Source: Bacillota bacterium (GTDB lineage Bacteria > Bacillota > Sulfobacillia > JACIYH01). From it: a stretch of DNA of 44,110 nucleotides. Where the stretch lies: positions 1-44,110 of the forward strand of contig JACIYH010000019.1 of NCBI GenBank assembly GCA_014360055.1. The letters run 5' to 3'. The position numbers and the translations under genes are program-made. Below the pieces are notes generated by a model. It did no database searches, was not told the DNA's origin, and saw only the letters and a list, made by a program, of their open reading frames with translations. Shown in pieces: positions 1 to 44,110 of the stretch. Every line of letters starts with the position of its first letter. Position 1 is the first letter of the stretch.

Positions 1-1764
1 CTGGGGTCTGGCCGCCATGGCGGCCAGACCCTCGTTAGCCAGGGCTACGGCCCGATCCAGGGCATCCCCCACCCGGTTCATCTCCCGCACCACCTCTGCC
101 CGAAGGAAACCATACTCCCGGGTGCCGGCAAGCCCGGGTAAAGCAACCGCTCGGGCCAGTCCGGGCATGAGGTTCTTTCCTCCCGCTGCCACGAGGGGGG
201 TGAGATCCGCGGGGTCGTGTACGAACCGCCCGCCGACGGAATAGATCACCGGCAGCAGGACGCGGCTCAGGCCTTTGAGCACTCTGTTGAGTTCCGAGAA
301 GCCACCGTCCCGCTGGCTCCCCGCCGCTTTCTCCCTCCGGGACAGTTTCTCCTGCACCCGGGCGAGAGCACCCGCGCCGGACGCGAAGGCTGACGCCTTA
401 CGCAGGAGGCGCGAAAAATCCAGGCTGCCGGCTGTCTGCTCCGCCAGCCGGCAGAGGATGCCCATAACCTCCGCCGCCACTGCGGCGAAATCCATCGGCA
501 ACACTGCCGCGCAGCACAGTTCTCCGACCACCGTGCAACCTAGCTCAACGTCCACGATAAGCCTGTCTACGTCCGCCTTGTCCAGGGTGTCGTGTTCCGT
601 GTGCCACCACCATCCGCCGCCTGACCCCCCTGTCCAGGGCCGCCAGTCGGGGTGACCTTCCGGAAGGAAGGGATAACAGGAGAGGGAAGGAACCCCGATG
701 GCCAGGAAAGACTGGTCGGCCGCGCGGGAAGGCCTCTGCACTGAGATATCCCGCTGGCCGGTGACCCGGCGGATCACGTCAAGCCCGAACCGTTCCATCT
801 CCGCAGTGGTGTGCCTCGCTACATAACGGGTGGCTCCCCTTACCCCGGGCGAGTCGACGTTGTAGTACGCCAGGCAGTTCTGTGCCATCCCCTCCCAGAA
901 GGTGTCAGCGTACCAGGCAGAACCCGCATACCTGCCGTGGGAGTGGCCCGGCCACCAGGCAATACGCACCGAGCGCCGCAATTCGCCCCTGAACTGGTTA
1001 AGCACCCGGGCCATCTCCAGGAGGCAGGCTACCCCGGTCGCGTTGTCGGTAACACCCACTTCCCAGGCGCAGTAATGCCCCCCGGCAAGGACGAATTCAT
1101 CCGGCAGGTGCGTCCCCGGGATGACGGCCTCGGGCAACCGGGACCGGAACCAGCCTGTATTGACCTCCGCGACCACCCTTACCTTTACCGGCCCCTTTTC
1201 CAGGAGGTGTTTGAGCGTTTCCCCTCCCTCGCAGTTTGTAGAAACCACCGGGACACGGGGAATGCGGTCCACCTGGCTCAGGGATGGGGTTCCCCATACC
1301 GTAGTAGCGATCATGTTGTGGATGTACCTGTCCGGGTTGGCAAATATGACCACAGCCACCCCGGCGCGCGTGGCCTCCAGCACCTTGGCGGGGCTCAGCA
1401 CACCGTCGAGCAGTACCGCCTGCCCCGCCCCGCGCCCTACATCGCCCTCGGGCAGGTACTTCAGATCCGCCACCAGCCCGTCCCGGGGCGTGGAACACCC
1501 GAAGGAGTGAGTCAGGACGGGAAGAAAGAGGCGCTCCGGCTGAAGCACCTCGAGGGTTGCCCGCGACGGGTAACTCAGATAGGAATCAAACTCGTGCACC
1601 TGGAAGGGAACTCCGTAACTTTCCAGCTCCCGCGTGATGTACTCCACAGTCCTGTCCTCGCCCGGACCGCCGGTATCCCGGCGCACCGCGGACAGCCATC
1701 CCAGATGATTCTCCAGCTTCGAGCGAGATATGGCCGCTCGCAGAGTAGCGCGGTCGAGCACCAT
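1..1764 (-). CDS. M28-like metallopeptidase, 3' end outside window
   Basis: 588 codons are visible with no stop, so the gene runs off the left edge. The fold is that of M28 zinc aminopeptidases: GGHY (His230) and TDNATG (Asp240) are the first two metal ligands, YNVDSPG gives a later Asp, and WHTEHDTLDKAD gives the final His. The region that normally carries the catalytic/metal Glu-Glu pair reads WWPGHSHGRYAGS (around residues 271-282), so the usual Glu pair is absent. An N-terminal segment (residues ~60-180) resembles the inserted PA-type domain of larger M28 members. The ATG follows the TAG of the upstream M20 gene by one base, so the two are translationally coupled. It is the last visible gene of the sigma-54-linked operon. 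It could be a peptidase with altered metal binding or a non-hydrolytic homologue. Confidence 0.85.
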   Translation of the reverse strand, partial: MVLDRATLRAAISRSKLENHLGWLSAVRRDTGGPGEDRTVEYITRELESYGVPFQVHEFDSYLSYPSRATLEVLQPERLFLPVLTHSFGCSTPRDGLVADLKYLPEGDVGRGAGQAVLLDGVLSPAKVLEATRAGVAVVIFANPDRYIHNMIATTVWGTPSLSQVDRIPRVPVVSTNCEGGETLKHLLEKGPVKVRVVAEVNTGWFRSRLPEAVIPGTHLPDEFVLAGGHYCAWEVGVTDNATGVACLLEMARVLNQFRGELRRSVRIAWWPGHSHGRYAGSAWYADTFWEGMAQNCLAYYNVDSPGVRGATRYVARHTTAEMERFGLDVIRRVTGQRDISVQRPSRAADQSFLAIGVPSLSCYPFLPEGHPDWRPWTGGSGGGWWWHTEHDTLDKADVDRLIVDVELGCTVVGELCCAAVLPMDFAAVAAEVMGILCRLAEQTAGSLDFSRLLRKASAFASGAGALARVQEKLSRREKAAGSQRDGGFSELNRVLKGLSRVLLPVIYSVGGRFVHDPADLTPLVAAGGKNLMPGLARAVALPGLAGTREYGFLRAEVVREMNRVGDALDRAVALANEGLAAMAARPQ

Positions 1765-1765
1765 G

Positions 1766-2956
1766 CTACCCTCCCCTTTCCGCCAGGCGGGGGATGGCAG
1801 TGGCCAGCACGCGGGTGCACGCCACCAGATCCTGCACCTCGACGAACTCGTTGGGAGAATGCCCGGAACCGTTGCCCGGCCCGTACGCCACCACCGGTAC
1901 CCCCGGCAGGCGCTCCGCCAGGACGTTGCCATCGGAACAGCCAGTCTTGCCGATGTAGGCGGGTTCCCGCCCTGTGACTTCCCGGATGCATTCGGCCAGT
2001 ACCTGCACCAGAGCGGTGTCCTCGGAGGTGACAAAGGGGGTTTTCCTGCCTCCCACGTCCAGCTTGACTTCAAGACCTGGGACGGCCGCCTGCACCCCGG
2101 CCACCACTTCGGCCAACCCCTCTCCCACCTGCGCCGGGTCCTGCCCGGGCGCCAGCCGCAAGTCCAGTTCCGCCCTGCACAGGTCGGGCACCACGTTGGC
2201 CTTCACACCGCCCCGGATCATGGTAACCGCCAGCGTGGGACCGTTCACCAGGAAAGCGGGATGTGGAATGAAGGACAGGTTGCTGACGTACTCCTTGAGG
2301 GCGGGCAACACCAGTTCGGTCATGTGCTCCACGGCGTTGACCCCCTGGTGGGGGCGGCTGGCGTGGGCCGTACGGCCCCGGGTCTCCACGGTGATGGAGA
2401 GGCGCCCCCGGTACCCCAGGGCGATGCGCGAGGCTGACGTCCACTCAGCCACAATGGCCTGCCGGGGCTTAATACCCTCATCGAGCAATGCGGTGGTGCC
2501 CGTCCCGCCGGTTTCCTCTCCCATCACCCCTGTCACCACCACGGGCGCCGGCAAACTGATCCCTGCCCGGTGCACGGCCAGTGCAGCCATAAAGATGGCG
2601 GCCACGCCTCCCTTGTTATCGGATGCGCCCCGGCCGTAGAGGCGACCCTCCCTGACCTCCCCCCCGAAGGGGTCGGCGTCCCAGCGATCATTTTCCCCTA
2701 GCGGCACCGTATCCAGGTGTCCGTTGAGCATAAGGGCCGGGGTCTCGCTTCTCCCTCCCAGCCAGGCCACCACGTTCGCGCGCCCCGGGGAGACAACCCG
2801 CACCTCGACGTCCATTCCTTCTCTTCCCAGCCGCTCAGCGACGTAACGTGCCGCCTCTTCTTCGTTCCCGGGGGGGTTGACAGTCTTTATCCGTATCAAG
2901 CCTTGCAGGAACCCCACCAGTTCTTGCTCGGAAACGTGCCTTATCTCTTGCGGCAA
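1766..2956 (-). CDS. M20 family deacylase/peptidase (ArgE/DapE type)
   Basis: Zinc-dependent hydrolase of the acetylornithine deacetylase / succinyl-diaminopimelate desuccinylase family, which cleaves N-acyl amino acids or small peptides. Seen in order: NGHLDTVP (metal His and Asp), GRGASDNKGG (bridging Asp), GVMGEETGGTG (catalytic and metal Glu), and a C-terminal SGHSPNEF (last metal His). Length of about 396 aa is normal. The frame opens at a GTG (2965), but a strong GGAGGT (2969-2964) overlaps that codon and sits 7 nt before an in-frame TTG (2956), which I prefer as start. It lies between tctA and the M28-like gene. With the enolase-superfamily enzyme upstream it could form an N-acyl amino acid racemase/hydrolase pair, but the acyl group cannot be read from sequence. 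Confidence 0.9.
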   Translation of the reverse strand: MPQEIRHVSEQELVGFLQGLIRIKTVNPPGNEEEAARYVAERLGREGMDVEVRVVSPGRANVVAWLGGRSETPALMLNGHLDTVPLGENDRWDADPFGGEVREGRLYGRGASDNKGGVAAIFMAALAVHRAGISLPAPVVVTGVMGEETGGTGTTALLDEGIKPRQAIVAEWTSASRIALGYRGRLSITVETRGRTAHASRPHQGVNAVEHMTELVLPALKEYVSNLSFIPHPAFLVNGPTLAVTMIRGGVKANVVPDLCRAELDLRLAPGQDPAQVGEGLAEVVAGVQAAVPGLEVKLDVGGRKTPFVTSEDTALVQVLAECIREVTGREPAYIGKTGCSDGNVLAERLPGVPVVAYGPGNGSGHSPNEFVEVQDLVACTRVLATAIPRLAERGG

Positions 2957-2992
2957 AGATTGCACCTCCGTTCGCCTTCTGCAAGCCGGCGT

Positions 2993-4501
2993 CTATTCCG
3001 TCACGTCCGCGGCTGCCTCAGCGCGCAGGCGCCGGGCCTGAACAACGGCCCCGTACAGCGAGTAACCAATACCGAGCAGACAGAGCCCGGTCAGCGCCGC
3101 ACTGAGGGGATTGGCCAGGAATACAGTAAGCTTGCCGTCGGACATGATGAGCGATTGGCGCAGCGAGGAATCGATGATGGGCCCCAGGATCATACCGATG
3201 GCCAGGGGGAGCGGGGACTGGCCTGACCGGCGCAGGAGTACACCTGCCACCCCGGCCGCCAGCATCACCCAGACATCGAACATCGTCCCCCGGACGGAAT
3301 AGGCTCCCACGGCGCAGATGGCGACAATGGACGGGACGAGGATGAAGCGGGGTATGCTCATCACCTTGGCGAACAAGCCCACCAGGGGCAGGTTGAACAC
3401 CACACATATCACATTCCCGACGTACATGCTAGCCACGATCGTCCAGAACATCCCCGGCGATTGCTGCAACATGAGCGGCCCCGGGCTGAGCCCGTGTATC
3501 ATGAATCCGCTCAGCAGCACCGCCGTCGCCGGCGAGAACGGTATGCCCAGGGCCAGAAGCGGCACCAGGGCTCCCCCCACCGCGGAGTTGTTGGCGGATT
3601 CCACGGCTGCCACCGCCTGGGGAGATCCCTTCCCGAACAGTTCCTTGAACCGCGACGAGGCCTTTTCCGCCGCATAAGCCACAAAACTGGCCAGGCTAGT
3701 GGCGGGCCCGGGCAGAAGTCCCACCAGAAACCCTACCACCCCGCCGCGGGCCATTGATCCCAGGGTGGGTCGGATCTCGTGCCAGGAAGGATAGAGTTCG
3801 CGGAACCGCACCTTGGCGACCTGGGTGACCCTTTCACCCCGAGCCGCCATACCGATGAGTTCCGATATGCCGTACAGCCCCATCACCACGGGGAGGAACT
3901 CGAATCCCCCGCGCAGGAAGCTCAGGCCGAAGGTGAAGCGCACCTGACCGGACAAGGTATCAAGACCAACCATGGTAAGCAACATCCCCGCCAGGGCCAT
4001 GGCCAGATTGCGCAGCGGAGAACCGCCCATGAGGTTGGCCAGCACCGTAAGCCCCAGCAGGCCGATCATGAGAAACTCGTACGGCCCGAACGCCAGGGCC
4101 AGACGGGCCAGGGGAGGAGCCAAATAACTGAGGCCCACCACTCCCATGGTCCCGGCCACAAAGGAGCCCACTGCGGACACGAAGAGGGCCAATCCCGCCT
4201 TGCCCTGCCGGCTTAATTCGTACCCGTCAATCGAGGTCATGAGGCTGGAGGTTTCACCGGGCACGCGAAACAGGATGGAGGTGGTGGAGCCGCCGTACAT
4301 GGCCCCGTAATACACCCCGCAGAGCAGGACGATGCCAGCCAGAGGATCCAGACCGAAGGTGAAGGGTAACAGGAGAGCCATGGTGGCCACGGGTCCCAGC
4401 CCCGGGAGAACCCCCACCACTGTCCCCAGCAGAACTCCCAGGAAAGAAGCCCAGAGGAGGGATGGGGAGGACACGACAGCCTGCAAAGCGTCAGCCAGCA
4501 T
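2993..4501 (-). CDS. tctA: Tripartite tricarboxylate transporter large membrane subunit TctA
   Basis: Twelve-helix-type permease of the TTT family (DUF112), which imports carboxylates using a periplasmic-type binding protein. The N-terminal signature GTVVGVLPGLGPVATMALLLP, the segment VYYGAMYGGSTTSILFRVPG and the repeat-like GLLPGPATSLASFVAYAAEK are typical. The ATG at 4501 is 5 nt after the tctB stop and behind GGGGGTAGGA; a longer upstream frame overlaps tctB and is not needed. About 502 aa, normal size. It works with TctB and TctC encoded directly upstream in the same operon. Confidence 0.95.
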   Translation of the reverse strand: MLADALQAVVSSPSLLWASFLGVLLGTVVGVLPGLGPVATMALLLPFTFGLDPLAGIVLLCGVYYGAMYGGSTTSILFRVPGETSSLMTSIDGYELSRQGKAGLALFVSAVGSFVAGTMGVVGLSYLAPPLARLALAFGPYEFLMIGLLGLTVLANLMGGSPLRNLAMALAGMLLTMVGLDTLSGQVRFTFGLSFLRGGFEFLPVVMGLYGISELIGMAARGERVTQVAKVRFRELYPSWHEIRPTLGSMARGGVVGFLVGLLPGPATSLASFVAYAAEKASSRFKELFGKGSPQAVAAVESANNSAVGGALVPLLALGIPFSPATAVLLSGFMIHGLSPGPLMLQQSPGMFWTIVASMYVGNVICVVFNLPLVGLFAKVMSIPRFILVPSIVAICAVGAYSVRGTMFDVWVMLAAGVAGVLLRRSGQSPLPLAIGMILGPIIDSSLRQSLIMSDGKLTVFLANPLSAALTGLCLLGIGYSLYGAVVQARRLRAEAAADVTE

Positions 4502-4506
4502 GCTTC

Positions 4507-4986
4507 CTACCCCCAAATCAGGCCCGTCAGCCATCCACCCGGGAACGCGATCTGAAATACTGAGCCGAAGTAGTGGACAAGCACTCCCAGGCAGATGCCG
4601 AACGCCAGACTCTTCCACCAGGCCCTAAGCCCGAGCAATCGCGAACTCACAGCAGCATAAGCCCCGGCGGCGGCGGGAAGTCCCACCAGGTAAGTCAAAG
4701 CGAACCCGCCGGCGGTGGTGAGTACGAAGATAGTCCTCCCATCCCCGGCTTTCGCCTCGCGCGGCCGGGGTGCGTCCCCGGCGCCGGATTCGCCGGTGCC
4801 TCTTCGCCCAAGAAGTGCCACTCCCAAGTCGACAGCCTGCAACGCGAAAAGCAGGATGCTCAGGCTGACCGGGACCATGGCCGGACCCGGGGAAGCCAGG
4901 GTGCCGAAGTCGTACTGCCGTGCAGAAGAGATGAATGCCACCCCAAAGACAAGCAGTAGCAAACCCACTCCCATACCTCGGCGCAT
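4507..4986 (-). CDS. tctB: Tripartite tricarboxylate transporter small membrane subunit TctB
   Basis: 159 aa with four predicted hydrophobic segments: GVGLLLLVFGVAFISSA, MVPVSLSILLFALQAVDLG, a central TTAGGFALTYLVGLPAAAGAY and the C-terminal LAFGICLGVLVHYFGSVF. Size and helix layout match TctB (DUF1468), the small partner of TctA. The middle loop (residues ~65-88) is rich in Gly, Arg and charged residues. The ATG at 4986 is preceded by AGGAGGTGG at good spacing. It lies between tctC and tctA in the usual C-B-A order. Confidence 0.9.
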   Translation of the reverse strand: MRRGMGVGLLLLVFGVAFISSARQYDFGTLASPGPAMVPVSLSILLFALQAVDLGVALLGRRGTGESGAGDAPRPREAKAGDGRTIFVLTTAGGFALTYLVGLPAAAGAYAAVSSRLLGLRAWWKSLAFGICLGVLVHYFGSVFQIAFPGGWLTGLIWG

Positions 4987-5041
4987 TCGTCCACCTCCTG
5001 TGGGGAGGGCGGGCGCACGGTCGCCGCCCTCCCCCCACGCT

Positions 5042-6043
5042 CTATTTGATGAGCCCCAAGTCTTTCATCAGGAGGCCCAACGTGTCTTTCTTGGCACTGT
5101 ACGTGCGCAGATACTGCTCCTGGCCGAGGAAGTCCACGGGGATTCCCGCCTTATCGGCCATGCTCTGGAACGACTTGTGTTCCACCGCCTTGGCCACCGC
5201 CTGCTCCAGTACGGTGATGACCTCCTGCGGGGTCCCCTTGGGGACATACAGAGTGTTCTCCGCATCGGGAAGTCCCAGGCGGTAGCCCAGTTCCTCCAGC
5301 GTGGGGACATCCGGTAGCTTGTCGTAGCGCCTGTCCCCCGTGATGGCCAGGGCCCGCACCGTACCCGCCTGTAGCTGAGCGAACACGCCAGTGGCCGTAG
5401 CAACGCCCACGGGAACGTGCCTGCCCAGAACGGTCTTCACCACTCCCGCGTCTCCCTCCAGGGGCACGGGAACGATGCGGTCCGACATACCGGTTTTGGC
5501 AGCCAGGGCGACCGTCACCAGGTGGGGGAAAGCTCCCAAACCGGTGACCCCAAACTGCAACTTGAGCCCCGGGTTCTTCTCCAGGTCGCTCAGGACATCT
5601 TCCAGCGATGCGTACTTACTGTCTGCCGGTACGAATATGACCTGCCGGCCGGCAATGACCTGGCACACGGGGACCAGGTCGGCACTCTGGTAGGGTACGT
5701 CCTTAAAATGCAGTTCAGGCCAGGCCACCGAGGGCGGAAACAGGCCTACCGTGTATCCGTCCGGCTTGCTGCGAGCCACATACTCGCCACCTTCCAGACG
5801 GGCACCCCCGGCCTTGTTCGCCACGACTATGGGCTGACCCAGATACTCGGGCAAGACCGAGGCCAAGGCCCGAGCCGTGAGGTCGGTGATCCCGCCCGGC
5901 GGGTAAGGAACCACCAGTTCAATACGCTTGGCGGGGTACTTTTCACCCTGCTTTTGGTCGGCCTGCTTTGTGCACCCCACCGTCATCACCACGAGGGTCA
6001 GCACCAGCCCCAGCGCCAGCAATCTGAGCAACGGGTTGCGCAT
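5042..6043 (-). CDS. tctC: TctC/Bug-family substrate-binding lipoprotein
   Basis: Extracytoplasmic solute receptor of the TTT system. The start chosen is ATG 6043 behind GGAGGTG; it gives a signal peptide (MRNPLLRLLALG...) ending in a lipobox TVGC with Cys24, so the mature protein is probably lipid-anchored. The Bug-family motif YPPGGITDLTARALA follows, then VVANKAGG and KPDGYTVGLF. About 333 aa, typical. Bug proteins bind small carboxylates (di- or tricarboxylates, aromatic acids, some amino acids); the ligand cannot be deduced here. Its place between the enolase-like enzyme and tctB ties import directly to the enzymes of this operon. Confidence 0.93.
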   Translation of the reverse strand: MRNPLLRLLALGLVLTLVVMTVGCTKQADQKQGEKYPAKRIELVVPYPPGGITDLTARALASVLPEYLGQPIVVANKAGGARLEGGEYVARSKPDGYTVGLFPPSVAWPELHFKDVPYQSADLVPVCQVIAGRQVIFVPADSKYASLEDVLSDLEKNPGLKLQFGVTGLGAFPHLVTVALAAKTGMSDRIVPVPLEGDAGVVKTVLGRHVPVGVATATGVFAQLQAGTVRALAITGDRRYDKLPDVPTLEELGYRLGLPDAENTLYVPKGTPQEVITVLEQAVAKAVEHKSFQSMADKAGIPVDFLGQEQYLRTYSAKKDTLGLLMKDLGLIK

Positions 6044-6095
6044 ACGATTCACCTCCAGTACATGCTTGGGTCGAGCCGCAGCACACCGGCTGCGC

Positions 6096-7217
6096 TCAGC
6101 GGATATGCCGTCTCGCCTCCTCACCCCCCCCTTCCTGGACGCGAAGCTCAGCGATGCTCCTGACCCCCAGACCGGGGTCCTCACTTACCACCACCGCTCC
6201 GCCTTCGACCCGGATTGCGCTGTCCGCCAGGTGGGGTTGCGTGGCGAAGACGGTGAGTTCGTGAGCGTGACCGGAGTATCCCGCTGCCAGGGCAAGGTGC
6301 AGGCACGCAGCAGCCCCTATCTGGGTGTCGAACGTGCTCACCACCGTGCATCGCATCCCGTACCCTTCCGCCAGATGGGCAAGCCTGAGCGCCGGCGTGA
6401 TCCCACCCGCCTTGACCAACTTGAGAATCACCACGTCGGCAGCTTCAGCCTCACCCAGCCGTATCAGATCACGCAGGGTGTGGACGCTTTCGTCCACCGC
6501 CACCGGCACGGTGGACGCACTCCGAACGCGCCGCAGGCCCGCCACGTCCCAGGCGGGCACCGGCTGCTCGATGTACTCGATGTCGAGTTCTTCCAGTCCC
6601 CTCACCAGCCAGACCGCTTCTGACGGGCGGTACCCCTGATTGGCATCCACGCGGATGCGCACCCGGGGCCCCACCGCCTCTCGCACCGCCCGCACGCGCT
6701 CGAGGTCGCCCGCCGGATCTACCCCCACCTTGAGCTTGATAGTGTGAAATCCTTCCTCCACACACGCGCAGGCAAGGCGCACAGCCTCTGAGGTTTCCAC
6801 CACACCGATCGGCCTGGTGATACTGACCCGATCCGATATGGCCCCTCCCAGCAGCCGATACAGGGGAAGGCCCAGAATGTGCCCGCGCAAGTCGTGCAGG
6901 GCCACGTCCACCGCACAACGGGCACTGCGATTGCCGGGAAGACAATCCAGCATCCGCTCAACCTTCCGCTGGTTGAACACCTCCAGGCCCAGCAGCCGCG
7001 GGAGGTACTCGGTCTCCAGAACCAGCTTCACCTGCCGGGCGGTTTCGCCGGTGAACTCGGGCAGAGGAGACGATTCTCCCAGACCCCTTCGCCCCTCTGC
7101 GTCAAAGAGTTCCACCACCACGTGAGGACGCTCCCGGGGAGCCGCACCATAACTGGTGGGTACCACCGCGGAAGCAGGCCGGGTTACCAGGTGGCAACGG
7201 TAGGACGAAATGATCAT
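6096..7217 (-). CDS. Enolase-superfamily enzyme, muconate-lactonizing subgroup
   Basis: 373 aa protein of the mandelate racemase/muconate cycloisomerase fold. Visible catalytic set: Lys161 and Lys163 in TIKLKVG, metal ligands Asp191 (RVDANQGY), Glu217 (EYIEQPVP) and Asp242 in VAVDES, and a K-x-x-K at 266/269 (ILKLVKAGGI). This Lys/Lys arrangement is that of muconate cycloisomerase, dipeptide epimerase, o-succinylbenzoate synthase and N-acylamino acid racemase. Specificity cannot be told from motifs. Next to an M20 deacylase and a carboxylate importer, an N-acyl amino acid racemase or dipeptide epimerase role is the best inference; menaquinone genes are absent. ATG start behind GGAGGTG, 3 nt after the amidohydrolase stop. 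Confidence 0.9.
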   Translation of the reverse strand: MIISSYRCHLVTRPASAVVPTSYGAAPRERPHVVVELFDAEGRRGLGESSPLPEFTGETARQVKLVLETEYLPRLLGLEVFNQRKVERMLDCLPGNRSARCAVDVALHDLRGHILGLPLYRLLGGAISDRVSITRPIGVVETSEAVRLACACVEEGFHTIKLKVGVDPAGDLERVRAVREAVGPRVRIRVDANQGYRPSEAVWLVRGLEELDIEYIEQPVPAWDVAGLRRVRSASTVPVAVDESVHTLRDLIRLGEAEAADVVILKLVKAGGITPALRLAHLAEGYGMRCTVVSTFDTQIGAAACLHLALAAGYSGHAHELTVFATQPHLADSAIRVEGGAVVVSEDPGLGVRSIAELRVQEGGGEEARRHIR

Positions 7218-7220
7218 TAT

Positions 7221-8495
7221 TTACACCTCCCGCACGGGGGCGGGGAACGAAACTTCCTCGCGCCCGAACAGGTGATGGCTGACTATGCGCCCGTCCTTGA
7301 TCACCATCTCGATGCGGGAGTTGAAGGGAGCGAGCACGGAGATATCCTGCAGGGGGTCTCCGTCGACCACCAGGATATCGGCCACCAGGCCGGGCCGGAT
7401 GATACCTACCTTGTCCGCCAGGCCCATCGCCTCGGCAGCCCCGCCCGTGGCAGCCACGATGGCCTCCATGTTGGTAAGGCCACACCGAGCCAGCATGTAC
7501 ACCTCCACCCCGTGAAGGCCGAAAACCGCCCGGGTATTACCGCCGCAGTCAGTCCCCGCCAACACCTTGATTCCGTGCCGCTTGGCAAGTGCTATCCGCT
7601 CCTCGGGTGCGGGGATGCGGATGCCCATGCGCCGCAGTTGCTCCTCCCGCTCCTTCAGGACCGGGTCGCCTGCCCCCTGTGAGCGGAAATAGGAGTTGAG
7701 CAGCGTGGGCACCAGGTAAATGCCCCTTTGTGCCATCCGGTCAGCCTGCACTTCGTCGAGGAAAGTGCCGTGTTCCAGGGTATCGATGCCGGCCTCCACG
7801 CAAAAGGAGATCCCCTCCAGCCCGTGGGCGTGGGCGGCACACGGCCGGCCGAGCCGATGGGCTTCCTCGACCGCAACGCGTATCTCTTCCCGTGTGAACT
7901 GGGTGCGGCGGATGTCCTGGCCGGACGAGGCAATACCCCCCGTCACACCCATAATCTTGATCCAGTCCACCCCTTCCCGGACCTGGCGGCGGATCTCCTT
8001 GCGGATCTCGTCGGGACCATCCACCTGGACGCAGCGCGGCCACACGTGCCCGCCCGTCATGGTGATACCGGGCCCCGAGCATATGATGCGGGGGGCCACC
8101 ACCAGGTCGGCAGCCACTGCATTCCGCAGTTGGACGTCGACGAAGTCACGGGAACTCATGTCCCGCAGAGTTGTGAAACCGGAGCGCAGGGCCCTCTGGG
8201 CGGCCTCCAGGGTGCGATAGGCGTGCATGGCCATGTGTTCGTCCAGCCGCCGACTCACCCGATAGTCGTCGATACCCGGTACCACGTCACCTCCACCCAG
8301 GTGGACGTGGACGTCAAACATGCCGGGCATGATGGTTTTCCCCCGGCAATCAATCCGGTAAAAGCCGGTGCGTTCGGGGTAATCAGCCCCCTCCGCGACC
8401 TCACGGATTGCGCGCCCCTCCACCACCACGGTGGCGCAATCCCTTTTTTCCCCGGTGCCGTCGATGAGTTTTCCTCCGGCCAGGATGAGGTTCAA
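7221..8495 (-). CDS. Amidohydrolase family protein (imidazolonepropionase/prolidase-like)
   Basis: Metal-dependent TIM-barrel amidohydrolase, 424 aa. Seen: the HxH ligand pair His63/His65 in GMFDVHVHLGGG, a Lys in DWIKIMGVTGG that may be the carbamylated or equivalent ligand, His in AAHAHGLEG and LEHGTFLDE, and the catalytic Asp in LAGTDCGGNT. The pattern resembles the amidohydrolase clade with Xaa-Pro dipeptidases and imidazolonepropionase-like proteins that cut cyclic or linear amide bonds. The start is TTG 8495, whose TTGA overlaps the stop of the 2Fe-2S gene, preceded by AAAGGAGG. Within the operon it likely opens or trims the imported substrate. Confidence 0.9.
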   Translation of the reverse strand: MNLILAGGKLIDGTGEKRDCATVVVEGRAIREVAEGADYPERTGFYRIDCRGKTIMPGMFDVHVHLGGGDVVPGIDDYRVSRRLDEHMAMHAYRTLEAAQRALRSGFTTLRDMSSRDFVDVQLRNAVAADLVVAPRIICSGPGITMTGGHVWPRCVQVDGPDEIRKEIRRQVREGVDWIKIMGVTGGIASSGQDIRRTQFTREEIRVAVEEAHRLGRPCAAHAHGLEGISFCVEAGIDTLEHGTFLDEVQADRMAQRGIYLVPTLLNSYFRSQGAGDPVLKEREEQLRRMGIRIPAPEERIALAKRHGIKVLAGTDCGGNTRAVFGLHGVEVYMLARCGLTNMEAIVAATGGAAEAMGLADKVGIIRPGLVADILVVDGDPLQDISVLAPFNSRIEMVIKDGRIVSHHLFGREEVSFPAPVREV

Positions 8496-8866
8496 TGTGC
8501 TTCCCTCCTTTGGGGCAACCCCTTGCGCTGTAGCGGGAGGAGGTCCACCAGCAGGTCCTTGATCAGCGGAAGGCCGGGTGCTGGTTCGAGCCTCATATGC
8601 TCAGAGGCCAAAGTCCGGCAGGCCAGGCGTTGCCGGCCGTTAACCTGGAGAGTGCACCCTCCGCAAATCCCGGTCTTGCAGTGGTGGGTGGTATGAGCCA
8701 GCGTGGGGTCCTGCCGCGAAATGGCCCGCAACACGTCCAGAACGGTGGAGCCTTCCTCCACCTCCACCTCAAAACAGTCCCAGCCTTGCCCGCCCCGGGC
8801 TTCCACCGAACCGGTCGCGCAGGCGGGATCCCGCCGGCGCACGTAGCACACCACCTTCACGGCCAC
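8492..8866 (-). CDS. Small 2Fe-2S protein, SdhB/FrdB N-terminal domain only
   Basis: 124 aa protein matching only the plant-type ferredoxin half of succinate dehydrogenase/fumarate reductase iron-sulfur subunits. The cluster ligands are Cys63, Cys68, Cys71 and Cys83 in CKTGICGGCTLQVNG...LAC. The second half that would carry the [4Fe-4S] and [3Fe-4S] clusters is missing; the protein stops about 40 residues after the last Cys. The GTG start (8866) lies behind GGAGG and overlaps the flavoprotein stop by 10 bases; an in-frame GTG at 8860 giving a GTGA overlap is an alternative. It is probably the electron-transfer partner of the flavoprotein, handing electrons to an unknown soluble acceptor or donor. 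Confidence 0.88.
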   Translation of the reverse strand: MAVKVVCYVRRRDPACATGSVEARGGQGWDCFEVEVEEGSTVLDVLRAISRQDPTLAHTTHHCKTGICGGCTLQVNGRQRLACRTLASEHMRLEPAPGLPLIKDLLVDLLPLQRKGLPQRREAH

Positions 8867-10563
8867 ACCTGCCTCCTATCCTCCGAGGCGCGCTGGTGCC
8901 GGAACACCACCTGCTGCTCCCCCACCCCGCGCACGACCAAGTTGTGCCCGTCCCAGCCCGGATCGCGGTCGGGGTGGTCTTTACGGAAATGGGCACCCCG
9001 GCTCTCGGTCCGGGCCAGAGCACTGGCCAGCAGCGCGCCCGCCACGTCCAGGAGATTCGCCGTCTCGACCGCTTGCAAGAGTTCCGGGTGCCACCTTCCC
9101 CCCCGGGACGGCAGGACGAGCCGGTGATAGAAGGCGCGGCGCATCTCCCCCACCAGCGCCAACGCCCGTTCCAGGCCCTCCCGGCTCCGCACTACACCGG
9201 CGTCGCGCTGCATCAGATCACGCAGGTTCTCCTCAAGCTCGTGCACGCGCGGCCCCGGTCCCGAACGACCGCGGGCGTCGCAAATGGCATCCCACAACGG
9301 CGACTCCCCCCGCTCGAGCGGGCGGGCCGAGACCGAGTCCTTTCTGCGCGGCGGGGACTCGTGCAGGTACCGGATGGCTTCCCGTCCGGCCAGGCAACCG
9401 AAAACCTGGGTCTCGGTAAGGGCGTTCCCCGCCAGGCGGTTGGCCCCGTGCACACCGCCCACCACCTCACCGGCAGCAAAGACCCCCGCCGGCGCCCGGC
9501 AGGCTGAGGCAGGTTTGACCCTCACTCCCCCCAGGGAAAAGTGCGCACCCGGGGCCACCTGCAGGATTTGGGAAGTCGGATCCACTCCCAGATCCTTAAG
9601 GAAGCGGACGTACCGATCGTGTTCCATTTCCGCGCTCACGTGTCTGGCGTCGAGGTAAACCCCGCCGGCGTCCGTTCCCCGTCCGGCGGCTATTTCCCGC
9701 GCAATAGTACGGGCGAGCACATCCCGGGTAGCCTTTCCTACCGGGCCTTCTTCCCAGCGGGAAAAGAACTCCTCCCCGTGCCGGTTCAAGAGCCGTGCCC
9801 CTTGCGCCATCAGGCGCCCGGTGGGGATCTCCATACCGCGGGCCGCCGGGGGATGGACGAGTACGGTAGGATACATCTGCATGAACTCCATGTCCACCAA
9901 CTCGCCGCCGGCCCGTAGAAGCAGGCCCATCCCATCCCCCGTCTGCCCGGGCGGGTTGGTGTTGAGCCGGTACAATCCCGCTGCCCCTCCGGTGGCCACG
10001 ATGACCGCCTGGCACGGCCACAACTCGGCCTCCCCACTAAGCAGGTCAAGTACCGCCACCCCGGTCACCCGACCGTCCTCGACCACCAGGTCCAGTGCCA
10101 CCCGGTACTGCTCAAGTTTAACGTCCGCTCCCAGGCAGGCACGCAGCAATACCTGTGAAAGGGCCTTGCCCGTGCGCCGGTCCACGAAGAACGCCCGGGG
10201 GACGGAATGACCCGGCAACCAGGCACGGGCGATCTCTCCTCCTGGATCGTGGGTCCAGGGCATCCCCCATTCACGGAGATCCTGCAAACGCGCCCAACCA
10301 TCCCGGGCCAGGAGTGCCACCATCCCGGGGTCGTTCACAAAAACACCGGAGCGCATCAAGTCCTCGCAGAAGAGGTCGGTGGGATTGGAGGGGTCTCCCG
10401 GACGGGCACAACAGTACGAAAAGAGGGCCGACGGGGTAGCTCCGCTGGCTCCCGGTGCCCCCTTCGATATAGCTACAGCGTCCACCCCGGCCCGGCGTAA
10501 CTCCAGAACCGCTCTCAGGCCGGCCCCTCCCGTACCGAGCACAACCACCGGGCCTGCTGCCAT
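8857..10563 (-). CDS. FAD-dependent fumarate reductase/succinate dehydrogenase-like flavoprotein
   Basis: 568 aa member of the SdhA/FrdA/NadB flavoprotein family. The dinucleotide-binding GTGGAG is at residues 10-15; HFSLGGVRV and GVHGANRLAGNAL supply the active-site His and Arg seen in fumarate reductases; the C-terminal helical domain ends in RTESRGAHFRKDHPDRD, typical of the family. It should oxidise a saturated dicarboxylate-like substrate or reduce its enoate. The ATG at 10563 follows GGTGGAGG and begins exactly at the FAD strand, so a longer upstream frame is rejected. It is the first gene after the sigma-54-type promoter. No membrane anchor subunit is encoded nearby, so a soluble two-subunit enzyme with the 2Fe-2S protein is inferred. 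Confidence 0.9.
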   Translation of the reverse strand: MAAGPVVVLGTGGAGLRAVLELRRAGVDAVAISKGAPGASGATPSALFSYCCARPGDPSNPTDLFCEDLMRSGVFVNDPGMVALLARDGWARLQDLREWGMPWTHDPGGEIARAWLPGHSVPRAFFVDRRTGKALSQVLLRACLGADVKLEQYRVALDLVVEDGRVTGVAVLDLLSGEAELWPCQAVIVATGGAAGLYRLNTNPPGQTGDGMGLLLRAGGELVDMEFMQMYPTVLVHPPAARGMEIPTGRLMAQGARLLNRHGEEFFSRWEEGPVGKATRDVLARTIAREIAAGRGTDAGGVYLDARHVSAEMEHDRYVRFLKDLGVDPTSQILQVAPGAHFSLGGVRVKPASACRAPAGVFAAGEVVGGVHGANRLAGNALTETQVFGCLAGREAIRYLHESPPRRKDSVSARPLERGESPLWDAICDARGRSGPGPRVHELEENLRDLMQRDAGVVRSREGLERALALVGEMRRAFYHRLVLPSRGGRWHPELLQAVETANLLDVAGALLASALARTESRGAHFRKDHPDRDPGWDGHNLVVRGVGEQQVVFRHQRASEDRRQVWP

Positions 10564-10624
10564 TGCCTCCACCTTCCTCCGTCTCCATCGTGGGGCCTTC
10601 TGCGTCCTTACCAAGCAAGAGCCC

Positions 10625-10639
10625 GCAACTTCTGTACCA
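10625..10639 (-). promoter_or_regulatory. Sigma-54 (RpoN) -24/-12 promoter for the catabolic operon
   Basis: The minus strand reads TGGTACAGAAGTTGC, against the consensus TGGCACGNNNNTTGC. The GG and GC doublets are separated by exactly 10 bases, as required. Transcription would start near 10613, about 50 nt before the ATG of the flavoprotein gene. A sigma-54 activator gene lies directly upstream. Confidence 0.8.
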
Positions 10640-10683
10640 ACCTTGTCGAAGCTGATTTCCGACCCGCTAAGGCAAGGCCGGCA

Positions 10684-10755
10684 AACAATACGGCCCACCC
10701 ACCGGCACCACACTGGGGCAGCTCCTATTTGCATAGTAGCGTTAACAATACGACC
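10684..10755. promoter_or_regulatory. Paired direct repeats, candidate activator-binding (UAS) sites
   Basis: AACAATACGGCC (10684-10695) and AACAATACGACC (10744-10755) match at 11 of 12 positions and start 60 bp apart. Relative to the predicted start near 10613 they lie at about -75 and -135, the usual range for enhancer sites bound by sigma-54 activators. Binding by the adjacent activator is inferred, not seen. Confidence 0.5.
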
Positions 10756-10776
10756 AATTCAACCCCAATATGTCCC

Positions 10777-12870
10777 TTAAGAGCCAATTCGGCAAAGGTC
10801 GGAGGTGCTCAACTTACCCAAAAGGGCCACTCCGCGCTCGGTAATACGAGTACCCTGCCGCCCCCTGCCCACCACCACGTAGCCGTGCGCGGCCAGCAAC
10901 CTGAGCCGGGTGCGCAACTCCTGGGGGCTTAGCGGCACACCCATGTCCTCCAACATGGTGGCCAGCCGGTGGCGGCCGCCGCCGCAGCCCTCATCCCTGC
11001 AACGGGCGAGCGCCCGTAGAATCGCCAGATACTCCTCGGGGTACCCCCGCAACTGCATGGCGACAGGAAGAAAGTCCTCGCTCGGCGGCTGCGGCGGAGG
11101 CACGGCCTGGGGCCCGGAAGCCTCCGGAGGCAGCACATCCTGTAGCAGGGCTTGCAGGTCATCTCCATCCTCGGTCCAAACGCTGGCCAGGTACTGGATC
11201 ACCCCCTCCAGCTCACGCACGTTCCCGGGCCACCTATGCTCCATCAACTTCTTTATGACGGTGGACGGGAGTTCCCGGTGGCGGCAACCGAACCTATCCA
11301 GGAAATGGCGCACCAAAAGGGGAATGTCCTCTTTTCTTTCCCGCAGAGGAGGAATCCTGAGGGGACAAACCCGCAGGCGGTAGTACAGGTCCTCGCGGAA
11401 CCGACTCTGTTCGACCAGGGTACGGAGGTCGCGGTTGGTGGCAGCTATAATCCGCACGTCCACGGGCATAACCCGGGTGCCTCCTACCCGCATCACTTCC
11501 CTCTCCTGTAACACCCGGAGCAATTTGACCTGCGTGCCCGGGGGCAGATCGCCAATTTCGTCGAGCAGCAGGGTACCCCCGTGCGCCTGCTCAAACAACC
11601 CGGGCTTACCGCCCTTGCGGGCTCCTGTGAAGGCACCTTCCTCGTACCCGAATAATTCGCTTTCCAGCAACGACTCCGGAAGGGCGGCCAGGTTAATGGC
11701 CAGAAATGGACCCCCGGCTCGCGGAGAGGCATTGTGAATGGCCTGTGCGAACAACTCTTTGCCGGTACCGTTTTCCCCCATGATGAGGACCGTAAGGTCG
11801 GTCCTGGCCAGCCGCCTGGCCACCTCCAGCGCCTGGCGGAAGGCGACCGACTGTCCCACCAGATCGGCGAACGTGTACTTGGCCACGTGCCCCCTTTCCC
11901 GCATCTGCCTGCGGACTTCGGCCTCCAGTCTCTTAACATCGGTAACGTCCCGACACACGATCAGGTGGCCGGTGACCTGATCTCCACTTTTGATAGCCGT
12001 CTTGCTCACCAGGAAGGTCCGATCGCCCACGTCGCGGAGCCTATCGGAGCCGGCATCCACATCGCTCCCCAGTTCCGGCAGCATCTGCTGCAGGTGGGCC
12101 TGGTCGCCTTCCAGGGCGGCGCGGAATATCCTGGTCGCTGCCGCGTTGGCGAACCTCACCTTGCCGGCAGGGTCGATTTCCAGGATGGCCTCGCTCACCG
12201 TATCCAGCACCAGGTTGAGCCGTTCTTTAAGGTCACGCGCCTCCTCGGCGAGAACGATATACTCGCGCGTTAGGCGCACGATCTCCCCCACATATCTGGT
12301 AGTGAACGCCTGAGGCTTCTCCAGGGGCAGCCCGAGCCGCACCGAAAGCTCTATGAGAGTAGACACGTCGATGCCCCTGATCCCCAGATCTATGACTTTC
12401 TCCCTCCTGTCGGGGGGTATCAGGTGCGGCATTCCCGGGGTAATCACCACGTCGAAATCTTCAAGACCGCGTTGGCAGCCGGGCCAATACGGCTCCAAAA
12501 CCAGATGGTCCAGGCCCAGTTCACGCAGGCGTTCGACGACCTCCCAGGCGGATGCGGCGCTGTTACTCACTACCAGAGCGCGGGCCGCCGCCGGCAACCT
12601 GAGGAGTTCGCTCAGACGGTCCAGGCTGAGGCTGCGCCTGCAAACCACCACCTGCGCCCGCCGGTCCATAAAGGAAGCCACTTCCGCCAGTACGTCTTCC
12701 CGAGAAACCAGTACTACGCTGGCCTCCAGGGCGCGGCGGACGGGCTCATCCAGGCAGAACCCCTCTATCTCCACGCTGTCACGAAAGTACGCACTGAGCT
12801 GAGAGACGAACGTACCGTATACTTTTGGCGAACGTGTGATCAGGCCGAGCTTCTTGGCCGCCACAGTCAT
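10777..12870 (-). CDS. Sigma-54-dependent transcriptional activator with PAS sensor and winged-helix C-terminus
   Basis: 697 aa. Residues ~1-200 form an N-terminal sensory region similar in layout to PrpR-type receiver domains; ~215-315 is a PAS domain; ~338-570 is the AAA+ domain with Walker A GENGTGKE (365-372), the sigma-54 contact loop GAFTGA (412-417), Walker B LLLDEIGD, and RWPGNVREL. The family normally ends in a Fis-type helix-turn-helix; here residues ~605-690 (from YPEEYLAILRALARC to GTRITERGVALLGK) look like a winged helix, with a Pro-rich linker (581-598) before it. ATG at 12870. It lies directly upstream of, and in line with, the operon that bears a sigma-54 promoter, so it is the likely regulator. 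The ligand is unknown. Confidence 0.92.
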   Translation of the reverse strand: MTVAAKKLGLITRSPKVYGTFVSQLSAYFRDSVEIEGFCLDEPVRRALEASVVLVSREDVLAEVASFMDRRAQVVVCRRSLSLDRLSELLRLPAAARALVVSNSAASAWEVVERLRELGLDHLVLEPYWPGCQRGLEDFDVVITPGMPHLIPPDRREKVIDLGIRGIDVSTLIELSVRLGLPLEKPQAFTTRYVGEIVRLTREYIVLAEEARDLKERLNLVLDTVSEAILEIDPAGKVRFANAAATRIFRAALEGDQAHLQQMLPELGSDVDAGSDRLRDVGDRTFLVSKTAIKSGDQVTGHLIVCRDVTDVKRLEAEVRRQMRERGHVAKYTFADLVGQSVAFRQALEVARRLARTDLTVLIMGENGTGKELFAQAIHNASPRAGGPFLAINLAALPESLLESELFGYEEGAFTGARKGGKPGLFEQAHGGTLLLDEIGDLPPGTQVKLLRVLQEREVMRVGGTRVMPVDVRIIAATNRDLRTLVEQSRFREDLYYRLRVCPLRIPPLRERKEDIPLLVRHFLDRFGCRHRELPSTVIKKLMEHRWPGNVRELEGVIQYLASVWTEDGDDLQALLQDVLPPEASGPQAVPPPQPPSEDFLPVAMQLRGYPEEYLAILRALARCRDEGCGGGRHRLATMLEDMGVPLSPQELRTRLRLLAAHGYVVVGRGRQGTRITERGVALLGKLSTSDLCRIGS

Positions 12871-13149
12871 CCCCCACTGCTCCGGGCCTGCAACTGAACG
12901 GGCACCAGGTCGTGATTGCGCTGTCGCATAGTCATTTCCGCGTCGCTATGCCAAGCACCTTCCCTCCGGGTTCGGAAAAAACAGTCGGCAGCAGTGCTAA
13001 CCGTGTACGGGTGGGGCACCGGCCCTCCAGAGGTGTCTACCCCAACCTTCGTGGTTGAACTGCTGGAGTGAACGCTTGACTTTCCCCGGGGTGGCCGCAC
13101 GGCAGGGAACAGCCCGGCCAAGAACGAAAATATAGCCGAGAACTTAAAC
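12871..13149. other. Gene-free intergenic stretch
   Basis: Divergent spacer between the sigma-54 activator and the hairpin leader of the first coiled-coil gene. I see no convincing coding frame. On the plus strand an AT-rich patch near 13128-13136 (AAAATATAG) could be part of a -10 region for the rightward gene, but no -35 box stands out. Confidence 0.4.
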
Positions 13150-13214
13150 GGCGATGGGGCTCGCTGAACGTTGCAGTGGCAACTGATGGCTCCTGGCAGA
13201 CACCAGGAGCCATC
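13150..13214 (+). promoter_or_regulatory. Tandem-hairpin leader element, copy A
   Basis: A 65-nt element upstream of the first coiled-coil gene. Hairpin 1: GTTGC (13170-13174) and GCAAC (13179-13183) with loop AGTG. Hairpin 2: GATGGCTCCTGG (13185-13196) and CCAGGAGCCATC (13203-13214), a perfect 12-bp stem with loop CAGACA. No U-run follows, so it is not an ordinary terminator, and no rightward gene lies upstream for it to terminate. A near-identical copy in opposite orientation precedes the paralogous gene. An upstream GGGGCT can also pair with GGCTCC of hairpin 2, allowing a competing fold. Confidence 0.65.
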
Positions 13215-13245
13215 TCTTGCTGTAAAAGTGGGGTGCTCCGGATTG

Positions 13246-14022
13246 GTGGCAGACAACATACTCATCGAGTTATTGCCCGAAGTCTCCCAGTGGGTCAGCC
13301 GGCTGACCCCGGCCTCTCTCAAGGAGGCTGTAGAACGTGGGGCCGCTTACCTCCTTGCTCCCCCGGAGTGTCCGCTGGACGACGAGCTGCGTGACTATGT
13401 GGAAAGTTACGTAGAGTACTCGGCCTTTGCCGCCCGCGTTTCCGAACTGGAAAAGGAGCAACAGAAACTGGAACTGCAGGAGCAGGCACTCGAGGCGCAG
13501 GCCCAAATCCTGGCTGGCGGGCAGGCGAAAGGCCGGGGAGTCAAGGAACGCAAAGAACCGTTCACGGCTGGGGAAGTTCAGGTCTGCCACCCCCGGAATG
13601 ACCGCGCAACTATCACCAAGACGCGGCCGTCCGCGACCCCGGCACCGGACCTGGTCCCGACCCACGTACAGTTTGCTCACGAGGGGAGCCACGGCGACCC
13701 CACCAACCACGGGTCCCGACTCGCCGAGCTGGCGCATCAGAAAGGCTGGCAGGAGCATGTCACGCTCCGCAACGCACTCACCTGCGCATTTGCCCTGCAA
13801 CGACTGTCGACCCTCGAGCGGGACCAAATCGCAAAAGAGATCGCAATGTTGGGCAGGCAGAGCGCCGTCCTGCGCTACCGCACGTGGGTTCTCCTGCAGG
13901 ACAACCGCATCATTCAGATGCACCTGGGGGGTCTGCGCGCCCGCGTGGCCCGGCCGGGCACCCCGGGCCCCCGGCCGGCTCTTCGGGCTGCAGCCAGCGC
14001 AACTCCGAGCGCAAGGCATTGA
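13246..14022 (+). CDS. Coiled-coil protein of unknown function, paralogue A
   Basis: I do not recognise a family. About 258 aa: an N-terminal helical part (NILIELLPEVSQW...), a strong heptad-type coiled coil (around residues 65-90, SELEKEQQKLELQEQALEAQ), a polar, poorly conserved middle, and a C-terminal helical domain with RLAELAHQ...LRYRTWVLLQDNRIIQMHL. The convergent gene on the other strand has the same architecture and clearly related ends. GTG 13246 is chosen (TTG 13243 also possible) behind GGGGTG; a frame extending back to 13171 would run through the hairpin leader and is less likely. The last 113 bases overlap the 3' end of paralogue B antisense. The Pro/Ala/Arg-rich C-terminus lies in that overlap. 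Confidence 0.7.
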   Translation: MADNILIELLPEVSQWVSRLTPASLKEAVERGAAYLLAPPECPLDDELRDYVESYVEYSAFAARVSELEKEQQKLELQEQALEAQAQILAGGQAKGRGVKERKEPFTAGEVQVCHPRNDRATITKTRPSATPAPDLVPTHVQFAHEGSHGDPTNHGSRLAELAHQKGWQEHVTLRNALTCAFALQRLSTLERDQIAKEIAMLGRQSAVLRYRTWVLLQDNRIIQMHLGGLRARVARPGTPGPRPALRAAASATPSARH

Positions 14023-14617
14023 TGTGCATTTCGGTAACCCGGTTGTCATGATCCTTGAGCCAGGTTTCAAATCTCAGGGCCGCGCAGCGCCCTCGGAGGT
14101 GAGGCAGGCGACGGGCCAGGTCGTCCTCGTCGCATTCCCGCAGGACGTGTGATGCATAGGCCACACTCAAGGCCTGGGTCGCCGCCTTTTGCACCTCCAC
14201 GCCCAGGTGCTGGGCCAGAGCACCCAGCCGATCACGGAGGTCCGCAGCAACGGGAATCACCAGCGCTTCCGTGGGAACTGCCAGTTCCGACCGCGGCCTG
14301 GGCGGCCCGGGGTCGCTGTTTTTGCCGTCCCTGAGTAGTTCGACCCGGAGCCGCAGTGCCTCTTCTTCTGCCTCCAATTTCCGCTGGGTTTGATCCAGAC
14401 GGCCGTGCATCACCGCCAGGAGAGCATACTCGGCGAAGGAGGCCAGGAACGCTTCTTTCAGCGAAGGGGTTTCACCACCGTCCTCGCGGGCTCCCAGCCG
14501 GCAAAGGCTCTCGACCCCTTCGCCCAACACACCTGCCTGCTGCTCCGACGCAAGGCCCTGGTACCACTGCGCTACCTCCGAGATTACTTCCACCCACAAT
14601 TCTCCCTGACCCTCCAT
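13910..14617 (-). CDS. Coiled-coil protein of unknown function, paralogue B
   Basis: 235 aa, no family recognised. It parallels paralogue A: N-terminal ELWVEVISEVAQWYQGL (A: NILIELLPEVSQWVSRL), then a coiled coil (residues ~75-98, GRLDQTQRKLEAEEEALRLR), a linker, and a conserved C-terminal domain RLGALAQH...LRFETWLKDHDNRVTEMHI (A: RLAELAHQ...LRYRTWVLLQDNRIIQMHL). No signal peptide or membrane segment. ATG 14617 has GGAGGGG upstream. Its leader carries the second copy of the tandem hairpin element, 125 nt before the start. The tail (EEPAGGPGCPAG...) is read antisense to the tail of A. Function is unknown; the shared leader suggests common control. Confidence 0.75.
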   Translation of the reverse strand: MEGQGELWVEVISEVAQWYQGLASEQQAGVLGEGVESLCRLGAREDGGETPSLKEAFLASFAEYALLAVMHGRLDQTQRKLEAEEEALRLRVELLRDGKNSDPGPPRPRSELAVPTEALVIPVAADLRDRLGALAQHLGVEVQKAATQALSVAYASHVLRECDEDDLARRLPHLRGRCAALRFETWLKDHDNRVTEMHINALRSELRWLQPEEPAGGPGCPAGPRGRADPPGASE

Positions 14618-14741
14618 GTCGACCCCTCCGAACTTCCGGGATGCCCGCCTCGAGCGTCCCCGCGGGTCAGCAGCGGCATAGCCGACTTGGTGCGCCCCCA
14701 GGTACAGTGCCTCCCAGGTGATTCCTCCCCCCCTTAAGCAA

Positions 14742-14807
14742 ATGGCCCCTGGCGTGTCCGCCAGGAGCCATCAGTTGCCACCGCAACGCAAGGCGGGCTC
14801 CATCGCC
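14742..14807 (-). promoter_or_regulatory. Tandem-hairpin leader element, copy B
   Basis: Inverted copy of the element at 13150-13214, read toward paralogue B. It has 9 substitutions and one 2-nt indel over 66 positions. Hairpin 1 keeps GTTGC/GCAAC with a changed loop base. Hairpin 2 is ATGGCTCCTGGCG / CGCCAGGGGCCAT with loop GACA; one A-to-G change turns an A-U pair into a G-U pair, so the stem is kept. The upstream GGAGCC can pair with GGCTCC of hairpin 2, as in copy A. Confidence 0.65.
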
Positions 14808-14971
14808 TATCGGGTTCGGGGGAGGTTTCTGCATCAAACGGCATTTATCCTTCCCGGAGCCCAAGCACAGCAGGTACCGGCACTTCACTCGTGACGATGC
14901 AGAGCACCGTCCCGTACTGAGGGGCCGTATGTGGGCCGGGCAGCCCGGTTCCTGTCGCCCGCGGTCAGGAT
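14808..14971. other. Intergenic spacer, nothing identified
   Basis: Between the leader of paralogue B and the end of the small membrane protein gene. I find no reliable promoter, terminator or coding frame. Confidence 0.4.
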
Positions 14972-15160
14972 CTAGGCGTCCTGCCAGCGGGAGCGGAGGC
15001 CGGTGCCAGGACGGGCCCTCCGTATGAGTCGCCGCAACCGGTAACGCAAGATGCGAAACCGCCAGCCCCGCACGAACCACACCGTCGCCACAGCCAGCAC
15101 CGCCATGGCCACGCCCGCCCCCACCCCGAGAACCGCCGCCATGAGAGAACCGGCGTCCAT
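14972..15160 (-). CDS. Small single-pass membrane protein, unknown function
   Basis: 62 aa with one hydrophobic helix (residues ~6-30, LMAAVLGVGAGVAMAVLAVA) followed by a strongly basic tail (RGWRFRILRYRLRRLIRRAR). The ATG at 15160 has an excellent GGAGGTGG ribosome-binding site 4-6 nt upstream, the main reason to believe it. Topology by the positive-inside rule is N-out, C-in. No family recognised. It lies between the P1 peptidase and the hairpin leader of paralogue B, both on the same strand, but a link to either is unproven. Confidence 0.5.
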   Translation of the reverse strand: MDAGSLMAAVLGVGAGVAMAVLAVATVWFVRGWRFRILRYRLRRLIRRARPGTGLRSRWQDA

Positions 15161-15337
15161 GGTGCCACCTCCGCGCGCCTTCCCTCTTCCTGGCGTAGCT
15201 CTCCCGTTCCCCCTTGCAAGCACGAAACCGGCCGCCGCTGGCCGGTTTCACCACTGCTCCCGGCAACCCTGGGTGACCACGCGGTGGGTCCCGTTCATCG
15301 CTCCAGCTCGGGGATTTCTATGTGGGTGACCTTACTT

Positions 15338-16732
15338 CTACGCACCCCCCTCCGTATCCTGCTCCGCCAACCCTGTCGGACACCCGCCCCGCAACGGGTG
15401 CAGCGCCCCCAGGGGCAGGGCCTCGACCACCCGGCCCCGGAAGCCCCTCGTGGTGTGCGCCCGCAAGAGCGCATTGTAAACGCATTCCTCCGTGGCATCG
15501 GCCACCGCCACCAGAAGGCCGGCGAACGTCTCTCCGTGGTCGGGCAGGAGCCTGATGGACATCACTTCGTCGGGCGCCTGGTGGGGAACGCGGGCCGCCG
15601 TCGAGAATGCGAGCACGAACTCACCGCTCCCGTGCGAAATGTGAGAACCGGTACGGGAGAGCCCCACCACGGCGCGCCGCGCCAGGCGTCCCAGCTGGCG
15701 GGAGGTGAGGGGGGCATCGGTGGCCACCACCACGATCACCGATCCATCCCCGCGGGACGCGCCGCTTCCCTCATCCTGCCGGCCCTGCGCCCGCATACGT
15801 CCGGGCGCCGCGTGCGGCGAACGGGACGCACCGTACGCGCGCTCTGCTGAGCCGCATACGTCGCCCGCCGCGTCTCGGCTCGCTGCCACCGGCCGCCCCA
15901 GGAACCGCAATTCCCCGCGGCGCCCGAAGTTGGCGAGCACCATTACCCCAACCACAAACGTGCCGGCAGGGCCTGCCACCACGCGGGAAGCGGTACCGAT
16001 ACCGCCCTTGTAACCGTAACAGATCATACCGGTGCCCGCGCCCACCACTCCCTCCTCGGGTCGCCCGCCCGAGGAGTCGGAGTCCCCCGGGGTGACGCCG
16101 GATGCTTCACCCTGCGCGCGGACGTCAGGACCCCGGGTCGCCCCGCCGACGGGCGGTAGCGTGGAGCCCGCCCTGGCATTGTCGAGAGCCAGGAGAACGT
16201 GTTCAGGCTGGATGGCGAGGGCCCGCTGGTCGTTCAAGTACGCGTCGCTGCACTCCAGGACCACGGGGTTTACGGTTCCCGCGCTGTCTCCGATTGCGGC
16301 GTCCATGGCGAGCATCCACCGCACCAACCCATGGGCAGCGATACCGACGCTGAGCGTGTTGGTCAGGACGATAGGCGTCTCCAGGGTCCCTAACTCGGCA
16401 ATTTGCACCAGCCCCATGGCCTTGCCGAAACCATTTATCACGTGGGCTGCCGCCCAGACCTTCTCCCGGAACGGGTTGTCGGGGTGGGGCCGGATGGCCG
16501 TGACGCCCGTACAGACGCCGGCGTCCGGGCGGTAGAGCGTATGATGCCCCACCATCACTCCCGCCACATCGGTTATCGCATTCAGAGGGCCCGTGGGAAG
16601 GCAACCAACCTGCAGACCCAGGTCCCTCAGGCGCGGCCGTTCCGCCCGGCGCGCACCGGCGGGGTGCGCCGCTCGCTCCGGGCCGACGGGACCGGGATGG
16701 CAACTCTCCGGGCCAAACTCCCGACCGCTCAA
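15338..16732 (-). CDS. P1-family (DmpA/BapA-type) self-processing aminopeptidase
   Basis: N-terminal-nucleophile hydrolase of the L-aminopeptidase/D-esterase family. Markers: GPLNAITDVAGVMVGHHTL, NPVVLECSD, VGAGTGMICYGYKGGIGTASR, and the processing site GDG|SVIVVVATDAPL, where Ser (~331 from the chosen start) becomes the new N-terminus of the beta chain after autocleavage; ISHGSGEFVLAFSTA follows. Two inserts are unusual: ~20 residues before the VGAGTG block and ~45 low-complexity residues just before the processing site. Start is uncertain: TTG 16732 behind GGAGGGGAGG is favoured; ATG 16747 is an alternative. Substrates in the family are N-terminal D-, L- or beta-amino acids in amides and peptides. 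Single gene with its own promoter. Confidence 0.9.
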   Translation of the reverse strand: MSGREFGPESCHPGPVGPERAAHPAGARRAERPRLRDLGLQVGCLPTGPLNAITDVAGVMVGHHTLYRPDAGVCTGVTAIRPHPDNPFREKVWAAAHVINGFGKAMGLVQIAELGTLETPIVLTNTLSVGIAAHGLVRWMLAMDAAIGDSAGTVNPVVLECSDAYLNDQRALAIQPEHVLLALDNARAGSTLPPVGGATRGPDVRAQGEASGVTPGDSDSSGGRPEEGVVGAGTGMICYGYKGGIGTASRVVAGPAGTFVVGVMVLANFGRRGELRFLGRPVAASRDAAGDVCGSAERAYGASRSPHAAPGRMRAQGRQDEGSGASRGDGSVIVVVATDAPLTSRQLGRLARRAVVGLSRTGSHISHGSGEFVLAFSTAARVPHQAPDEVMSIRLLPDHGETFAGLLVAVADATEECVYNALLRAHTTRGFRGRVVEALPLGALHPLRGGCPTGLAEQDTEGGA

Positions 16733-16763
16733 GACCCTCCCCTCCATCTTTGCGGCTACCTGC

Positions 16764-16792
16764 ACTGTACAATCGCGGGCCCACACCGTCAA
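16764..16792 (-). promoter_or_regulatory. Sigma-A-type promoter for the P1 peptidase gene
   Basis: The minus strand has TTGACG (16792-16787), a 17-base spacer, then TACAGT (16769-16764). Transcription should start near 16757, about 25 nt before the TTG chosen as start. This also argues against starts upstream of 16757. Confidence 0.6.
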
Positions 16793-16812
16793 GGCTGCCG
16801 CGTGTCAGTGTA

Positions 16813-16940
16813 CCCGACCCGGCCAGGAGACTCGAATCCCGGCCGGGCAGGCACAAGCGCGGCGGGGCCCGGGACCCCGGCTGGCCCGGCACAAGCGCGG
16901 CGGGGCCCGGGACCCCGGCTGGCCAGACACAAGCACGACA
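16813..16940. repeat. 38-bp GC-rich tandem repeat
   Basis: Two almost identical 38-bp units begin at 16851 and 16889 (core GCACAAGCGCGGCGGGGCCC plus GGGACCCCGGCTGGCC), a third degenerate unit begins at 16927 and runs into the hairpin that follows, and a weaker partial copy precedes at about 16813. No spacers, so not CRISPR. The repeat lies between the P1 peptidase promoter and the small zinc-ribbon gene. No open frame that looks real crosses it. Confidence 0.75.
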
Positions 16941-16973
16941 GGGCCCGGGATCCTCTACAGGGATCCCGGGCCC
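16941..16973. terminator. Strong 13-bp hairpin, candidate bidirectional terminator
   Basis: GGGCCCGGGATCC (16941-16953) and GGATCCCGGGCCC (16961-16973) pair perfectly around a 7-base loop. There is no T-run on either side, so it is not a classical intrinsic terminator. It sits downstream of the zinc-ribbon gene (minus strand) and forms the end of the 38-bp repeat array. Confidence 0.5.
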
Positions 16974-17090
16974 GCTTCGGCCCGCCGTTGTCGTGTACTC
17001 CGGCCCACACCATCAAGCCGTACTCTGGCCTACGTTCAAGACCTGCTGGGAAGACCCACAGGCCACGCCGGCGCACGCCGTGCAGCCAAG

Positions 17091-17276
17091 TCAGACCACG
17101 CTGGGCTGGAGTACGGTCACCGGGGAGGTATCCCGGCTGGTTATGGACTCAATTCCCCTGGTACGGATCACGATCATGCGCTTGCAGTGGCGGCACTTGA
17201 TCCAGATTTCGTCTCCCTCGATCTGGCACACGATCTTCTTGCACTGGCACCGCAGGTTCTCCAAAGCCATCTCCAT
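17091..17276 (-). CDS. Small zinc-ribbon protein (Com-like)
   Basis: 61 aa. Four cysteines form a likely zinc site: Cys10 and Cys12 in RCQCKK and Cys28 and Cys31 in KCRHCKR; a further Cys17 lies between. The pattern NLRC-x-C-KK...IKCRHCKR resembles the short zinc-finger proteins related to phage Mu Com. ATG 17276 is preceded by AAGGGGG at good spacing. The lower GC of this stretch and of its upstream region stands out from the neighbours. In Mu, Com acts on translation of mom mRNA; here no mom-like gene is present, so only nucleic-acid binding can be guessed. Confidence 0.6.
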   Translation of the reverse strand: MEMALENLRCQCKKIVCQIEGDEIWIKCRHCKRMIVIRTRGIESITSRDTSPVTVLQPSVV

Positions 17277-17637
17277 CCACACCCCCTTGCATCTGCGGTC
17301 CGGGCTCAGGTCCCTTGCACTTGGTGCCGGGAAGGCTCACCCCCTGTTAGTGATAAATTTCACTTTCCAAACCCCAAACCATTGGGCCTTGGCCATGTCT
17401 ACTATAACTCTTTCCTTCACAAGCCGGCAAGCTCCCCCGGCACCTGTGAGGAACGGAACTAAGTGCCAATCCCCCTCCACGCTCGTCCTCACTCCCCCAA
17501 TCTCCTTCTTACGAGCTACGGCGACAGTGGGAATACGGGAGAGTGACGGGGAAAACGCTACCCCCGAGGGTGACGGCTGGGACGCAGCCGCCGCACCGGG
17601 GCGGCGGGAAACGCCGCTGCAAGAAGGGGGATGACCG
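17277..17637. other. Gene-free region between the zinc-ribbon gene and gpr, with a weak leftward promoter
   Basis: 361 bases without a believable gene. On the minus strand TTGCCG (17430-17425), an 18-base spacer and TATAGT (17406-17401) could drive the zinc-ribbon gene, with a leader of about 118 nt. On the plus strand, where a forespore promoter for gpr is expected, GAATA (17531-17535) fits a sigma-G/F -35 but no good -10 follows. The stretch 17340-17420 is clearly more AT-rich than its surroundings. Confidence 0.35.
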
Positions 17638-18624
17638 TTGCCGCCAGACGATGTATTCCGCGAATGCGACGTCTATACCGACCTCGCCCTGGAAGCTTCC
17701 GAGCGCGTACGCGCCCGCACGGGGCGGGAAATCCCCGGTGTGGCCGTACAGGAGTTCAGCCGGGATGGTATCAAGATCACCCGCGTCACCATCGAGGACG
17801 AAAACGGCGCCGCCCTGATGGGAAAACCACCCGGCACCTACGTGACCGTGGAGGCGCCCGAGTTGCGTTCCCGCAGCCGGGATCTGGCCGACCGGCTGAG
17901 CGGCGTCATCGCGGAGCAACTGAGCGATCTGGCACGCCTCCCCCCTGAGGCCACCGTGCTGGTGGTCGGCCTGGGGAACTGGCGAGCCACCCCGGACGCC
18001 CTGGGCCCCCGGGTGGTGGAGCAACTCTTCGTCACCCGTCACCTGCGGGACCTGGTGCCGCCCGAACTGAAGGGTAGGATGCGCGCCCTGTGCGCCATCG
18101 CCCCCGGGGTGCTGGGCACCACCGGTATCGAGACGGGGGAAGTCATCCGGGGCATAGCCTCCCGGGTCAAGCCCGACCTGGTGGTGGCGGTAGATTCCCT
18201 GGCCGCCCGCAGCCTCGACCGCATCATGACCACCGTGCAACTGGCCGACACCGGCATCCGTCCCGGGTCCGGGGTGGGAAACCGGCGCCTGAGCGTGGAC
18301 CGGGAGTCGGTGGGAGCGCCAGTGATCGCGGTGGGCTGCCCCACCGTGGTTTACGCCATGACCATTGCCATGGAAGCAATCGACCAGCTCAGCCAGAGGG
18401 TGCCGCAGGCGGGTACCCTGCGCTCCTACCTGCAGGGCCTGGACGCCAGAGGCAAGCAGGAGTTCCTCAGCGGCATCCTGCGCCCCCTCATGGGGGAAAT
18501 GGTGGTCACCCCAAAGGAGGTGGATGCCGACGTGGAGGAGATGGCCCGCATCATCGCGGGGGCCATCAACGCCGCCTTCCATCCCGGCATCACCGAAGAC
18601 GAGGTGGCCCGCTACCTGCGCTGA
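17638..18624 (+). CDS. gpr: Germination protease GPR (spore endopeptidase)
   Basis: 328 aa. GPR degrades alpha/beta-type SASP during spore outgrowth and is made as an inactive zymogen in the forespore. Family blocks seen: DVYTDLALEA near the N-terminus (the propeptide cut is expected just before or within this region), VLVVGLGNWRATPDALGP, APGVLGTTGIET, LVVAVDSLAARSLDRI, TDTG-like LADTGIRPGSGVGNRR and APVIAVGCPTVV. Start TTG 17638 behind GGGGG at 7 nt spacing. It is the only large plus-strand housekeeping gene in this part and faces the SASP gene. It shows the organism forms endospores. Confidence 0.96.
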   Translation: MPPDDVFRECDVYTDLALEASERVRARTGREIPGVAVQEFSRDGIKITRVTIEDENGAALMGKPPGTYVTVEAPELRSRSRDLADRLSGVIAEQLSDLARLPPEATVLVVGLGNWRATPDALGPRVVEQLFVTRHLRDLVPPELKGRMRALCAIAPGVLGTTGIETGEVIRGIASRVKPDLVVAVDSLAARSLDRIMTTVQLADTGIRPGSGVGNRRLSVDRESVGAPVIAVGCPTVVYAMTIAMEAIDQLSQRVPQAGTLRSYLQGLDARGKQEFLSGILRPLMGEMVVTPKEVDADVEEMARIIAGAINAAFHPGITEDEVARYLR

Positions 18625-18699
18625 CCCCACGCAGCGGAACCCCCGACCGGCCACGGTCCGACCCCCGATCGTGGCGCCAGCGCCGCGGGGGCACGAAAA

Positions 18700-18727
18700 G
18701 GGTGCCCGGTGAACTCACCGGGCACCC
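18700..18727. terminator. Hairpin terminator shared by gpr and the SASP gene
   Basis: GGGTGCCCGGTGA (18700-18712) and TCACCGGGCACCC (18715-18727) form a long perfect inverted repeat. On the minus strand it is followed by CTTTTC, so it works best as an intrinsic terminator for the SASP gene; on the plus strand it would end gpr transcripts with a weaker pyrimidine tail. Confidence 0.8.
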
Positions 18728-18742
18728 TCTGCTCCACCCCGG

Positions 18743-18982
18743 TTACCGGCCTGCCGGCCTGGGCGGAACGGTACCTCCGGCCAGGGAGCGCTCGGCCTGC
18801 TCGATCATGCGGCGCACCATGTGACCGCCCACCGCACCGCACTGCCGGGCGGAGAAGTCACCCCAGTAATCGTCAGGCGGAGGAGTGATTCCCACCTCAC
18901 CGGCCACTTCGTACTTGAAGTTGTCGAGTGCCGGTCCGGCCTCACGCACGAGCGCGCGGTTCCTCTTTTGACCCCGGGCCAC
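18743..18982 (-). CDS. Alpha/beta-type small acid-soluble spore protein
   Basis: 79 aa DNA-coating spore protein. The two hallmark blocks are present: ALDNFKYEVAGEVGI, which holds the GPR cleavage site (after Glu in YEVA), and GDFSARQCGAVGGHMVRRMI followed by EQAERSLAG. A Cys replaces the usual Asn in the RQNG segment. The GTG start (18982) follows a perfect AAGGAGGTGA. A CATAATG on the minus strand near 19040 resembles a sigma-G -10 box, but I see no matching -35. It converges on gpr, so substrate and protease genes are neighbours. Confidence 0.96.
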   Translation of the reverse strand: MARGQKRNRALVREAGPALDNFKYEVAGEVGITPPPDDYWGDFSARQCGAVGGHMVRRMIEQAERSLAGGTVPPRPAGR

Positions 18983-19245
18983 GGAAGTTCACCTCCTTGC
19001 AGCTTTCTGCTCCTAGTTTCACTCCTGCGCGGCCCATTATGCTGGAACCCTGTGGGAAAGCGACGAACAGGCGCCATTTGTTGCAGATGCAACCTGCCGG
19101 CGCGACTGGTGAGTTGGCACGCAAATGGTAACGAAATGTGAATGCTTATCGCGAGTGCCTGCGCTCCGGGGTCGGCCGGACCTACCGCCACCAGGTGGCG
19201 CCGCCGCCGGTGCCGGAAGACGGCAGCGGGCAACGGCAGGCGGTG

Positions 19246-21324
19246 CTAGCCGATGCCGACCAGGCCCAGCCGTTCGCCGAAGCGCTCGCGCAGGGCCTGG
19301 CGGAGGGGGGCGTGGGCGGGGGAGCGCAGGCCGGGATCGCCCTCGACCAGCGCCGCTGCGGCAGCGCGTGCCTCTTCCAGCAGGGCGTGGTCCCGCAAGG
19401 GGTTGGCCACCCGGAAGTCGGGCAGACCGTGCTGCCGGAGACCGAAGAACTCGCCCGGCCCCCGCAGGCGCAGGTCCTCCTCGGCGATCTCGAAACCGTC
19501 GGTGGTGCGCTCCATGGCCTGCAGGCGCATGCGTGCCTCCTCGCTACCCGGGTCGCCGATGAGGAGGCAGTACGAGGGCTGGTTCCCCCGGCCCACCCGG
19601 CCGCGCAACTGGTGGAGCTGGGCCAGCCCGAAGCGCTCCGCCCCTTCCACCACCATCACGGTGGCCGCGGGCACATCCACCCCCACCTCGATGACGGTGG
19701 TGGCCACCAGCACCTGCACTTCCCCGCTGCGGAAACGCGCCATCACCTCTTCCCGCTCCCGGGCGGGCAGACGCCCGTGCACCAGTCCCACCCGCAGCCC
19801 CCGCAGTTCCCCCCGCTCCAGGTCCGCGGCCAGCCGGGTGGCCGCCTCGGCCTGCAGTTTGTCGGACTCTTCTACCAGGGGGCACACCACGTAGGCCTGG
19901 TTGCCCTTCGCCACCTCCTGGCGCACGAAGGCGTACGCCTCCCGGCGCCGGGTGCCGGGTAGCCAGTGGGTCTGAACGGGCCGGCGCCCGGGGGGCATCT
20001 GGTCGATGACGCTGAGGTCGAGATCGCCGAACAGGGTGAGGGCCAGGGTGCGCGGGATGGGAGTCGCGGTCATGACCAGCACGTCGGCGGCCAGGCCTTT
20101 CTCGAGCAACATGGCCCGCTGCCTGACCCCGAAACGGTGCTGCTCGTCGGTGATGGCCAGGGAGAGCCGGGGCAGCATCACGCCCTCTCCGATAAGGGCG
20201 TGGGTGCCCACGTACACCCCCGCTTCGCCCGCCGCCATGGGCTCCATGACCCGGGCGCGCTCGGAGGCACTCTGGCTCCCGGTGAGCAGCCCCACGGGGA
20301 CACCGAGGGGTTCCAGCAGGGGCCGCAGGTTCTGGTAGTGCTGCTCGGCCAGGATCTCGGTGGGGACCATGAAGGCACACTGGTAGCCCGCCCCGGCCGC
20401 CTTGAGTGCGGCCATGGCCGCCACCAGGGTTTTCCCCGAGCCCACGTCCCCCTGCAGCAGCCGGTTCATGGGGCGGGGGGATTCCATGTCGGCGCGGATC
20501 TCGCCGTAGACCCGCTCCTGGGCAGCCGTGAGGGGGAAGGGCAGGGCGCACAGGAACCGGGCATGCAGTTCCCCGTCCGGGGGATGGCTGATGCCCTCGC
20601 GCTGTTTCACCTGGCGCCTCTGCAGGGCGATGGCCAGCTGCAAAAGGAAAAGTTCTTCGAAGGCCAGCCGCCGCCGGGCCGCCTCCAGTGCGGTCTCGTC
20701 GGCGGGGAAATGCATGTCCCGCACGGCGACCGCCGCCGGTACCAGGCCGGCCCGTTCCCGCACCGGGGCCGGCAGCAGGTCGGGGACCCGGGGAGCGAAG
20801 CGCTCCACCACTTCCCGGGCCAGGGCGCGCAGGGGCCGCTGGAAGATGCCTTCCTTGAGGGGATACACGGGCACCAGGCGGCCCACGTGCAGGGGGTCGG
20901 CCCCCGTGTCGATCTCGTATTCGGGATTGTCCATGCGCCACTCCCCGAACCGCCGCTCCACCCGGCCCGAGAAGATGACCATCATCCCGCGGCGGAACTG
21001 GGCCTTGCGGAAGGGCTGGTTGAACCAGGTCCCCCACAGGATGCCGGTGCGGTCGCTGATGCCCACCCGCAGCAGGGAGAGCCCGGGACGCGGGTGCCGC
21101 TCTTCCACGGCGTGCACCACCCCGCGCACGGTGCGCACCTCGCCCGGACGCAGATGCCCCACCGGGCAGAACTCCCGGCGGTCCTCGTGCCGCCGGGGGA
21201 AGTAGAAGAGCAGGTCGCCCACCGTACGCAACCCCAGCCGGGCCAGGTCGCGGGCTCGCGCCGGCCCCACCCCCTTGCAGAAGCGCAGGGGTGTCTCCAG
21301 TCCCTGATCGATCAAAACCCTCAC
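19246..21324 (-). CDS. recG: ATP-dependent DNA helicase RecG
   Basis: 692 aa, full length. RecG remodels stalled replication forks and Holliday junctions. N-terminal wedge/OB region (residues ~60-140), then helicase motifs: LLQGDVGSGKTLVAAMAAL (Walker A), FMVPTEILAEQH, TDEQHRFGVRQR (motif II DEQH), VMTATPIPRTLALTLFGD, and the C-terminal GRGNQPSYCLL region with GRVGRG. GTG 21324 overlaps the fakA stop as GTGA; a TTG three codons later (21315) has better ribosome-binding-site spacing. Last gene of the asp23-fakA-recG run. Confidence 0.97.
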   Translation of the reverse strand: MRVLIDQGLETPLRFCKGVGPARARDLARLGLRTVGDLLFYFPRRHEDRREFCPVGHLRPGEVRTVRGVVHAVEERHPRPGLSLLRVGISDRTGILWGTWFNQPFRKAQFRRGMMVIFSGRVERRFGEWRMDNPEYEIDTGADPLHVGRLVPVYPLKEGIFQRPLRALAREVVERFAPRVPDLLPAPVRERAGLVPAAVAVRDMHFPADETALEAARRRLAFEELFLLQLAIALQRRQVKQREGISHPPDGELHARFLCALPFPLTAAQERVYGEIRADMESPRPMNRLLQGDVGSGKTLVAAMAALKAAGAGYQCAFMVPTEILAEQHYQNLRPLLEPLGVPVGLLTGSQSASERARVMEPMAAGEAGVYVGTHALIGEGVMLPRLSLAITDEQHRFGVRQRAMLLEKGLAADVLVMTATPIPRTLALTLFGDLDLSVIDQMPPGRRPVQTHWLPGTRRREAYAFVRQEVAKGNQAYVVCPLVEESDKLQAEAATRLAADLERGELRGLRVGLVHGRLPAREREEVMARFRSGEVQVLVATTVIEVGVDVPAATVMVVEGAERFGLAQLHQLRGRVGRGNQPSYCLLIGDPGSEEARMRLQAMERTTDGFEIAEEDLRLRGPGEFFGLRQHGLPDFRVANPLRDHALLEEARAAAAALVEGDPGLRSPAHAPLRQALRERFGERLGLVGIG

Positions 21325-22991
21325 TCCACCGATATGACGTAGTGGTGCAGGGGCTGTCCCCCGTAGTGCACCTCCACCAGGAGGTGGGGGTACCGTTCCC
21401 GCAGCCGCTCACCCAGGGCGGCGGCCACCGGAGCCTTTACGCCCGCCCCGTAGAACAGGGTGATGGCCGTGGTGTCTTCACCCGTGGCCCGGGCCAGCAG
21501 CGCCATGACCGCTTCCTCGGGGGAGGGGGCCGCCACCACCAGCTCGTCTTCCAGGAACCCCACCGCGTCCCCCTTGCGCACCGGTACCTGTCCCACGGCG
21601 GAATCTCGTACCGCGCGGGTGACCTGGCCCGTGCGCACGCCCGCGGCCGCCTCCTGCATCAGGCGGGCGTTCTCCTCGGGCGGGAGTTCCGGGTTGAAGG
21701 CCAGGGCCGCCGCCACCACCTGCGGGCCGGAGAGGGCGGGCACCACCCGCACGGGAACCCGCGTCAGGCTGGTGACCTGGCGCGCCACTGCCAGGGCGTT
21801 GGGGTGACCGGGCAGGATGACCACCTCTCGGGCGCGGGCCGCCCTCACCGCCTCCATCACCTCGGCGGCGCTGGGGTTCATAGTCGGTCCCCCGGGTACC
21901 ACCTCGACGCCCAGGCTGCCCAGTATGTCCCCCCAGCCGTCCCCGGGGACCACCGCCACCACCGCCAGCGGCACGAGTTCTTCCCGGGTCACCGCCGCGT
22001 CGGTGCCCCGGGACCGGGGCGACCGTCCCGGCACCTGCGCCCCGACGTCTCCAGGCGGCGCGGACAGCTGCCCGCGCACGTCCTCCGCACGTGCGGACAC
22101 CTGCAGCCGCATGTCCTCCACGCGAGCCTCCACCAGCCCCTCGTCCAGGAGCAGGGCCAGCACGCGGTCGGGATAGGCGGTATGTATGTGGACGCGCACC
22201 AGGTCTCCGTCTTCCGCCACTACCAGGGAATCACCCATGTGCCCCAGGGCCTGCGCGAGGCGGGATTGCTTCCCCTCCCCCCGCAGGGTGGCCACCAGGT
22301 CGTAGGGAAAGGCACCCACGTCCTGCCCCGGGGACACGCTTACCGGCTCTGGCTCCACCAGTTGAGCGGATCCCTCCTCGCCCACCAGGGCGGCCAGAAG
22401 TCCCTCCAGGATATAGACCAGTCCCTGGCCCCCGGCGTCCACCACCCCGGCTTTCTTCAACACGGGCAACAGGTCCGGGGTGCGGCCCAGGGTTTCACGG
22501 GCCCCGGCCCAGGCCTCCCGCAGCACGGCCACGGCGTCCCGGGTGCGCCGCCCTACCTCCACCGCCCGGCGGGCGGCCTCGCGGGCCACCGTGAGGATGG
22601 TGCCCTCCACGGGACGCACCACCGCCCGGTAGGCAGCCTGCACCCCTTCCTGTAGGGCCAGGCCCAGGTCGAGCCCGTCGGCTTCCCCCTTGCCCTCGAA
22701 GGTGCGGGCCAGGCCGCGGAAGATCTGAGACAGGATGACGCCCGAGTTGCCCCGCGCCCCCAGGAGCGATCCGCGGGCCAGGGCATTACTCATCTCCGCC
22801 AGAGAAGAAGATGACACCCGCTCCATCTCGGCCTGGGCCGAGCGCATGGTGAGCAACAGGTTGGTACCCGTGTCCCCATCTGGGACGGGGAAAACGTTGA
22901 GCTGGTCCACCTCGGCCCGGTACCTCTCCAGGTAGCGGGTGGCCAGACCGATCATGCGGCGCAGATCCCAACCCCCTATGCGTCCCGGCAC
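21321..22991 (-). CDS. fakA: Fatty acid kinase catalytic subunit FakA (DAK domain, YloV)
   Basis: 556 aa. FakA phosphorylates fatty acids bound to FakB for phospholipid synthesis. The N-terminal DhaL-like domain shows NVFPVPDGDTGTNLLLTM (ATP/Mg site) and GARGNSGVILSQIFRG; the C-terminal DegV-like half follows. A linker at residues ~300-325 (SARAEDVRGQLSAPPGDVGAQ...) is low-complexity and longer than usual. GTG 22991 behind GGGAGGG. Its stop overlaps recG, and asp23 lies 29 bp upstream. No fakB is in the window. Confidence 0.93.
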   Translation of the reverse strand: MPGRIGGWDLRRMIGLATRYLERYRAEVDQLNVFPVPDGDTGTNLLLTMRSAQAEMERVSSSSLAEMSNALARGSLLGARGNSGVILSQIFRGLARTFEGKGEADGLDLGLALQEGVQAAYRAVVRPVEGTILTVAREAARRAVEVGRRTRDAVAVLREAWAGARETLGRTPDLLPVLKKAGVVDAGGQGLVYILEGLLAALVGEEGSAQLVEPEPVSVSPGQDVGAFPYDLVATLRGEGKQSRLAQALGHMGDSLVVAEDGDLVRVHIHTAYPDRVLALLLDEGLVEARVEDMRLQVSARAEDVRGQLSAPPGDVGAQVPGRSPRSRGTDAAVTREELVPLAVVAVVPGDGWGDILGSLGVEVVPGGPTMNPSAAEVMEAVRAARAREVVILPGHPNALAVARQVTSLTRVPVRVVPALSGPQVVAAALAFNPELPPEENARLMQEAAAGVRTGQVTRAVRDSAVGQVPVRKGDAVGFLEDELVVAAPSPEEAVMALLARATGEDTTAITLFYGAGVKAPVAAALGERLRERYPHLLVEVHYGGQPLHHYVISVE

Positions 22992-23020
22992 GCTACGTCC
23001 CTCCCGGAGGCAAGCCTCAC

Positions 23021-23368
23021 CTAGACGCGTACGCCCTGCACCTGCACGGTAACCCGGCCCACCCTGATGCCCGCTTCCTCAACCACCTCCCGCACCCGCC
23101 CCGCCACCTCTGCGGCCACGGCGCGGATGTGACCGCCGTACCTAACCATGATGTTCAAGGTGAGATCGACTTTTCCTTCCCGCACCGCCACCTCCACCCC
23201 GCGGCTCAGGCTCTCCCGGCCCAGCAACTCCGCCAGGCCCGCCCCCACCCCCCGGGCCGCCATCCCCGCCACACCCGGGCACTCGGTGGCGGCGAGACCC
23301 GCCAGGGTGGCGATGACTTCCTCCGTCCACGCCAGCCTGCCCAGCCTGGTACTGACCTCATACGGCAC
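23021..23368 (-). CDS. Asp23/Gls24 family envelope protein (YloU)
   Basis: 115 aa Asp23-domain protein, conserved directly upstream of fakA in many Bacillota. Seen: VSTRLGRLAWTEEVIATLAGLAATECPGVAGMA, VDLTLNIMVRYGGHIRAVA and the C-terminal VEEAGIRVGRVTVQVQGVRV. GTG 23368 is chosen because GGGAGG precedes it and the family block begins there; the longer frame upstream crosses the rpmB promoter. Its role is probably in the cell envelope; the family function is still poorly defined. Confidence 0.9.
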   Translation of the reverse strand: MPYEVSTRLGRLAWTEEVIATLAGLAATECPGVAGMAARGVGAGLAELLGRESLSRGVEVAVREGKVDLTLNIMVRYGGHIRAVAAEVAGRVREVVEEAGIRVGRVTVQVQGVRV

Positions 23369-23413
23369 GAACCGTTCCTCCCGTCCTCGGGGGCGCCCGC
23401 ACGGCGACACCGG

Positions 23414-23442
23414 TGGACACCCGCGCGGTACCATGGTAAAAT
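23414..23442 (+). promoter_or_regulatory. Sigma-A promoter of rpmB
   Basis: TGGACA (23414-23419), a 17-base spacer and TAAAAT (23437-23442), each 5 of 6 to consensus. Transcription would start near 23449, 26 nt before the rpmB ATG. Confidence 0.75.
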
Positions 23443-23474
23443 GGAGCGGATTCTCGTGTCAAAGGGGTATGTCC

Positions 23475-23666
23475 ATGGGTCGCAAGTGCGTGGTTTGCGG
23501 CAAAGACGCCTGGGTGGGATTTCAGATCAGCCACTCTCACCGCCGTACCAAGAAGCGCTGGAATCCCAACCTGCAGAAAATCCGCATCGTGCACGAGGGT
23601 CGGGTGCGCCGGGCCCTGGTGTGCACCAGGTGCCTCAAGGCGGGGAAGGTGCAGCGGGCGGTCTGA
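23475..23666 (+). CDS. rpmB: Large-subunit ribosomal protein bL28
   Basis: 63 aa. Starts MGRKCVVCGKD and shows the zinc-ribbon cysteines CVVCG and CTRC, so this is the zinc-binding form. The central HSHRRTKKRWNPNLQ is diagnostic. AAAGGGG precedes the ATG. It lies opposite to the flanking genes, as I recall for Bacillus as well. Its last 32 bases overlap the 3' end of hslO on the other strand, with no terminator between them. Confidence 0.97.
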   Translation: MGRKCVVCGKDAWVGFQISHSHRRTKKRWNPNLQKIRIVHEGRVRRALVCTRCLKAGKVQRAV

Positions 23667-24516
23667 CCAGGTTCCTGACTTCCTCCACGGGCACGCGGTA
23701 AACCCGCCCGCAAAAGTGGCAGCGCGCCTCCAGGACTTCCCCGGGGGCGGCATCGTCCAGATCTACGGTGGCCAGCGCCTCCAGCAGGCGCGCCCGCGTG
23801 CAGCGGCACCGGTAGAAGACGGGCTGCGGCGGCGAAAACATCACGTCAAAGCCGGAAAGGGCCCCCAGGATGATCTCCTCGGGGGTCTTTCCCTCTTCGA
23901 TGAGGGTGCTGGGGGCGGGGAGCCCGTGCAGGTTGGCCTCCAGCCGCTCCAGTCCCGAGGCCCCTTCCCCTCCCGGCAGCACCTGCACGAGCAGGCCGCC
24001 CGCCGCGCGCACGCGCCCCCGCGGCTCCACCAGCACGCCCAGCGCCACCGCCGAGGGGGTCTGCTCGGAGGTGGCCAGGTAGTAGGCGAGGTCCTTGCCA
24101 ATCTCCCCGCTCACCAGAGGGGCGCGCCCCGTGTAAGGCTCCTTGAGCCCCATGTCCCTGGTCACGTAGAGGTGCCCCGTCCCCACCCCCCGGCCCACGT
24201 CCAGTTTGCCCGGTGACGCGGTGGGCAGTTCCACGCCGGGATTCTCCACGTAGCCCCGCACCGCGCCCCCGGCCCGGCCCTCCGCGATGATGCCCCCCAG
24301 GGGGCCGTCCCCCACCACCCGGATGGTGATGCTCTCCTCACCCTTGAGGGTGGCCGCCAGCAGGGCCGCCCCCGCCAGGGCCCGTCCCAGGGCGGCGGTG
24401 GCGAGGGCAGAGGTACGGTGCCGCCGGCGGGCCTCCTGCACCACACCCGTGCAGCGCGCGGCGAGGGCCACCAGGGGAGGGTCCTTCACCACCGCCCGCA
24501 CCAGGTAATCCGTCAG
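23635..24516 (-). CDS. hslO: Redox-regulated holdase chaperone Hsp33
   Basis: About 293 aa. Hsp33 is activated by oxidation of four cysteines; they are present as YRCRC and RCHFC near the C-terminus. The body shows DYLVRAVVK at the N-terminus, GGIIAEGRAGG, GKLDVGRGVG, GEIGKDLAYYLATSEQTPSAV and VLVEPRGRVRAAGG. No ATG, GTG or TTG lies at the expected start; the reading begins at LTDYLVRA with CTG 24516, whose CTGA overlaps the spoVM stop. The next in-frame ATG upstream (24621) would read through all of spoVM in another frame and add a Gly/Pro-rich tail foreign to the family. A CTG start coupled to spoVM is therefore inferred. Confidence 0.93.
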   Translation of the reverse strand: MTDYLVRAVVKDPPLVALAARCTGVVQEARRRHRTSALATAALGRALAGAALLAATLKGEESITIRVVGDGPLGGIIAEGRAGGAVRGYVENPGVELPTASPGKLDVGRGVGTGHLYVTRDMGLKEPYTGRAPLVSGEIGKDLAYYLATSEQTPSAVALGVLVEPRGRVRAAGGLLVQVLPGGEGASGLERLEANLHGLPAPSTLIEEGKTPEEIILGALSGFDVMFSPPQPVFYRCRCTRARLLEALATVDLDDAAPGEVLEARCHFCGRVYRVPVEEVRNLVRPPAAPSPP

Positions 24517-24602
24517 GCGGCCCGGCGGCCGAGCACGCGGACCAGGACCCGCACCAGGGGCCCCAGCGCGCGGGGGACCCTGTACACCCGGAACCTGATC
24601 AC
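24513..24602 (-). CDS. spoVM: SpoVM-like spore morphogenesis peptide
   Basis: 29-aa peptide VIRFRVYRVPRALGPLVRVL..., starting at GTG 24602 behind GGGAGG. It aligns along its whole core with Bacillus SpoVM (FYTIKLPKFLGGIVRAML): FRVYRVPRALGPLVRVLV, with the central Pro, the LG pair and VR conserved, and the amphipathic helix with basic residues kept. SpoVM marks the curved forespore membrane and anchors SpoIVA for coat assembly. The position between rpe and the rpmB locus matches Bacillus. Its TGA overlaps the presumed hslO start. Confidence 0.82.
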   Translation of the reverse strand: MIRFRVYRVPRALGPLVRVLVRVLGRRAA

Positions 24603-24637
24603 CGCTTCCAGCCTCCCTCATGCCCAGGTCCCTCACA

Positions 24638-25420
24638 TTATATTCCCGGCGCGGAAGCGCGCGTGCGCGGCGAGCCGGGCCCGGGTGGTGCAGCCGGGCG
24701 AGGCGGCACAGCCGCGGGCGGCGTGGAAGCGCGCGTGCGCGGCGCAGCGGGCCCGGGCGGCGCGGCGCAGGCCGAGGCACGTAGCGCCCTGATGGCGGCG
24801 GCGTAATCGGGCGTGCCGAAGACGGCGGTACCCGCCACCAGGATGGTGGCCCCGGCGCGGCAGGCCGGGGGCGCGGTGTCGGGGGTGATGCCGCCGTCCA
24901 CCTCGATCTCGCCCGCCCACCCCTGCTCCCGCAGGCGGGAAACCTGCGCCACCTTCTGCAGGGTGGCGGGGATGAGCGCCTGGCCTCCGTAGCCCGGGTT
25001 CACCGTCATCACCAGCACCAGGTCGACAAGATCGGCCACGTAGGGAAGTACATCGGGGGCCGTGGCGGGATTGAAGGCGACCCCCGCCCGCGCCCCCAGG
25101 TCCCTGATGGCGCCCAGCACGCGGTGCAGGTGGGGGCAAACCTCCGCGTGCACCGTTATTATGTCCGCGCCCGCCTCCCGAAAGGAGGCCAGATGGCGCT
25201 CGGGGTTGGCCACCATGAGGTGCACGTCCAGGGGGATGCGCGCCAGGCGCCGGATGGCCGCCACCACCTGCTGCCCCACCGTGATGGGGGGCACGAAATG
25301 GCCGTCCATGACGTCGATGTGCAAAAGGTCGGCACCGGCGGCCTCCGCCTCCTGCGCCGCCTCCCCCAGGCGGGCGAAATCCGCGGCCAGCAGGGAAGGG
25401 GCCACCTTCACTTCGTTCAC
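24638..25420 (-). CDS. rpe: Ribulose-phosphate 3-epimerase
   Basis: About 260 aa TIM-barrel enzyme interconverting ribulose 5-phosphate and xylulose 5-phosphate. Motifs: APSLLAADF, HIDVMDGHFVPP, DVHLMVANPERH, VMTVNPGYGGQ, EVDGGITPDTA and AGTAVFG. The C-terminal ~45 residues (after AIRALRAS) are an Ala/Pro/Arg-rich tail with PRTRAS twice, encoded by two similar GC-rich DNA segments at 24650-24780; it is absent from ordinary Rpe. GTG 25420 lies behind GGAGGG; several similar RBS-GTG units precede it, so the start is ambiguous by ~15 codons. Precedes spoVM. Confidence 0.94.
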   Translation of the reverse strand: MNEVKVAPSLLAADFARLGEAAQEAEAAGADLLHIDVMDGHFVPPITVGQQVVAAIRRLARIPLDVHLMVANPERHLASFREAGADIITVHAEVCPHLHRVLGAIRDLGARAGVAFNPATAPDVLPYVADLVDLVLVMTVNPGYGGQALIPATLQKVAQVSRLREQGWAGEIEVDGGITPDTAPPACRAGATILVAGTAVFGTPDYAAAIRALRASACAAPPGPAAPRTRASTPPAAVPPRPAAPPGPGSPRTRASAPGI

Positions 25421-25508
25421 CAGGGTAAGCCCTCCTCGTTCACAGGGTAAGCCGTCCTCGTTCACCGGGGTAGGCCCCCTGCGTTACCAGGGTAGGCCCT
25501 CCTCGATC
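25405..25508 (-). repeat. Tandem ~23-bp repeat containing RBS and start codon of rpe
   Basis: On the minus strand four units of the form GAGGAGGGCYTACCCTGGTGAACGA occur head to tail between the end of rsgA and the start of rpe, with small differences. The first unit supplies the last codons and stop of rsgA; the last supplies the Shine-Dalgarno and GTG of rpe. Confidence 0.75.
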
Positions 25509-26350
25509 TCCTGTAGTAATTCCAGGTAGAGCCGGTGGCGCCAGGGCGCCACCCGCCCCTCCTCCACCGCTTCCCGCACGGCACAGCCCGGCTCCGCCCG
25601 GTGGTAGCAGTCTGCGAAGCGGCAGTGGGGGGCCAGTGCCACCATTTCGGGGAAAAGGGAGGCCAATTGGCGCGGGTCCACCCCGCCCAGTTCCAGTCGC
25701 GAAAACCCTGGCGTATCCGCGACCATGCCCCCGTTCACGTCGAGCAGGCGGGCCAGGCGGGTGGTGTGACGGCCGCGGCGGATGCGGGGGGAGATCTCCC
25801 CGGTGGCCAATCCCAGGCCGGGACGCAGGGCGTTCAGCAAGCGAGACTTCCCCACCCCGCTCTGGCCGGCCAGGACGGACACCCGGCCTTCCAGCAGGGG
25901 GTGCAGTTCCCCCAGGCCCTCGCCGGTGACCGCGGAGGTCACCACCAGCGGGTAGGGGACGGGATGGAACAGTTCCCGTACCCGGTCGCGCTCCTCCCCG
26001 GCCAGCAGGTCGGCCTTGCTCAGCACCATTACCGCCCCCACTTCCGCCTTCTCCGCCGCCACCAGCACCCGTCCTACGTGTCCCAGGTCGAGGGGCGGAT
26101 CCCGGTAGGAGAAAACGACCAGCACCTGGTCCACGTTGGCCACGGCGGGACGGTCAAGCAGGTTGCGCCGGGGGAGCACTTCCTCCACCACGGGAACCGG
26201 GCCCCCCGCGGCCACCCGTACCAGGTCGCCGGCCACCACGCCCAGGGCCTGGCGGCGCAGGCGACCCCGCAGCCGGCAACTCAGTTCCCGCCCTTCTACA
26301 CGTACCACCACCCGGTCGCTGTAGCAACCCAGTACCCGCCCCAGCACCAC
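25484..26350 (-). CDS. rsgA: Ribosome small-subunit GTPase RsgA
   Basis: 288 aa circularly permuted GTPase for 30S maturation. OB-fold N-terminus; G4-like LSKADLL comes before G1 GQSGVGKS, then G2/G3 GRHTTR and DTPGFS, showing the permuted order; the zinc site is CRFADCYHRAEPGC. GTG 26350 follows the prkC stop by 9 nt. The order prpC-prkC-rsgA-rpe is the conserved Bacillota arrangement. Its final codons lie in the tandem repeat before rpe. Confidence 0.96.
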   Translation of the reverse strand: MVLGRVLGCYSDRVVVRVEGRELSCRLRGRLRRQALGVVAGDLVRVAAGGPVPVVEEVLPRRNLLDRPAVANVDQVLVVFSYRDPPLDLGHVGRVLVAAEKAEVGAVMVLSKADLLAGEERDRVRELFHPVPYPLVVTSAVTGEGLGELHPLLEGRVSVLAGQSGVGKSRLLNALRPGLGLATGEISPRIRRGRHTTRLARLLDVNGGMVADTPGFSRLELGGVDPRQLASLFPEMVALAPHCRFADCYHRAEPGCAVREAVEEGRVAPWRHRLYLELLQEIEEGLPW

Positions 26351-26359
26351 CGACCGCCC

Positions 26360-28192
26360 CTACTTGAGAGTCCCCTCGGAAACCACCTGGCCATCGGAGG
26401 TGATCTGGACGGTCGCCTCCCCTCCCGCCCAGGTGACCAGGAGGGGGAAAGTAGAGCCGCCCGGCCTCTGGGCGGAATACACTACCGTGGTGCCCAGTTC
26501 GTCGGTCACCCTCACCTGCACCAGGTGGTTTTCCTCCGGCTGCCCGGGCACGGAGACCATCACCAGGGAACGGTGCACGGGCAGGGAAGTGCCCTTGCTG
26601 CGCAGGACCCTCACCACCGTGTCTCCCGGCACCGTCTGGCCCGCCGCCGGCTCCTGCCCGCATACCACTCCCTTGGGGAGGGCGTTGGGCACCTCCTCCA
26701 CCGCCCCCAGCGCCAGCCCCGCTTCCTTGAGGCGCACCGTGGCCTGGTCCACGCTCAGCCCGTACAGGGAGGGGACCATCACCGGTTTGGGCTCGGGGCC
26801 CGAGGACACCTCCAGGTCTACCGCCGAGCCCTTCACGGCGGGGTCACCCGCGCGGGGCCGCTGGGATATCACGGTGTCTTTGGCCACGGTATCGTGGTAG
26901 CGGAAGGTGGTCCTGATGTCCAGGCCGGCCGAGCGCAGGATTTCCTCCGCCTCCCGCAGGGTCTTCCCCTCCACCGCGGGTACCCCGCCCTTGACGAACT
27001 CGGGCCCCAGGCTGATCCAGAGCTTGACCATGCCGCCCTTCTTCACCGGTTCGCCTGGGTCGGGGTCCTGATCGATGACGTGGGAGACCTCCACCTCCGA
27101 AGAATAAAGCTGACCCACCACTTCGTACTGCATTCCCGCCGCCCGCAACTGCTCCTGGGCGGAGGCCAGGTCCAGGCGCAGGACGTTGGGTGTGGTGAGG
27201 GTGGGCACGTAGAGCCAGTTCAAGAAGACATAGCCGCCGTAGGCAAGCAACCCCAGGAGGATGACCACCAGGACCACCCAGGACAGCACGCGCGGCCGTA
27301 CGGTCCTGCCCTGGTGACGGGCCGCCCGACCGTTGCGCTGCCGGACCACCGCCTCACCTCCCCTCGCGGTCGTGGCCGCCCCCGACACCGCGCCCTGGAG
27401 GTCGGCCAGCATCTCGGCCGCCGATGGGTACCGCTCCTCGGGGTCCTTGCGCAGGGCCCGCATCACCACCCTCTCCAGGGCGGGGGGCGTGCCCGGCGAC
27501 AGCCGGCGTACGGGGGTCGGCTGCTCGTGCACGTGTTTCAGCGCCACGCTGATGGGGTTGTCCCCCTCAAAGGGGAGGCGGCCGGTGAGCATGCGGTACA
27601 GCACCACGCCCAGGGAGTACAGGTCGGCCTGCTGATCGCCCGGTTCCCCCTGCACCTGCTCGGGGGCCAGGTAGTGGACCGACCCCACGATGGCCCCCGG
27701 ATGGGTCACCGTGGAGGCGACCCCGGCCCGGGCGATGCCGAAGTCGGTCACCTTGACCTCTCCCGCCGGTGCCAGCAGGATGTTCTGGGGCTTGATGTCG
27801 CGGTGCACCACGTCGTGGGAGTGGGCGTGCTGGAGGGCCTCCGCCACCTGGGAGGCCACCCGCACCGCTTCGCCGGGCGGCAACGGTCCCCGCTCCAGGT
27901 GCTGCTGCAGGGTGTGGCCGGGTACGTACTCCATGACCAGGTAGTGCAGGTCCCCGTCCTGGCCCACGTCAAACAGGCTCACGATGTTGGGGTGGGAGAG
28001 ACAGGCGGCCGCCTTGGCTTCCCGGCGGAACCGGCGCAGGAACTCGCCATCGGCTGCCATCTCCGGGCGGAGCACCTTGATGGCCACCGTACGGCCCAGC
28101 CAGGTGTCCTCGGCCCGGTAGACCACTCCCATCCCGCCCGCACCCAGCCGCTCCAGGATCTGATAGCGACCCGCCAGCCTGGTGCCGATCAA
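26360..28192 (-). CDS. prkC: Ser/Thr protein kinase PrkC with PASTA domains
   Basis: About 610 aa. Kinase domain (residues ~10-270): LGAGGMGVVY, VAIKVL (Lys39), HRDIKPQN, DFGIARA, VGSVHYLAPEQ. A basic linker leads to one membrane helix (SWVVLVVILLGLLAYGGYVF), then three extracellular PASTA repeats (starting YVPTLTTPN, EFVKGGVPAVEG and VMVPSLYGLS) and a C-terminal beta domain. PrkC senses peptidoglycan fragments and controls germination and growth. TTG 28192 forms TTGA with the prpC stop behind GGGAGG, so kinase and phosphatase are coupled. Confidence 0.95.
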   Translation of the reverse strand: MIGTRLAGRYQILERLGAGGMGVVYRAEDTWLGRTVAIKVLRPEMAADGEFLRRFRREAKAAACLSHPNIVSLFDVGQDGDLHYLVMEYVPGHTLQQHLERGPLPPGEAVRVASQVAEALQHAHSHDVVHRDIKPQNILLAPAGEVKVTDFGIARAGVASTVTHPGAIVGSVHYLAPEQVQGEPGDQQADLYSLGVVLYRMLTGRLPFEGDNPISVALKHVHEQPTPVRRLSPGTPPALERVVMRALRKDPEERYPSAAEMLADLQGAVSGAATTARGGEAVVRQRNGRAARHQGRTVRPRVLSWVVLVVILLGLLAYGGYVFLNWLYVPTLTTPNVLRLDLASAQEQLRAAGMQYEVVGQLYSSEVEVSHVIDQDPDPGEPVKKGGMVKLWISLGPEFVKGGVPAVEGKTLREAEEILRSAGLDIRTTFRYHDTVAKDTVISQRPRAGDPAVKGSAVDLEVSSGPEPKPVMVPSLYGLSVDQATVRLKEAGLALGAVEEVPNALPKGVVCGQEPAAGQTVPGDTVVRVLRSKGTSLPVHRSLVMVSVPGQPEENHLVQVRVTDELGTTVVYSAQRPGGSTFPLLVTWAGGEATVQITSDGQVVSEGTLK

Positions 28193-29025
28193 CGATCGTC
28201 CTCCCAACTTGCCTCCGCCACCACCACTGTGATGTTGTCGGGCCCGCCCCGGGCATTGGCCAGCTCCACCAGGCGCGCGGGCGCCAGCGGGAGATCGCCC
28301 GCCGCCAGGATACCGGCCATCTCCGAGGAATCGACCACCCCGCTCAAACCGTCTGTACACAGGAGGAGGATGTCCCCCGGTTGTAGCTCCACCTCTATCA
28401 GGTCCACCTCAATGAGGTCCCCGGCGCCCAGGGCCTGGTCCAGCAGGTGGCGCTGGGGGTGGCGGCGGGCCTGCGCCTCTGTCAGCGCCCCCCGCCACAG
28501 CAGTTCCCCCACCCGGGAGTGGTCGCGCGTCAGCTGCCTGATGGTGCCCGGCCGGACGCCGCCCTCCTTGCCCACGCACGCGTCCGACCGCGTGCCCGTC
28601 GACCCTCCACCGGCCGGCGCGGCCGAGGGCGTCGAACCGGCCGGGCTGGGGGCGGCACGGTCGGGACGGAAAAGATAGGCGCGGCTGTCACCCACGTGAC
28701 CGATACTCACCGTCCCCGGGCTGAGCACGGCCAGGGTAAGGGTGCTGGCCATGAGTTCCCGGCGGGCTCTTCCCACCTCCAGGATACGCCGGTGGGCCGC
28801 CCAGATGGCGTCCCGCAGCACGGCGCGCCCCGCCCCGGCACGCAGACCGGCCAGGTGCTCGCGTACCACCTCCATGGCCAGGGCAGCCGCCACCTCCCCC
28901 GCCTGCATGCCGCCCAGCCCGTCCGCCACGGCGCAGGCCAGGCCGTCGGCGAGGTCCAGCACGAGGTAGGCATCTTCATTGCGAGCCCGCACCAGACCGC
29001 TGTCTGAAGCAGCCCAGGCCCTCAC
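28189..29025 (-). CDS. prpC: PP2C-type Ser/Thr phosphatase PrpC
   Basis: 278 aa metal-dependent phosphatase, the partner of PrkC. Motifs: RARNEDA, CAVADGLGGMQAGEVAA, GHVGDSRAYLF, QLTRDHS, CTDGLSG and GGPDNITVV. Between SRAYLFRPD and GTIRQLTRDHS lies a ~40-residue Ala/Gly/Ser/Pro-rich insert not usual for the family. The start is GTG 29025 behind GGGTGAAGGG. The minus-strand leader contains a GA-repeat (GAGAGAGAGAGG, near 29075-29090). In Bacillus rlmN lies between rsmB and prpC; here it is missing. Confidence 0.95.
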   Translation of the reverse strand: MRAWAASDSGLVRARNEDAYLVLDLADGLACAVADGLGGMQAGEVAAALAMEVVREHLAGLRAGAGRAVLRDAIWAAHRRILEVGRARRELMASTLTLAVLSPGTVSIGHVGDSRAYLFRPDRAAPSPAGSTPSAAPAGGGSTGTRSDACVGKEGGVRPGTIRQLTRDHSRVGELLWRGALTEAQARRHPQRHLLDQALGAGDLIEVDLIEVELQPGDILLLCTDGLSGVVDSSEMAGILAAGDLPLAPARLVELANARGGPDNITVVVAEASWEDDR

Positions 29026-29143
29026 CCCTTCACCCCCGCTCCCACAAGGTTCTCTTCAAAGACCCTCTATCCCTCTCTCTCTCTCAGTCCCGCGCGCTGC
29101 TTGGCCCAACACCCAGGTCGGGGCGCGCCCTTGCTCCGGCCGC

Positions 29144-30502
29144 TTATCCGTCTCTGTATTTACGCAGCCGACAAATGAAGAAACCGTCCACGCCGTGCCG
29201 GTGGGGCCAGAGTTGCAGCCACCCGTTCCTGCACTCCCCGACCAGGGCGGCCGGCACCCAGGGCCCGAGGTCGTCCACCGCGAACTCGGGATGCCGGGCC
29301 AGGAAGGCTTCCACCACCTGCTGATTCTCCTCGGGCTCGGTGGTGCAGGTCGAGTACACCAGCACTCCTCCGGGGTCCAGGGCGGCGGCGGCGCCATCCA
29401 GGATCTCCCTCTGCAGCGCGGACAGGGTGGCCAGGTCCTCCTCCCGCCGGCGCCAGCGCAGGTCCGGGCGCCGGGCCAGGGCACCCAGGCCGGAGCAGGG
29501 GGCATCCACCAGGATGCGATCGGCCCGCCCCTGCCAGGCCGGGGGCAGCAACTCGGCCAGCCGCCGGGCATCCCCCGCCACCGTGTGCAGTCCCCCCAGG
29601 CCCAGGCGGGCACAGCCCTCCTCCACCAGGCGCAGGCGCCCCGGGTGGACGTCCACAGCCAGCACCTCCCCATTACCACCCATCAGTTCGAGCAGGTGGG
29701 CGGTCTTGGTCCCCGGGGCACTGCAGGCGTCCACCACCCGCAGGCCGGGCCGGGGATCGAGCACGGGCGCCACCAGGGCGGAGCCCTCGTCCTGCAGGGA
29801 GAAGAAGCCCTCCCGGAAGGAGGGCAACTCTGCCACGGGCCGGGGGCTGTCCTCCAGGACGAAGCACTCGGGACGGTACCGTCCCGGCCTTACCCGCACC
29901 CCCTCGCCCTCCAGGCGCGCCAGCAGATCGGCCACCCCGATGCGGGTGAGATTACACCTCCCCGCCAGCGGGGGAGTGCGGTTGAGGGCCGCGCACAACG
30001 CCCCGGCCTCCCCCGCGCCCAGCCTGGCCACCCAGCGCCGTACCAGCCACTCCGGGCAGGAGTGCTCCAGGGAGATGCGCTCCACCTCCCCGGCCCCGGG
30101 GTCGGGCCCGGCCGGGCGGGGATCCCGGGCGATGCGGCGCAGGACGGCATTGACCAGGGAGGCGGTACCCGCGTGACCGTGGGCGCGGGCCAGTTCCACC
30201 GCCTGGGATACCGCCGCGTACGCCCTGCCCCCGCCGTACAGGAGCTCATAGGCCCCCAGGCGCAGGCTGTTGCGGACGGGCGCCGGCAGTTTCTCCAGGG
30301 GGTGACGCAGGTGACGGGCCAGGCTGCGGTCTATGGGCAGGAGGCGTCGCACCACCCCGTACGCCAGATCCTGGGCGAAGGCCCGCTCGCGGGCATCCTC
30401 CTCCCGGCGGCTCAGGCGGCTGAAGGCCACGTCCGCATAGGCGCCCTTCTCCACCTCAACGAGGACGCGCAGGGCCAGTTCCCGGCCGGGCGTGGCGGGC
30501 AA
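29144..30502 (-). CDS. rsmB: 16S rRNA (cytosine-967 C5) methyltransferase
   Basis: 452 aa. N-terminal NusB-like RNA-binding domain (residues 1-~140) and a Rossmann SAM-methyltransferase domain: VVDACSAPGTKTAHLLE (SAM site), LAVDVHPGR, DAPCSGLG and YSTCT, giving the two catalytic cysteines. TTG 30502 lies just after the stop of the upstream protease gene and behind GGGAGG. A cysteine-rich catalytic set and NusB fusion separate it from RsmF-type enzymes. Confidence 0.95.
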   Translation of the reverse strand: MPATPGRELALRVLVEVEKGAYADVAFSRLSRREEDARERAFAQDLAYGVVRRLLPIDRSLARHLRHPLEKLPAPVRNSLRLGAYELLYGGGRAYAAVSQAVELARAHGHAGTASLVNAVLRRIARDPRPAGPDPGAGEVERISLEHSCPEWLVRRWVARLGAGEAGALCAALNRTPPLAGRCNLTRIGVADLLARLEGEGVRVRPGRYRPECFVLEDSPRPVAELPSFREGFFSLQDEGSALVAPVLDPRPGLRVVDACSAPGTKTAHLLELMGGNGEVLAVDVHPGRLRLVEEGCARLGLGGLHTVAGDARRLAELLPPAWQGRADRILVDAPCSGLGALARRPDLRWRRREEDLATLSALQREILDGAAAALDPGGVLVYSTCTTEPEENQQVVEAFLARHPEFAVDDLGPWVPAALVGECRNGWLQLWPHRHGVDGFFICRLRKYRDG

Positions 30503-30503
30503 C

Positions 30504-31202
30504 TCAATCCTCCCGGCTGCGGGCCAGCATGAACATGCGCAGGAGCTGTGCCACCGCCATGGCCAGGGCCGCCACGTAGGTGAGGGCAGCCGCGTTCAGC
30601 ACCGCCCGCGCCCCTGCCAGTTCGCGCTCGGTGCGCAGGTACCCGCCCGCCTGCAGTTCTGCCAGGGCGCGGCTGGAGGCATTGAACTCCACGGGCAGGG
30701 TGATGGCCGTGAAGACCACCGCCCCCAGGAACAGGATCAGCCCCAGGTTCATGAGCGACCCCGACCCCATGATCAGCCCTATGAAGAAGAGGGGGATGGC
30801 CGCCTGGGAACCCAGGTTCACCACCGGCACCAGGCGGTTGCGCAGGGCCAGGGGACCGTAACCCACCGCGTGCTGGATGGCGTGCCCCACCTCGTGGGCC
30901 GCCACCCCCAGGGCGGTGATGGAGAGACCGTCGTGCACCCCGGACGAGAGGCGCAGCACGCGGTGCCGGGGGTCGTAGTGATCGCTGAGCACCCCCGGCG
31001 TGCGGGACACCTGTACGTCCCTCACCCCCGCGCGCCAGAGCAGTTCCTCCGCCACCTGGGCCCCCGTCTTACCCACGGAGGCCATGACGCGGGAGTACTG
31101 CTGGGCGGTGGAACTCACCCGCGCCTGGGCGTACAGGGAAAAGATGAACGCCGGGATCACGAAGAGCAAGAGCCCGGGGTCCATCCCGTAACCCCAGTAC
31201 AA
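30504..31202 (-). CDS. YugP-like zinc metallopeptidase, membrane protein
   Basis: About 232 aa. N-terminal membrane helix (GLLLFVIPAFIFSLYAQ), then RVSSTAQQYSRV, the protease motif AAHEVGHAIQHA, and three further hydrophobic stretches (GSQAAIPLFFIGLIMG, LGLILFLGAVVFTAITLPVEFNAS and the C-terminal AALTYVAALAMAVAQLL). Matches the DUF2/YugP (Zn_peptidase_2) family; PVEFNASSRAL is typical. TTG 31202 has AAAGGAGG at 9 nt; GTG 31211 is too near the same RBS. It is inserted between fmt and rsmB, where Bacillus lacks it. Confidence 0.92.
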   Translation of the reverse strand: MYWGYGMDPGLLLFVIPAFIFSLYAQARVSSTAQQYSRVMASVGKTGAQVAEELLWRAGVRDVQVSRTPGVLSDHYDPRHRVLRLSSGVHDGLSITALGVAAHEVGHAIQHAVGYGPLALRNRLVPVVNLGSQAAIPLFFIGLIMGSGSLMNLGLILFLGAVVFTAITLPVEFNASSRALAELQAGGYLRTERELAGARAVLNAAALTYVAALAMAVAQLLRMFMLARSRED

Positions 31203-31203
31203 G

Positions 31204-32730
31204 TCAATCACCCTCCTTTCCCAGGACTTCTCCCAACCCGAGGCGGTATCCGCGCAGGAAATCGGCCGCCGGCATGGCGCGCCGTCCTTCCGGCTGGACC
31301 TCGAGCACTTCCACGGCACCCGCGCCGCAGGCCACCACGAACCCCTCGGGCGTGAAACCCACCACGGTACCGGGCCGCGGCGCCCCACCCGCGCCACCGT
31401 CCCCAGCCGCGGGGGGAACCGCCTCGCCCGCGGGGGCGACCGTGCCGCCCTCCCCGGCGGCGGGTGCAGCCGCGGTGCCAGCCGCCTCCTCCGCGGCGGG
31501 GAGGGGTGCGTTGTTCGCGGCAAGGGTGGCCACGCGGACCCGCCTCACCTTCAAATGACGTCCCGCCCACCGGGTACGTGCCCCCGGCGAGGGCGAGAGG
31601 GCCCGCACGTGATTCACCACATCCCCGGCCGGCCTGCTCCAGTCCAGTTCCTCATCGGCGGCGGTGAGCGGGGCAGCGTAGGTGGCCCGTCCCTCGTCCT
31701 GGGGGACCCGGGGGGCCTCCCCCTTCATAAGTAGATGTAACGTGGCCAGCACCAGTGCAGCACCCTCCCGTGCCAGCCGGGCGCGCAGGCTGCCCGCATC
31801 TTCCTCCGGGCCGATGGGGATCTCCTTCTGCAGGATGATGTCGCCCGCGTCGACCCGCTCGGACACGTGAAGGGTGGTCACCCCCGTCACCGCGTCCCCC
31901 GCCATCAGCGCCCGCTCGATGGGAGCCGGTCCGCGCCAGCGCGGCAGCAGGGACGGGTGCAGGTTGACCACCGCCTTCCCCACCCCAAGGAGGGACGGGG
32001 GCAGTATGCGGCCGAAATCGGCCACCACCAGGTAGTCGGGCTCAAGCTCCCTCATCCGGGCCAGGAACTCCTCGGCCCGCAGGGAACCGGGCTGGAGCAC
32101 CTCCACGCCCAGTTCGGCGGCCCGTTCCTTGACCGGGGGCGCCCCCGGCACCAGCCCTCTGCCCCGGGGCCGGTCCGGTTGGGTCACCACGGCCAGCAGT
32201 TCACACTCCGACTGGAGCATCTCCAGGGTGGGCAGGGCAAACTCGCCCGTCCCCAGGAACACCACCCGCGGCGCCGGCACTACCTCCCGCACCTCGAGGG
32301 CCCGGTCCAAAAAGAGGATCCCGTTCAGGTGGTCGATCTCGTGCTGGATGGCGCGCGCCAGCAGACCCTCCGCTTCCACCCAGATCTGGCGACCGTGCCG
32401 GTTCATCCCGCTCACCGTCACCCGGTGGTAGCGGGGCACATCCCCCACCAGCCCGGGCACGGACAGGCATCCCTCTACCGCAGTCTCACTACCCTCGGCG
32501 TGCACGATTTCGGGATTGATGAGCTCGATGGGCCCGTCGCCCACATCCACGACGATCACCCGCCGGGAGATGCCCACCTGGGGGGCGGCCAGACCCACCC
32601 CCCGGGCGTCGCGCATCGCCTCCAGCATCTCATCCAGCAGGTCCCGGACCTGCCGGTTCACCCGGCGCACCGGCTTGGCCACCTTCCGTAAGACCGGATC
32701 CGGGTCCTGCCTGATCCCACCGGATGCCAT
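31204..32730 (-). CDS. Peptide deformylase-methionyl-tRNA formyltransferase fusion
   Basis: One uninterrupted 508-aa frame with two full enzymes. Residues ~1-143 are peptide deformylase: motif I GVGLAAPQ (44-51), motif II EGCLS (86-90) and motif III HEIDH (130-134), which bind the metal. After a short linker (144-154) residues ~155-508 are methionyl-tRNA formyltransferase: RVVFLGTGEFALP, the catalytic NLHPSLLPRWRGPAP (Asn256, His258) and VDAGDI (Asp294), then the C-terminal tRNA-binding domain, interrupted by a ~46-residue Ala/Gly/Pro insert (406-452). In most bacteria def and fmt are separate neighbours. I see no stop or good internal ribosome-binding site between the halves. The enzymes add and remove the same formyl group. 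Confidence 0.95.
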   Translation of the reverse strand: MASGGIRQDPDPVLRKVAKPVRRVNRQVRDLLDEMLEAMRDARGVGLAAPQVGISRRVIVVDVGDGPIELINPEIVHAEGSETAVEGCLSVPGLVGDVPRYHRVTVSGMNRHGRQIWVEAEGLLARAIQHEIDHLNGILFLDRALEVREVVPAPRVVFLGTGEFALPTLEMLQSECELLAVVTQPDRPRGRGLVPGAPPVKERAAELGVEVLQPGSLRAEEFLARMRELEPDYLVVADFGRILPPSLLGVGKAVVNLHPSLLPRWRGPAPIERALMAGDAVTGVTTLHVSERVDAGDIILQKEIPIGPEEDAGSLRARLAREGAALVLATLHLLMKGEAPRVPQDEGRATYAAPLTAADEELDWSRPAGDVVNHVRALSPSPGARTRWAGRHLKVRRVRVATLAANNAPLPAAEEAAGTAAAPAAGEGGTVAPAGEAVPPAAGDGGAGGAPRPGTVVGFTPEGFVVACGAGAVEVLEVQPEGRRAMPAADFLRGYRLGLGEVLGKEGD

Positions 32731-32750
32731 GGGAACGTCCCTTCACCCCC

Positions 32751-34967
32751 TCAAAGCATATCATAAGGGTCAACATCAACGGTAAGTCTTACCCCGTACC
32801 GCTTCTCAACCCCCGCCCGGGAAAGGGCTTCGCGCACGGCTGCCCGCACCGCCCCCGCCTCGGGACCCCGCACCACCACTACCCAGCGGAACCATCCCCT
32901 CAGGGGCGAAAGGGGCGCCGGTGCCGGCCCCAGCACCTCCACCCCACCCCGTCCCTCTAACCCGGACGCGCCCCCCGCCCCGCAGATGTCCTCGACCGCC
33001 CGCCGCGCCCGGTCCTCCTGGGGAGCCGCGCAGATCACCCGCACCAGGTGGGAAAAGGGCGGGTAGGCCAGTTCCCGGCGCTGCGCGATCTCCTCCCGGT
33101 AGAACTGCCGGTAGTCGTGGGCGCGGGCCGCCCGCACCACGTGGTGGTCGGGGTGATACGTCTGCAACACCACCTCCCCGCCCCAGTCGGCAGCCAACTG
33201 CCCCAGGTCGTGCAGAAGTGCGAAGGTGCGTTCGGCGGCCCGGAAGTCGGGCAGGTGCAACCCCACGTCCGCATTCACCACCCCCACCAGTCCCAGGTCG
33301 GGGAACTCGGGGCCCCCGGCCACCATCTGCGTGCCCACCAGCACGGCCGGGCGCTGCTCCAGGAAGGCATCCCACAGGGCCCGCACATCCGCGCGGCGGG
33401 TCACGGCATCCGTGTCCAGGCGGAACACGGGCGTGCCGGGGAGGAAGCGCTCCACCTCCTGTTCAACCTTCTGCGTCCCCGTCCCGATCAGGCCCAGTTC
33501 CCGCCCTCCGCAGAAGGGGCAGAGGTCGGGGACGGGCCGGGAGAAGCCGCACAGGTGGCAGTAGAGCCAGCCGGGGCGGTGGAACACCAGGGCCACCCGG
33601 CAGCGCGGGCAGGCCAGCGCCTGGCCGCACTCGCGGCAGGCAAGGCTGCCCGCATACCCCCGCCGGTTGAGGAACAGCACTGCCCTCTGCCGCCTGGCCA
33701 CCACCCGGGCCAGGGCGGCCTTGAGAGGAGCACTGAGGCTACCCCGCCGGGGGCCTCCCCAGGCCGGGCGCAGGTCCACCACCGTCACCGGCGGCAGCGG
33801 GCCGCGGGGCAACTCCCGCAGGCGGTACTCTCCCCCTTCCGCCCGGAAGAAAGTTTCCACTCGGGGCGTGGCGCTGCCCAGCACCAGCCGGCCGGCCGCC
33901 CGTGCCGCTCCCACCCGGGCGGCGTGGTAGCGGGGGGCCTCCTCCTGCTTGTAATCCTCGTCGTGCTCCCTCTCCAGGACCACCAGGGCGGGCGCGTCCA
34001 GCGGGGCAAATACGGCCGAGCGGGTGCCGAGGGCCACCCTGGCCTCCCCTCGGGCCAGGGACATCCAGGCCGCCTGCCGGCGGGCGGGGGTGAGCACGGC
34101 ATGGAACACCGCCATCTTCCCGCCCAGGCGAGGCCGCCACCACCCTGCCAGGCGCTCTACCTGTTCCACCTCCGGCGCGAGCACGATGGCACCCCCGCCC
34201 TGGGAAAGCACCTCCTCCACCATCTCCAGGTACACCTGGGCGCGATCCCAGGCGTCCCTACCCCAGATCACCACCGTTTCCGGCGCTTCGCCCAGCACCG
34301 GGCGACAAGCAGTCCCCATCGGCGCCTCCAGCGCTGTCGCCGTACCGGCACCGGCCGCCGCGCCGGTGCCGGCCGCCGCGGCGGAGGCGCGGCGCGATCT
34401 CACCAGGCGCAGAAGCCCGTGGCGGGCCAGGAGACGCACCGTTTCCTGCAGTGAACGCGCGTCCCCCTCCCAGGCCTCCTCGAGTTCGTCCAGGGTCCAG
34501 CTGCGCCGGCGGGGAGCCCCCGCCAGCAGCGCCGCCAGCCGGCGGGCGCGTTCGGAGCGTAGCGTGCCCGCCCGTGCCCCCAGTTCGCCCGGGGAGACCA
34601 GCAGGCGCACCCTGCCCCATTCTCCCACCCGCAGGCCGGGAGGGGAAACCGCCCGCAGGGCGGCCGCCGGGGTGCAGAGATACTCGTCGGCCAGGGCGAG
34701 GGCCAGGTTAACCAGTTCGGGCGGCAGGGCGGGCCGACCGGGAACCGGACCCCGCACGGGGCGCACCTCCACCCCCGCGGGCCGGCGGCCCCATCCCACC
34801 ACCGTGCCCTCCATCACCCGGGGTCCAAAGGGGACCTCCACCCGCTGCCCCACCCCGAGCCGACCCCGTAACTCGGGGGGCACCAGGTACGTCCACACCC
34901 CGCCCGCCCCCGGGGGAGCATCGTCTAGCACAACCTCCACGTAATCCCCTTCGTCCAACTCACTCAC
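32751..34967 (-). CDS. priA: Primosomal protein PriA, helicase motifs degenerate
   Basis: 738 aa with overall PriA architecture: N-terminal 3'-DNA-binding and winged-helix parts, helicase-like core, zinc site of eight Cys (CRECGQALACPRC and CHLCG...CPFCG, residues 444-486) and a C-terminal domain ending near VDVDPYDML. The ATPase is not intact. Where GVTGSGKTEVYL is expected, residues 234-247 read IWGRDAWDRAQVYL; motif II DEEH is LEREH (331-335); GTQMIAKG is GTQMVAGG; and the GRAGR arginine motif is replaced by GQLAADW. Similar helicase-dead PriA proteins are known in Actinobacteria. It may still recruit replication-restart partners. GTG start overlapping coaBC by 8 nt. An Ala/Gly-rich insert lies at 193-212. 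Confidence 0.93.
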   Translation of the reverse strand: MSELDEGDYVEVVLDDAPPGAGGVWTYLVPPELRGRLGVGQRVEVPFGPRVMEGTVVGWGRRPAGVEVRPVRGPVPGRPALPPELVNLALALADEYLCTPAAALRAVSPPGLRVGEWGRVRLLVSPGELGARAGTLRSERARRLAALLAGAPRRRSWTLDELEEAWEGDARSLQETVRLLARHGLLRLVRSRRASAAAAGTGAAAGAGTATALEAPMGTACRPVLGEAPETVVIWGRDAWDRAQVYLEMVEEVLSQGGGAIVLAPEVEQVERLAGWWRPRLGGKMAVFHAVLTPARRQAAWMSLARGEARVALGTRSAVFAPLDAPALVVLEREHDEDYKQEEAPRYHAARVGAARAAGRLVLGSATPRVETFFRAEGGEYRLRELPRGPLPPVTVVDLRPAWGGPRRGSLSAPLKAALARVVARRQRAVLFLNRRGYAGSLACRECGQALACPRCRVALVFHRPGWLYCHLCGFSRPVPDLCPFCGGRELGLIGTGTQKVEQEVERFLPGTPVFRLDTDAVTRRADVRALWDAFLEQRPAVLVGTQMVAGGPEFPDLGLVGVVNADVGLHLPDFRAAERTFALLHDLGQLAADWGGEVVLQTYHPDHHVVRAARAHDYRQFYREEIAQRRELAYPPFSHLVRVICAAPQEDRARRAVEDICGAGGASGLEGRGGVEVLGPAPAPLSPLRGWFRWVVVVRGPEAGAVRAAVREALSRAGVEKRYGVRLTVDVDPYDML

Positions 34968-36264
34968 CGCGACGGATCTCAGGAGGGGCTTGAACCGGTC
35001 CCGGAGCGGCTTCCCGACGTCCAGGAGGGGCTTTCACCCGGTCGAGGAGGGGCTTCACCCGGTCCAGGATGCGGTGGGCCAACTCTTCCTTGGTCATGAG
35101 GGGGAGATCCTCGCGGGTGCCGTCCGGCCAGAACAGCGTCACCTGGTTGCGGTCGGAGGCAAAACCGGCCTCCGCCCGCGTCACGTCGTTCACCACCAGG
35201 AGATCGACGTTCTTGCGCGCCATCTTGGCCCGCACCTCCGGTTCGGACACCTCCGTCTCGGCGGCGAACCCCACCACCACCGTCTTGCCCTTGCGCCGGC
35301 CCACTTCCGCCAGGATGTCCGGGGTGGGTTCCAGTTCCAGCACCCAGGCCGTCCTGCCCTCCTTCTTGACCTTGGTCGGGTGGGTCCGGCGCGGGCGCCA
35401 GTCTCCCACCGCCGCCGCCTTCAACACCAGGTCCACGCCCGGCAGGCGCTCCATCACCGCGCGGTACATCTCCTCGGCGGACTCCACCCGCACCAGTTCC
35501 ACGCCCCCCGGGGCCGCGAGGGCGGTGGGACCGGAGACCAGGATGACCTCGGCCCCGCGCGCGCGGGCCGCGCGGGCCAGGGCGTAACCCATCTTGCCGG
35601 AGGATGGATTCGATATGAAGCGCACGGGATCGATCATTTCCCGGGTGGGCCCGGCCGTGACCAGCACCCGCCGCCCGGAAAGGTCACCCTGCAGCAGGTG
35701 CACCACCTCGGCCACGATGCGGGCGGGGTCGGGCAGCCTGCCCACCCCCACCGTTCCCTCGGCCAGCCAACCCGTCTCGGGGGGAATGAAATGGTACCCG
35801 AGTTCCGTAAGGCGGGCCATATTGGCCTGGAAGACGGGGTTCTCGTACATACGGAAGTTCATAGAAGGACAGAAGACGACCGGGGCGCGGCAGGCCATGA
35901 TGGTGGTGGTAAGGAAGTCGTCGGCGATGCCCGCCGCCACCTTCCCCACCACGTTGGCGGTGGCCGGCACCACCAGCAGGAGGTCGGCCCGCTCCGCCAG
36001 GGCCACGTGCTCCACGTTCCACCGCGTGACGCGGGAAAACAGTCCGGTCACCACCGGGTTGCCGGAAATGGTCTGCAGGGTGAGGGGGGTGACGAAGCGG
36101 GCGGCAGCCCGGGTCATCACCACGTGCACCTCTGCCCCCAGGCGACGCAGGCGGCTCACCACCTCCACCGCCTTGTAGGCGGCGATGCCACCGGTGATGC
36201 CCACCACCACCACCCTGCCCGCCAGAGGCTCCGATCCGCTCGCTCCCCCAGTACCGGCAGCCAC
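34960..36264 (-). CDS. coaBC: Bifunctional phosphopantothenoylcysteine decarboxylase/synthetase CoaBC
   Basis: 434 aa coenzyme A enzyme. CoaC half: GITGGIAAYKAVEV (FMN), VEHVAL (catalytic His), PATANVVGK and SMNFRMYENP; CoaB half: VTAGPTREMIDPVRFISNPSSGKMG, KAAAVGDWRP and NDVTRAEAGF. The last ~35 residues (LDRVKPLLDRVKAPPGR...) come from a short DNA tandem repeat (AGGAGGGGCTTCACCCGGTC in about three copies on the plus strand, 34980-35070). GTG 36264. It lies between rpoZ and priA as in Bacillus. Confidence 0.96.
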   Translation of the reverse strand: MAAGTGGASGSEPLAGRVVVVGITGGIAAYKAVEVVSRLRRLGAEVHVVMTRAAARFVTPLTLQTISGNPVVTGLFSRVTRWNVEHVALAERADLLLVVPATANVVGKVAAGIADDFLTTTIMACRAPVVFCPSMNFRMYENPVFQANMARLTELGYHFIPPETGWLAEGTVGVGRLPDPARIVAEVVHLLQGDLSGRRVLVTAGPTREMIDPVRFISNPSSGKMGYALARAARARGAEVILVSGPTALAAPGGVELVRVESAEEMYRAVMERLPGVDLVLKAAAVGDWRPRRTHPTKVKKEGRTAWVLELEPTPDILAEVGRRKGKTVVVGFAAETEVSEPEVRAKMARKNVDLLVVNDVTRAEAGFASDRNQVTLFWPDGTREDLPLMTKEELAHRILDRVKPLLDRVKAPPGRREAAPGPVQAPPEIRRGE

Positions 36265-36285
36265 CGCCCGGCCCCCCGTTGACCC

Positions 36286-36498
36286 CTACTTCATGCGCGA
36301 CACTTCGCGGCGGTACGTGATCAGCCCGTTGGCGATCTCCTCCAGGGCCACGGTCACCGGCTTGTTGGACCGGCTCACGAGCAAAGGAGGGTGTCCGTCA
36401 AGCAGTTCCCGGGCCCGCTTCGCCGCCAGCGACACCAGGGTGTACTTGGCGTCCACATAGGGAAGCAGTTGTTCCAGGGGCAGTTCCACCAGGTTCAC
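36286..36498 (-). CDS. rpoZ: RNA polymerase omega subunit
   Basis: About 70 aa: AKYTLVSLAAKRARELLDG and KPVTVALEEIANGLITY are the omega signature (folding/assembly aid of RNA polymerase). The GTG at 36498 (VNLVELPLEQL) is preferred since AAGGGG precedes it; a longer frame begins at 36516. It lies between gmk and coaBC, the conserved position. Confidence 0.95.
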   Translation of the reverse strand: MNLVELPLEQLLPYVDAKYTLVSLAAKRARELLDGHPPLLVSRSNKPVTVALEEIANGLITYRREVSRMK

Positions 36499-36541
36499 GG
36501 CCTCACCCCTTCCCACGCGATGTCCGCGGCACCGGGCACCT

Positions 36542-37198
36542 TCACCGCATCCGCCACCGGCTCAACACCCGCCTCACCCGGCACCTCTCCGCGGTGATGA
36601 TGGCGCGGACGGCTGCCACCGCCCGCTCCAGGTCATCGTTGACCACGGCGTAATCGTACCATTGCACCTCGGCCAGTTCCGCCGCGACCGCCTGCCGCCG
36701 CACGGCGAGGCCCTCTTCCGTCTCCGTCGCCCGCCCCTCCTGCCGGCGCCACAACTCCTCCACCGAGGGCGGCAGCAGGAAGACGAAGACCCCGTCGGGA
36801 AAGACCCCGCGCAGGGTGCGTGCCCCCTGCACGTCCTTCTCCATGATCACCGTGCGGCCTTCCCGCAGAAGACGGTACACCGGCTCCCCCGGCGTCCCGT
36901 AAAGGTGGCCGTACACGTTCGCCCACTCCACGAACTCGCCCCGATCGAGGCGGCGGCGGAATTCCTCCCCGCTGAGGAAGTGATAGTGGACACCGTCCAC
37001 CTCGCCCGGACGGGGTTCCCGCGTGGTGGCGGAAACGGCGTAGACCAGGTCGGGCATACTGGCGGCCAGGGCTTCCCGCACCGCACCCTTGCCCACCCCG
37101 GAGGGACCGGAAATGACAACCAGCAGCCCCGGTGAGCCCGCCGAGGTCGCCGGGGACAGGCCGTCATCCCCTGTCGGGCGATTCTGTTTCTTCCTCAA
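36542..37198 (-). CDS. gmk: Guanylate kinase
   Basis: 218 aa, GMP to GDP. P-loop [19 protein letters not shown]-binding [32 protein letters not shown] and the lid region [13 protein letters not shown]. The N-terminal ~22 residues are an extension; start TTG 37198 overlaps remA by 35 bases and lacks a clear RBS, so a later start is possible. The C-terminus ([14 protein letters not shown]) is basic and a little longer than usual. Confidence 0.95.
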
Positions 37199-37445
37199 CC
37201 GCTTCCCTGCCCCCCACGCGATGGGCCACCGTCTCCGGGTGTATGGCCGACAGGACCACGTGGCCGGTGTCGGCGATGATCACCGCCCGCGTCCGCCGCC
37301 CGTAGGTGGCGTCGATGAGCAGGCCCCGGTCCCTGGCTTCCCCCACCACGCGCTTGATGGGCGCCGATTCCGGGCTGACGATGGCCACGATGCGGTTTGC
37401 CGAGACTATATTACCAAATCCCACGTTGACCAGTTTGATCTCCAT
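37164..37445 (-). CDS. remA: RemA family DNA-binding regulator (DUF370)
   Basis: 93 aa: [20 protein letters not shown] is the invariant N-terminus; [27 protein letters not shown] follows. RemA activates matrix and osmolyte genes in Bacillus. ATG 37445 behind GGAGG. The C-terminal ~15 residues, after the domain, overlap the gmk start. Position between yicC and gmk is conserved. Confidence 0.95.
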
Positions 37446-37464
37446 GGCGACCTCCACGCGCCCC

Positions 37465-38460
37465 CTAGACCACATTTTGCCCCTGTTCCCGCATTTTCTC
37501 AAGCTCTGCCTTGATCTCCACCGCCGCCGCCGAGATGCCCGCATCCTGCGCCTTGGCGGCCATGGTGGTGGCCTCGCGGAACGCTTCCTGCAGCAGGAAG
37601 TCCAGGCGCCGCCCCACGGGCTCGTCCGCCGCCAGCAGGCGCTCCATCTCGTCCAGGTGCGACCCGAGCCGGACCAGTTCCTCGTGGATGCTCACCTTCT
37701 CGGCGTAGAGCGCGGCCTCCGCCGCCAGCCGGACCGGCTCCAGCATGGGGGCCAGTTCGCCCAGCCGCCGGGTGAGCCGGGCGCGGTACTCCTCTTCCAG
37801 TTGAGGGGCGCGCTCCCGGGCCCCGGCCACCAGACCCCGCAGACGGGCGATGCGGTCGCGCAGGTCCGCCAGCAGGCGCTGGCCCTCCGCCGCCCGCATC
37901 TCCTCCACGCCCCCCAGGGCCTGCTCCAACGCAGGGAGCGCCGCCGCCCACACCTGCTCCACGTCCACCTCGGCCTCGCCCGCCTCCATCACCCCCGGCA
38001 ACTGCGCGATCCACGCCACCTCTCCGGGCCCCGGCCGCCACGCCGCCGTGCCGCCAGCGCCCGCCGCGCCTTCTGCCGCGCCCGTAGCGGTGGCACGCGC
38101 GCCCGCCGCGGTGCGCGGTTCGCCGGAGGGCGGTGCAGCGCCCGCGGCAGGGTCCGCCGACGGGCCGAGGGCCTGGCAGAGTTCCTGCCAGGCGGCCCAG
38201 TATGCGCGCGCCAGGGAACGATCCACGCGCACCTGACGGGGGAGGTCTTCGGTGGGCTCGGCGGTGAGGTGCACCTCCACCCGGCCCCGCTGCAGGCGCC
38301 GCTCGAGCAGTGTCCGCACCCGTTCCTCCAGCGCCAGGCAAAAGCGCGGGAAGCGCAGGGCCACGTCCAGGAAGCGGTGGTTGAGGCTGCGTACCTCCAC
38401 CCGCACCCGCCAGCCCGCGGCCCTAGCCTCCCCGCACCCGTATCCGCTCATGCTGCGCAC
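37465..38460 (-). CDS. YicC/YloC family endoribonuclease
   Basis: About 331 aa. N-terminal block [29 protein letters not shown] and C-terminal [29 protein letters not shown]...[15 protein letters not shown] are typical; family members degrade RNA. Between the halves (residues ~107-155) lies an Ala/Gly/Pro/Thr-rich insert absent from ordinary 290-aa YicC proteins. GTG 38460 (VRSMSGYG) is preceded by GGGAGTG; ATG 38451 is an alternative. It heads the yicC-remA-gmk-rpoZ-coaBC run. Confidence 0.93.
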
Positions 38461-38611
38461 GACACCACTCCCTATGTCATCACCTCGCGCCGCCCCGCCC
38501 CCCGCCGCGCAGCGTGGGTACGCGCCCCGTTCTCCGCCCGGGCACCGCCCTCCAGCCCTCTCGGGGGGCGAGCCCCGCCCTCCCATCCTCGCGCGGGCCG
38601 GAGAGCCGGGA

Positions 38612-39775
38612 TCACAGGCTGTCGCGGAGGCGGCGCATGGCCTCCTCCAGTCGGGAGGTGGGCACGGTGAGGGAAATGCGTACGAAGCTGCGCCCGGTCT
38701 CCCCGTAGGCGGAACCGGGAGTGACCATCACCCCCGCCTTCTCCAGGAGATTGGTGGAGAACTCCTCGTCGGTGTAACCCGGCGGGACCCGCAACCAGAT
38801 GTAGAAGCTGCCCCGCGGGGGGGTAACGTCAAAACCGATGTCGCGCAGGGTGGAGACCACCAGGTCGCGGCGCTGCCGGTACACCTCGTTCATGGAGGCG
38901 ATGAAGCGGTCTGGGTTGTCCTCGAGCGCCTTAACCCCCGCCCGCTGCACCGCTGCAAACTGGCCTGAATCGGTGTTGGTCTTGATGACGCCCAGGCCGG
39001 CCACGGCGGCGGCGTTCCCCACCGCGGCCGCCAGACGCCACCCCGTCATGTTGAACGGCTTGGAGAGCGAGTAGAACTCCAGCGCCACGTCTTTGGCGCC
39101 CTCCACCTGGAGGACGCTGGGGGCCACGAAGCCATCATAGGTGTTCTCGATGTAGGCGGCATCGTGGCACAGCAGGACGTCGTACCGGCGCGCGAAATCC
39201 ACGGCCCGGCGCATGAACTCCAGGTCGGCCACCCCGGCAGTGGGGTTGTTGGGGTAGTTGATGAACATGAGCTTGGCCGCCCGTGCCACCTCCTCCGGGA
39301 TGGCCTCCAGGTCGGGCAGGAACCCGCTCTCGGGCAACAGGGGCATGGCATGGATGCGTGCCCCACAGAGGGCGGCGTGGGTGCGGTACACCGGGTAGGC
39401 AGGATCGGGCAGGATCACCACATCCCCGGGATCGACGAAAGCCCAGAAGAGGTGGGCTATCCCCTCCTTGGAACCGATGAGGGTCATCACTTCCCGGTCG
39501 GGGTCCACCTCCACGCCGAACCGCTCCCGGTAACGCCGTGCCATGGCCCGGCGGAACTCAGCCGTCCCCTCATAAGGCGGGTAGCGGTGGGTGGCCGGGT
39601 CCTGGGCCGCCTGGTAGAGGGCGTCCACCACGTAATCGGGCGTAGGTACGTCCGGGTCCCCGATGGCCAGGCTGATCACGTCCACCCCGCGCGCCACCAG
39701 ATCCTTGCGCACCTTATCCATGCGGGCAAATAAGTACGGCGGTACACTCGCTATCCTCTTCGCCACCTGCGGCAT
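38612..39775 (-). CDS. Class I/II aminotransferase, likely LL-diaminopimelate aminotransferase
   Basis: 387 aa PLP enzyme. FINYPNNPTAGVA (substrate/PLP pocket), CHDAAY, and YSLSKPFNMTGWR with the PLP lysine. PYLFARMDKVRKDL and AIGDPDVPTP near the N-terminus are typical of the DapL-type group that makes LL-diaminopimelate from tetrahydrodipicolinate in one step. dapF lies 96 bp upstream on the same strand, which supports that role. ATG 39775 behind GGAGGTGG. Other aminotransferases of the MalY/AspC type cannot be excluded. Confidence 0.9.
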   Translation of the reverse strand: MPQVAKRIASVPPYLFARMDKVRKDLVARGVDVISLAIGDPDVPTPDYVVDALYQAAQDPATHRYPPYEGTAEFRRAMARRYRERFGVEVDPDREVMTLIGSKEGIAHLFWAFVDPGDVVILPDPAYPVYRTHAALCGARIHAMPLLPESGFLPDLEAIPEEVARAAKLMFINYPNNPTAGVADLEFMRRAVDFARRYDVLLCHDAAYIENTYDGFVAPSVLQVEGAKDVALEFYSLSKPFNMTGWRLAAAVGNAAAVAGLGVIKTNTDSGQFAAVQRAGVKALEDNPDRFIASMNEVYRQRRDLVVSTLRDIGFDVTPPRGSFYIWLRVPPGYTDEEFSTNLLEKAGVMVTPGSAYGETGRSFVRISLTVPTSRLEEAMRRLRDSL

Positions 39776-39871
39776 CCCTCGTCCACCTCCACCTTCCATC
39801 AAGGGCCGCCCGGGCCGGCCCGCCTGTGCGCCGCCCTCGCGCTCTCCGGGGGGGCGTGCAACAGGCTGGGG

Positions 39872-40798
39872 TCAGGGCCACAGGAACTCGCCCCGGCACA
39901 CCTCTTCCGCAGGCCCCGTCATGTACACGTTCCCCTCGGGTGCCCACTCCACCTCCAGGTCACCACCGGGCAGGGAGACGCGGGCGCGCCGTGCCGCCCT
40001 CCCCTGCAGGGCCGCCGCCACCAGGGACGCACACGCCCCCGTCCCGCAGGCCTGGGTGGGGCCCGATCCCCTTTCCCACACCAGCACCTCCAGGTGCCCG
40101 CCGCCGGACCCCTCGCCACCCCCGGCCCGCGCCTCCAGCGGCCCGCCCCCGGGTGCCTCGCCACTTCCGGCCGGCACCTCTGCAGCCGTCAGGCCGGAGC
40201 GGAGGACCCGCACGAACTCCACGTTGGTGCCGCAGGGAAAGGCGGGGTGCTTCTCCAGTTGGGGTCCGTACACCGGGAAGTCTTCCTCATCCCAGCCCTC
40301 CAGGATCACGGCATGGGGGTTTCCCATGGAGACGGACATCACCCGGAACTCGCGGTCACCCACCGGGACGGCGAGTTCCCGCGACTCCCGGGGGGGACCC
40401 ATGTCCACCCGGACCAGGGCCCGCCGTGGTACTCCGCCCCTCTCCTCCACGTGCAGGATGCGCGTACGAATGCGGCCCGCCAGGGTGTCCACGTCGCAGT
40501 CCGGTCCCGGGCAGTACCCGCGACTGTGCAGGTAGAAGGCAAAGCACCTCACGCCGTTGCCGCACATCTCGGCCTCAGAACCGTCCGCGTTGAAGATGCG
40601 CATGCGGTGGGGTTTGCCCTCGGCCTCCGGTGGCAGCACCAGGATGAGGCCGTCCGACCCCACCCCGCGGTGGCGGTCGCTCACTGCCCGGGCCAGGGCC
40701 GTATAATCGGCCGCGGCCTCCCCGGGGACCCCCCCGGCCACCAGGTCCACGAATACGTAGTCGTTCCCCAGACCGTGCATCTTCACGAAGGAGACCAC
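39872..40798 (-). CDS. dapF: Diaminopimelate epimerase
   Basis: 308 aa, converts LL- to meso-diaminopimelate. KMHGLGNDYVFVD, the first catalytic Cys in EMCGNGVRCFAFYL, MGNPHAVI, GTNVEFV, and the second in TQACGTGACASLVAA. Between the two halves of the second domain (residues ~205-230) there is a Gly/Ala/Glu-rich insert (PAGSGEAPGGGPLEAR...) built from short DNA repeats. GTG 40798. With the aminotransferase downstream it completes a short diaminopimelate route. Confidence 0.96.
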   Translation of the reverse strand: MVSFVKMHGLGNDYVFVDLVAGGVPGEAAADYTALARAVSDRHRGVGSDGLILVLPPEAEGKPHRMRIFNADGSEAEMCGNGVRCFAFYLHSRGYCPGPDCDVDTLAGRIRTRILHVEERGGVPRRALVRVDMGPPRESRELAVPVGDREFRVMSVSMGNPHAVILEGWDEEDFPVYGPQLEKHPAFPCGTNVEFVRVLRSGLTAAEVPAGSGEAPGGGPLEARAGGGEGSGGGHLEVLVWERGSGPTQACGTGACASLVAAALQGRAARRARVSLPGGDLEVEWAPEGNVYMTGPAEEVCRGEFLWP

Positions 40799-41051
40799 GC
40801 ACCCACCCCCCGCATCCGCCGCGGGATCGCTTCTAGGATAGCCGTAGCGGCCTCCCTTGGCAACTGCGGCCCATGCCGCCCTTCACCGGGCAGGCCAAAC
40901 CCGCCCCACGCGGACTTCCCCCCGGCACGCGGCTTGCCGTTCCCGGCTGCGAACACGGCAAGTCGCGCTTCCGCACGCACCCAATCCCGGTTGCCAGCAA
41001 GCGCAGTTGACATACGGCTACGGCGCCAGCAGTCACCCGCGACGTGCCGAC

Positions 41052-41252
41052 TTACTGGGAGCCCGGCTTCTGGCGGTCCTCCAGCAGTTGGCCTCCCACG
41101 CCCACCTGATCCGGTGCCGTTTCCTGCAGGTACACCACGAAGGCTGCGGGGTCGATCCCCGTCAGGCGGCTGGCGGCTTCCGTGAACGACCGCACCAACT
41201 CCCGCTTCTTCTCCTTGTCAAGGCGCGGGCCGAAAAAGAAGATGGTCGGCAC
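41052..41252 (-). CDS. 4-oxalocrotonate tautomerase family protein (DmpI-like)
   Basis: 66 aa. After removal of the initiator the chain begins PTIFFFGPRLDKEKKRELVRS, giving the catalytic N-terminal Pro; the C-terminal QETAPDQVGVGG matches the DmpI branch. Start GTG 41252, preceded by GGAGGAGG; a frame beginning at 41270 would block Pro1. Stands alone; a role in keto-enol tautomerisation is known for the family, the substrate is unknown. Confidence 0.88.
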   Translation of the reverse strand: MPTIFFFGPRLDKEKKRELVRSFTEAASRLTGIDPAAFVVYLQETAPDQVGVGGQLLEDRQKPGSQ

Positions 41253-41479
41253 CCCCGTTGCCTCCTCCATGCGTAAACATCCGTCAGACCCATGGTACCT
41301 TCACCCGCTTCCGTGCGTCAACACCCGGGCGCGGCACACGGCACACCTCCGCCGGCACCCTCGATACCCGAGCGGCCAACGCCACGTCAAGCCGGCGGCA
41401 GGCGAGCACCTTCCCGGCAGGATTCCCAGGATCTGCCGCCCGGTGGCGTCGCGCGACCGCGAAGAAACAACGGGGCCGG
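41253..41479. other. Intergenic spacer
   Basis: No gene seen. It contains one copy (41316-41330) of a 15-bp sequence, CGTCAACACCCGGGC, that recurs at 43976-43990 on the far side of the MarR-ABC operon. Confidence 0.4.
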
Positions 41480-42307
41480 TCAGGCCATGCTGCGGCGGAA
41501 AAGGGACGAGGCTGCGGCCGTCATGATCAGGCCGCTCAGGGCCAGCACCACCAGGCCGCGCGCCAGCCCGGCCCAGTCCCAGCCAGTCAGGAACAGTGAG
41601 CGCATGGGGTTGATGGCGTAGCTGAGGGGATTCAGCACCGCCAGCTTCGCCAGCCAGGCCGGCATCATGTCCAGCGGCATCATCGCGTTGGAAGTGAACA
41701 TGAGGGGCATGGTGAGGAAGTTGACTACCGCCATCAGCGCCTCGTGGCTGGTGAGCACCGCTCCCAGGCAAAGGGAGATCCCGGCGAACACCTGGCTGAG
41801 GAGCACGGCCAGCAGGAGGAGCACAGGCACCCCCGCCACTCCGGCGGCGAAGTGCACCCCCATAGCCAGGGCCAGGGCGAATATCACCAGGGCCTGGAAC
41901 GCGGTCTGCACGGCGATGGCCAGCATCTTGCCCGTGACCACGGCAGTGCGGGAGATGGGGGCGGCCAGCAGCTTCTGCAGGTAGCCCAGCCGCCGGTCCC
42001 ACACAATGCCGAGGCCCCCGAAGATGCCTCCGAACAGGGTGACCATGGTGACGATCCCCGGAGCCATGTAGTCCAGGTAAGAGCGGGCGGGGAATCCCGG
42101 GATGGCCGCTATGCGCTGGAACATGTTGCCCATCAGGGCCAGCCAGATGAGGGGCTGGATCAGGGTCATGAAGATGCGGATCTTCTGCCCCCACAGGCGC
42201 TTCAGTTCCCGCCAGCATATCCACCAGGTATCCGCTGGCAGGGTGGTCCACCTGCTCCCCACCGGGTATGCGTCCGCAGCGGCGCTGGCAATTCCAGTCC
42301 CGCTCAT
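41480..42307 (-). CDS. ABC-2 type transporter permease (DrrB-like)
   Basis: 275 aa with six predicted membrane helices, among them FMTLIQPLIWLALMGNMF, MAPGIVTMVTLFGGIFGGLG, ALVIFALALAMG and VPVLLLLAVLLSQVFAG. VWDRRLGYLQKLLAAPISRTAVVTGK and the late LNPLSYAINPMRSLFLTG are the ABC-2 family signature. ATG overlaps the ATPase stop (ATGA). With the ATPase it forms an exporter for drugs, lipids or peptides. Confidence 0.94.
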   Translation of the reverse strand: MSGTGIASAAADAYPVGSRWTTLPADTWWICWRELKRLWGQKIRIFMTLIQPLIWLALMGNMFQRIAAIPGFPARSYLDYMAPGIVTMVTLFGGIFGGLGIVWDRRLGYLQKLLAAPISRTAVVTGKMLAIAVQTAFQALVIFALALAMGVHFAAGVAGVPVLLLLAVLLSQVFAGISLCLGAVLTSHEALMAVVNFLTMPLMFTSNAMMPLDMMPAWLAKLAVLNPLSYAINPMRSLFLTGWDWAGLARGLVVLALSGLIMTAAASSLFRRSMA

Positions 42308-43407
42308 CCCCTGACCCTCCTCACTGCCCTCGCCATACGGTGATACGCGGCCGCTCCCTCATCGTCCCGCAACTGGCGCCCGGTATAGCGGAGGAAAACG
42401 TCATCCAGCGTGGGGCGCTTCAGCGCCACCGATTCCACCCGTACTCGGCGCGAAGACAGGAAGTCGAGCAGCACCGGGGTAGCCCGTTCACCCTCCCGAA
42501 CCACCAGTTGCACGGTGCTGTCCGCCCCCGGCTGCACCGACTCCACCAGGGGTAACCGGGCCATCTCCGCGGCCAGTGCCTTCAAAGCCTCATGCCCGGC
42601 CTCATGCCCGGCCTGCTGCCCGTCCCCGGCCGGCCTGTCCAGCGGCGGGCGCCCGCCCCCGACACCACCGGGAACCGGACCCGGGTGGGCCAGACGGATG
42701 GTGACCAGGTCCCCGCCCAGGGCCTGCTTCAGGGCCGCCGGCGTATCGAGGGCCACGATGCGGCCGTGGTCGATGATGGCCACCCGGTCGCACAGGCGGT
42801 CTGCCTCCTCCATGTAATGGGTGGTGAGAAAAACCGTCACGCCGTGTTCGTCCCGCATGCGCCGGATGTACTCCCAGATCCGGCTGCGGGTCTGGATGTC
42901 CAGGCCCAGGGTGGGTTCGTCCAGGAAGAGCAGGCGGGGACGGTGGATGAGACCGGCCGCGATGTCCAGCCGCTTGCGCATGCCCCCGGAGTAGGTGGCT
43001 ACCGGGCGGTGGGCGGGCTCCTCCAGTTCCACCGTGGCCAGCAGTTCGCCGACGCGCTGCCGCAAGACAGCCGGTTCCAGGTGGTAGAGCCTGCCCTGCA
43101 GGTAAAGGTTCTCCCAGCCGGTAAGGCTCTCGTCCACCGCCACGTCCTGGGACACATATCCCAGTTGCTGCCTCACCCAGTGCGGTGAGGCCACCACGTC
43201 GCGACCGCACACCGTGGCCCGTCCCGACGTGGGCCGGATCAGGGTGGTGAGCATCATGATAGTGGTGGTCTTACCCGCGCCGTTGGGGCCCAGGAAACCG
43301 AATACCTCCCCCGCCTTCACCTGGAAGCTCACCCGGTCCACGGCCAGGGTTCCCCCTGCGTACCGTTTGGTCAGTTCCTCCGTCTCCACGATGGCTTCAC
43401 CGGTCAT
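42304..43407 (-). CDS. ABC transporter ATP-binding protein (DrrA-like)
   Basis: 367 aa. Walker A GPNGAGKTTTIMML, Q-loop YVSQDVAVDESLTG, signature YSGGMRKRLDIAAGL, Walker B LLFLDEPTLGLD and the H-loop LTTHYMEEADRLCD. The C-terminal DrrA-type extension carries a Gly/Pro/His-rich insert (residues ~250-275, partly GHEAGHEA) before VESVQPGADSTVQLVV. ATG 43407, next to the marR stop. In an operon with a MarR regulator, so probably induced by a toxic ligand. Confidence 0.95.
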   Translation of the reverse strand: MTGEAIVETEELTKRYAGGTLAVDRVSFQVKAGEVFGFLGPNGAGKTTTIMMLTTLIRPTSGRATVCGRDVVASPHWVRQQLGYVSQDVAVDESLTGWENLYLQGRLYHLEPAVLRQRVGELLATVELEEPAHRPVATYSGGMRKRLDIAAGLIHRPRLLFLDEPTLGLDIQTRSRIWEYIRRMRDEHGVTVFLTTHYMEEADRLCDRVAIIDHGRIVALDTPAALKQALGGDLVTIRLAHPGPVPGGVGGGRPPLDRPAGDGQQAGHEAGHEALKALAAEMARLPLVESVQPGADSTVQLVVREGERATPVLLDFLSSRRVRVESVALKRPTLDDVFLRYTGRQLRDDEGAAAYHRMARAVRRVRG

Positions 43408-43410
43408 GCC

Positions 43411-43851
43411 TCACTGAGGCCCTCCTCTCTTCTGGCGCTCGGCTGCTTCACACAGCGCCCGCAGGCCCCGGCCCAGGGCATCCCGGTCCGCGGGACTCAT
43501 GTCCTCCAGCAGCTCCCGCAGGAGCGACCACCGCTCCTGCCGTACCTGCTGCAAGGCCTCTTCTCCCGCAACTGTCACAGAAAGGTGCACCACCCGGCGG
43601 TCCGCCCGGCTGCGCTCCCTCTGTACGAGACCCATGGCGGCCATCCGCTCAACGAGGTCGCTCACGGTGGGTGCGGAAACGCCCAGTATGTCCGCCAGTT
43701 CCCCGGCACTCACCTTCCCGCACCGCGAGAGAACGTGCAGCACCTTCACCTGGGGCATGGTCAGGCGCAGAGGGAGCAAATCCCGCCAGTGCAACCCCCT
43801 CAGCGACTCCATCAGCTGCCGGCCTAACTCCAGGATCTCCTCCGGCGTCAA
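43411..43851 (-). CDS. MarR-family transcriptional regulator
   Basis: About 146 aa winged-helix repressor: MPQVKVLHVLSRCGKVSAGELADILGVSAPTVSDLVERM (recognition helix) and the wing RSRADRRVVHLSVT. The start is TTG 43851 (LTPEEILELG) behind GGAGGGA; an upstream in-frame start at 43938 is ruled out because it lies in the -35 box of the promoter. First gene of the operon with the ABC exporter. The palindrome over its promoter suggests autoregulation. Confidence 0.92.
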   Translation of the reverse strand: MTPEEILELGRQLMESLRGLHWRDLLPLRLTMPQVKVLHVLSRCGKVSAGELADILGVSAPTVSDLVERMAAMGLVQRERSRADRRVVHLSVTVAGEEALQQVRQERWSLLRELLEDMSPADRDALGRGLRALCEAAERQKRGGPQ

Positions 43852-43887
43852 CCAGTCTCCCTCCAGCCTCTCATGGCCCGTCCCACG

Positions 43888-43938
43888 GGAGATATTTAGG
43901 CTGGAGCTAATTATATCTCCGCCCCGCCACCGGATCAA
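43888..43938 (-). promoter_or_regulatory. Sigma-A promoter with overlapping palindrome (MarR operator)
   Basis: The minus strand has TTGATC (43938-43933), a 17-base spacer and a perfect TATAAT (43915-43910). An inverted repeat GGAGATAT / ATATCTCC (arms 43913-43920 and 43888-43895) covers the -10 box and start region (about 43903). This is a typical position for repressor binding; MarR as the binder is inferred. Confidence 0.72.
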
Positions 43939-44110
43939 GGAAGGGAATGACTCACCAGGCCGGCGCCACGCGGCCCGTCAACACCCGGGCCACTCCCTCG
44001 GACTGCGTGAGTCGGGTCATTCTCAGCGGCAGCGAAAGGAACAGGGCGGGGTTTTGGCGAAATTGTATTCCCGGACCCGGTACAGGCCGTAGAGAGAAAG
44101 GGGAGGACGG
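43939..44110. other. Right-end spacer, probably upstream of a rightward gene
   Basis: No gene seen. The last bases (GGGGAGGA) look like a Shine-Dalgarno for a plus-strand gene that begins beyond the window. It also carries the second copy of the 15-bp repeat (43976-43990). Confidence 0.35.

Follow-up and report, generated by a model that had tools for sequence, protein, structure and literature searches.

Two genes, A and B, lie tail to tail in the window, a stretch of 44,110 nucleotides from a Bacillota bacterium of the class Sulfobacillia, and their 3′ ends overlap by 113 nt, exactly as an earlier note on this DNA had stated (Table 1). The encoded proteins are paralogous, with 25% identity over 255 columns (E 6e-16). 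Each gene is preceded by one of two inverted copies of the same element: positions 13150–13203 and 14754–14807 are 85% complementary over 54 nt, and the match as a whole reaches 83.3% identity over 66 nt (E 6.5e-12, far beyond chance), which reproduces the ~83% first given for the two leaders. Elements A and B each outfold 200 of 200 dinucleotide shuffles (z −4.7 and −4.0), and the leader is constrained more strongly than the genes, as had been proposed. Elsewhere in the window, near-perfect palindromes and a diverged ~60-nt tandem duplication (82%) occur at 4–31, 18699–18728, 21982–22013 and 24647–24778.

Table 1. Predicted features of the A/B locus, in window coordinates
Feature	Position	Strand	Remarks
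Putative fluoride riboswitch aptamer A (RF01734)	13141..13202	+	27.9 bits; pairing and covariation on 35 elements
Aptamer A P1	13150-13153/13162-13165	+	Pairing on 35 elements
Aptamer A pseudoknot	13156-13161/13188-13193	+	
Aptamer A linchpin-equivalent	A13186-T13194	+	
Terminator-like hairpin A and broken T tract TCTCTTGCTGT	13185..13225, arms 13185-13196 and 13203-13214	+	Folds; reuses pseudoknot 3′ strand
Gene A, family member	13243..14022	+	Probable TTG start from alignment with A′; alternative GTG 13246
A/B 3′-end overlap, 113 nt	13910..14022		A-to-B fusion junction at 13947-13963 inside
Gene B, paralogue of A, orthologue of B′ on contig C7	13910..14617	-	ATG start behind GGAGGGG
hppA scar	14633..14717	-	~8 start codons without the TTG start codon, joined to internal piece 14633-14692
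Terminator-like hairpin B and broken T tract TTTGCTT	14734..14772, 14772-14759 with 14754-14741	-	Folds
Putative fluoride riboswitch aptamer B (RF01734)	14755..14816	-	26.5 bits; 90% identity to hppA-preceding element
Aptamer B P1	14807-14804/14795-14792	-	
Aptamer B pseudoknot	14801-14796/14769-14764	-	

A default Rfam scan left both elements unreported, its sole report nearby being a c-di-GMP-II riboswitch, because both score under the cut-off of the right family. In a permissive scan, each matched RF01734, the fluoride (crcB) riboswitch, over its full length, with E-values of 4.4e-5 for element A and 1.3e-4 for element B; neither score (Table 1) reaches the Rfam gathering cut-off of 34 bits, which is an annotation threshold and not an anatomical feature. 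The earlier note had assigned the element to no known family; it belongs to RF01734 under the gathering score. The elements of other members of the gene family described below score 37–51 bits, and the window's own genome has six clear elements: two in the window, one on C7 and, at the end of contig C62, a series of three, of which the one preceding a HEAT gene lies above the cut-off at 40.8 bits. Both window copies hold the GAUG and CUGAUG (UGAUGG) cores as well as the linchpin-equivalent A and T, spaced like the A40-U48 pair described previously (PMC11077080), and every pair of P1 and the pseudoknot is intact in both. From this homology, the repeated leader can be read with near certainty as a known type of fluoride-sensing switch, and the window copies read as newly recognised members of a known RNA class. 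The gathering cut-off can thus miss high-GC fluoride riboswitches, and any catalogue of fluoride-regulated genes that relies on it is incomplete. The c-di-GMP-II-GAG riboswitch (15231–15313, minus strand; 41.6 bits, above cut-off) sits directly upstream of a small ORF (14972–15223) that looks like a protein with a single membrane span.

To examine pairing in the element, we aligned 35 copies from the window's genome, its congeners and more distant Bacillota using a model that contained P1 and P2 without the pseudoknot, so that the result for the pseudoknot was not built in. The four pairs of P1 are formed in 98.5% of cells, with covariation; the six-pair pseudoknot is formed in 98.6%, with compensatory replacements of G-C by A-U and of C-G by U-A and a covariation score that none of the 500 shuffles and no slid control reached; and P2 is paired in 61%, a low value that stems largely from misaligned columns. 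The E-values of model R1 for the elements from which it was built are circular and form no part of this evidence. In all 35 elements, the 3′ strand of the pseudoknot doubles as the 5′ arm of a long hairpin. The leader had been suspected of switching by way of an upstream G-rich segment that pairs with hairpin 2, and this is borne out: the pairings are mutually exclusive, the G-rich pairing being the aptamer pseudoknot and hairpin 2 the overlapping terminator. Such sharing of the pseudoknot strand between aptamer and terminator is established for this class, in which fluoride stabilises the A40-U48 linchpin and blocks invasion by the terminator (PMC11077080); the overlap had been noted earlier for the motif (PMC2864571). 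The remark that the leaders have no U-run holds for an unbroken tract, but a broken T tract follows each window hairpin, and many homologous elements of low-GC relatives carry TTTTT at the same place. Termination in the window is plausible, but with these broken tracts it may be weak, or control may be partly translational. No sigma-70-like promoter was recognised.

Searches of Pfam, NCBIfam and PHROGs returned no family for protein A or B. Searches with protein sequence only, blind to RNA, turned up relatives in two congeners and in three further genera within the class (6 of 154 genomes). Shorter relatives, of ~112 residues, occur across the phylum and align with the C-terminal half of A/B (hhalign E 1.4e-8); homology between the N-terminal and C-terminal halves of A/B is not demonstrable by sequence (hhalign E 0.24). 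A search of contigs with A alone gave no match, and one of genome contigs with a profile of the short relatives gave four loci (Thermoanaerobacter, Thermoanaerobacterium and a Clostridia bacterium). The members share a motif of roughly YSAxRFKxFxLxxDNxxxxMxLxGxxAEN. One apparent fusion to an antiporter motif (L061) was set aside, as it lies at a contig edge and has no Pfam match. The A/B family consists of undescribed coiled-coil proteins, unnamed in the databases searched.

All 22 intact members with readable upstream DNA have a fluoride riboswitch upstream on the same strand, an association about which the earlier note had asked. These members come from seven genera or more, Thermoanaerobacter and Thermoanaerobacterium among them. 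In the window genus these are A, B, A′, B′ (by way of hppA and DUF6062), one member in genome G001 and two in G002; members in G003, G051 and G070 are likewise riboswitch-led, as are twelve loci from Thermoanaerobacterium/Thermoanaerobacter-like and related genera, whose riboswitches all exceed the Rfam cut-off. The count leaves out G008, in which the riboswitch is downstream of a longer protein, and G355, whose contig starts too close to the gene; two genomes with a remnant or broken family gene (G544, G553) retain the riboswitch and are kept separate from the 22. At a density of ~6 riboswitches in 2.7 Mb of genome, a gene would have roughly a 1% chance of one on its own strand in the 5 kb upstream; by our own estimate, coincidence is ruled out even if only the seven genera are taken as independent. 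In G008 (L063 646–1632 and 2181–2271), the C-terminal motif of the family stands at the end of the longer protein; an MFS fragment precedes this protein, and a HAD-like gene and a fluoride riboswitch follow it. The list of Baker et al. 2012, reportedly the main one of fluoride-riboswitch genes, lay outside the literature searched, in which the link between the family and fluoride is undescribed; an earlier mention as unnamed targets is possible. Since, among the loci checked, it occurs behind fluoride riboswitches alone, the family is a strong candidate fluoride-resistance factor and an unexplored part of bacterial fluoride survival, and genes behind a known RNA class appear to be a blind spot.

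The operon partners that recur with the family are DUF6062, Zn-ribbon/HEAT or HEAT proteins, two kinds of MFS transporter, an Na+/H+ antiporter, USP, NUDIX, membrane pyrophosphatase, enolase, paired MutS-domain proteins and a dynamin-like GTPase; among these, hppA, antiporter, enolase, MutS and USP genes adjoin the same type of element. Because pyrophosphatase, antiporter, enolase and MutS genes are, like formate-hydrogenlyase-type genes, established targets of fluoride riboswitches (PMC11139923; PMC2864571), the neighbour set as a whole supports, by analogy, a reading as a fluoride island. The element also precedes hppA, HEAT, MFS, antiporter, DUF6062 and enolase genes with no A/B gene directly behind it. 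The earlier note held that occurrence before unrelated genes would make the element a plain repeat; it does occur there, but only as a riboswitch before other fluoride genes. Dynamin-like GTPase genes stand in several riboswitch-led operons (L088–L090, L093, L101, L049 5898–7790, L052 3336–5078), adjoining paired MutS-domain proteins, enolase or antiporter, and a literature search for fluoride riboswitches with HEAT-repeat or dynamin(-like GTPase) targets found no paper. At one locus (L095 4482–5056, minus strand), a group II intron lies between the riboswitch and DUF6062.

CrcB was not found in G000–G003, G051 or G070 by a search that recovered it from 10 of 14 control genomes, and it is present in 11 of the 13 other carriers, mostly Thermoanaerobacterium/Thermoanaerobacter-like. 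One CLC protein is encoded in G000, on contig C2, which has no fluoride riboswitch. Since no Fluc/CrcB exporter was found in the window's genome and two congeners, resistance there must rest on something else, and the islands' own MFS and antiporter genes are obvious candidates for such CrcB-independent resistance. A recurring MFS protein (…FADxTYEGARSxxGPxL…; L018 7822–8058, L048 10694–11932, L058 2–1186, L052 5764–7005) is found in or near fluoride islands, also where CrcB is absent, and is a candidate unrecognised fluoride exporter.

We modelled A together with 13 relatives in AlphaFold2 and obtained a model (pLDDT 83.8, pTM 0.77) in which a strand, two helices and a long helix are followed by a low-confidence linker and the same order again. 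As the model has just two strands, these should pair, as in a ribbon-helix-helix dimer within one chain, and A is probably a single-chain ribbon-helix-helix pseudo-dimer; the short relatives are predicted to be single strand-helix-helix units, one of which gave a poor model when folded alone (pTM 0.43). Foldseek found no significant match in the PDB for either predicted model. Weak structural matches link the fold to a chain of the F-plasmid relaxosome (Z 6.7), TraM (Z 5.6) and NikR (Z 4.5), and in sequence the right segment weakly matches the N-terminus of NikR (E 0.22).

These resemblances, together with the predicted strand pairing, raise the possibility that A, B and the short relatives are ribbon-helix-helix DNA-binding regulators that add a second layer of control to the riboswitch in fluoride operons. 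We regard this as rather unlikely: no single ribbon-helix-helix match is significant, the strongest conservation falls in the long helix and not in the DNA-touching strand, and the members are mostly acidic (pI 4.8–6.4; A itself 7.9), which would argue against DNA binding. On the grounds of acidity, helix conservation and adjoining dynamin, HEAT and transporter genes, we tentatively prefer, at somewhat less than even confidence, a role as coiled-coil adaptors for operon partners (HEAT, dynamin-like GTPase, membrane ion transporter) over one as regulators, enzymes or exporters. The narrower proposal that all three are dedicated fluoride-stress ribbon-helix-helix/coiled-coil adaptors that act alongside HEAT proteins and a dynamin-like GTPase induced by fluoride is more doubtful; if true, defence against fluoride would go beyond export and enzyme replacement to take in a module for membrane remodelling or scaffolding.

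Both halves of the locus have counterparts elsewhere in the same genome. Positions 13083–13963 match the riboswitch-A′ segment of C62 (80%), homology to A′ stopping at 13963; 13947–14634 match B′ on C7 (85%), homology to B′ beginning at 13947; the hppA scar is 84% and 85% identical to the start and the interior of hppA on C7; and 14695–14887 match the hppA riboswitch and first codons (84%). The genomic hppA scores 880 bits to PF03030 (membrane pyrophosphatase). These junctions suggest that deletions cut out the greater part of hppA and DUF6062 at one flank and, at the other, whatever genes lay between A and B, so that the two riboswitches now face one another; the direction, deletion here and not insertion there, is read from the truncated hppA pieces. 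The genes overlap because the last codons of A are read from the DNA of B's 3′ end, and a designed antisense role, which had been suggested for the overlap, is without support at what is a deletion junction. The ends of C62 and C7 (L018 7997–8058, L019 1–71) overlap by 71 nt inside a riboswitch-led MFS gene, with a 9-nt indel, which suggests either that these contigs are neighbours with an assembly error or that a second MFS copy exists.

Such a history could also mean that the window copies are decayed relics of fluoride riboswitches that no longer switch, with the pair nearing loss, given the dead hppA scar, the broken T tracts, the sub-threshold Rfam scores and the family remnants in G544 and G553. 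We consider this improbable, since neither copy has lost any pair of P1 or the pseudoknot, or the linchpin-equivalent A and T, and both genes are open, with dN/dS of about 0.27 for A against A′ and about 0.57 for B against B′. Origin by inverted duplication, or as a mobile unit, was rejected: the A and B lineages are older and already stand at separate places in congener G002, and the pair reads as a deletion product. Conversion between the elements, which had been offered to explain their likeness, is not needed, as element A is nearest the A′ element (85%) and element B the hppA element (90%), against 79% for A with B. That the locus is a self-contained unit made by inverted duplication, as first proposed, with a leader RNA or DNA to which its own proteins bind and which they control, is very improbable despite the co-occurrence of element and genes and the ribbon-helix-helix units that the proteins may contain, for the lineages are separate in G002, the element also leads genes other than A/B, and it belongs to a known ligand-binding riboswitch class, so that the signal should be fluoride and not the encoded proteins.

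With riboswitch homology, covariation, hairpin overlap, gene linkage and deletion scars established computationally, we hold with high confidence that fluoride riboswitches drive two paralogues of an unnamed family and that island deletions formed the pair. Each element would act as a fluoride riboswitch whose aptamer contains a 6-bp pseudoknot; when fluoride is lacking, the long hairpin would capture the 3′ pseudoknot strand and transcription would end, and with fluoride the pseudoknot would hold and the downstream gene be transcribed. The genes so switched on would be the two members of the riboswitch-linked family, placed tail to tail when deletions removed hppA and other fluoride-island genes and joined the island ends. 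From the sequence, we infer that the window leaders bind fluoride and, strongly, that fluoride induces them.

The proteins resemble ribbon-helix-helix proteins of the TraM and NikR type in their predicted strand-helix-helix units, which would pair through their only two strands, in A within one chain; unlike these, the A/B family is mostly acidic, has its motif in long C-terminal helices and gives no significant sequence match. The window elements share with the transcription-terminating fluoride riboswitch (crcB motif, RF01734) P1, the six-pair pseudoknot, the linchpin-equivalent A/T, the GAUG and UGAUGG cores, the overlap of terminator hairpin and pseudoknot strand and the neighbourhood of fluoride genes; they differ in being GC-rich, in scoring under the gathering cut-off, in their broken T tracts and in a target family absent from the fluoride target lists searched. 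Like the fluoride operon of Enterobacter cloacae FRM (ppaC, uspA, eno, gpmA, crcB, orf5249; PMC5533749), the islands described here are multi-gene, riboswitch-led and equipped with pyrophosphatase, enolase and USP; unlike that operon, which includes crcB, those of the window genus are without it, and the islands add A/B-family, HEAT, DUF6062, MFS and dynamin-like genes.
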